A DNA stretch of 34,342 nt from Acidobacteriota bacterium. Lineage in GTDB: Bacteria; Acidobacteriota; Thermoanaerobaculia; Multivoradales; Multivoraceae. The stretch's first letter is position 1; every line of letters starts with the position of its first letter. The notes under the pieces were generated by a model. The model worked only from the letters and a program-made list of their open reading frames with translations, was not told the DNA's origin and searched no databases. The stretch covers positions 12,807 to 47,148 of the forward strand of contig JAPOVF010000247.1 in the NCBI GenBank assembly GCA_026708285.1. The letters run 5' to 3'. The position numbers and the translations under genes are program-made. This document shows positions 1-34,342 of this stretch, one piece after another.

Positions 1-779
1 GAGGCCGGAGCGCCGTCGGTCGCCACGATGACCACTTCGGATGGACCCGCATCGCGGTCGACACCCGCGTCGCCCGAAACAACCTGCTTCGCCGCCGCCA
101 CCCAGGCGTTGCCCGGCCCAGCGATCAGGTCGACCGGCCGGACCGACTCCGTGCCGTAGGCGAGCGCCGCGACGCCGTGCGCGCCGCCCATGCCCCAGAC
201 CTCGTCCGCTCCGACCAGGTCCAGCACATGGCGCAACACTGGACTCCCCCGGTACGCCTGAGGCGGCGTGGCGACAACGAGTTCCTCGACTCCGGCGAGC
301 CGTGCCGGCACCGCGGTCATCAGCACCGTCGACGGATAGGGGAACCGCCCGCCGGGTACGTAGATCCCGACCCGGCGGATCGCCAGGCGGCGCTCCTCGA
401 TCGCAACGCCGTCCCGCTCGAGGCGCAGGACGCCCGGGCCGTGCGGCTGCGCCCGGTGGTACATCTCGATCGCCGCACGGGCGCGCTCGATGGCCTCGGC
501 CACGTTGGGATCGACCGCGTCCGACTCCGGATTCCGGTTGGAGTCCAGCCGCAACGAGGCCGCCGAGCGTGCCTCGAAGCCGTCGAAGCGCCGCACCGCA
601 TCGAGAAGAGCCCCGTCGCCGCCGTCGCGGACGCTCTCCACGATCTCCCCGGCGGCCTGCCGGATCCCGGCCGCGATACCGCCACGGCCCCGCCGGTCGA
701 GCAGTTCGAGGCGTTCCCTCCCGGCGCGGCTGTCCACCGCCAGAACCTCGAGCGCCGCATTGCTGCCAACCTCAGTCAC
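1..779 (-). CDS. hisD: Histidinol dehydrogenase, C-terminus missing (cut by window edge)
   Basis: Histidinol dehydrogenase oxidises L-histidinol to L-histidine in two NAD-dependent steps, the end of histidine synthesis in the cytoplasm. About 259 N-terminal residues are visible; the rest lies left of base 1. Family motifs seen are VGIYVPGG followed by YPSTVLM, the stretch GGAHGVAALAYGTE, then DLIAGPGN and DAGPSEVVIVAT, all in the expected order and spacing for the nucleotide-binding half. The zinc and catalytic residues of the C-terminal half cannot be checked. I chose the GTG at 779, which overlaps the end of hisG by 8 bases and gives a normal N-terminus; it is the last visible gene of the aroDE-hisZ-hisG-hisD operon. 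Identity is secure; the exact start is less so. Confidence 0.95.
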   Translation of the reverse strand, partial: MTEVGSNAALEVLAVDSRAGRERLELLDRRGRGGIAAGIRQAAGEIVESVRDGGDGALLDAVRRFDGFEARSAASLRLDSNRNPESDAVDPNVAEAIERARAAIEMYHRAQPHGPGVLRLERDGVAIEERRLAIRRVGIYVPGGRFPYPSTVLMTAVPARLAGVEELVVATPPQAYRGSPVLRHVLDLVGADEVWGMGGAHGVAALAYGTESVRPVDLIAGPGNAWVAAAKQVVSGDAGVDRDAGPSEVVIVATDGAPA

Positions 780-1410
780 CGGCGGCCTCCGCTTCTTCGA
801 GCGCGCCCAGCAGCCGGCTGAGCCGGCGCCGGTAGGCATGGAACGAAGCCCGATTGACGACAAAGGTCGGCGCCACCTGCGCCAGGATCTCGACCTCATG
901 CAGGTCGTGCGTACGAAGCGTCGTGCCGGTCTGCACGATGTCGACGGCGACGTCCGTCAAATCGAGCAGGGGGCCGAGCTCGATCGAACTGGTCAGGTGG
1001 AGCACCTCGACGTGCAGGTTGCGCGCGGCAAGCAGCCGCGCGGCCCACGCCGGATACCGGGTCGCTGCCCGGAGCTGGCCGCTGCGGCGCGGCAGTTGCG
1101 GCGTCTCGGCGATCAACGACAGCCGGCTGCGGCCGTCCCGAAGCCGCAGCGGCTGGAAGACGTCGGGCTGCGTCTCCTCCAGCACGTCGCTGCCCACGAT
1201 TGCGCAGTCGACGATTCCGTGCTCGACATAGAGCGGCAGATCCCAGTCCTTGAGCAGCAGCACCTCGAGCTCGACCCCCAGCAACTCTTCGCCGCTGAAG
1301 CGCTGACGCAGGCGCGAAGCGTCGAGGTCGGCGAGTCCCACCCCCGCGGCGGCGAGCGCGTCGCGGGCCGGGCCGAGGTTGCGTCCCTTGGGCAGACCGA
1401 ACGTGATCAT
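772..1410 (-). CDS. hisG: ATP phosphoribosyltransferase catalytic subunit, short form
   Basis: HisG condenses ATP with PRPP, the first and feedback-regulated step of histidine synthesis. At 212 residues it is the short form, which lacks the C-terminal regulatory ACT-like domain and works with HisZ; hisZ is directly upstream and overlaps it by 4 bases (ATGA). Visible family features are the N-terminal ITFGLPKGR, the periplasmic-binding-protein-like segment VDCAIVGSDVLEE, and the PRPP-binding loop DIVQTGTTLRTHDL near residue 160. The alternating lobes expected of the fold are present and nothing is truncated. The start is fixed by the overlap with hisZ. Gene order and the paired hisZ make the assignment firm. 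Confidence 0.96.
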   Translation of the reverse strand: MITFGLPKGRNLGPARDALAAAGVGLADLDASRLRQRFSGEELLGVELEVLLLKDWDLPLYVEHGIVDCAIVGSDVLEETQPDVFQPLRLRDGRSRLSLIAETPQLPRRSGQLRAATRYPAWAARLLAARNLHVEVLHLTSSIELGPLLDLTDVAVDIVQTGTTLRTHDLHEVEILAQVAPTFVVNRASFHAYRRRLSRLLGALEEAEAAGD

Positions 1411-2399
1411 GCTCCGACATCTCCCAGTTCCGTCAGCAGATCGAGCCCGAACGAGAAGCCGACCGCCGAGCAGTCGCCGCTGAGCGACCGGAACACCTTG
1501 TCGTACCGGCCGCCGACCCCGAGAGCCAGGGCGGTCCCCGGAGCGTAGGCCGCGAACATGAGGCCGTCGTAGTAGCCGCGCGGACCTGCCGAAACTCCGA
1601 CCCTCGGGTCGAGCGCGGCGGCGGCGAACTCGGCGAGGTCGACCTCGACCTGGACGCTCCGGGCCTCGTACGTCTCGGCCAGCCGGTCGCGGAGCGCCAG
1701 GAGATCGGTCACCGCCTCGGCGGCTCCGCCCAGCACGGAGAGGTCCGACGGGTATCCCCGTTCGACGACTTCGGTCAGGCGAGCCCGGCCCGCGGCCCTG
1801 CGGTCGCGGCTCGCGATCCGAAGCGCCAGTTCGCCGGCGGCGCCGTCTCCGGCCGTCGCCAGCAGGGCCTCGTCGAGCGCACCGGCGAACCCGAGGACGA
1901 CCCGGAGCGCGGCGTCGTCGCCACCCCCGGATTCCTCGCCGCGGGCCGCAAGCAGCAGGTCCAGGAACAGCGTCAGCATCGCAACGTCCGCCTCGTCGGG
2001 GTCGCCGCCCAGCAGTTCGGCGCCCAACTGCGAGTACTCACGCATCCGGCCGGGACGAAGCGGCTGGTGCCGCACCACATCGCCCCGGTAGTAGAGACGA
2101 AGCGGCAGCTTCAGGTCGTCCAGGTGGGGGGCCAGGAGCCGCGCCAGCATCGGCGTGAAATCGCCGCGCAGGGCGAGCAACTGGCCGTCCCGGTCGACGA
2201 AGCGGTAGAGCTGCTTGAGCAGCCGTTCCTGCAGCAGTGGCCGGTACGGCTCGAAGTAGTCGAGGATGGGCAGCAGGACCTCGGCGAAGCCCCGCTCTTC
2301 GAGCAGTCCGGAAAGGAGCGCCTCCAGCCGTCGGCGGCGCTTCACGCTGTCGAAGAGCGAGGCCGACACTCCGGTCGGCAGACCGGCTGAGATCTTCAT
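1407..2399 (-). CDS. hisZ: ATP phosphoribosyltransferase regulatory subunit (HisRS paralogue)
   Basis: HisZ is a catalytically dead relative of histidyl-tRNA synthetase that binds short-form HisG and confers activity and histidine feedback. The 330-residue product shows class II synthetase-like signatures: an N-terminal LEALLSGLLEERGF helix, the motif-2-like LRGDFTPMLARLLA and YYRGDVVRH segments, REYSQLGAELLG, and a C-terminal GVGGRYDKVF with GFSFGLDLL. No anticodon-binding domain follows, as expected for HisZ. The reading frame stays open upstream to 2918, but that part lies inside aroDE and is an artefact of high GC. The ATG at 2399 overlaps the aroDE stop by 4 bases (ATGA) and gives a normal N-terminus. 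Confidence 0.94.
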   Translation of the reverse strand: MKISAGLPTGVSASLFDSVKRRRRLEALLSGLLEERGFAEVLLPILDYFEPYRPLLQERLLKQLYRFVDRDGQLLALRGDFTPMLARLLAPHLDDLKLPLRLYYRGDVVRHQPLRPGRMREYSQLGAELLGGDPDEADVAMLTLFLDLLLAARGEESGGGDDAALRVVLGFAGALDEALLATAGDGAAGELALRIASRDRRAAGRARLTEVVERGYPSDLSVLGGAAEAVTDLLALRDRLAETYEARSVQVEVDLAEFAAAALDPRVGVSAGPRGYYDGLMFAAYAPGTALALGVGGRYDKVFRSLSGDCSAVGFSFGLDLLTELGDVGA

Positions 2400-3910
2400 C
2401 GCATCGACTCCAATCCGAGGGCGTCCGCGCCGACATCGAACGGCAACGGCCCGCCCGTCATCGCCTCGAACTGGGCGAGTCCCTGATGCAGCAAGACCTC
2501 CCGACCGCCAACGACGGTCACACCCCGGGCCCCGAGCGCCCGGCTCCAAGGCGTCGGTCCGCCCCCGTACACCAGCTCGACACCGACCGCCGACGGGCGC
2601 AACGCGTCCGGATCGCAGGGAAGAGGATCGCCGGGACGACCCCCGAGAGAGGTCGCGTTGACCACGATGTCGAACGGTCCGGGGTCCAACTCCGCCAGCG
2701 GGACGAAGGTCACCGCGAGGGACTCCGCGGCCGCTTCCCCCGCCTCGACGGTGCGGTTGGCAAGCGAGACCTCCGCGCCCGCCGCCACAAGGCCCGCCAC
2801 GGCGGCCCGTCCGGCGCCGCCGGCGCCGATGACGAGGGCGGCGCGGCCCGCCGTCTCGATCCCCCGGCGGCGAAGCGGGCCGACGATGCCCTCCGGATCC
2901 GTGCTCTCGGCCCGCCACCTTCTCCCGACCGCCGCGCCCGGGGCCGGAAGCAGAGTATTCGCGCCCGCGGTGCGCACCGCCGCATCGCCGGCCTCCGAGG
3001 CGGCGGCGAGCGCCGCGGCCTTGTGCGGCGCCGTCACGCTCAGACCGCCGAGAGGGAGTCCCGCGCGCTCGAGGAAGTCGCTCAGGACGACTTCCTCCCA
3101 GAACGTCTCGAAGGACGGCGCATCGAAGGCGACGTAGAGCGCGGCCTCGCCGCGGTCCCGGTAGCCGGCGTTGTGCAGCCGCGGCGACATGCTGTGCGCC
3201 GCCGGATGTCCGACGACGCCGAACAGTCGCGCCACCGGCGGCAGATTCGGCAGGCCGTAGTCGGCCCGCAGCCGCTCGACGGACGGCTGGCCGGGAGCGG
3301 CGGCCACCGAACCGGCCGCGCCGTAGACCCAGGGCGCGCCGAGCCGGGGCGCCACCAACCGCGTCCAGGCACCGACCGCGCCCATCGAGAACGCCACGAC
3401 ATCCTCCCGGCCTGCTCCGAGCAGGAGTTCGAGTGGGACCAGCTCCTCCCCGGAACGCTCGGCCGCGGTCACCAGCTTGTAAAGCCGAGCCTCCGTGGCC
3501 GAGGCCTGCTTCAGCCGACTCCGGAGTGCCTTGACGTGACCGGCTCGACCATGCCAGGAAACCAGGCGCCGGCGTGGTTCAACCGCGTCCAGCACCCCGA
3601 AAACCAGGTCGCGGTCCGCCTCGAGGTCGACCAGGTCGTACACCGCTCCAGCCGCCAGCAGCTCCTGCCGCCGGTCCGCGTCGACCGGCCCGCGACCGCC
3701 CTCCGCCTCGCTGCGCAAGGTGTAGAGAAGCTCCCCCGCGAAGCGCTCCCGCAGCCAGGCGGGGTCGATCGCCCCGACCAGATCCGCGCGCACCTCGAGA
3801 CAGTCCGCCAGATCCGAGAGCGCGCGCACCTCGTTGCCAGACGCGCTGGGCGCCTCGGTCAGCGACGCGACCAGGGTGGCAGTTCGCGGTCTGTCGGTTG
3901 TCGGGTTCAA
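2396..3910 (-). CDS. aroDE: Bifunctional 3-dehydroquinate dehydratase (type I) / shikimate dehydrogenase
   Basis: One 504-residue chain carries two consecutive shikimate-pathway steps. Residues about 10-225 resemble type I dehydroquinase: EVRAD at 39-43, R66 in LYTLRSEAEGG, a WH at 119-120, candidate Schiff-base lysine K145 in ARLYKLV, and APGQ with Q208. Residues about 228-495 are shikimate dehydrogenase: GHPAAHSMSPRLHN, VTAPHK with K297, GANTL, STDPEG with D338, the NADP-binding GAGGAGRAA, ANRT and a C-terminal LLHQGLAQFEAMTGG. I prefer TTG at 3910 because AAGGAGGT ends 9 bases before it; the longer GTG start at 3955 lacks such a site and would translate through a perfect hairpin. First structural gene of the operon, after a putative attenuator. 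Activities are certain by family, the start is an inference. Confidence 0.92.
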   Translation of the reverse strand: MNPTTDRPRTATLVASLTEAPSASGNEVRALSDLADCLEVRADLVGAIDPAWLRERFAGELLYTLRSEAEGGRGPVDADRRQELLAAGAVYDLVDLEADRDLVFGVLDAVEPRRRLVSWHGRAGHVKALRSRLKQASATEARLYKLVTAAERSGEELVPLELLLGAGREDVVAFSMGAVGAWTRLVAPRLGAPWVYGAAGSVAAAPGQPSVERLRADYGLPNLPPVARLFGVVGHPAAHSMSPRLHNAGYRDRGEAALYVAFDAPSFETFWEEVVLSDFLERAGLPLGGLSVTAPHKAAALAAASEAGDAAVRTAGANTLLPAPGAAVGRRWRAESTDPEGIVGPLRRRGIETAGRAALVIGAGGAGRAAVAGLVAAGAEVSLANRTVEAGEAAAESLAVTFVPLAELDPGPFDIVVNATSLGGRPGDPLPCDPDALRPSAVGVELVYGGGPTPWSRALGARGVTVVGGREVLLHQGLAQFEAMTGGPLPFDVGADALGLESMR

Positions 3911-3915
3911 AACGG

Positions 3916-3947
3916 GAAGACCTCCTTCGATCCGGAAGGAGGTCTTC
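3916..3947 (-). promoter_or_regulatory. 13-bp hairpin enclosing the aroDE ribosome binding site; attenuator candidate
   Basis: On the minus strand the transcript can form a perfect 13-bp stem with a 6-base loop, GAAGACCTCCTTC pairing with its complement. The 3' arm contains AAGGAGGT, the ideal Shine-Dalgarno sequence, nine bases before a TTG codon in frame with aroDE. Four T residues follow two bases after the stem (CCGTTTTG), so it could act as a weak intrinsic terminator, as an RBS-masking hairpin, or both. It lies downstream of a leader ORF with tandem Trp codons. Confidence 0.75.
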
Positions 3948-3959
3948 TCGCTCACCCTC

Positions 3960-3983
3960 GTCCCGGACCGTGCGTGCCGGGAC
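3960..3983 (-). promoter_or_regulatory. Intermediate stem-loop in the aroDE leader
   Basis: Perfect 7-bp inverted repeat, GTCCCGG and CCGGGAC, around a 10-base loop. It sits between the leader-ORF stop codon (3997-3995) and the RBS-masking hairpin, where a pause or antiterminator segment would be expected. The alternative pairing of GCTCAC at 4018-4013, just after the Trp codons, with GTGAGC at 3955-3950 could link ribosome position to the downstream fold. Folding was judged by eye only. Confidence 0.45.
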
Positions 3984-3994
3984 CTGGCCCGGGT

Positions 3995-4099
3995 TCAGCC
4001 CTTGCCGTGACCGTGAGCCCACCAGGAAGTCGCGACAACCCCGCTCGCAGGAGCGACGGAAGCGGCGACGGGCGCGAAAGTGCTGGCCGGTGAGTTCAT
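3995..4099 (-). CDS. Putative leader peptide with tandem Trp and two His codons
   Basis: A 34-codon ORF starts with ATG at 4099, about 40 bases after the predicted transcription start, and ends with TGA at 3997-3995. The N-terminal part is Ala/Ser/Pro/Val-rich and looks unstructured; the C-terminal end is TSWWAHGHGKG, with TGG TGG at codons 26-27 and CAC at codons 29 and 31. Tandem Trp codons near the end of a short ORF, followed by competing stem-loops and a terminator-like hairpin, is the arrangement of ribosome-mediated attenuators such as trpL. I see no clear Shine-Dalgarno sequence ahead of the ATG, which is the main weakness. It resembles no folded protein family and is probably made only to sense aminoacyl-tRNA supply. 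Confidence 0.65.
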   Translation of the reverse strand: MNSPASTFAPVAASVAPASGVVATSWWAHGHGKG

Positions 4100-4144
4100 G
4101 ACGCGGTAAGGGTGGAACGGGTCGGAATGGCTCCGGGAGGCCGG

Positions 4145-4173
4145 ATACTGCACCGGAAGGTGCGGACTGTCAA
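4145..4173 (-). promoter_or_regulatory. Promoter of the aroDE-his operon
   Basis: Minus strand: perfect -35 TTGACA (4173-4168), a 17-base spacer, and -10 CAGTAT (4150-4145). The predicted start is near 4138, giving a leader of about 230 bases before aroDE. The spacer contains a small palindrome, GCACC-TTCC-GGTGC, which could be an operator but is too short to assert. Confidence 0.7.
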
Positions 4174-4201
4174 GCAGCTTCCGCTGCTGCGGACGGGCTG
4201 C

Positions 4202-4903
4202 TCAGGCCTCTGAGGTGAGCTCGCTCCTGCCCCGGTACATCCCCACACCGATGATGACGAAGCAGAGCGCACCGAACGCCTGCATGGCGTTGTCGTTCGT
4301 CAGGAGCGCCCGGGGCTCGATCCCTGAGACGTGCTGCAGGACCAGGAAGTTGATGATGGCCAGGACCCCCAGGAGGACGAATCCATAGGAGGCCAGCTTG
4401 AAGACGCTCATTGAGCCGAAGCGGGCGGAAAGGCCGAGGCCCACCAGAATGGAACCGATCGGATAGACGGAAACCAACGCGATGACGATGCCGGCCATGG
4501 ACACGTAAGTGCCGAGGGCCAAATCCTCCATGCCGCGCTGCATCAGGTGGACGCTGAATTGCCTCATGCCCATCGCGACGACGTAGAGGCTCCACCCGAA
4601 CACGCTCACATACGCCCCCAGCCGCAGGCACAAACCGCCGGGCCCCTGCCCGGCCAGGCGGAGCCATGTGAAGGCGGCGTACCCGTAGAGGAACATCCCG
4701 ATGATCGACAGCATGGACGCCAGATGCGCGAGGCTGGCGTTCGCCGCCGCCGCGTCGAGGGCGGCCGGGAAGTCGGTCTGGTCCACCCGGTCCACTACGC
4801 CGCCGGGAAAGAGGAGCGATGCGAGCACCGACAGGACGACACCGACGATCAGGGCCAACCCTCCCTGCCTGGTGACGGGGGTCGTTGCAGTGGATGGGGC
4901 CAT
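4202..4903 (-). CDS. Unidentified six-helix membrane protein
   Basis: The 233-residue product has about six hydrophobic segments (first near LALIVGVVLSVLASLLF, last near GALCFVIIGVGMY) joined by short loops, and no motif I recognise. It looks like one of the small integral membrane proteins of unknown function found in many bacteria, and no enzymatic residue pattern stands out. I chose ATG at 4903, which has AGAGGA seven bases upstream, over the GTG at 4930. It follows fabF on the same strand after 66 bases and may be read through from the fatty-acid operon or have its own promoter. It ends about 30 bases before the aroDE promoter. No link to lipid or histidine synthesis can be claimed. Confidence 0.8.
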   Translation of the reverse strand: MAPSTATTPVTRQGGLALIVGVVLSVLASLLFPGGVVDRVDQTDFPAALDAAAANASLAHLASMLSIIGMFLYGYAAFTWLRLAGQGPGGLCLRLGAYVSVFGWSLYVVAMGMRQFSVHLMQRGMEDLALGTYVSMAGIVIALVSVYPIGSILVGLGLSARFGSMSVFKLASYGFVLLGVLAIINFLVLQHVSGIEPRALLTNDNAMQAFGALCFVIIGVGMYRGRSELTSEA

Positions 4904-4969
4904 GTCCACTTCCTCTCTGGTGCGCGGCACCTGCTGAGACTGAGTATGTGCGGCGATACTAGCAGTCCG

Positions 4970-6217
4970 CTAGACGCGAGCCATGATCAGGGCGCCGTTC
5001 GTACCGCCGAAGCCGAACGAGTTGGTCAGGGCCACATCGACCTTCGCCTCGCGGGACTCGTGGGGCACGAAGTCCAGGTCGCACTCCTCGTCGGGCTGGT
5101 CGAGGTTGAGCGTCGCCGGCAACACCTGTCGGTCGACGGCCAGCGCCAGGATGCCGGCTTCGACGCCGCCCGCCGCTCCCAGCAGGTGACCGGTGGAGGA
5201 CTTGGTCGAGGACACCGCCAACCGGTAGGCATGGTCACCGAAGACGCGCTTGATCGCCCGTACCTCGGCGATGTCCCCGAGCGGCGTCGACGTGCCGTGG
5301 GCATTGATGTAGTCGATTCGCTCCGCCGCGATCCCCGCGTCGTCGAGCGCCGCCCGCATGACGCGTGCCGCACCTTCGCCGGTGGGTTCGGGCGCCGACA
5401 CATGGTACGCGTCGGCGCTCATGCCGTAGCCCAGGATCTCGGCGTAAGGCTCGGCGCCCCGGCCCAGGGCCGCCTCGCGCTCCTCCAGAATCAGTACGCC
5501 CGCGCCTTCACCGAGAACGAAGCCGTCGCGGCCGACATCCCATGGCCGGGAGGCCCTGGCCGGCTCGTCATTGCGGACCGAGAGCGCCTTCATCGCGCCG
5601 AAACCGGCCAGCGCCAGGTCGGAGGTGGTGGCCTCGGTGCCGCCGGCGAAGGCGGCGTCGGCGTATCCGTGCTGAATCAGGCGGAAGGCATCGCCGACCC
5701 CGTGCAGGCCGGTGGTGCAAGCGGTCGTGGGGCACGTGTTCGGCCCCTTTGCGCCATGCCGGATCGAGATCTGGCCCGAGGCCATGTTGGCGATCAGGCC
5801 GGGAATGAAGAACGGCGACACCCGGCGCGGGCCGCGGTCCCGCCAGATGCCGTGCATGTGCTCGATCAGCGGCAGTCCGCCCATGCCCGAGCCGACGACC
5901 GTCGCGACGCGGTCGGCGTTGCGGTCGTCGATCTCGAAACCCGAATCCTCACGGGCCAGCGACGCCGCCGCCAGGGCGAACTGGATGAACAGGTCGACCC
6001 GGCGGATGTCCTTCCGGGGCAGGAACCGCTCCGCATCGAAGTCCCGGACTTCGGCGGCGATCTTCGTCGTGTACAGGGAGGAGTCGACCCGCGTCAGCGC
6101 ACCGACGCCGCTCCTGCCCTCCATCAGGCCGGACCACGTTTCCTCCGTGCCCACCGCGAGCGGAGACACGAGGCCCACACCGGTGATGACGACGCGTCTG
6201 CGGTCGCTCATGGGCAT
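4970..6217 (-). CDS. fabF: Beta-ketoacyl-ACP synthase II
   Basis: Condensing enzyme that elongates acyl-ACP with malonyl-ACP in type II fatty-acid synthesis. The 415-residue chain begins with RRRVVITGVGLVSPL and carries the complete Cys-His-His triad: C167 in TTACTTG, H307 in NAHGTSTPLGD and H344 in STKSSTGHLLGAAGG, then the closing NSFGFGGTNG. The nucleophile motif reads TACTTG rather than the more usual TACATG, a neighbouring-residue change that keeps Cys. Two in-frame ATGs (6217 and 6211) are equally likely starts; neither has a strong RBS. It is the last recognised gene of the fab cluster, 45 bases after acpP. Confidence 0.96.
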   Translation of the reverse strand: MPMSDRRRVVITGVGLVSPLAVGTEETWSGLMEGRSGVGALTRVDSSLYTTKIAAEVRDFDAERFLPRKDIRRVDLFIQFALAAASLAREDSGFEIDDRNADRVATVVGSGMGGLPLIEHMHGIWRDRGPRRVSPFFIPGLIANMASGQISIRHGAKGPNTCPTTACTTGLHGVGDAFRLIQHGYADAAFAGGTEATTSDLALAGFGAMKALSVRNDEPARASRPWDVGRDGFVLGEGAGVLILEEREAALGRGAEPYAEILGYGMSADAYHVSAPEPTGEGAARVMRAALDDAGIAAERIDYINAHGTSTPLGDIAEVRAIKRVFGDHAYRLAVSSTKSSTGHLLGAAGGVEAGILALAVDRQVLPATLNLDQPDEECDLDFVPHESREAKVDVALTNSFGFGGTNGALIMARV

Positions 6218-6262
6218 GTTGAACTCGTCACGCCAGCGAGCCCGCGAGGCGCTTTGGCGGCG

Positions 6263-6502
6263 CTAGTTGGAGCCCCCGTGCGCCTGGATGTAGTCGATGG
6301 CTTCCTTGACGGAGCCGATCTTCTCGGCATCCTCATCGGGGATCTCGATGCCGAACTCCTCCTCGAAGGCCATGACCAACTCGACGATGTCGAGCGAATC
6401 GGCGCCGAGATCGTCGGTGAAACTCGCCTGCGGAGTGACTTCGTCGGCATCGACTCCGAGCTGCTCGACGATGATGCTATTGACCTTTTCGACTACGGAC
6501 AT
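6263..6502 (-). CDS. acpP: Acyl carrier protein
   Basis: A 79-residue acidic protein that carries the growing acyl chain on 4'-phosphopantetheine. The attachment site is S36 in [12 protein letters not shown], the canonical position, followed by the acidic helix [17 protein letters not shown]. The frame is open upstream to 6580, but ATG 6502 has a strong GAGAGGA about seven bases upstream and gives the standard length. It lies between fabG and fabF, the classical order, and supplies the substrate of both. Confidence 0.97.
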
Positions 6503-6596
6503 TCTCGTTCCTCTCTGGGGTTGGCGTTTCCGGCCCGCTGACGGATGGAGACTATGCCACCACCGGGGCGATCCGTCCAACCGAGCCAGGAACTCC

Positions 6597-7343
6597 TCAC
6601 GTCATCCCGCCGCTCACGCAGAGGACCTCGCCGGTGACGTAGGACGCCTCGTCGCTGGCCAGGTACAGCACCGCGGGAGCGATGTCGTGCACCGTTCCGA
6701 GACGCCTGACGCCGTACTGCTCGCGGAAGCGCTCCCCGGCACCCTCCGGCATCGCGGCGGTCATGTCGGTCTCGATGAAGCCCGGCGCCACGACGTTGAC
6801 CGTGATCCCCCGGCTCGACAGCTCGCGCGCGAGCGACTTGCTGAACCCGATCAGCCCGGCCTTGGAGGCGGCATAGTTCGCCTGTCCGGCATTGCCGAGG
6901 ACACCCGCGACGGACGACACGGCGACGATCCGCCCGTAGCGACGGCGCATCATGCCCCGCACGACCGCCTTGGTCAGCACGAAGACGCCGGTCAGGTTGA
7001 TGTCCTGCACCCGCTGCCACTGGTCCAGGGTCATCCGGGCGAGCAGGTTGTCGGCTGTGATGCCGGCGTTGTTGACGAGAATGTCGACCGCGGCGAACTC
7101 TCCAGGAAGTTGCCGCACCGCGCCGGGCAGCGACTCGTGGTCGGCCAGATCGAGCGCCAAGGGATGCGCCTCGCCTCCGAAGGCTCTGATCTCGCCGGCG
7201 ACTTCGCCCAGAAGCTCCTCGTTCCGGGCGGCCAGCGCGACGCGCGCGCCCTGCCGCGCCAGCAGCACCGCACAGGCGCGGCCGATCCCGCGCGAGGCCC
7301 CGGTGACCAGGGCAGTCCGTCCGCTCAGATCGAAGATGCTCAC
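6597..7343 (-). CDS. fabG: 3-oxoacyl-ACP reductase
   Basis: Short-chain dehydrogenase that reduces beta-ketoacyl-ACP with NADPH. In the 248-residue chain the cofactor motif TGASRGIG lies at about 14-21, NNAG at 91-94, N116, S144 in SSVAG, and Y157/K161 in NYAASKAG; the C-terminal [18 protein letters not shown] is typical of FabG. I chose GTG 7343 because GGAG lies eight bases upstream, inside the end of fabD; GTG 7352, overlapping the fabD stop, is an alternative. The frame stays open much further upstream within fabD, which is spurious. Gene order (fabD-fabG-acpP) confirms the role. Confidence 0.96.
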
Positions 7344-7348
7344 CGTTG

Positions 7349-8275
7349 TCACTCCATGTCGTCGGGCCCGGCCACCGCGCGCACTTCGAGACTCCGGTCG
7401 ATCCGACGCGCGAGACCCGAAAGTACCTTGCCTGGCCCGAACTCGATCAGCCGGCCCACGCCGTCCGCCGCCATGACCGTCACCGACTCCACCCAACGGA
7501 CGGCGCCGTCGATCTGCCGCACCAGGGCGCACCTCGCGGCGGAAGCGCTCTTCACCGGCTCCGCATCCACGTTGCAGACCACCGGGACCTGTGGGTCCGC
7601 CATCGGCGCCGCCTGAATCAGCGGCTCCATGGCCTGGCGGGCCGGCGCCATCAGGGCGCAGTGGAAGGGGGCCGAGACCGGCAGCGGGATCGCGCGGCGC
7701 GCGCCCCGGTCATCCGCCAGTTCGATCGCCCGCTCCACCGCTTCGCTGGAGCCCGCGATCACGATCTGACCCGGCGCGTTCAGGTTGGCGAGCTGGCACA
7801 CGCCACCCGTGTCGCCGGCCGCCTCGGCCGCCAGCTCCACCGTGTCTTCGACGCTCAAGCCGAGCACCGCCGCCATCGCGCCCTCGCCCACCGGCACCGC
7901 CTTCTGCATGGCCTCGCCACGGGCCCTGACCAGACGCAGAGCGTCGCCGAGTTCGAGCGCCCCGGCCGCGACAAGCGCCGAGTACTCGCCCAGGCTGTGA
8001 CCGGCGACGAAGTTCGGCGTCTCCGTCTCCAGACCCCGAGCCCGGAAGCAGCGGAGCGCCGCCACCGAGACGGCAACGATCGCGGGCTGCGTGTTCGCCG
8101 TCAGTTGAAGCTCGTCCTCAGGGCCCTCGAAGCAGAGCCCGGAGAGCGCGAAACCAAGCGTGTCGTCCGCCTCCTCGAAGACTTCCCGCGCCTCCTCGAA
8201 GGCCAGGGCCAGCGACCGGCCCATGCCGACGCGCTGAGAGCCCTGGCCCGGAAAGACGTACGCCACCCCAGTCAT
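7349..8275 (-). CDS. fabD: Malonyl-CoA:ACP transacylase
   Basis: Moves malonyl from CoA to ACP, feeding the condensing enzymes. The 308-residue chain starts MTGVAYVFPGQGSQ, has the nucleophile S94 in GHSLGEYSAL, the partner H205 in APFHCALM, and the LNAPGQIVIAG segment typical of the family. The upstream in-frame start at 8314 would run into an inverted-repeat region, so ATG 8275 is preferred, although only a weak GAGA precedes it. It is separated from fabH by 132 bases, unusually long for this compact operon and filled with two inverted repeats. Confidence 0.95.
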   Translation of the reverse strand: MTGVAYVFPGQGSQRVGMGRSLALAFEEAREVFEEADDTLGFALSGLCFEGPEDELQLTANTQPAIVAVSVAALRCFRARGLETETPNFVAGHSLGEYSALVAAGALELGDALRLVRARGEAMQKAVPVGEGAMAAVLGLSVEDTVELAAEAAGDTGGVCQLANLNAPGQIVIAGSSEAVERAIELADDRGARRAIPLPVSAPFHCALMAPARQAMEPLIQAAPMADPQVPVVCNVDAEPVKSASAARCALVRQIDGAVRWVESVTVMAADGVGRLIEFGPGKVLSGLARRIDRSLEVRAVAGPDDME

Positions 8276-8309
8276 CTGAACGATCTCGCGACTGCAGCCT
8301 GCTAGCGCC

Positions 8310-8339
8310 GCCAAACGCCTCGCGCGCTCGGCGTTTGGC
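8310..8339 (-). repeat. Inverted repeat upstream of fabD
   Basis: Perfect 10-bp arms (8310-8319 and 8330-8339, core CCAAACGCC and GGCGTTTGG) with a 10-base loop. It lies 35 bases before the fabD start in the fabH-fabD gap. No T run follows on the minus strand, so it is not a classical terminator; an RNA-processing or attenuation structure is possible. Confidence 0.7.
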
Positions 8340-8357
8340 CCCAGCCCCCACCTCTCC

Positions 8358-8409
8358 AGGAGGCTGCGCGTTGTCCCGCACTTCGTTGCATTCCGCCGCG
8401 CAGCCTCCT
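8358..8409 (-). repeat. 13-bp inverted repeat at the end of fabH
   Basis: Perfect 13-bp arms, AGGAGGCTGCGCG and its complement, around 26 bases; one arm overlaps the fabH stop codon. On the minus strand the first arm contains AGGAGG, and an ATG 12 bases later opens a 29-codon ORF (8387 to about 8298) running through both palindromes. It could be a regulatory leader, an operon-internal processing site, or a dispersed palindromic repeat. Confidence 0.7.
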
Positions 8410-9451
8410 AGAAGCGAACCGCGGCGGCGCCCCAGGTCAGCCCGGCGCCGAAGGCGGCCATCAGGATCAGGTCCCCCGAGCCGATCCGCCCGTCGCGATT
8501 CAGTTCGTCCAGCGCGATCGGGATGGACGCGGCCGACGTGTTCCCGTAGCGATGGACGTTGACGTACACGCGGTCGGAGGGCACATCGATCCGGCGACCC
8601 ACGGCATCGATGATCCGGCGGTTCGCCTGATGGGGGATGAGCCACTTCACGTCGTCCGCCTCGTGGCCGGCGTCGGCGAGCACTTCACCGGAAACCTCGG
8701 CGAGGGTCCGAACCGCCACCTTGAAGGTCTCGTTCCCGAGCATCCGGATGAAGGGCAGCCGCGCTTCCAGGGTCTCCGGCCGGTTCGGAGGATTGCGGCT
8801 GCCACCGCCCGGCATCTCGAGCAGGTGGGCCAGCGAACCGTCGCTGTGGATCGCCACGGAGAGGACGCCCGGCAGCCCGTTCCGTGAGTCGGACGCCGGC
8901 TGATCGTCGCCTCGCAGCACGACCGCGCCCGCTCCGTCGCCGAACAGGACGCACGTGGAGCGGTCCTCGTAGTCCGTGTACTTGGTCAGCGACTCGGCGC
9001 CGATCACCAGAGCGGTCGAGGCGGCGCCGCTGGCCACGTACTGGTGACCCACGGAGAGGCCGTAGACGAAGCCGGTGCATCCGGCGTTCAGATCGAAGGC
9101 AGTCGCGTCCCTGGCCCCGATCTCCTCCTGCACCAGGCAGGCCGTCGACGGGAAGGGCATGTCCGGCGTCACCGTCGAAATCAGGACCAGGTCGATGTCG
9201 GCGGCCTCGACCCCGGCCATCTCCATCGCCTGCCGCGCCGCGCCGACCGCGAACTGCGACGTGTACTCGTCGTCCTCGGCTACGCGCCGCTCCTCGATGC
9301 CGGTACGGGCGATGATCCACTCATTCGACGTGTCGACGATCTTCTCGAGATCGGCATTGGTCAGGATCCGGTCCGGAACCGCCCTTCCGGTGCCCGCGAT
9401 CCAGGTTCGCCGCCCGTGGTTGGAGGAATCGCCCCTCAGCCCGTTCGTCAT
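8408..9451 (-). CDS. fabH: Beta-ketoacyl-ACP synthase III
   Basis: Starts fatty-acid synthesis by condensing an acyl-CoA primer with malonyl-ACP. The 347-residue protein has the complete triad: C125 in LNAGCTGFVYGL, H274 in IPHQANRRI and N304 in RYGNTSAAS; GDGAGAVVL and the closing GAGLTWGAAAVRF are also typical. The N-terminus has about fifteen extra polar residues before WIAGTGRAVPD, a modest extension. Its ATG overlaps the plsX stop by 4 bases, fixing the start. Second lipid gene of the operon after plsX; downstream an unusual palindromic gap precedes fabD. Confidence 0.96.
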   Translation of the reverse strand: MTNGLRGDSSNHGRRTWIAGTGRAVPDRILTNADLEKIVDTSNEWIIARTGIEERRVAEDDEYTSQFAVGAARQAMEMAGVEAADIDLVLISTVTPDMPFPSTACLVQEEIGARDATAFDLNAGCTGFVYGLSVGHQYVASGAASTALVIGAESLTKYTDYEDRSTCVLFGDGAGAVVLRGDDQPASDSRNGLPGVLSVAIHSDGSLAHLLEMPGGGSRNPPNRPETLEARLPFIRMLGNETFKVAVRTLAEVSGEVLADAGHEADDVKWLIPHQANRRIIDAVGRRIDVPSDRVYVNVHRYGNTSAASIPIALDELNRDGRIGSGDLILMAAFGAGLTWGAAAVRF

Positions 9452-10536
9452 CCCGCGACCGCCTTGGGCGCCGCTTCGAAGGCGACCTCCGAGAGCTTCG
9501 CGCTGACCTTGAGGTGGATGCCGGCCTCGCAGAACTCCACGGCCCGCTGGATTGCGCTCGACATCGCATGGGCCGACGAACGCCCGTGGGCCACGAAGCA
9601 GCCGCCGCGCAGGCCGAGGAGCGGCGCTCCGCCGTACTCGCTGTAGTCGACCCGGCTCCTGAAACGATCGAAGGCCGGCTTGGCCAGCAGATAGCCGAGC
9701 CGCGAGCGCAGGGTGCTGCTCATCTCCTCGCGCAACTGAGCGCCCACGAACTCCGCGAGCGCCTCGGCGCTCTTCAGGATGGCGTTGCCGACGAAGCCGT
9801 CGCAGACGACGACATCGGCGGCGCCGCTGAACACGTCGCGGCCCTCGACGTTGCCGACGAAGTTGAGTCCCGTGGCGTCGAGCGACTTGAACACCTCACG
9901 GACCAGGTCGGTGCCCTTCCCGGCCTCCTCGCCGATCGACAGCAGGCCGATGCGCGGCGAGTTCATCCGCAGCAGTTGCTGGGCCAGGTAGTGGCCCATG
10001 ACCGCGAACTGGCGGAGCTGGTCGGGTTTCGAGTCGACGTTGGCGCCTGCGTCCAGCAGGATGGTCCGACCGACGCGCCGCGGCATGGCCACCGCCAGCG
10101 CGGGTCGATCGACCCCCGGAGCCACGCCGATCACCATCTTCCCCGCGACCAGGGCGGCGCCGGTGTTGCCCGCGGTGACCATGGCCTGCGCACGCCCCTC
10201 CTTGACCAGGCGGGCGCAGACGCGAACCGAGGAGTCGCGCTTGCGGCGCACCGCCAGCGCGGACTCGCACATGCCGACGACCTCGCCGGCATGCACGACC
10301 TCGACCCGGTCCCGGACGGCGGGCCCGGGCCCGAACTCCTCGATCTCCTCCTCCAGGATCGATCGCCGGCCGACTAGGAGGAGCCGGAGTCCACGCCTCC
10401 GTGCTGCCAGCAGAGCGCCCTCGACCGCGGTTCGGGGCGCGTGGTCCCCACCCATCGCGTCGACGGCGATCACGGTTGGGGTTCGCGTTGAACCTCGATC
10501 CGTCAATTCAGGATCAACTCCGGGTCGGTAGACCAT
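9448..10536 (-). CDS. plsX: Phosphate acyltransferase
   Basis: PlsX makes acyl-phosphate from acyl-ACP, the entry to phosphatidic acid synthesis with PlsY; it is a peripheral membrane enzyme. The 362-residue chain has VIAVDAMGGDHAP near the N-terminus, then AMVTAGNTGAAL, LLDAGANVDSKP, IGLLSIGEEAGKG, NVEGRDVFSG and VVVCDGFVGNAILK, all in family order, ending with a GGAPLLGLRGGCFVAHGRS block. About twenty N-terminal residues before the conserved VIAVDAMGG may be an extension or a mis-assigned start. It follows rpmF after 33 bases, the order found in many bacteria, and overlaps fabH by 4 bases. Confidence 0.96.
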   Translation of the reverse strand: MVYRPGVDPELTDRGSTRTPTVIAVDAMGGDHAPRTAVEGALLAARRRGLRLLLVGRRSILEEEIEEFGPGPAVRDRVEVVHAGEVVGMCESALAVRRKRDSSVRVCARLVKEGRAQAMVTAGNTGAALVAGKMVIGVAPGVDRPALAVAMPRRVGRTILLDAGANVDSKPDQLRQFAVMGHYLAQQLLRMNSPRIGLLSIGEEAGKGTDLVREVFKSLDATGLNFVGNVEGRDVFSGAADVVVCDGFVGNAILKSAEALAEFVGAQLREEMSSTLRSRLGYLLAKPAFDRFRSRVDYSEYGGAPLLGLRGGCFVAHGRSSAHAMSSAIQRAVEFCEAGIHLKVSAKLSEVAFEAAPKAVAG

Positions 10537-10569
10537 CAGTGTAGCGCCTGGCGGGGCGCCGGTGGGTCG

Positions 10570-10755
10570 CTACAGCACGTCCTCCATCTCGACCACGTCG
10601 CGGCCGCGGTAGTGACCGCAGTGACTGCAGGCGCGGTGAGGAAGTTTGGTTTCGCCGCAATTCGGGCACACCGAGCCCGCTGGCCGCTTCAAGCGATCAT
10701 GCGACCGTCTACGGTCACGGCGCGCCTTCGAATGCCGCCGTTTGGGATTTGCCAT
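10570..10755 (-). CDS. rpmF: 50S ribosomal protein L32
   Basis: A 61-residue basic protein of the large ribosomal subunit. The N-terminus [20 protein letters not shown] is typical, followed by a complete zinc ribbon: CPNC, then CSHC thirteen residues later, so this is the zinc-binding form. AAAGGA lies nine bases before the ATG. It sits between yceD and plsX, the widely conserved order that links ribosome and membrane-lipid synthesis. Confidence 0.97.
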
Positions 10756-10777
10756 TCCAGGTTTCCTTTCTCCACGC

Positions 10778-10793
10778 CGCCGCTATGGCGGCG
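10778..10793 (-). repeat. Small GC hairpin between yceD and rpmF
   Basis: 6-bp perfect stem (CGCCGC and GCGGCG) with a 4-base loop just after the yceD stop. No T run; may tune the relative expression of yceD and rpmF, or be incidental in such GC-rich DNA. Confidence 0.4.
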
Positions 10794-10798
10794 CGGCA

Positions 10799-11359
10799 TC
10801 ATATGCCTTCAAGTCGTGCGCGAATCGCCTCCAGCCCGGACCAGCGCGGGTCCAGCCGCTCCCCGGCGCAGGTGCAGACTTCCCTCTTGCGGTCGGCTCC
10901 ACACTGCGGGCAGAGTCCGCGGCAGGACGGATCGCAGATCGGTTTCATCGGCAGGTTGAGCTCCACCTGTTCCCGGACCAGCACGGCCAGGTCGACCGCC
11001 CCCTCTACCGCAGTGAGGGTCGAAAGGTCCTCCGGCTCGAGTTCACGCGCGCCGGCGCCGTCGTCGGTCGCGGAGACATCGTCATGCCGATTCGTCACGA
11101 CGAAGGCAAGCGGCAGGTCAACTTCCTGCTCGTAGGCGGTCAGGCAGCGATCACAGTGGAGCCTCTGCCTGTAGTGCAGTGTCGCCTCCAGCAGGTAGTC
11201 CGGGCCGACGAACACAAGACTGCCCTCGCAGTCGACGCTGCCCAGCACGATCGCCCCGTCCCGCCCGGCCCCGTCCTTCCCGGAACAGGCATCGGCCGAT
11301 TCGAGGTGTTCATGCCAGCGCAGCGGACCGTTGCGGGCTTGGTCGAGCTGCAGGTGCAT
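10799..11359 (-). CDS. yceD: YceD family (DUF177) protein
   Basis: YceD/DUF177 proteins are encoded next to rpmF across bacteria and are linked to 23S rRNA maturation; a precise biochemical role is not established. The 186-residue product has the central LHCDRCLTAYEQEVDLPL segment and a C-terminal cysteine cluster, ICDPSCRGLCPQCG followed by CTCAG, likely a metal site. The start could be ATG 11359 (product beginning MHLQLDQ, the family-like N-terminus) or ATG 11386; both lie downstream of the promoter at 11440-11468, while the open frame's first start (11461) lies inside it and is excluded. First gene of the yceD-rpmF-plsX-fab operon. Confidence 0.88.
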   Translation of the reverse strand: MHLQLDQARNGPLRWHEHLESADACSGKDGAGRDGAIVLGSVDCEGSLVFVGPDYLLEATLHYRQRLHCDRCLTAYEQEVDLPLAFVVTNRHDDVSATDDGAGARELEPEDLSTLTAVEGAVDLAVLVREQVELNLPMKPICDPSCRGLCPQCGADRKREVCTCAGERLDPRWSGLEAIRARLEGI

Positions 11360-11439
11360 CTCACGTTCCACCAGGCGTGCCGCCATCGCGAACCCGGGCC
11401 CCCGCACATTCCGGCCAGGCGCGACCGCGCAAACCAGAG

Positions 11440-11468
11440 AGGCTACGAATCGTTGCGGCAACTGTCAA
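11440..11468 (-). promoter_or_regulatory. Promoter of the yceD-rpmF-plsX-fab operon
   Basis: Minus strand: perfect -35 TTGACA (11468-11463), 17-base spacer, -10 TAGCCT (11445-11440); start expected near 11433. It matches the aroDE promoter closely (same -35, same spacing) and lies in the gap between divergent genes. Confidence 0.75.
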
Positions 11469-11483
11469 TCTCACTGGGAGCGC

Positions 11484-11489
11484 TAGGCT
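11484..11489 (+). promoter_or_regulatory. -10 element of a possible leaderless promoter for the GT4 gene
   Basis: TAGGCT followed by exactly seven bases and then GTG 11497, the spacing seen when transcription starts at the start codon. No Shine-Dalgarno sequence is suitably placed and no good -35 is seen. Confidence 0.4.
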
Positions 11490-11496
11490 TGCACCC

Positions 11497-12636
11497 GTGG
11501 CCCGAATCGGCATCGACGCCCGCAAGGTTCGCGACTTCGGCATCGGTGTCTACGTCTCGAATCTGATCCACGGACTGGCCCGGATCGAGGCCGAGGGGGA
11601 AGCCGGCGCCAACGAGTACGTCCTGTTCGTCCGCCCCGAGGATCGCGACTTCGCCGAGGATCTGCCGCCGAACTTCCGTTCGGTCGTCGAACGCTCCCCG
11701 GTGTACTCGGTGCGCGAGATCGCGATGATGACCTGGCGCATCTCACGCTCGAGCCTGGACCTCTACCACGCCACCCACTACGTTCTGCCAGCTGTCGTCC
11801 CGTGCCCGACGGTGGTCACGATCCACGACATCATCCACCTGCTCTACCCCGGCTTCCTGCCCAGCCGCGCGGCGTCCCTCTACGCCCAGCGCATGTTCCG
11901 CCATAGCGTCGGGCGAGCCGACCGGATCATTGCCGTGTCCCGGAACACGCAGAGAGACCTGCTCGACTACTTCGACATCCAGGAAGAGAAGATCCACGTT
12001 GTCTACAACGGCGTCGAGGATCGCTTCCGGAGGCTGCTGAGCGAGGACGAGCTCGATGCCCACCTGAAGGCCGCGGGCGTCCGTCAGCCGTACATGCTGT
12101 TCGTCGGCAACCCGAAACCCCACAAGAACCTGGACCGCGTGATCAAGGCCTACGCCAGAGCACGCTCGCGGGCCGGCTTCGACGCGCCCCTGGTCTGCGT
12201 CGGCGCGCGGCCCGGCAGCGACTTCAAGCTGGAGCGCCGCGCCCGCCAGCTCGGCGTCGGCGACCACGTCCAGCTCGTCGGCCACGTGTCGGCGAGCGTC
12301 CTCCCGGCCCTGTATCAGGGAGCCAGCCTGTTCCTCTACCCGACCCTGTACGAGGGGTTCGGGCTGCCCGTGGTCGAGGCAATGGCCTCGCGCGTGCCGG
12401 TGATCACGTCGAACACATCGTCGCTCGACGAGATCGCGCGGGGTTATGCGGAACTCGTCAATCCCCTGGAGGTGGAGGAGATCGCTACTGCCATCGAGCG
12501 GTGCATGAAGGACCGGGGCCACGCAAGGCAGCTCACCGACCGCGGCGCCTCCCGAGCCGCAGGATTCCAGTGGCAGACCGCCGCCGAGAGCACTCTCGCG
12601 ATCTACCGGGATGTGCTCGGGGAGACGGGAAGCTGA
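11497..12636 (+). CDS. GT4-family glycosyltransferase
   Basis: A 379-residue GT-B fold enzyme that would add a sugar from a nucleotide-sugar donor, probably during polysaccharide or lipid-linked glycan synthesis. The N-terminal half has IGIDARKVRDFGIGVYV and TVVTIHDIIHLLYP; the C-terminal half has VGNPKPHKNLDRVIKAY, LVGHVSASVLPALYQGA, and the donor-site FLYPTLYEGFGLPVVEAMAS with the E-x7-E pattern. This resembles mannosyltransferase-type GT4 enzymes, but substrate cannot be told. GTG 11497 is chosen because upstream in-frame codons overlap yceD on the other strand. A sugar-phosphate transferase follows, supporting a surface-glycan role. Confidence 0.9.
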   Translation: MARIGIDARKVRDFGIGVYVSNLIHGLARIEAEGEAGANEYVLFVRPEDRDFAEDLPPNFRSVVERSPVYSVREIAMMTWRISRSSLDLYHATHYVLPAVVPCPTVVTIHDIIHLLYPGFLPSRAASLYAQRMFRHSVGRADRIIAVSRNTQRDLLDYFDIQEEKIHVVYNGVEDRFRRLLSEDELDAHLKAAGVRQPYMLFVGNPKPHKNLDRVIKAYARARSRAGFDAPLVCVGARPGSDFKLERRARQLGVGDHVQLVGHVSASVLPALYQGASLFLYPTLYEGFGLPVVEAMASRVPVITSNTSSLDEIARGYAELVNPLEVEEIATAIERCMKDRGHARQLTDRGASRAAGFQWQTAAESTLAIYRDVLGETGS

Positions 12637-12664
12637 GAAGCGGCCGGCCGCGCGGGACCGTGCC

Positions 12665-12708
12665 GGGTTGTTAGCATCCGGCGCCCGCCAGCGTCGGGCG
12701 CTCAACCC
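12665..12708 (+). repeat. Two-part stem-loop ahead of the sugar transferase gene
   Basis: Inner stem GCGCCCG/CGGGCGC (12681-12687, 12695-12701) is flanked by outer arms GGGTTG (12665-12670) and CAACCC (12703-12708). It lies between the GT4 stop and the GTG at 12726. No T run follows, so a terminator is unlikely; possibly a 5' UTR structure. Confidence 0.45.
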
Positions 12709-12725
12709 CAACGACCTACAGCACC

Positions 12726-14153
12726 GTGCTCCAGAAGCGACTCCGCGTTACCGCCACGCTGAACATCGCCGGCGATGTTGTCGCCACGGTCGGCGCCTTC
12801 TTCCTCGCCTGGTACCTGCGCTTCGTGCAGCCGGTGATCGAAGTGACGAAGTCCGTACCGGACTTCGAGCCGTACCTCAGGATGCTGCCGTTCATCCTGC
12901 TGATCTGGCCCATCGTCTACTACTTCCACGGCCTCTACCGCATACGCCGCGGACACAGCCGCGTCGACGAGGCGATCAGCATCGTCGTCGCGACCATGCT
13001 GGCACTCGTGATCCTCACGGCCGTGTTGACGTTCGACAGGCTGACCCAGGCCGGAAGCGACGACCCGTTCTCCTACAGCCGGGCCTTCTTCGCCCTGTTC
13101 GTCGCCAGCGACATCTTCCTGGTCGCGCTGCTTCGCTTCGTCACGCGGGCCTTCCTGCGCGTCGTGCGAAGGAGCGGCCACAATGTGCGCCGCATCCTGA
13201 TCGTCGGCGCCGGCGACAGCGGCGGGGAGATCGCGGCCAAGCTCGTCCGCCACCGCGAGCTCGGCTACGAGGTCGTCGGGTTCCTGGACGACGATCCGGA
13301 CAAGCAAGCCAGTGAGCCGGTCAGCGGCGTCAACGTGGTCGGCACCCTCGAGGACCTCGAAGCCACGATCGAACGGTACCGCGTGGACCAGGTGATGATC
13401 GCCCTGCCATTCGAGGCGCATCGGAAGATCCTCAACCTGCTCGACCGGATCGGCAACGAGTTGATCGAGATTCGCCTGGTGCCGAACGTTCTGCAGTACG
13501 CGACGCTGCGCGCCGAGATGGAGGACGTGGACGGCACGCCGGTGATCAACCTCTCCCACGTGCCGATGGAGGGCTGGTCGAGCCTGGCCAAGCGAACGAT
13601 GGACATCGGCATCTCCGCGGCGACGATGGCCGTCCTGCTGCCCCTGTTGCCCGTCGTGCTGGTGCTGATCAAGCTGGAGGACCGCGGACCGCTGTTCTAC
13701 CGCCAGGAACGGATGGGACTCGACGGCCGCTCCTTCATGATCCTCAAGTTCCGCTCGATGCGCATCGGCGCCGAATCCGCCACCGGGCCGGTGTGGGCGG
13801 TCGAGAACGACCCCCGCCGCACCCGCATCGGCGCCTTCCTGCGGCGCTGGTCGATCGACGAGCTGCCCCAGCTCTGGAACATCTTCCGCGGCGACATGTC
13901 GATCGTCGGGCCCCGCCCCGAGCGGCCCGCGTTCGTGCGCAAGTTCCGCGACGAGATCCCGAACTACATGCTGCGCCACCGCGTGAAGTCCGGGCTGACC
14001 GGCTGGGCTCAGGTCCACGGCTGGCGGGGCAACACGTCGATCCGGAAGCGCATCCAGTACGACCTCTACTACATCGAGAACTGGAGTCTCCGCCTGGACT
14101 TCCAGATCCTCTGGCTGACCCTGCGCCGGGGTCTGACCAAGAACGCCTACTGA
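12726..14153 (+). CDS. Undecaprenyl-phosphate sugar-1-phosphate transferase (WbaP/WcaJ type)
   Basis: Polyprenyl glycosylphosphotransferase that starts exopolysaccharide or O-unit synthesis by moving a hexose-1-phosphate to undecaprenyl phosphate at the inner membrane. The 475-residue protein has about four N-terminal membrane helices (residues 10-130), a Rossmann-like middle domain (ILIVGAGDSGGEIAAKL, about 157-280), another helix near 300, and the catalytic C-terminal domain: KRTMDI, LFYRQERMGLDG, LKFRSM, DELPQLWNIFRGDMSIVGPR and KSGLTGWAQVHGWRG. Sugar specificity is not readable. GTG 12726 is the first start giving a normal N-terminus; I see no strong RBS. It follows the GT4 gene on the same strand. 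Confidence 0.94.
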   Translation: MLQKRLRVTATLNIAGDVVATVGAFFLAWYLRFVQPVIEVTKSVPDFEPYLRMLPFILLIWPIVYYFHGLYRIRRGHSRVDEAISIVVATMLALVILTAVLTFDRLTQAGSDDPFSYSRAFFALFVASDIFLVALLRFVTRAFLRVVRRSGHNVRRILIVGAGDSGGEIAAKLVRHRELGYEVVGFLDDDPDKQASEPVSGVNVVGTLEDLEATIERYRVDQVMIALPFEAHRKILNLLDRIGNELIEIRLVPNVLQYATLRAEMEDVDGTPVINLSHVPMEGWSSLAKRTMDIGISAATMAVLLPLLPVVLVLIKLEDRGPLFYRQERMGLDGRSFMILKFRSMRIGAESATGPVWAVENDPRRTRIGAFLRRWSIDELPQLWNIFRGDMSIVGPRPERPAFVRKFRDEIPNYMLRHRVKSGLTGWAQVHGWRGNTSIRKRIQYDLYYIENWSLRLDFQILWLTLRRGLTKNAY

Positions 14154-14177
14154 CCGCTCCGAGCCCCTACTCCGCCG

Positions 14178-14708
14178 CTACTCCGCGTCGAACTCGCGGT
14201 AGTCGCCGCGTTCTTCCATCGGGATCGGATGACGGACCTCGACGTGGAAGCCGTCGCCCTCGGTGTAGGCGACGCCGTTCAGTTCGTAGACGACCTGCGA
14301 CTGGGAGCCCTTCGTGAGACCCGCGGTTTCGATCCAGAGCAACTGGCGTTCCTTCTCTGCCCCGTCCGGATCGGCGATCGTGAGATCGACGGTGATCCCG
14401 TCGAGCGTTCCCGAACCCTCGTTGTGCACCAGGATGTCGAGCAGAACATCGACCGTGGCGGGCTCGTCCGGCATTCCGCCTTCCGCCTCGGCGGCCTCCA
14501 CGTCGGCCTCGGCGGCTTCGGTTTCCATGGCCTCGTCGACGGCCGGGGCCTGAACCGCGAAGGACCGCATTTCGGCGATGTAGCCGGCGCGGGCCTCTGC
14601 CACCCCGCCCCCGCCGCCGCAGGCGAGGACAAGCAGCGCGATGGCCGCCACCACGCCCAGGACCGCTTCCGGTCGGCGCCACGATGTCCGATTCAAAGTC
14701 CCCTTCAT
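14178..14708 (-). CDS. Small predicted lipoprotein of unknown function
   Basis: A 176-residue product with a lipoprotein signal: a basic start, a hydrophobic stretch (LGVVAAIALLVLA), and lipobox LVLAC followed by five glycines. A low-complexity Ala/Glu segment (around EAAEADVEAAEAEGG) comes next, then a beta-rich domain of about 90 residues (VDVLLDILVHNEGSGTL onward) suggestive of an immunoglobulin-like fold. No enzyme motif. ATG 14708 is chosen over the frame's first start (14744) since AAGGGGGAG directly precedes it. Downstream of murB on the same strand but with a promoter-like motif of its own; convergent with the sugar transferase. Confidence 0.75.
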   Translation of the reverse strand: MKGTLNRTSWRRPEAVLGVVAAIALLVLACGGGGGVAEARAGYIAEMRSFAVQAPAVDEAMETEAAEADVEAAEAEGGMPDEPATVDVLLDILVHNEGSGTLDGITVDLTIADPDGAEKERQLLWIETAGLTKGSQSQVVYELNGVAYTEGDGFHVEVRHPIPMEERGDYREFDAE

Positions 14709-14756
14709 CGTCTCCCCCTTCGCTTCCGTCAGCCTCACGATCACAATCGAGTCATG

Positions 14757-14765
14757 AGGATAGCC
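14757..14765 (-). promoter_or_regulatory. GGCTATCCT promoter-like motif ahead of the lipoprotein gene
   Basis: The nonamer GGCTATCCT on the minus strand ends 48 bases before the lipoprotein ATG. It fits a TANNNT -10; no good -35 is seen. The same nonamer (GGYTATCCT) precedes genes at 24998 and 31828. Confidence 0.45.
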
Positions 14766-14789
14766 TGTCGCGCCCGGTCCAGGTGGCCG

Positions 14790-15785
14790 TCAACCGGAAC
14801 GGGCGCGCTCCCAGAACTCCTCGGCCAGGTCGCCGGCCAGCACGATCTCGGGCCGCAGTTCGACGGCGAACCGGTCTCGAACCGCCCGGTGCGCCGCCAC
14901 CATCAGATCGAGCACGTCGGCTGAGCGCGCTTTCTCGCGGTTGACGATCACGTTGGCGTGCCGCCGGCTGATCTCGGCGCCGCCGCACCGCAGCCCCTTC
15001 AGGCCGCAGGCTTCGATCAACCGGCCGGCGAAGTCGTCCTTCGGGTTGCGGAACACGGAGCCGGCATTCGGCTTGCCGGACGGCAGGCTCCGCCACCGCC
15101 GGCGATTCAGCTCGTCGATCCTCTTGAGCGCGGCGGCGCCATCGCCGCGCCGCAGTTGGAACTCCGCCCGGGTCACGACGGCGTCGGTCCCCTGCAGGTT
15201 CGTCGTCCGGTAGCCGGGCAAGAGGCGCGAGACCGGCACGGTCTCCACCGGCCGCCCCGGCCGCGCCACGCGCACTTCGGTGAGGACATCCCCGATCTCG
15301 GTGCCGTAGCACCCGGCGTTCATCACCACGGCGCCGCCGACGGTCGAGGGAAAACCGGACAGGGCCTCGAGACCGAGCAGACCCTGCTTCGACACATCGC
15401 GCGCCAGTCTGGCCAGCGTGACCCCGGCGCCGCATCGCACCGTCTCGCCCTCCACCTCGACCGACTCGAGTTCTCCGCGGAGCCGGCACACCACACCACG
15501 GATGCCGCGGTCCGGAAACAGGACGTTCGAACCGTGACCGTGCAGATGCAGGGCGCTCGCACACTCCCGGACCAGGGTCACTGTCGCAAGCAGCGCCGCC
15601 TCGGACTCGACGCGAACGAAGAGGTCCGCGGGACCGCCGATACGAAGCGTCGTCACGGATGCCAGCGGAACGGATTCGCGCACGTTCACACCGGGAACCG
15701 CGGCGAGCCGGTCCCTCAGCTCCCGGTTGACGGCCAAGGGGGGCTGCAATACGCTGACTGCGCCCTTGTCGATGTCGGCTGTCAC
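14790..15785 (-). CDS. murB: UDP-N-acetylenolpyruvoylglucosamine reductase
   Basis: FAD enzyme reducing the enolpyruvyl group to make UDP-N-acetylmuramic acid for peptidoglycan. The 331-residue chain shows the FAD-binding TTLRIGGPADLFVRV, HGHGSNVLF, GGAVVMNAGCYGTEIGD, the YRTT segment and, in the C-terminal domain, GSVFRNP with the likely catalytic Ser and HANVIVN. A helical insert joins the domains (LKRIDELNRRRW). The start GTG 15785 has no clear RBS; the conserved region begins near residue 30, so a later start is possible. It is divergent from recA, with 181 bases between them. Confidence 0.94.
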   Translation of the reverse strand: MTADIDKGAVSVLQPPLAVNRELRDRLAAVPGVNVRESVPLASVTTLRIGGPADLFVRVESEAALLATVTLVRECASALHLHGHGSNVLFPDRGIRGVVCRLRGELESVEVEGETVRCGAGVTLARLARDVSKQGLLGLEALSGFPSTVGGAVVMNAGCYGTEIGDVLTEVRVARPGRPVETVPVSRLLPGYRTTNLQGTDAVVTRAEFQLRRGDGAAALKRIDELNRRRWRSLPSGKPNAGSVFRNPKDDFAGRLIEACGLKGLRCGGAEISRRHANVIVNREKARSADVLDLMVAAHRAVRDRFAVELRPEIVLAGDLAEEFWERARSG

Positions 15786-15966
15786 GTTGTTCTACACCAC
15801 GTCGCCGAGCGTCCGCAGCGGCCGAATCCCGCCTTCCGTTCAACCGTCTGACGATCCTGGGGAGCGCCGCATCGGTCGCGCGGAAGTATAGCCACGACTC
15901 CCAGCGTCGACGACGCCGGGGCCGCCGCCAACGCGCCATTGCAAGAAGAGAGGAACGAAGAAACCC

Positions 15967-17040
15967 ATGACCCCAACCCGCACGAAGGCGCGCAAGCAGC
16001 AAGTCGGCCGCGAGGAAGCGATCTCGGGCGCGCTCACCCAGATCGAACGTCAATTCGGAAAGGGCGCGATCATGCGCCTCGGCGAGCAGGAGAACCTCGG
16101 CATCGACTCGATCTCGACCGGTTCACTCGCCGTCGACCACGCCATCGGCACCGGCGGTTTTCCCCGCGGCCGCGTCGTCGAGGTGTACGGTCCGGAATCG
16201 AGCGGCAAGACGACCCTGGCCCTGTCGGTCGTCGGGCAGGCGCAGCGCACCGGCGGCGCCGCGGCATTCATCGACGCGGAACACGCGCTGGATGCCGAGT
16301 ACGCCGAGAAGATCGGCGTGAACATCGACGAACTGCTGGTCTCCCAACCGGACAGCGGTGAGCAGGCGCTGGAGATCGCCGAGATGCTCGTGCGCTCGAA
16401 CGCGCTCGACATCGTTGTGATCGACTCGGTCGCCGCCCTGGTGCCGCGCGCCGAGCTCGAAGGCGAGATGGGCGACTCCCATGTCGGCCTCCAGGCCCGT
16501 CTCATGTCCCAGGCGCTGCGCAAGCTGACCGCCATCATCGCCAGGTCGCGAACGACCGTGGTGTTCATCAACCAGATCCGCGAGAAGATCGGCGTGATGT
16601 TCGGCTCGCCCGAGACCACGACCGGCGGCCGGGCGCTCAAGTTCTACTCGTCGGTCCGCATCGACATCCGGCGTATCGCCGCGCTGAAGGACGGCGACCA
16701 GGTGGTCGGCTCGCGAGTGCGAATCAAGGTGGTCAAGAACAAGGTCGCCCCACCGTTCCGGCTCGCCGAGTTCGACATCGACTACGGCGAGGGCATCTCC
16801 CGTGTCGGCGAGTTGATCGACCTCGGCATCCAGCACAAGCGGGTCGCCAAGAGCGGCGCCTGGTTCTCGGCGGGCGACGTCAGGCTGGGCCAGGGCCGGG
16901 AGAACGCCAAGCAGTTCCTGCGCGACAACGCCGACCTCGCCGACGAGATCGAAGCCCACCTGCGCTCCGAGATGGGACTGCCGCCGATCGTCGCCGCCGC
17001 CGCGGAGGAGTCGGGCGACCGCACTGCTGCGGCGGGCTAG
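15967..17040 (+). CDS. recA: Recombinase RecA
   Basis: ATP-dependent strand-exchange protein and SOS co-protease. The 357-residue chain has the whole conserved core: Walker A GPESSGKT (75-82), [11 protein letters not shown], the MAW-like [15 protein letters not shown], loop L1/L2 region with [22 protein letters not shown], and [11 protein letters not shown]. The C-terminal tail is short and Ala/Glu-rich. GAGAGGA lies about 13 bases before the ATG, slightly far. I saw no convincing LexA-type operator in the 181-base gap to murB. No recX follows; a repeat-rich noncoding stretch does. Confidence 0.98.
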
Positions 17041-17045
17041 CCGGC

Positions 17046-17083
17046 GGCGTCGGACGGGGGCGTCGGACTGCGGGGCGTCGGAC
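17046..17083 (+). repeat. Three tandem-like copies of GGCGTCGGAC
   Basis: Exact copies start at 17046, 17059 and 17074, spaced 13 and 15 bases, immediately after the recA stop. Could be binding sites or expansion debris. Confidence 0.7.
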
Positions 17084-17098
17084 GCACCCGCCCGTCTT

Positions 17099-17258
17099 GG
17101 GGCAGGAGGGTCCGCTCCCAGGATGACGTGAGCGCCTCAGAGGAGATGGGAGGGGATGGCGCTCACTCCGCTTCACTCGCTTCGGGTTGGCGTCGGTTCA
17201 TGTGCTGTCGTCGGGCGTCGCTCGTTCAGAGGCACCTGGGAGCGGACCCTCCTGCCCC
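17099..17258 (+). repeat. 160-bp element bounded by perfect 24-bp inverted repeats
   Basis: The 24-base arms at 17099-17122 and 17235-17258 are exact reverse complements (beginning GGGGCAGGAGGGTCC). A second nested pair, GTGAGCGCC and GGCGCTCAC, lies at 17128-17136 and 17158-17166. No transposase or clear target-site duplication is seen. Options are a MITE-like element or a structured RNA. Confidence 0.75.
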
Positions 17259-17496
17259 GACTGGGCTGGACGTCGGTGCCGAAAGGGCTGATGCCCGAGG
17301 CAGAGCAACGGGCTTGTCTCTGGGCACGCCGGCCTGCAGAGGGCTTCGCCCGTGCACGAGTGGCAGGGGCGCAACCTGGCATGACGATCTCCGTACCAGC
17401 ACCTGCCGGACTGGATGATCGAATGCGGGGAATCTGAGCCGGTTTGAGGTGTTATCCGGGCTAAGGTCCGCTACTGAGGTTGGACTGACCGAACAG

Positions 17497-20439
17497 ATGA
17501 CGAAACGAGCTTTACTGGCTGCGGCCATCCTTCTTGGCGGAGCCTTGGCGGTGGAGGGGCAGTTGCCCTGCAATCCGTGTGTCGGTCTGGCGACTGAGGA
17601 TCCTGAGGGGACGGCGGAGAGCCTGGGTGCGCTGCCGGGGTTGCCGGAGGAGGCGCTGCTGGTGGTCAAGTGGCCGGTGGATTTGGCGGATGAAGCTGCT
17701 GTCGGCGCCGCTGCCGGCGTGGCGTCGCGGCTGCGCGGCAGTGGCGCTGTGCCCTGGTACGCGGTCCGCTTCGCCGGTCCGCCGCCGGCGGCGGACCGTG
17801 GCGACGAACTTTCCGGAGAGCTGGAGCGGTTGGCCGATCTCGCGCGGACGGCTTCGCCGGGCGCCTTCTTTCAGCTCATCTGGCCGGTGGAGCTTCGGGA
17901 CGAGCCCGTGCAGGTCCAGGAGTACGCACTCGCGCTGAAGCGGGCCGCGGTGGCGGTCTCCGGCGCGCAGCCCGATGCTCTCGTCGTCTCCCAGTCGTTG
18001 CCAGCCGATGCAGAGCTGCTGCGCAGCCTCTACGGGCAGGAACTCGACGCCTATCTGGACGGCGTCTCGGTCAGTGCCGGCGCGGCGGTCGGAGAGATCG
18101 ATCTGGCCGCCCTCAGGCGACTGCTCCGGGACCTGGATCCGGACGCCTTCATGGCGGTCGAGCGCGGTCCGGCCGCGGACGCGGACGCCGGCGGTGCGCT
18201 GCTGGTGCGCGCGGCGGCGGAGGCGGAGGCGGGTACCAGCCTGTCCCTGTTCGCACTCAGCGGCGACCCCGCTGCCGACGCGGCGGCGATTCGGACCGCG
18301 CGGCTGATCGCCCAGGAGTTCTCGGGCGACGTCGCCTACGACCCCTACTCGACGCCCACGGGAGCCGACGCCTGGAGCTTCGTCCACGGCGAGGACCTGA
18401 GCCTGCGGATCGTCGTGTCGCCGCCGGCGGCGGGAGCACCGGTGACCCTCAGCTTCAACGATCGGCAGATCGGCTCGCCCGCGCGCTTCGATCCCGAGAC
18501 CGGCGAAACCGACCTGCTGTTCGGCGGCCGGCGCACCCGGCGAGGCTACGAACTGGAGCTGACCGAGACCGACGGGCCCTTCGTCTTCCGCCTCGACCGC
18601 GACCTGGCGGTCAGCCTGGAGGGCGCCGCGAGCGTCGAAGAGGCCCTCACCGTCGCCGACACGCGCCAGGTTCCGGTGGGCGAGATCCTCAGGCGGCTGC
18701 AGGCCTTCGAGGACGACCAGTCGAGACGCATTGCGAACTACACCGCCACGAACACGACGTCCATGCGTTTCCAGCTCGGCACCGGAGTGCAGTCCGTCGA
18801 CGCGACCTTCCAGGGCCCCTTCTTCTTCCGCCAGGGGGCCGGCTTCGACTGGGTCTGGCAGACCCTCTACGTCAACGGGATCCGCTGGCGGCGCAAGAAG
18901 ATCCCCGAGATCCCCCTGATCCAGCCGGAGAAGGCCGCGGCCATGCCGGCCGAGATCACCTTCACGAAGGAGTACCGCTACCGCCTCCGCGGCACCGCGA
19001 CCGTCGAGGGCCGCAACACCTGGGTCGTCGACTTCGAGCCGGCCGGCGCTCTGGCCGAAGGGCGCAGCCTGTTCCGCGGCACGGTGTGGGTCGACCGCGA
19101 ACTCTTCGCCCGCGTGAAGACCCGGGCGGTTCAGCTCGGCCTCACCGGAGATGTCCTCTCGAACGACGAGACGACCTTCTACACGCCGCTCGATGCGAAC
19201 GGAGAACCGGCGGCCTGGGACCGGTCGTCGTACTGGCTGCCGACCCGTCTCATCGGCCAGCAACTGTTCTCGGTGCTGAACGCCACGACGATCGTCGAAC
19301 GGGAGATCCAACTGACCAGCATCGAGATCAACCCGACCGAGTTCGAAGCCCGCCGCCAAGCCGCCCTGGGCTCCGAGGCGACGATGGTGCGCGACACGGA
19401 AGAAGGGCTTCGCTACCTGGTCGTCGACAACGAGACCGGCGAACGGGTCGTCAAGGAGGACGACAAGACCCGGATGTTCATCCTCGGCGGCGCCTTCTAC
19501 GACGAGGCCCAGGACGGCCCGCTGCCCCTCGGCGGCGTGAACTGGCTCTCATTCGACTGGCGCGGCACCGGCACCCAGGCCGACCTGTTCATCGCCGGGC
19601 CGCTGATCCTCGCCGACATCGCCAACCCGAGCCTGTTCGGATCGCGCTGGGATGCCGGCGTCGACGTCTTCGCACTGGCGTTCGCCGGCCAGGACACCCT
19701 CTACCGCGACGGCATGGAAGCGCCGGAGGAAACCGTCGAACGGCTACGCCCGAACGTCGATTTCAGTCTTGGCCGGCCGCTCGGGAGCTTCACCAAGCTC
19801 GACCTCCGCTACGAGCTGTCCTGGCACAACTTCCAGCGCGCCGACCAGACCGGCGACGACTTCGTTTTGCCCTCGGACCACCTGAGCCACAGCCTGGGGG
19901 CCACCCTCCGCTACATCCGTTCCGGCTACCGCCTGGTGGCGGGCGGCACCTGGAACCTCCGGGCGGACTGGGAGCCCTGGGGCCTGGACGCCGCCAACCT
20001 GACCCCGGACCGCTACACGCTCTGGAACGTCGGCGTCGCCAAGACCTGGCATCTCCCCAAGTTCCAGAAGGTCGGCCTGTCCTTCGAGTATGTGGACGGC
20101 AGCGACCTCGACCGTTTCAGCAAGTACGAGTTCGGCTTCTTCTCGGACGTGACCGTCCACGGCTACCAGAGTGACAAGGTACGCGCCGAGCGGGCAGCCG
20201 CGACCCACCTGACTTACGGTTTTGAACTGGGTGAGATCTTCCGGATCGACCTGGTCGGCGATGCCGCATGGGCCACCGACGCCGCCTCCGGCCTCGACAA
20301 CGAGCTGCTCGCCGGCGTCGGCATCGTCGGCACCTTCATCGGCCCCTGGGGCACGGTCGTCAACATGGACGTGGGCACCGCGCTCGCCGGCCCCGACGAC
20401 GGCTGGAGCGCCTTCATCGCCGTGCTCAAGCTCTTCTAG
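17497..20439 (+). CDS. Large secreted protein, probably outer-membrane beta-barrel; function unknown
   Basis: A 980-residue product with a signal peptide (MTKRALLAAAILLGGALAVEG). Residues about 40-270 alternate hydrophobic strands and helices (for example ALLVVKWPVDLADE, FFQLIWPVEL, DALVVSQSLPAD), hinting at a TIM-like fold. The middle (about 400-640) contains FQGPFFFRQGAGFDW, EYRYRLRGTATVEGR and FRGTVWVDRELFARVKTRA, resembling lipoprotein-sorting-like beta domains that bind lipids. The last 300 residues are amphipathic strands with aromatic belts, ending in Phe (FIAVLKLF), as outer-membrane barrels do. I know no family with this full architecture. ATG 17497 is chosen because it starts a clean signal peptide; GTG 17449 is an alternative. 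The Smr gene follows 6 bases later. Confidence 0.8.
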   Translation: MTKRALLAAAILLGGALAVEGQLPCNPCVGLATEDPEGTAESLGALPGLPEEALLVVKWPVDLADEAAVGAAAGVASRLRGSGAVPWYAVRFAGPPPAADRGDELSGELERLADLARTASPGAFFQLIWPVELRDEPVQVQEYALALKRAAVAVSGAQPDALVVSQSLPADAELLRSLYGQELDAYLDGVSVSAGAAVGEIDLAALRRLLRDLDPDAFMAVERGPAADADAGGALLVRAAAEAEAGTSLSLFALSGDPAADAAAIRTARLIAQEFSGDVAYDPYSTPTGADAWSFVHGEDLSLRIVVSPPAAGAPVTLSFNDRQIGSPARFDPETGETDLLFGGRRTRRGYELELTETDGPFVFRLDRDLAVSLEGAASVEEALTVADTRQVPVGEILRRLQAFEDDQSRRIANYTATNTTSMRFQLGTGVQSVDATFQGPFFFRQGAGFDWVWQTLYVNGIRWRRKKIPEIPLIQPEKAAAMPAEITFTKEYRYRLRGTATVEGRNTWVVDFEPAGALAEGRSLFRGTVWVDRELFARVKTRAVQLGLTGDVLSNDETTFYTPLDANGEPAAWDRSSYWLPTRLIGQQLFSVLNATTIVEREIQLTSIEINPTEFEARRQAALGSEATMVRDTEEGLRYLVVDNETGERVVKEDDKTRMFILGGAFYDEAQDGPLPLGGVNWLSFDWRGTGTQADLFIAGPLILADIANPSLFGSRWDAGVDVFALAFAGQDTLYRDGMEAPEETVERLRPNVDFSLGRPLGSFTKLDLRYELSWHNFQRADQTGDDFVLPSDHLSHSLGATLRYIRSGYRLVAGGTWNLRADWEPWGLDAANLTPDRYTLWNVGVAKTWHLPKFQKVGLSFEYVDGSDLDRFSKYEFGFFSDVTVHGYQSDKVRAERAAATHLTYGFELGEIFRIDLVGDAAWATDAASGLDNELLAGVGIVGTFIGPWGTVVNMDVGTALAGPDDGWSAFIAVLKLF

Positions 20440-20445
20440 CCAGCC

Positions 20446-20742
20446 ATGCCGCGAGAAGACGATCACGAACTCCAGCCCGAAGACATCGTCGAGGTTCCGA
20501 TCGGCGACGAGATCGACCTCCACCCCTTCCTGCCCCGTGAGGTGAAGGACGTGGTCGAGAGCTACCTCGACGCCGCGTACGAGAAGGGGTTCCGGGAGGT
20601 GAGGATCATCCACGGGCGCGGCATCGGCGTGCAGCGCCAGATCGTGCGCAAGGCGCTGGAGCGGGATCCGCGGGTCGCGTCGTTCAGAAGCGGCGGCCCG
20701 GGCGGAGGCGGCTGGGGCGCCACCGTGGCCCGGCTGCGATGA
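20446..20742 (+). CDS. Smr-domain protein
   Basis: A stand-alone 98-residue Smr domain, the small MutS-related nuclease-like fold that occurs alone or at the end of MutS2 and can nick nucleic acid. Signatures are EIDLHPF near the N-terminus, REVRIIHGRGIG in the centre (the HGRG loop) and GGWGATVARLR at the end. No MutS-like domain is attached. It begins 6 bases after the large envelope gene and is probably co-transcribed, though a functional link between the two is not obvious. The gene is complete and ends convergently with an unidentified membrane protein, only 4 bases apart. Confidence 0.92.
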   Translation: MPREDDHELQPEDIVEVPIGDEIDLHPFLPREVKDVVESYLDAAYEKGFREVRIIHGRGIGVQRQIVRKALERDPRVASFRSGGPGGGGWGATVARLR

Positions 20743-20746
20743 AAGC

Positions 20747-21331
20747 TCAGCCGTCCCGGAACGCGGCGCGAGACGCGCTGTACCGGGCCAGGAGCATGCC
20801 GAGGCCGAAGGCGATCAGCGGCGTCGCGATCAGCAGGTCGGAGGCACTCACCGTGTAGACCGGCTCGGCCGCGAGGGCTTCGGCCAGCGTCTGGTCCGGC
20901 GCCGGCACGTCCGGCGTCTCACCGCCGAGGACTCGGGTCACCGCCGCGCCCGCTTCCGGACGTTCGGCCCGCAACTGGTAGGCCAGCCAGCCGCCCAGGG
21001 TCACGCCGGCGAGGAGGAACTGGGCGCTGGCCCGACGCAACCGCGACTCGGCCTCACGGTGCGCGTGTTCCCGCTCGCCCGAGGTGAGGTCGGGGTCGTC
21101 CACCAGCTTCCACCGCTCGACATCGATCTCGGCCCGGCGCCGGGTCGCCGCGATTCCCGAGAGGAAGCCGATCACACCTACCAGCGCGTGCAGCAACCAG
21201 ACCAGACCCGGCACGTCGCGGGGGACGATCTGGACGCCGACGATCGTGAGGATCGCCAGCCCCAGGAAGACCGCCGACCAGACGACGGCGATGGTCTGCA
21301 GCAGTTTCCAGTTCACGATCTGCCCAACCAT
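20747..21331 (-). CDS. Unidentified four-helix membrane protein
   Basis: A 194-residue protein with about four hydrophobic helices (near residues 13-35, 42-62, 104-120 and 165-182), a charged stretch rich in Arg/Glu/His between the second and third, and an acidic Pro-rich loop before the last. I recognise no family. It overlaps the end of dctQM by 19 bases and so is probably translationally coupled to the TRAP transporter operon, where it would sit last. It could be an accessory membrane subunit, but nothing in the sequence proves this. Confidence 0.75.
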   Translation of the reverse strand: MVGQIVNWKLLQTIAVVWSAVFLGLAILTIVGVQIVPRDVPGLVWLLHALVGVIGFLSGIAATRRRAEIDVERWKLVDDPDLTSGEREHAHREAESRLRRASAQFLLAGVTLGGWLAYQLRAERPEAGAAVTRVLGGETPDVPAPDQTLAEALAAEPVYTVSASDLLIATPLIAFGLGMLLARYSASRAAFRDG

Positions 21332-23148
21332 TCCAACAAACCGAGGGTCAATCCCGGGACGTAGGTGATCAGCAGGACGCCGATGCCGAGGATGATCAGC
21401 GCCGGCACGGCGGCCCGGTAGATCTTCAGGAGCGGCCGTTCGAACCTATAGGACGCCAGGAACAGGTTGAGACCCACGGGCGGCGTCAGATAGCCCAACT
21501 CCAGGTTGGCGACGAAGATGATGCCAAGGTGGATCGGGTCGACACCGAACGCGAGACCGAGCGGGATGATCAGCGGCACGACGACCACGGTGGCCGAGAA
21601 GATGTCCATCAGGCAACCGACCAGGAGCAGGAAGACGTTCAGGACCAGCAGGAAAACGAGCTTCGACTCGATGTTGTTCTGCACCAGTTCAACGAGGCTC
21701 TGAGCCGCCTGGGCGTCCACAAGCCAACTCGTGAGTCCCATGGCCACGACCAGGATGATCAGCACTCCGCCGACCAGCACGGTGCATTGCCGGAACACCG
21801 CCACCAGCGGCTTGCCCACCTTCACGTCGCGGTGGACCAGGCATTGGATGACGAAGGCGTAGAGGGCGGCCAGGGCCGCCGACTCGACGAGGGTCGCGTA
21901 GCCGCTGAAAATCGCGCCCACGATGACCACCGGCAGGAGCAGCTCCAGCTTGGCCGCCCAGATCGCGTTGCCCAGCTCCAGGACGGAAACACGGGTTCTT
22001 CGAGCACCGCCGCGGAGACCTTCCCGGACTCCCCAGAGCGCGATCAGGGCGATCAGGAGCAGCCCCGGGATGAGACCGCCAATGAACAGATCCTCGATCG
22101 GCACCTCGGCAACGATGCCGAACAGGATCAGGGGCAAGGCCGGCGGCAGGAGCAGGCCGAGTGAGCCGGACGAGGTCAGAAGACCGAGCGAGAAGCGCTC
22201 GCGGTAGCCGTCGGCGGAGAGCGCGGCGAAGAGAACGCCGCCGAGCGCCAGAATGGTGACCCCGGAACCGCCCGTGAACACGGTAAAGAACGCACACACC
22301 ACGGCGCAGACCACCGCCGTCCCGCCCGGCGCCCAGCCGAACAGGGCGCGGAACACCCGCAACAGCCTCTCCGACGCCCCGCCCTCGGCGAGCAGGAAAC
22401 CGGTCAGCGTGAACAGCGGAATCGCCGCCAGCGTCGGCGAAACGGCGAGCCGGTAACTCTCCGCCGGGATCGCGGCCAGCGGCACGAAGTCGGAGAGGAA
22501 CAGGAACGCCGCCGCGCCGCCGAGGGCGGCGAAGATGGGACCGCCGAGCAGGGTCGAGGCCAGGATCAGGACCAGCCACGGGGTTGCCGGAAGCTCTCCG
22601 AACGCCTCGGCGTTGCCGCCGATCGCCAGCCCCAGCACGATACCGAGCGCGGCCAGGGCTCGCCCCGCCCAGAGTTCCGACGACTTCCAGACCAGCCGCA
22701 GGGCCAGCATCACGAAGCCGACCGGCATCACTGCCTGCCCCACCCAGACCGGTACGCCGGCCGCCATCTCGATGCCGCCCTCGCGTTCGATCTGCACCAG
22801 GTCCAGACTGGCCCTGCCCAGCAACGTCGCCACCATCGCGCTGACGCCGCCTGTGAACACCGCGGCGATCGCCCGGAACCTCCCCTCGGGCAGGAGATTC
22901 CCGGTGGCCAGGGCGAGCAGGCGTCCCTCGCGCGCGGCCAGCGCCGCGCCGAGGAAGGCGACCCACAGCGTCAGGTGCTGTTCGAAGGGAAGCGCTCCGG
23001 GGATGCCGGTTCCCGTCTGGCGGACGACGATCTCCGCCAGGGGCAGCAGCACCATGGCGGCGAGCAGCACGCTCGAGAGGCCGTCCTCGACGCGATGCGC
23101 GAGGCGTACGACGGCCCGAAGTGGTGCCGCGGCGCCGCCCTCAGTCAA
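21313..23148 (-). CDS. TRAP transporter, fused small (DctQ) and large (DctM) membrane subunits
   Basis: Membrane component of a sodium-driven TRAP transporter for a small organic solute. In the 611-residue chain residues about 1-165 are the four-helix DctQ part (VLLPLAEIVVRQTGTGIPG, LWVAFLGAALAAREGR), and about 190-605 are the DctM part (IPLFTLTGFLLAEGG, GSGVTILALGG, GLLLPPALPLILFG, VNAELGYLTPP-like stretch VANLELGYLTPPVGLNLF). Fused Q-M proteins are known in the family. It starts 4 bases after dctP ends, in the order substrate-binding protein then membrane subunit, and overlaps the next gene. Confidence 0.93.
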   Translation of the reverse strand: MTEGGAAAPLRAVVRLAHRVEDGLSSVLLAAMVLLPLAEIVVRQTGTGIPGALPFEQHLTLWVAFLGAALAAREGRLLALATGNLLPEGRFRAIAAVFTGGVSAMVATLLGRASLDLVQIEREGGIEMAAGVPVWVGQAVMPVGFVMLALRLVWKSSELWAGRALAALGIVLGLAIGGNAEAFGELPATPWLVLILASTLLGGPIFAALGGAAAFLFLSDFVPLAAIPAESYRLAVSPTLAAIPLFTLTGFLLAEGGASERLLRVFRALFGWAPGGTAVVCAVVCAFFTVFTGGSGVTILALGGVLFAALSADGYRERFSLGLLTSSGSLGLLLPPALPLILFGIVAEVPIEDLFIGGLIPGLLLIALIALWGVREGLRGGARRTRVSVLELGNAIWAAKLELLLPVVIVGAIFSGYATLVESAALAALYAFVIQCLVHRDVKVGKPLVAVFRQCTVLVGGVLIILVVAMGLTSWLVDAQAAQSLVELVQNNIESKLVFLLVLNVFLLLVGCLMDIFSATVVVVPLIIPLGLAFGVDPIHLGIIFVANLELGYLTPPVGLNLFLASYRFERPLLKIYRAAVPALIILGIGVLLITYVPGLTLGLLEWLGRS

Positions 23149-23151
23149 GAG

Positions 23152-24216
23152 CTACCGGCCGCTGTCCGCGGCGGCAGACGCGGCCGCTTCGGCCTCCTGC
23201 TGCTTGCGGTACGCGTCCCGCACCGCCGTCGCCCGGTCGAAGACCGCCTCCGGAACGGTCCTCCCGCGCATGTCCTCGGCGAAGTCACGGGCGATGCGCT
23301 TCCAGTCGTCCTCCACCTCCGTGCCCACGATCTGAACGACTTCCAGCCCCTGACTTCCCATCAGCTTGATCGCCGTCTGTTCGAGGGTCGGAATCGTGTC
23401 GAAGATCCGGTTCTCGGCCCGTTCGCCGCCCTCGATCAGCACCTCGCGATCCTCATCCGAGATGCGATTCCAGGCACGCTTCGTGACCACGATGGCTCCC
23501 ATCATCGGAATCAGCGGCACGTCGGCCAGGAACTTCGCCTGCTTGAAGAACTGAACCGACATGGCGTAGATCGGCGGCACCGCAAGGGCGTCGATCATGC
23601 CGGTCTGCAAACCGGTGACGATGTCGGTGGCGGCCAGCGCCACGGGCTTGAAGCCGCCCTGCCGCCACCAGTCCGTCATCGCCTCGTCGCCGGCCCAGGT
23701 GAAGATCTTGAGCCGCTGCATCTCCTCGACGGTGCGCGCCCGCCGATTCGTGAAGAAGTGCACCTGGCCCACGTAGCCCCAACCCAGGAGAACGAAGCCT
23801 TTCTCGTCCAGCTTCGCGCGCAGCCCGGGGGTCAGTTCCTTCAGGACGTGGTACATCTCCCGCTCCGAGCGGAAGAACAGGGGGATCTCGAAGACCGTGA
23901 AGTCCTTCGAGATGTCCGCCAGGCCGCTGACCGACAGGGCGGCCGCGTGGTACTGGCCGATCTTCATCTTGCGCAGGATGTCCGGCTCGTCGCCAGCGAC
24001 GCCGCCAGGGTAGATCGTCAGGCTGACCCGACCGTCGGTGCCGGCCTCCCACTCCCGGCCCATGCTCTCGAAGAACCCGTCCCAGGGCGAACCGTCCGGC
24101 GAGAGGGTCGCCATCTTGACCGTGAAGTCGGCAGCGCCGGCCGGCGCCGGAAAGGCAATCGCAGCCAGGAACACCGCCAGCAGCGGCGCAGACCGGATGA
24201 TCGCAGCCCTTTTCAT
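23152..24216 (-). CDS. TRAP transporter substrate-binding protein (DctP family)
   Basis: Periplasmic solute receptor of the adjacent TRAP transporter. The 354-residue precursor has a signal peptide ending near PAPAGAA, then FTVKMATLSPDGSPWDGFF, IYPGGVAGDEPDILRKMKIGQ, IPLFFRSEREM, and GLQTGMIDALAVPPIYA, the order of family landmarks. Where most relatives have a KIRV-like segment whose Arg binds the substrate carboxylate, this one reads LKIFTWAGDEAMTDWW, so the Arg seems replaced by Phe or moved. The substrate may therefore not be a simple carboxylate. ATG 24216 begins the signal peptide; the frame's earlier start at 24432 overlaps the previous gene and is rejected. Confidence 0.92.
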   Translation of the reverse strand: MKRAAIIRSAPLLAVFLAAIAFPAPAGAADFTVKMATLSPDGSPWDGFFESMGREWEAGTDGRVSLTIYPGGVAGDEPDILRKMKIGQYHAAALSVSGLADISKDFTVFEIPLFFRSEREMYHVLKELTPGLRAKLDEKGFVLLGWGYVGQVHFFTNRRARTVEEMQRLKIFTWAGDEAMTDWWRQGGFKPVALAATDIVTGLQTGMIDALAVPPIYAMSVQFFKQAKFLADVPLIPMMGAIVVTKRAWNRISDEDREVLIEGGERAENRIFDTIPTLEQTAIKLMGSQGLEVVQIVGTEVEDDWKRIARDFAEDMRGRTVPEAVFDRATAVRDAYRKQQEAEAAASAAADSGR

Positions 24217-24232
24217 ACTGGCCTGCACTGTA

Positions 24233-24919
24233 TCAACGGCGATCCGGGTCCCCAGGACAAACGAGCCGCCGTTCGACACCCCAAGCACGCCAGAAGGCGG
24301 CCGGTTCCACCGCTTCGCCGAGACTCTCCTGATCCTCCACCGCGACCAGCAGCACCCGGAGCCGGTCCAGCAGCGCGGCCGCCCGGCGTTCGCGGTCGCG
24401 GCTTCGCTCCCGAACCGCCGCGGCGAGCGCACTCTCCTCCGCCATGCTGGCCAGCAGTACCGTCGGCCGGCACCACAACACCGAGCCGATCAGGGCCTCG
24501 CGGCTCGGTTCGAGCACCAGTGCCGCCAGATTCGCGCAGCACCAATGCAGCCAGGGCAGGGACAGACGGTCCACACCAGTCGGAGGCCCGGCCGGCGGCG
24601 GGGTGACGACGACGATCTCCCGCGCCGGTTCCCGCGGCGCCAGAAACCGATCGAAAACGCCTGCGGAAAGCGTCTCCGCGGGGGCTGCGGCGAGGTGGCA
24701 ACACAGCGCCTGCGGCGAGGACTGAGGAGCGGGAGCCTGGTCGACGGATGGCCGTTCACCGCGGTCGAGCGCCGCCCGCCAGCGTTCGACCTCGGTCCAG
24801 CCGCGCGCGAACGACCACCATCGCCAGCGGCCGTCACGGGGGTAGAACACCCACGGCTCGTGACCGCGGCTGCTCCGCGCCGCAGCCGCTAGCGCCTCCA
24901 GCGCCTGTGACGCTGCCAC
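24233..24919 (-). CDS. Unknown protein, possible remnant of an adenylate-forming enzyme
   Basis: A 228-residue product I do not recognise with confidence. It is soluble, Trp- and Arg-rich (DGRWRWWSFARGWTEVERW near residue 30-48) with several Cys. The segment WWSFARGWTEVERWRAAL and the later LSLPWLHWCCANLAALVL and GSVLWCRPTVLL loosely recall the N-terminal subdomain of acyl-CoA ligase-type enzymes, but no TSGTTG-like phosphate loop or other catalytic motif is present, so it would be inactive if related. It opens the TRAP operon, ending 16 bases before dctP. GTG 24919 follows TAGGAT by six bases, suggesting a leaderless start. Confidence 0.6.
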   Translation of the reverse strand: MAASQALEALAAAARSSRGHEPWVFYPRDGRWRWWSFARGWTEVERWRAALDRGERPSVDQAPAPQSSPQALCCHLAAAPAETLSAGVFDRFLAPREPAREIVVVTPPPAGPPTGVDRLSLPWLHWCCANLAALVLEPSREALIGSVLWCRPTVLLASMAEESALAAAVRERSRDRERRAAALLDRLRVLLVAVEDQESLGEAVEPAAFWRAWGVERRLVCPGDPDRR

Positions 24920-24921
24920 TC

Positions 24922-24931
24922 GGCTATCCTA
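24922..24931. promoter_or_regulatory. Shared -10 region between divergent genes
   Basis: Plus strand reads GGCTATCCTA: TATCCT can serve as -10 for the gene at 24998, while its complement TAGGAT, six bases before GTG 24919, can serve the opposite gene. No convincing -35 is seen on either side. Confidence 0.45.
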
Positions 24932-24997
24932 CGCGGTCCGAACGCCAGGTTCGCCGAAGCAGCCTGTGACCAGTCGACTCGACCGGCGTCCCAACAC

Positions 24998-26365
24998 ATG
25001 CCCCGATGCCCCCAGCACGGCTTTGCCGCCCTCCCTTCGACGATCGTTGCGGTCCTCGTCATGTCCGTATCCTGGACGGACCTCGCCGCGGCTCAGCAAC
25101 CCTCAATCGACATCGAGGCTGACGCTGCGATCGCCCGAGCCAGATCCGCACGCGACCCGGTGGAAGTCCAGGCGGCCCGCGCCGAACTCCTGGAGCTGAG
25201 CCGGCGCTATCCCCGACATCTCTATCCGAGGTTCCCGGGCCGCAGTCGGGCGCTGGTGGAGGCGGCTTCCATAGGTCGCCGCCTCGGCGTGGGTAACGCT
25301 GCGGCGGGGGAACTGCTGCAGGTGTTGGAACGAGAGCCGGCAAGCGAGTGGACGGCCAGAGCGCACCTCGAACTGGCCGACCTTGTCCTGACGAACGGCG
25401 ATTGGCAGCTTGCGGCCGATCACTACTGGCAGGCGCGCCAGGGCTCTCTGCGCGAATCGGCGGGCACCGGCCAGGAGGTCGGCCCCGTCGACGTTCCAGG
25501 CATCGCCCTCGAGCGGATGACGCGCATCGACCGGCTCGTGCTGCGGCGACTTGCGGGAAAGGACCCGTGGACCAGGATCCGCCCCTACTTGCCCCGCGAC
25601 TACCTGCCGGAGAAACAGAAGCTCAAGAAGCCTCGCTCCGTCGCGGCCGGCCCCCGCGGGGAGCTGCTGGTCGCGGACGACAGCCGGGTCGTGCAGTTCG
25701 ACCGGGATAGAAACCTCGTGGCGAGTCGTGAGTTGCGAGGGCTGGGCCAGGCCCGGCCGAGCTTCGGCCCGGTCGGACCGCTTGGCGGCGTGACCGCGAT
25801 CGTGTCCGCCTCCAGCACGGTGCTGCGGCTTGAAGACCCCAGCCCGATCCGGTTCGAACGGCCCTCGGGGGGCAGACTGGAACAGATCATCACTGCCTAT
25901 CGCGGACCGTACGGCAACTGGACCGTGCTCTCCCGCCAGGTCGACGTCGTGCTGCGCTACGACCCGCAGGGCAACCTGCTCGCCTTCGGCCAGGCCAGAC
26001 TGGCGCAACCCGTGGACATGGCGCCCGGTCCGAACGGCCGGACCTACGTCCTTGATGCAGGCAAGGGGGACGCGCGGGCCGCGCTTCTGACCCTGACCCC
26101 CGACGGGGAACTCGAGAACACGTTCAGCGCCGATTGGCGGCGCCCAATCGCTCTCGACGTGGACGCCTTCGGCAACGCCTACGTGCTTGAAGGACGCACG
26201 AAACAAGTACTCGTCTACGACCCGGACGGGAACATGATGGCGGCCCTCGGCCCGCTACTCCCCGGCGGCATCGAGCTGCGTGCGCCCAATGATGTCGCCG
26301 TCGACGGCATGGGCAGGATCTTCATCGCCGAAGGGCGACTGGAGACAGTGATCGCCCTCGAGTAG
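24998..26365 (+). CDS. Secreted beta-propeller (NHL-like) protein with N-terminal helical repeats
   Basis: The 455-residue product has a signal peptide (STIVAVLVMSVSWTDLAAAQ). Residues about 40-180 are helical and repeat-like (AARAELLELSRRYP, AGELLQVLEREPASEW, LELADLVLTNGDWQLAADHY), suggestive of tetratricopeptide repeats. Residues about 205-455 form short beta blades of NHL type: RSVAAGPRGELLVADD, QPVDMAPGPNGRTYVLD, IALDVDAFGNAYVLEG and NDVAVDGMGRIFIAEG, four visible with others degenerate. NHL blades usually bind proteins or ligands, so a scaffold role outside the cytoplasm is likely. A clear paralogue lies at 33602. The next gene starts 12 bases downstream, so these are probably co-transcribed. 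Confidence 0.82.
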   Translation: MPRCPQHGFAALPSTIVAVLVMSVSWTDLAAAQQPSIDIEADAAIARARSARDPVEVQAARAELLELSRRYPRHLYPRFPGRSRALVEAASIGRRLGVGNAAAGELLQVLEREPASEWTARAHLELADLVLTNGDWQLAADHYWQARQGSLRESAGTGQEVGPVDVPGIALERMTRIDRLVLRRLAGKDPWTRIRPYLPRDYLPEKQKLKKPRSVAAGPRGELLVADDSRVVQFDRDRNLVASRELRGLGQARPSFGPVGPLGGVTAIVSASSTVLRLEDPSPIRFERPSGGRLEQIITAYRGPYGNWTVLSRQVDVVLRYDPQGNLLAFGQARLAQPVDMAPGPNGRTYVLDAGKGDARAALLTLTPDGELENTFSADWRRPIALDVDAFGNAYVLEGRTKQVLVYDPDGNMMAALGPLLPGGIELRAPNDVAVDGMGRIFIAEGRLETVIALE

Positions 26366-26377
26366 CGAGCGAGCACC

Positions 26378-29300
26378 GTGACTCTCCGGATGACGAACTC
26401 GGGCGGCCTCGTCCTGAGCCTGCTGCGAGCACTCCTGGTCCTGCTGCTGTCTCTCATCGCTCTGCCCGGCCCCGGCTTGGCCCAAGAGAGAGCGGACCCA
26501 GGCGCTGAGGAGGGGACGCCCGCCGGTGACGTCGAGAATGAAACCGGGATGGTCCCGGCACCGGACGAACCCGGCGAGCCGGAGATTCCCAGCCTCGTCT
26601 CCGTGACCGTCGATCCGGGTGACGCCACCCTCCGCGTCGCCAGGTTGGACCGTCTGGTCACCCCCTTCCACGACGCTCTCGAACCCATCCTGGCGTCCGA
26701 CCCCCAGCCTCTGCCCGCCGGCGACTATCTGCTACACGCTGAACGACCGGGCTATCGTCCAAGCACGGTGCGCTTCACGGTCGAGGGCGCGAACGTGCTG
26801 GAGATCCCGGTACGGCTCGAACGATCCAGCTCCATCCTCCGACTGCACACCACACCCGCGAACGTCAGGATCCTGATCGACGGCGTTGAGCAGGCGCTCC
26901 GGCGCGGCACGGTCTCCGCCTCGTCCGGCACCGCAAGTCAGTGCGTCCCCCAGTGCTGGATCGACGGCCTGACCGAGGGCCGGTTCGACCTGGAGGCGAA
27001 ACGGGCCGGGTTCCGTACGTACCGAGCCACGCTCGTTCTTCCTGACCTGCGTGACTACGAGTTGCCTCGGATCGAACTCGAGCCGCAGGAGGCGGTGATC
27101 GAGTTTCGCGGTCTCCCCGCTGATGCCGTGGTCGCGGCGAACGGGAAGACCCTTGCCGTGGACCGGCGCACAACACCGCCGGAGGTCACGATCGTGCCCG
27201 GCGAGTACGAACTGACCGTTGTTCACGGTGTGTCTGGCTCCTTCGAGCGTTCCGTTTCTCTCGGAGACCGGAATCGGCTGACCGTCGATGTCGGACTCCG
27301 ACCGCTCCTTGCCGTCCTCGGCGTTCTCGGCTCCGACCCGCTGGCGGAGCGAGCCCTACGGTCGATCACCGACCATCTCGCCAGCCAGACCTCGTACAGC
27401 ATCGTTTACGAGCCGACGGGCGAGGCGCTTCTGACGGACCTGGGAGTCGACGGTGGCACGCTGAGCGGAAACACGGAAGCGGCGAAGCGGGAGCTGGACT
27501 GGACATCGATTCGAGCCCGACTCGAAAGCGAAGCGCCGGCAGCCCTGTACCTCCTCGCTGTCCCCGACCAGGATCGGGAAGCGGATCGGATCAACCTCTG
27601 GTGGCTGTCGGCCGCTCCGGGCCCCGCGAGGCCGGACATGCTGGCGCTCCGAGTTCCCGGCGGGCGGCCAGACGATGACGAACTGACCTGGCTGACCGCG
27701 GCGCTGAGGCCTGAGCCCGAGCGGCGCGTTCCGTGGATCGGACTCACCCTGGTCGAATCCGAGGTGAACAGCCCGCTCGTGGTGGCCGACGTGGCCCTGG
27801 CGTCGCCATCCTACAGGGCCGGTATCGAGCCCGCCATGGAGCTTACTTCCCTGAACGGCTCGCAGCTCAAAGGAGCGCAGGACTGGATCGCCGCAACGTC
27901 GGCTCTCAGACCAGGCGAGGTCCTGGAAGTCCGGGTCGCCGGCGCCCGGGGCGAACCGGCAATCCACACGATCGAACCGGAGTGGGGTTGGTCGATGCTC
28001 GACCCGTTCGCTCCCGAGTTGCTGCCGGCCACGGCCGCGGCACACCTGATTCAGAAGCTGAAGAGCCCCGGAGACGTCCCGGTCTGGCTGCTCGAACTCG
28101 AGCTCGCGTCCATCCTCTTCGCGCAAGGTGAAACCGAGGGAGCGGTTCGTTTGCTGAGGAGCATCGAAGCGCCGGCGCGAGGCGGACTCGGCGGGGAGAC
28201 CGTCGAGTACATGATCGGGCTGGCCTTGTCCGAACTCGCAGACGAGGTGGACGCGGAGTACGGGAATCAGGCGGTCGCCCTGTTCAGGGACCTGGAGGCC
28301 GCCGAGAACAGCCGGCTCGGCAGCGACCGGGGGCCTTCGATCGCGGCCCGATCCCGTTTGCATGCGAAGACCTCTCTGGCTTTAGTGCCACCAGATACCG
28401 AGATCGTCGTCGGCGAGTATCGCGCCGACGTGCGGATCAGTGGTAGCGACATCGTCGCTGTCCGTTTCCTGGTCGATGGCAGGCACCAGGCAACCGAGCC
28501 CAGGTCCAAGGCCTGGGCCACGCTCCGCTTGGCCAAGTATCCGACGCAGCAGGTGGTCAGCGTTGAAGGGCTGGACGCTGATGGCACTGTCGTCGCGGCG
28601 AACGAGCTTGTGCTGAACCAGCAGCGTGGCGACCTGCGCGTGAACATCGAGGAACCGGCCGGCGGCGTCGATGTGGTGGGCACGACACCGGCGAGTGCGG
28701 CCATCGTCGTGCCGAAGGGACGGGAAGTCAGCGGCGTAGAGTTTCGCGTAGGGGACCAAGTCCAAGCCGAACTCCAGAGACCGCCCTGGCGGGCCCAAAT
28801 CAGCGTTCCCAGGGCCGCCAGCGAGGCCGAACCCGTCTACCTCACGGTCACAGCGACGCTGGACGACGGCAGCGGCGCCGAGGACGTCCGCTTTCTCAGC
28901 GCGTCGGCCCTTACCGACAGCATCGATGTCGACATGGTCGAGCTCTACACGACCGTGATCGACAGGGCCAACCGCCCGATCGTCGGGCTCCGGGAGACCG
29001 ACTTCACCGTGTTGGAGGACGGCGTCACGCAGCAAGTCTCGACCTTTGAACTCGTCGAGAACCTACCTCTGACCCTCGGGGTCGCGATCGACACGTCCGC
29101 GTCGATGGAAGGCGTCATGGAGGAGACGAGGAAGGCCGCCGCGCAGTTCCTGACCAACCTGCTCAAGCCGAGCGACAGTTCGTTCGCAGTAGCGTTCGCT
29201 TCCCGTCCCCACCTGCTCATGGGTCAGACATCCGACGTGGAAGCGGTCGTGGACACGGTCCGCGCACTTCGCGCGAGCGGCCAGACTACGCTCCACGATG

Positions 29301-29710
29301 CCCTGATGACAGGCCTCTACTACTTCCGCGGCATCCGGGGACGGCGCGCGCTCGTCCTCCTGTCGGATGGCGAGGATACGTCGAGTTCGGCAACGTATCC
29401 CGACATCCTGGAGTACGCCAAGCACTCGGAGGTCGTCATCTACACGATCGGGCTGGGCATCGGCGACAACGAACCGCTGCTGCGGTCGAAGCTCGAGGAG
29501 ATCGCCGCGGTGACCGGTGGGCGAGCGTTCCTCATCTCGGCGGCGAGGGAACTGCAGCCGGTGTATCGACAGATCGACAGGGAACTCCGGTCCCAGTACC
29601 TGCTGGCCTACAACTCGAACCAGCAGTCCGCGAACAACGACTTCCGGCAGGTCGAAGTTCGGGTCACGGACGGACGCCGCGCCCGCACGATCAGCGGCTA
29701 CTACCCATGA
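26378..29710 (+). CDS. Large secreted PEGA / PDZ-like / von Willebrand A protein
   Basis: A 1110-residue exported protein. After a signal segment (LLRALLVLLLSLIALPGPGLAQ) come PEGA-like beta modules (about 70-320, with VSVTVDPGDATLRV and LRLHTTPANVRILIDG), a region shared with the next gene (about 320-440), a PDZ-like domain (about 450-540), helices with an alanine-rich repeat feel, Ig-like beta segments (about 680-870), and a von Willebrand A domain (about 890-1075) with a complete metal site: DTSAS at D905, T970/T971 in GQTTLHDAL and D997 in LLSDGEDT. The VWA ends with the LRSQYLLAYNSN segment typical of the acidobacterial-type VWA family. Start GTG 26378 or ATG 26390; neither has a strong RBS. 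It overlaps the next gene by 4 bases. Confidence 0.85.
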   Translation: MTLRMTNSGGLVLSLLRALLVLLLSLIALPGPGLAQERADPGAEEGTPAGDVENETGMVPAPDEPGEPEIPSLVSVTVDPGDATLRVARLDRLVTPFHDALEPILASDPQPLPAGDYLLHAERPGYRPSTVRFTVEGANVLEIPVRLERSSSILRLHTTPANVRILIDGVEQALRRGTVSASSGTASQCVPQCWIDGLTEGRFDLEAKRAGFRTYRATLVLPDLRDYELPRIELEPQEAVIEFRGLPADAVVAANGKTLAVDRRTTPPEVTIVPGEYELTVVHGVSGSFERSVSLGDRNRLTVDVGLRPLLAVLGVLGSDPLAERALRSITDHLASQTSYSIVYEPTGEALLTDLGVDGGTLSGNTEAAKRELDWTSIRARLESEAPAALYLLAVPDQDREADRINLWWLSAAPGPARPDMLALRVPGGRPDDDELTWLTAALRPEPERRVPWIGLTLVESEVNSPLVVADVALASPSYRAGIEPAMELTSLNGSQLKGAQDWIAATSALRPGEVLEVRVAGARGEPAIHTIEPEWGWSMLDPFAPELLPATAAAHLIQKLKSPGDVPVWLLELELASILFAQGETEGAVRLLRSIEAPARGGLGGETVEYMIGLALSELADEVDAEYGNQAVALFRDLEAAENSRLGSDRGPSIAARSRLHAKTSLALVPPDTEIVVGEYRADVRISGSDIVAVRFLVDGRHQATEPRSKAWATLRLAKYPTQQVVSVEGLDADGTVVAANELVLNQQRGDLRVNIEEPAGGVDVVGTTPASAAIVVPKGREVSGVEFRVGDQVQAELQRPPWRAQISVPRAASEAEPVYLTVTATLDDGSGAEDVRFLSASALTDSIDVDMVELYTTVIDRANRPIVGLRETDFTVLEDGVTQQVSTFELVENLPLTLGVAIDTSASMEGVMEETRKAAAQFLTNLLKPSDSSFAVAFASRPHLLMGQTSDVEAVVDTVRALRASGQTTLHDALMTGLYYFRGIRGRRALVLLSDGEDTSSSATYPDILEYAKHSEVVIYTIGLGIGDNEPLLRSKLEEIAAVTGGRAFLISAARELQPVYRQIDRELRSQYLLAYNSNQQSANNDFRQVEVRVTDGRRARTISGYYP

Positions 29711-31647
29711 TCTGCATCGGCCAGACCGGCAACGGGAGAACGCCTCTGTCGGCCCCAGCCGCGGCGCTCCAGGCCGCGTGGATCGTGGTCCTGTTTCTCT
29801 CCGGAACCGGACACGAAGCACCGGCGGCCGCGCAGGAGCGGCCCCAGGCGGAGGCTCTTGGCGGCGCGAGCTTCGTGGTCGAGCCGCCGGACGCTCGCAT
29901 CGAGGTCGGAGACCGGGTGCCCCGCGCACCGGGACGCATCGCGCTTCCCGCCAGCGACTACGTGGCCGAGATCACCCGGCCTGGCTACGTGCCGACACTC
30001 GTCGGCTTCACCGTCGCCGACGGCGAGGAAGTGGACGTCGCCGTCGCAATGGAGCGCGCCAGTGCGACGCTCCGGCTGCGCACCGCGCCGAGCGAGGCGA
30101 CGGTACTTGTCGAGGGTTTCGTACGCGGCCGCACCGAGGGAAAGGCAAGGCCGGGCTTCACTCCGGAAGGACCCGCGGCGTTTACTCCCGGAACGAGCTT
30201 CTCAGCCGAACTGTGGCTTGCCGATCTCCCCGTCGGTTCGCATCGGCTCGAGATCAGGAGAGAGGGTTTCCGCACATTCAGCCAGACGCTCGACATCCCC
30301 GCACTGCTCGACTACGAACTACCGCCCGTGGTGCTCGAGCAGGAGCACGCCATGCTCCTGCTCGAGGGGCTGCCGAAGGACGCGAAGGTCTACGGCAACG
30401 GCCGGGAGATGCAACCGGACCGATCGAAGCTCAAGCCGGAAGTGGCCGTGCTGCCGGGCCAGCTCGATCTGGTCGTCACTCGCGGCAGACAGGACGTCTT
30501 CGAGACGTCGGTCGTCGTGGAGGATGGCGCCTGGCTCGAAGTCGGAGTCGAGATGAAGCCGGCTCTGGCCTTCCTCGGAACCTTCGGCGAGGACGCGGCC
30601 GGACGGCGCGCCGTAGCCTCGGCGATCGAGTTCCTGCAGCGCGACGGTGTCCATATCGTGCTCGACCGTAGCGAACTGGGCCACGCCGTCTTTGCCGAAC
30701 GAGGTATCGACTCAGGGGTCCTGCGGGACTGGACAGCCGCGAAGAGCGAACTCGCCTGGGACGCCATCCAGGCGCAGTTCCAACGGGAAACTCCGGCCGC
30801 TCTGTACTTCGTCGCTGTCCTGAGCGACGACCTGGCGGCCGACTCCGTCGATCTGTGGTGGTGGTCCTCCTCCCCCGGTCCCGCCCGACCCGACGTGCTG
30901 TCCATCGATCTCAGGAGCGGGAAGTTCGAGGGCAGCGCGCTGAGGCGGCTGGCTCGGTCGCTGGACCCGGCGGTTGAGGTGGGAATCCGGACACCCGATC
31001 TCGGTGTCGGACTGATCGAGTCGCTAAAGAGCGATGGTCTCGTGGTCGCCACGGTCGATCCGGGTGGACCGGCCGCCGCCGCCGGCCTGCTACCTGGGAT
31101 CGAGGTCAGGGGGATCGACGGTGAACTCGCCTCGGCGGACCAGTTGACAACAGCCCTGAACCGGCTCCAACCGGGAGGCGGAATCGAGTTCGCAGTAGGA
31201 GGCGAGAAAGAGGAAGCCACCACCATGGTCATCCACCCGGAGTGGGGATGGACTCAGCTTGATGTTCTCGCGCCGGATCTGTCTCTGGCCGCTGCAGCCG
31301 CCCGGCTCATCCGGAAGTTCGACCGAGCAACCGACACGCCTCGCTGGCTCCTCGAACTGGATCTCGCTGCGCTGGCGCTCGCCGCTGGCGACCCGGAAAG
31401 CGCGATCCAACTCCTCGAGGCGATCGAGGCTCCCGACCGCGGCGGGTTGGGGGCGGAAACGGTCCAGTACACATTCGGAGTCGCACTCTCCGACCTGGCT
31501 GACCGAGGCCAGGACCAGGAGCGGCAACGTGCCCGAAGTGTTTTCGAATCCCTCGCGTTGACCGAGCATGGCCGGCTGTATGCGGACGAAGGCCCCAAGG
31601 TCGCGCCCCGCGCCCGACTGCGCGCCGACGCGCTGGCCGAACGGTGA
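29707..31647 (+). CDS. Secreted PEGA / PDZ-like protein, paralogue of the preceding gene without VWA
   Basis: The 646-residue product begins with a signal-like segment (ALQAAWIVVLFLSGTG). Residues about 45-260 are PEGA-like (FVVEPPDARIEVGDRV, LRLRTAPSEATVLVEGF, HRLEIRREGFRTF). Residues about 280-420 align by eye with the neighbour (here ALYFVAVLSDDLAADS and WWWSSSPGPARPDVLS; there ALYLLAVPDQDREADR and WWLSAAPGPARPDMLA). A PDZ-like domain follows at about 425-510 (LIESLKSDGLVVATVDPGGP, then LLPGIEVRGIDG), then the shared MVIHPEWGWTQLD and an alpha-helical end with LLEAIEAPDRGGLGAETVQY. It has everything of its neighbour except the Ig-like and VWA parts. The ATG overlaps the preceding stop by 4 bases, fixing co-translation. 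Confidence 0.82.
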   Translation: MICIGQTGNGRTPLSAPAAALQAAWIVVLFLSGTGHEAPAAAQERPQAEALGGASFVVEPPDARIEVGDRVPRAPGRIALPASDYVAEITRPGYVPTLVGFTVADGEEVDVAVAMERASATLRLRTAPSEATVLVEGFVRGRTEGKARPGFTPEGPAAFTPGTSFSAELWLADLPVGSHRLEIRREGFRTFSQTLDIPALLDYELPPVVLEQEHAMLLLEGLPKDAKVYGNGREMQPDRSKLKPEVAVLPGQLDLVVTRGRQDVFETSVVVEDGAWLEVGVEMKPALAFLGTFGEDAAGRRAVASAIEFLQRDGVHIVLDRSELGHAVFAERGIDSGVLRDWTAAKSELAWDAIQAQFQRETPAALYFVAVLSDDLAADSVDLWWWSSSPGPARPDVLSIDLRSGKFEGSALRRLARSLDPAVEVGIRTPDLGVGLIESLKSDGLVVATVDPGGPAAAAGLLPGIEVRGIDGELASADQLTTALNRLQPGGGIEFAVGGEKEEATTMVIHPEWGWTQLDVLAPDLSLAAAAARLIRKFDRATDTPRWLLELDLAALALAAGDPESAIQLLEAIEAPDRGGLGAETVQYTFGVALSDLADRGQDQERQRARSVFESLALTEHGRLYADEGPKVAPRARLRADALAER

Positions 31648-31705
31648 AAGCGACACCTGCGAGACATCGCGACCGCATCTGGCACCGCCGGCAACCACGT
31701 TACGG

Positions 31706-31714
31706 GGTTATCCT
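31706..31714 (+). promoter_or_regulatory. GGTTATCCT promoter-like motif ahead of the M48 peptidase gene
   Basis: TATCCT at 31709-31714 fits a -10; the start would be near 31721, giving a 107-base 5' UTR with two hairpins. The -35 region is poor. Same nonamer as at 14757 (minus) and 24922. Confidence 0.45.
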
Positions 31715-31728
31715 AGGACGTTGCAGAA

Positions 31729-31787
31729 CCCGTGTGGCGCGTTTCGCGCCACACGGGAACCAGTCGTAGCGCCCGTCACCGGGCGCT
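31729..31787 (+). repeat. Two tandem perfect hairpins in the M48 gene leader
   Basis: First: 13-bp stem CCCGTGTGGCGCG with a TTT loop (31729-31757). Second: 8-bp stem AGCGCCCG with a TCAC loop (31768-31787). No T run follows either, so they are not typical terminators; they may stabilise the 5' end of the message or end transcription of the upstream operon with a protein factor. Confidence 0.65.
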
Positions 31788-31827
31788 CGGATGGAAGCTC
31801 GTACTGTCCGCGACCGTTGGTCCACCC

Positions 31828-33636
31828 ATGATCCGCACCCGACAAGCGTCTTCAACCCGGACCGTGACCGCCGTCACCCTGGCCTTTTTCCTTAGCACCG
31901 CCGGCTCTTCGTCGGAACTGGAGATCTCCAATCCGGCACTGTTCCAGAAGAGCCTCGCCGCCGCGGCCCAAGCGGTCAGGCAGTACGGCCTCCTCGACGA
32001 CCCGGCGGCTCAGGAACGGGTCAACCGGATCGGCTACCAGGTCGCCTACCACGCCGACTTCGACCGCTACCCCTTCACCTTTGCCGTCGTCGACACGCCG
32101 TTGCCCAACGCCTTCGCTCTGCCCGCCGGGCAGATCTTCGTGACCAAGGGCATGCTCGACCTGGGGCTCTCGGATGACATGCTGGCGGCGCTCCTCGGCC
32201 ACGAGATCGCGCATGTCACCTCCGAGCACTTCCTCAAGCAGAAGAAGCGCGCGACCTGGCTCAACGTGGCGAGTTCCCTGCTCTCCGTCGGCCTGATCGC
32301 GGCCGCCGCGTCCGACCGCAACGACGGCTACGTCGGCCCCTACGGCTACACCCGCGACCAGGGGTCGACCGCGGCAGCCGCTCAGGCGGCCCTTACCGGG
32401 GGCATGGTGTTCACCGAACTGCTCATGCGCAGCTACTCCCGCGAGCACGAGGACCAGAGCGACGAGGAGGGACAGCGCTACGCCGCCGCCGCGGGCTTCG
32501 ATCCGAACGGACTGGCGCAGTTGATGACCAGAATGGGCGAACGCATCTCCCAGTCGAAGGTCCTCGGCTACTGGCAGACCCACCCGTTCTTCGACTCGCG
32601 CGTCGTTGCCGCCGAGGCCCGCGCCCGCTACCTGGCGACGCTGCAGCCGGAACCGTCCGAAGACGTCGATGCGTACCGCACCGCCACGCAGACCGTTCTG
32701 CTCGAGTACGCGGAACGGGGAACGAAGGAGCAGCCTCAGGGCCGCCGGCAGGGACCACCTCCGTCATCGCCGGAACTCGATCTGCTGAAGGCAATGGCCC
32801 TCGGTGCATGGCCCTCGGGCACCGCCGCAGAATCGTTGCGGCTCGAGAACCTGCACAGGCTGCGCGACGCGGAGCTCGAACGGCTGGCCACGTCCCGCGA
32901 CTACGGCCGGATCACCACCGCCTACCGTCAGCAGATGGAGAGCGTCCGCTCCCTGACCCCCGACACGCCCTTCCTGGCGGTGCTCAGCAGCGAAATGGCC
33001 GACCTGCGCCGCCAGTCGGAAGAGCTCTACGGCCAGTCGATCAGGATCCTCGACCGGGGCGTGTTCGAGACACCCTTCCTCGAGGCCTTCCTTTCCAACT
33101 ATCCGGACTCTCCGCGGACACCCAAGGTGGCGCTGCTGCTCGGGATCTCCTACAGCCGGCTCGGCCGCGAGACGGACGCGGTGGAGCACTTTCTCAAAGC
33201 CTGGGAGTCGGAGCCGGCCGGCACCGTAGCGGAAGAAGGCGACAGTCCCGCGGCCGACGCTCAGCGAGGATTGCGCAACCTGGCGCCGGTGCTCACACGT
33301 CTTGGCTCCCTCCAGCACCTCGCGTCCCAGAAACGCGATCCCGAACTCGGCCAGCGTGCCGAGGACCGGCTGGGCAAACTGGTCGGCAGCTATGACGACA
33401 TCACGAGCGGTTCCGAGTATCTCGAACGCTTCCCGAACGGCCCCTACGCAGGCGAGGTCGAGGAGCGGTTGAACCGACTGGCGGAGGTGCTGTACAAGGA
33501 GATGCTCACGTACCAGGAACTCGGCGACGCCGCGAAGGCGATTGCGCGCGCGAACCTGATCCTCACCCATGCCCCTCACTCGCCAAGCGCCCAACGGATC
33601 AGTGACGAGAGGCTCAACGACCAGGTCGACGCGTAG
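31828..33636 (+). CDS. M48-family metallopeptidase with C-terminal helical repeats (BepA-like)
   Basis: Exported zinc peptidase of 602 residues after a signal segment (TVTAVTLAFFLSTAGSSSE). The zinc site is H125-EIA-H129 in LLGHEIAHVTSEHF with E208 in SREHEDQSDEEG as likely third ligand, and LPNAFALPAGQIFVTKGML upstream is the usual M48 substrate-edge segment. From about 300 the chain is helical with tetratricopeptide-like stretches (VALLLGISYSRLGRETDAVEHFLKAW near 470). This layout is that of BepA/YfgC, a periplasmic protease for outer-membrane protein quality control. ATG 31828 is chosen because it starts the signal peptide; upstream codons in frame cross a hairpin. The next gene overlaps its end. 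Confidence 0.9.
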   Translation: MIRTRQASSTRTVTAVTLAFFLSTAGSSSELEISNPALFQKSLAAAAQAVRQYGLLDDPAAQERVNRIGYQVAYHADFDRYPFTFAVVDTPLPNAFALPAGQIFVTKGMLDLGLSDDMLAALLGHEIAHVTSEHFLKQKKRATWLNVASSLLSVGLIAAAASDRNDGYVGPYGYTRDQGSTAAAAQAALTGGMVFTELLMRSYSREHEDQSDEEGQRYAAAAGFDPNGLAQLMTRMGERISQSKVLGYWQTHPFFDSRVVAAEARARYLATLQPEPSEDVDAYRTATQTVLLEYAERGTKEQPQGRRQGPPPSSPELDLLKAMALGAWPSGTAAESLRLENLHRLRDAELERLATSRDYGRITTAYRQQMESVRSLTPDTPFLAVLSSEMADLRRQSEELYGQSIRILDRGVFETPFLEAFLSNYPDSPRTPKVALLLGISYSRLGRETDAVEHFLKAWESEPAGTVAEEGDSPAADAQRGLRNLAPVLTRLGSLQHLASQKRDPELGQRAEDRLGKLVGSYDDITSGSEYLERFPNGPYAGEVEERLNRLAEVLYKEMLTYQELGDAAKAIARANLILTHAPHSPSAQRISDERLNDQVDA

Positions 33637-34342
33637 CCTCTGGTTCGGCCTCGCCCTGGTCTTCGTCGCCGCGGCGCTGCCGGCCCAGCGGGAGGCCGCC
33701 GAGCGCGAAGTCGAAGCGGCCGTCGACGCGGTTCTCGCGACCGTCGGAACCGCACGCAGCGCAGGCGACCTGGCGCGGGCGCGCGGAGAGTTGCTGGCGC
33801 TCAGCCGGCGTCTCCCCGCGAGCGAACATCCCCAATCGGCAGTTCGCAGCCGGGCCCTGGTCGAGGCCTCTGCACTGGGACGGCGCACCGGCGACACGGC
33901 GAAGGCCGCGGGCGAGCTGCTTCGGGTCCTGGAACGGGAAGCCGAAAGCGAGTGGACGCCCCGGGCCCACTACGAACTCGGCGAACTGCTGCTCGCGCGC
34001 GGGGACTGGCAGGGGGCAGTCGACCATCTGAGGCTGGCGCGGGAGGGCTGGCTCCGACAAGCCGCCGGGGCGGAGCCAGCGAGCGGGCTCGCCGACGTCG
34101 CCCTCGACCGGATGACCCTGATTCACCGCCTGATCCTGCGGCCTCTCACAGGTAGGGAGCCCTGGAGCCGGTCCAGGCCCTACCTGCCCGAGCAGGTAGG
34201 AATCGAGCGACCCCGCGGCGTCGCCGCCGGAGCGAACGGCGAACTCCTCGTCACCGAACCGAACCGGGCCGCGATCCTCGACCCCAACGGGAGCCCCTCC
34301 TCGGCCCGCGACCTGCGCGGGATCGTCCGGCCCAGCCAGGGT
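33602..34342 (+). CDS. Second secreted beta-propeller paralogue, C-terminus missing (cut by window edge)
   Basis: About 247 residues are visible. A signal peptide (SLWFGLALVFVAAALPAQ) is followed by a helical region whose segments match the protein at 24998 closely: ARGELLALSRRLP against ARAELLELSRRYP, RSRALVEASALGRR against RSRALVEAASIGRR, AGELLRVLEREAESEW against AGELLQVLEREPASEW, and REPWSRSRPYLP against KDPWTRIRPYLP. The first blade begins at GVAAGANGELLVTE, so the propeller itself lies mainly beyond the window. Start GTG 33602 overlaps the peptidase gene by 35 bases; ATG 33569 in the same frame is an alternative with 68 bases of overlap. Neither has a clear RBS, but overlap suggests coupling. 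Confidence 0.85.
   Translation, partial: MTRGSTTRSTRSLWFGLALVFVAAALPAQREAAEREVEAAVDAVLATVGTARSAGDLARARGELLALSRRLPASEHPQSAVRSRALVEASALGRRTGDTAKAAGELLRVLEREAESEWTPRAHYELGELLLARGDWQGAVDHLRLAREGWLRQAAGAEPASGLADVALDRMTLIHRLILRPLTGREPWSRSRPYLPEQVGIERPRGVAAGANGELLVTEPNRAAILDPNGSPSSARDLRGIVRPSQG

Follow-up and report, generated by a model that had tools for sequence, protein, structure and literature searches.

A candidate ribosome-mediated attenuator with Trp and His control codons preceding an aroDE-his-trp superoperon in Acidobacteriota

Introduction

Several amino acid operons are controlled by short leader peptides whose translation decides between alternative RNA structures. In the hisL leader of enterobacteria, a short ORF with a run of His codons is followed by three or more alternative helices arranged in a chain and by the his genes, and the trpL leader combines tandem UGG codons with a terminator and an antiterminator. 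One leader peptide may read more than one amino acid, as in thrL (Thr and Ile) and ilvL (Ile, Val, and Leu). Aromatic, Trp, and His genes are clustered in the aro-trp-his supraoperon of Bacillus subtilis, which is regulated by the Trp-binding protein TRAP. Trp attenuators with tandem UGG codons and a terminator/antiterminator are described for Streptomyces and Corynebacterium in the accessible part of PMC1262725. His leader peptides of Firmicutes are described in the parts of PMC9413887 and PMC2965389 available to us, and the former also mentions attenuators that hide a ribosome-binding site.

Here we analyze a leader in a 34,342-nucleotide stretch of Acidobacteriota DNA (the window), which precedes an operon of aroDE, his, and trp genes. 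It shares with hisL the His codons, the helix chain, and the downstream his genes but adds Trp codons, holds the Shine-Dalgarno sequence of the first gene within a hairpin, and precedes an operon that also makes Trp. In contrast to trpL and, as far as the accessible text on them goes, to the Streptomyces and Corynebacterium attenuators, it adds His codons, has his genes between aroDE and trp, and occurs in another phylum. The amino acids read by thrL and ilvL share one branched pathway, whereas Trp and His are made here by separate pathways in one operon. The gene clustering resembles that of the B. subtilis supraoperon, where TRAP rather than a Trp and His leader peptide exerts control, and the Firmicutes leader peptides contain, in the text available, control codons for His only. 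Our literature search, which covered mainly abstracts and listings and few subscription papers, returned neither a leader with both Trp and His control codons nor an attenuator leader assigned in Acidobacteriota. The Rfam His leader and Trp leader families and the T-box riboswitch model gave no match at gathering threshold in the window, nor at E <= 1 in 3850-4250. The class of mechanism is known; within the scope of that search, the pair of signals and the superoperon are new, and the attenuator is real and conserved.

Results

The leader and the aroDE start lie on the minus strand of the window. From 4173 to 3908, a promoter is followed by an ORF of 34 codons, a stem-loop of 7 bp, a hairpin of 13 bp, and finally the TTG start codon of aroDE (Table 1). 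These elements had been proposed in a preliminary description of the DNA, and we find the ORF with its tandem Trp codons and both stem-loops in place (7-bp arms, 3983-3977 and 3966-3960; perfect 13-bp arms, 3947-3935 and 3928-3916, the 3' arm containing the aroDE Shine-Dalgarno sequence). Its promoter was called consensus-type, which applies to the TTGACA hexamer and the 17-nt spacer but not to the -10 hexamer, a poor 3/6 match to TATAAT; a stricter promoter scan of the window listed nothing at this hexamer pair. The pair is conserved within the genus, and in other families TTGACA occurs with TCTAAT, TGTAAT, and similar hexamers. The leader peptide translates as MNSPASTFAPVAASVAPASGVVATSWWAHGHGKG (peptides are given up to the stop codon throughout), with the Trp codons first and the His codons after them, and no Shine-Dalgarno sequence for this ORF is visible. 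Folding of 3890-4145 is more stable than that of dinucleotide shuffles (z -2.5; 3/200 shuffles equal or better). We rejected a GTG at 3955, 5' of the hairpin, as the aroDE start. Initiation 5' of the hairpin is improbable because the spacing from Shine-Dalgarno sequence and hairpin to TTG shifts by single bases (8-11 nt) within the genus, and an in-frame stop codon 39-42 nt upstream in 5/19 genus loci also counts against it. One locus (L018) has no TTG at the expected position, and two others (L016, L023) carry a tandem repeat (approximately GCGACNTCTGCGGAGGTCGC) near the 5' end of aroDE. No further copies of the leader element were found in the genome of the window.

Table 1. Features of the leader and the start of the operon (window coordinates)
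Feature	Position	Strand	Evidence
-35 hexamer TTGACA	4168..4173	-	Sequence; also in same-genus loci and other families
-10 hexamer CAGTAT, 17-nt spacer	4145..4150	-	Sequence; relatives have TCTAAT, TGTAAT, etc.
Leader peptide ORF, 34 codons, ATG at 4099 to TGA, ending SWWAHGHGKG	3995..4099	-	Kept in 20/21 same-genus loci
Two putative Trp control codons, TGG TGG	4019..4024	-	Sequence, genus loci, codon table
First putative His control codon, CAC	4013..4015	-	Sequence, genus loci, codon table
Second putative His control codon, CAC	4007..4009	-	Sequence, genus loci, codon table
Segment 0 (CCGGG), proposed partner of A when the ribosome is stalled upstream	3988..3992	-	Segment swaps, folding
Segment A (GTCCCGG), pairs with 0 or B	3977..3983	-	Segment swaps, alignment
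Segment B (CCGGGACGAGG), pairs with A (off state) or C (on state)	3956..3966	-	Segment swaps, folding, covariation
Segment C, 5' arm and loop of the Shine-Dalgarno hairpin; CCTCCTTCCGG (3942-3932) pairs with B	3932..3947	-	Segment swaps, folding, covariation
Segment D, 3' arm of the 13-bp hairpin, contains AAGGAGG (3927-3921)	3916..3928	-	Sequence, folding, alignment
aroDE (type I dehydroquinase and shikimate dehydrogenase), TTG start at 3910 (TTG 3910-3908)	2396..3910	-	Gene searches
hisZ	1407..2438 (start approximate)	-	Gene searches
hisG	772..1410	-	Gene search
hisD, start of gene	1..770 (limit approximate)	-	Gene searches

The operon had been described as aroDE-hisZ-hisG-hisD. These genes are present, but the window cuts the operon off, and in the genome it continues after hisD (G000:C156, L173) through hisC-B-H-A-F-IE to trpE-G-D-C-F-B-A, giving the 17 genes aroDE-hisZGDCBHAF-hisIE-trpEGDCFBA. 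The identical order from aroDE to trpA is found in four genomes of the same genus (G009, G014, G015, G019) and in nine more (G021, G022, G024, G027, G029, G031, G037, G039, G043), and it recurs at loci of families f11 and f16, which belong to other orders. From gene order, strand, and spacing we infer that the genes from aroDE to trpA are co-transcribed. Three f16 genomes (G083, G119, G141), in which a search for hisG was negative, have a lone hisD between aroDE and trpE. By tblastn, no his or trp genes were found beside aroDE at L099-L101 and L103-L121, several of which have little downstream sequence (~70 bases at L100), so that this negative result carries little weight. Upstream of the leader, also on the minus strand, a 242-residue ORF (4202-4930) without a Pfam match, apparently a membrane protein by its look, lies between the leader and fabF; in a relative (G008, L014) we read the end of fabF in its place. 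It is followed by a fatty-acid cluster (4970-11461; fabF, acyl carrier protein, fabG, fabD, fabH, plsX, yceD), in which yceD was confirmed by search and the other names come from reading.

We compared the leader with those of related genomes, a check that the preliminary description had itself proposed. A leader ORF ending in W(W)xHGHGKG is retained together with the hairpins at 20/21 same-genus loci, and hardly any change is seen between its final codons and the hairpin; the stems co-vary, and the loss of ORF and hairpins that would have spoken against an attenuator is absent. Tandem Trp codons occur in 19/20 of these leaders, the other (L006, in G012) having a single Trp in a peptide 8 codons longer than those of its relatives. 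At the remaining locus (L019, G020:C77) the hairpin is present, the promoter, leader ORF, and segments 0 and A are absent, and the upstream gene is joined directly to the last part of segment B and the Shine-Dalgarno hairpin, through a deletion or an assembly error. Other families of the order show the same architecture in different sequence, with endings such as GWWHGVHHHGDF, GWWGFVHHHVE, GWWLRVHHHTT, AWAWRTHHHHAVS, CWRSSAHHHAH, and HWWWHGHAHSKA. In family f4 the leader precedes hisZ rather than aroDE. The same holds for three genomes in which aroDE is separate and the leader stands directly before the true hisZ: G052 and G060, whose his-trp operons are preceded by leaders that both end in SWWYGVHHHGI, and G049, where GWWHGLHHHGI was read at the matching place. 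The gene between aroDE and the leader-hisZ operon in these three (locus L209 of G049, L211 of G052, L217 of G060) weakly resembles the first half of HisZ (E ~1e-9) and is perhaps hisS. No leader of this type was found at loci with aroDE alone (f12 and the aroDE of f4) or at 8/9 f3 aroDE-trp loci examined. The distance from the -10 hexamer to the ATG is 45-47 nt in the window and its genus. Among 52 promoter-plus-ORF calls, the ATG follows the -10 hexamer by 4-12 nt in 33, one of which (G047 aroDE) is not such a leader. Because of this short distance, the mRNAs from which many relatives translate their leader peptides probably have little or no untranslated sequence before the ATG.

Downstream of the leader stop codon, five segments can pair successively as 0:A, A:B, B:C, and C:D, helices of which each excludes the next, and C:D hides the aroDE Shine-Dalgarno sequence. 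The alternative helix B:C, which like the His codons was not among the elements of the preliminary description, comprises 10/11 pairs (3966-3956 with 3942-3932). In the alignment, A:B and C:D can pair in 91.4% of cells, with two-sided changes in 7/16 pairs, a number reached by 0/500 shuffles. For B:C, pairing is possible in 89.4% of cells versus 41-73% when the segments are slid, and its column-wise covariation taken alone does not rise above shuffles (118/500). We therefore give most weight for B:C to swaps of segments between species, for which 23 leaders were tried and 22 parsed. Segments from the same species outperformed swapped ones for A:B, B:C, and C:D (0/2000 permutations) and for 0:A (1/2000), B:C and 0:A being the more independent tests in that A/B and C/D were delimited by folding A:B and C:D. 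For the control pairs A:C, A:D, 0:C, and B:D, own-species segments were no better than swapped ones, and the result stands with 18 leaders after removal of near-duplicates. Mutually exclusive helices thus follow the candidate control codons, B:C being weak by covariation and strong by segment swaps.

We next consider the predicted states of the switch. A ribosome covers ~12 nt from its A-site codon; with this footprint, a ribosome on the Trp or His codons leaves segment 0 free, and one on the stop codon masks it. When transcripts that end before D are folded with a ribosome placed on the last Trp or His codon, B:C replaces A:B in 15/22 leaders, 2 are mixed, and 5 keep A:B, among them the window (L004; the others are L029, L035, L063, and L073). 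B:C also prevails in 8/22 when the ribosome is placed on the stop codon. For the window, the stalled state is not favored, A:B (-28.0 kcal/mol) and 0:A plus B:C (-27.8 kcal/mol) lying within 0.2 kcal/mol. Placing the ribosome at the stop codon moves the balance 2.4 kcal/mol toward A:B, so that the states are then 2.6 kcal/mol apart. Once D exists, C:D (-50.7 kcal/mol) is far stronger than B:C (-32.5 kcal/mol), and the switch would therefore have to be kinetic.

A covariance model, R1, was built only from the start of the stop codon onward, without the control codons, from 22 training rows (6 from the genus). Within the genus it matches every one of the 21 genomes, and it also finds relatives that belong to other families. 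At E <= 0.01 it matches 64/148 genomes of the class, matches weaker than ~1e-4 including antisense and off-operon places that are partly chance. Matches at E <= 1e-6 outside the training rows include f4 leaders before hisZ (G026, G034, G041, G047) and those of G029, G043, G044 (before trpE), and G052; G060 is matched at 2e-5, and the leader of G049 is not detected. In a sample of the phylum, 23/396 genomes are matched at E <= 1e-4, all 23 in the order of the window. Since R1 does not reach other orders, leaders there were read at operon heads instead, with endings RHWHVHHS and SWHWHHG in f11 and RHHHHWHWTVRR and AHRHSTWAWPERR in f16.

We then asked how the codons relate to the pathways encoded downstream, sorting 61 leaders by operon gene content and counting Trp and His in the last 15 residues. 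At 101 loci examined, a promoter rule blind to Trp and His gave a short ORF in 53, of which 49 entered the table; dropped were three aroDE loci with neither pathway (L184, L224, L281) and one with a gene start mis-set at a contig end (L269), and where two ORFs were found (L264, L272) the one nearer the gene was taken. The table includes 5 of the 21 same-genus loci, and 12 of its 61 rows were read by eye and not blind. Contig ends or mixed genes leave the class unknown for his in 2/61 rows and for trp in 12/61, and G045 was classed from two contigs. Leaders of operons with both pathways (n = 28) contain Trp in 28/28 and at least two His in 27/28. His-only operons (n = 7) have at least two His in 7/7 and Trp in 1/7; trp-only operons (n = 13, including five f16 rows that still have hisD and G087, classed by trpE alone) have Trp in 12/13 and at least two His in 2/13. 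Over all rows of known class, at least two His occur in 45/46 leaders with his genes versus 2/13 without (Fisher p 3.2e-9) and at least one Trp in 41/42 with trp genes versus 1/7 without (p 3.4e-6), p-values that overstate independence, the leaders coming from related genomes. The 49 leaders from the blind promoter rule, to which the same reservation applies, give 38/39 versus 1/9 for His (p 2.1e-7) and 33/34 versus 1/5 for Trp (p 3.0e-4). As background, short ATG ORFs were collected from loci of at least 15 kb, their leaders included; of these 4183 ORFs, 49 show one Trp and two His within the final 15 residues.

Both split forms occur in one genome, G087, with QQHHHHHI before hisZ and SWWFLRS before aroDE-trpE. 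An aroDE-trp operon without his (G051) shows WWCVRSRS where relatives show WWxxVHHH, and His is repeatedly lost or reduced, in f3, f9, f13, f15/f17, and f16. Exceptions are G098 (aroDE-hisD-trpE-trpG; HHHH, no Trp), G053 and G044 (no his genes, two His kept), G084 (his only, one Trp), and G125 (both pathways, one His). Four later additions stand outside the statistical tests; G049, G052, and G060 agree with the codon rules, and G044 (trp only, GWWWLSHIHWTGV) contradicts the His rule. These comparisons suggest that each set of candidate control codons tends to occur where the operon contains the corresponding pathway, and by the same counts the putative His codons are about as well conserved as the Trp codons.

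Discussion

Our analysis indicates that the element is very likely a ribosome-mediated attenuator with Trp and His inputs that would control one aroDE-his-trp superoperon. The short ORF carries putative control codons that match the trp and his genes of its operon, and a hairpin encloses the ribosome-binding site of the first gene. Attenuation of the trpL type, as proposed in the preliminary description, thus finds support in the conserved short ORF, the conserved and co-varying stems, and the alternative structure. Its assignment of Trp as the signal captured half of the picture: the Trp codons are kept, but the His codons are about as consistent, and both tend to follow pathway content.

We propose that, when charged tRNA for Trp or for His is scarce, the ribosome would halt at a codon between -9 and -4 in this genus and leave segment 0 free to pair with A. 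B would then be available to C, and with B:C formed, D would stay free and the operon would be expressed. If both amino acids are plentiful, the ribosome would reach the stop codon and cover segment 0; A would take B, C would take D, and the Shine-Dalgarno sequence would be hidden, shutting the operon. Shortage of either amino acid alone should suffice, an OR logic. In many relatives, intrinsic termination at the same hairpin may contribute to the shut-off.

Could one of the two amino acids be the only signal? Tandem Trp codons come first and are kept in the genus, as expected if Trp alone were sensed and the His codons were incidental or structural, yet runs of HHH and HHHH recur in families whose sequences differ, and in most cases they have shrunk or vanished where the his genes are missing, and his-only operons carry His runs, 6/7 without Trp. 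We dropped this Trp-only reading, which we consider very improbable, because of the leaders rich in His and because the operon extends to trp genes outside the window. The converse, a hisL-type attenuator with incidental Trp codons, could draw on contig-limited loci with His runs and no Trp (G042, G041, G028, G146) and on G098, where no Trp precedes trpE-trpG. It is contradicted by Trp in every leader of his-trp operons and by trp-only operons, which nearly all retain Trp and have fewer than two His in 11/13, so that we give it even less credence. That a chance ORF and hairpins have no regulatory role would be compatible with evidence that consists of sequence only, but conservation across families, species-matched helices, and the match of codons to pathways make this the least credible reading, and an extremely improbable one.

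With Trp and His both retained as inputs, the output stage is the part of the dual attenuator in which our confidence is lower; the preliminary description had likewise named both termination and control of the ribosome-binding site as possible outputs. A variant that overlaps with our main explanation holds that control is purely translational, by Shine-Dalgarno sequestration and without transcription termination. It fits the position of the Shine-Dalgarno sequence within the 3' arm, the tail of the genus (TCTTCCCG; 3 T in the 8 bases after the Shine-Dalgarno sequence in the 12 genus rows read correctly), and a terminator scan of the window that did not list the 13-bp hairpin. Against it, 5 or more of the corresponding 8 bases are T in 16/22 leaders from other genera of the order, as in L073 (TTTTTTGT) and L063 (TTTTTTCG), and we regard this variant, as a general account, as a tentative and rather unlikely possibility. 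Because the U-tract is weak in the genus of the window, sequestration is the more likely output there. Termination and sequestration may have been combined in the ancestral element, and sequestration may dominate in this genus.

There are good grounds, if less firm ones than for the attenuator itself, to regard this single leader peptide as an OR gate for the two unrelated pathways of a his-trp superoperon, retuned one codon at a time as the operon gains or loses pathways and, in many relatives, probably translated from an mRNA that is leaderless or almost so. The his-only, trp-only, and combined operons amount to a natural experiment, in which the leaders mostly show His only, Trp with few His, and both kinds of codons, respectively, even within the single genome G087. 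The gain and loss of control codons, and the weighing of two signals by one leader, thereby become directly testable questions.
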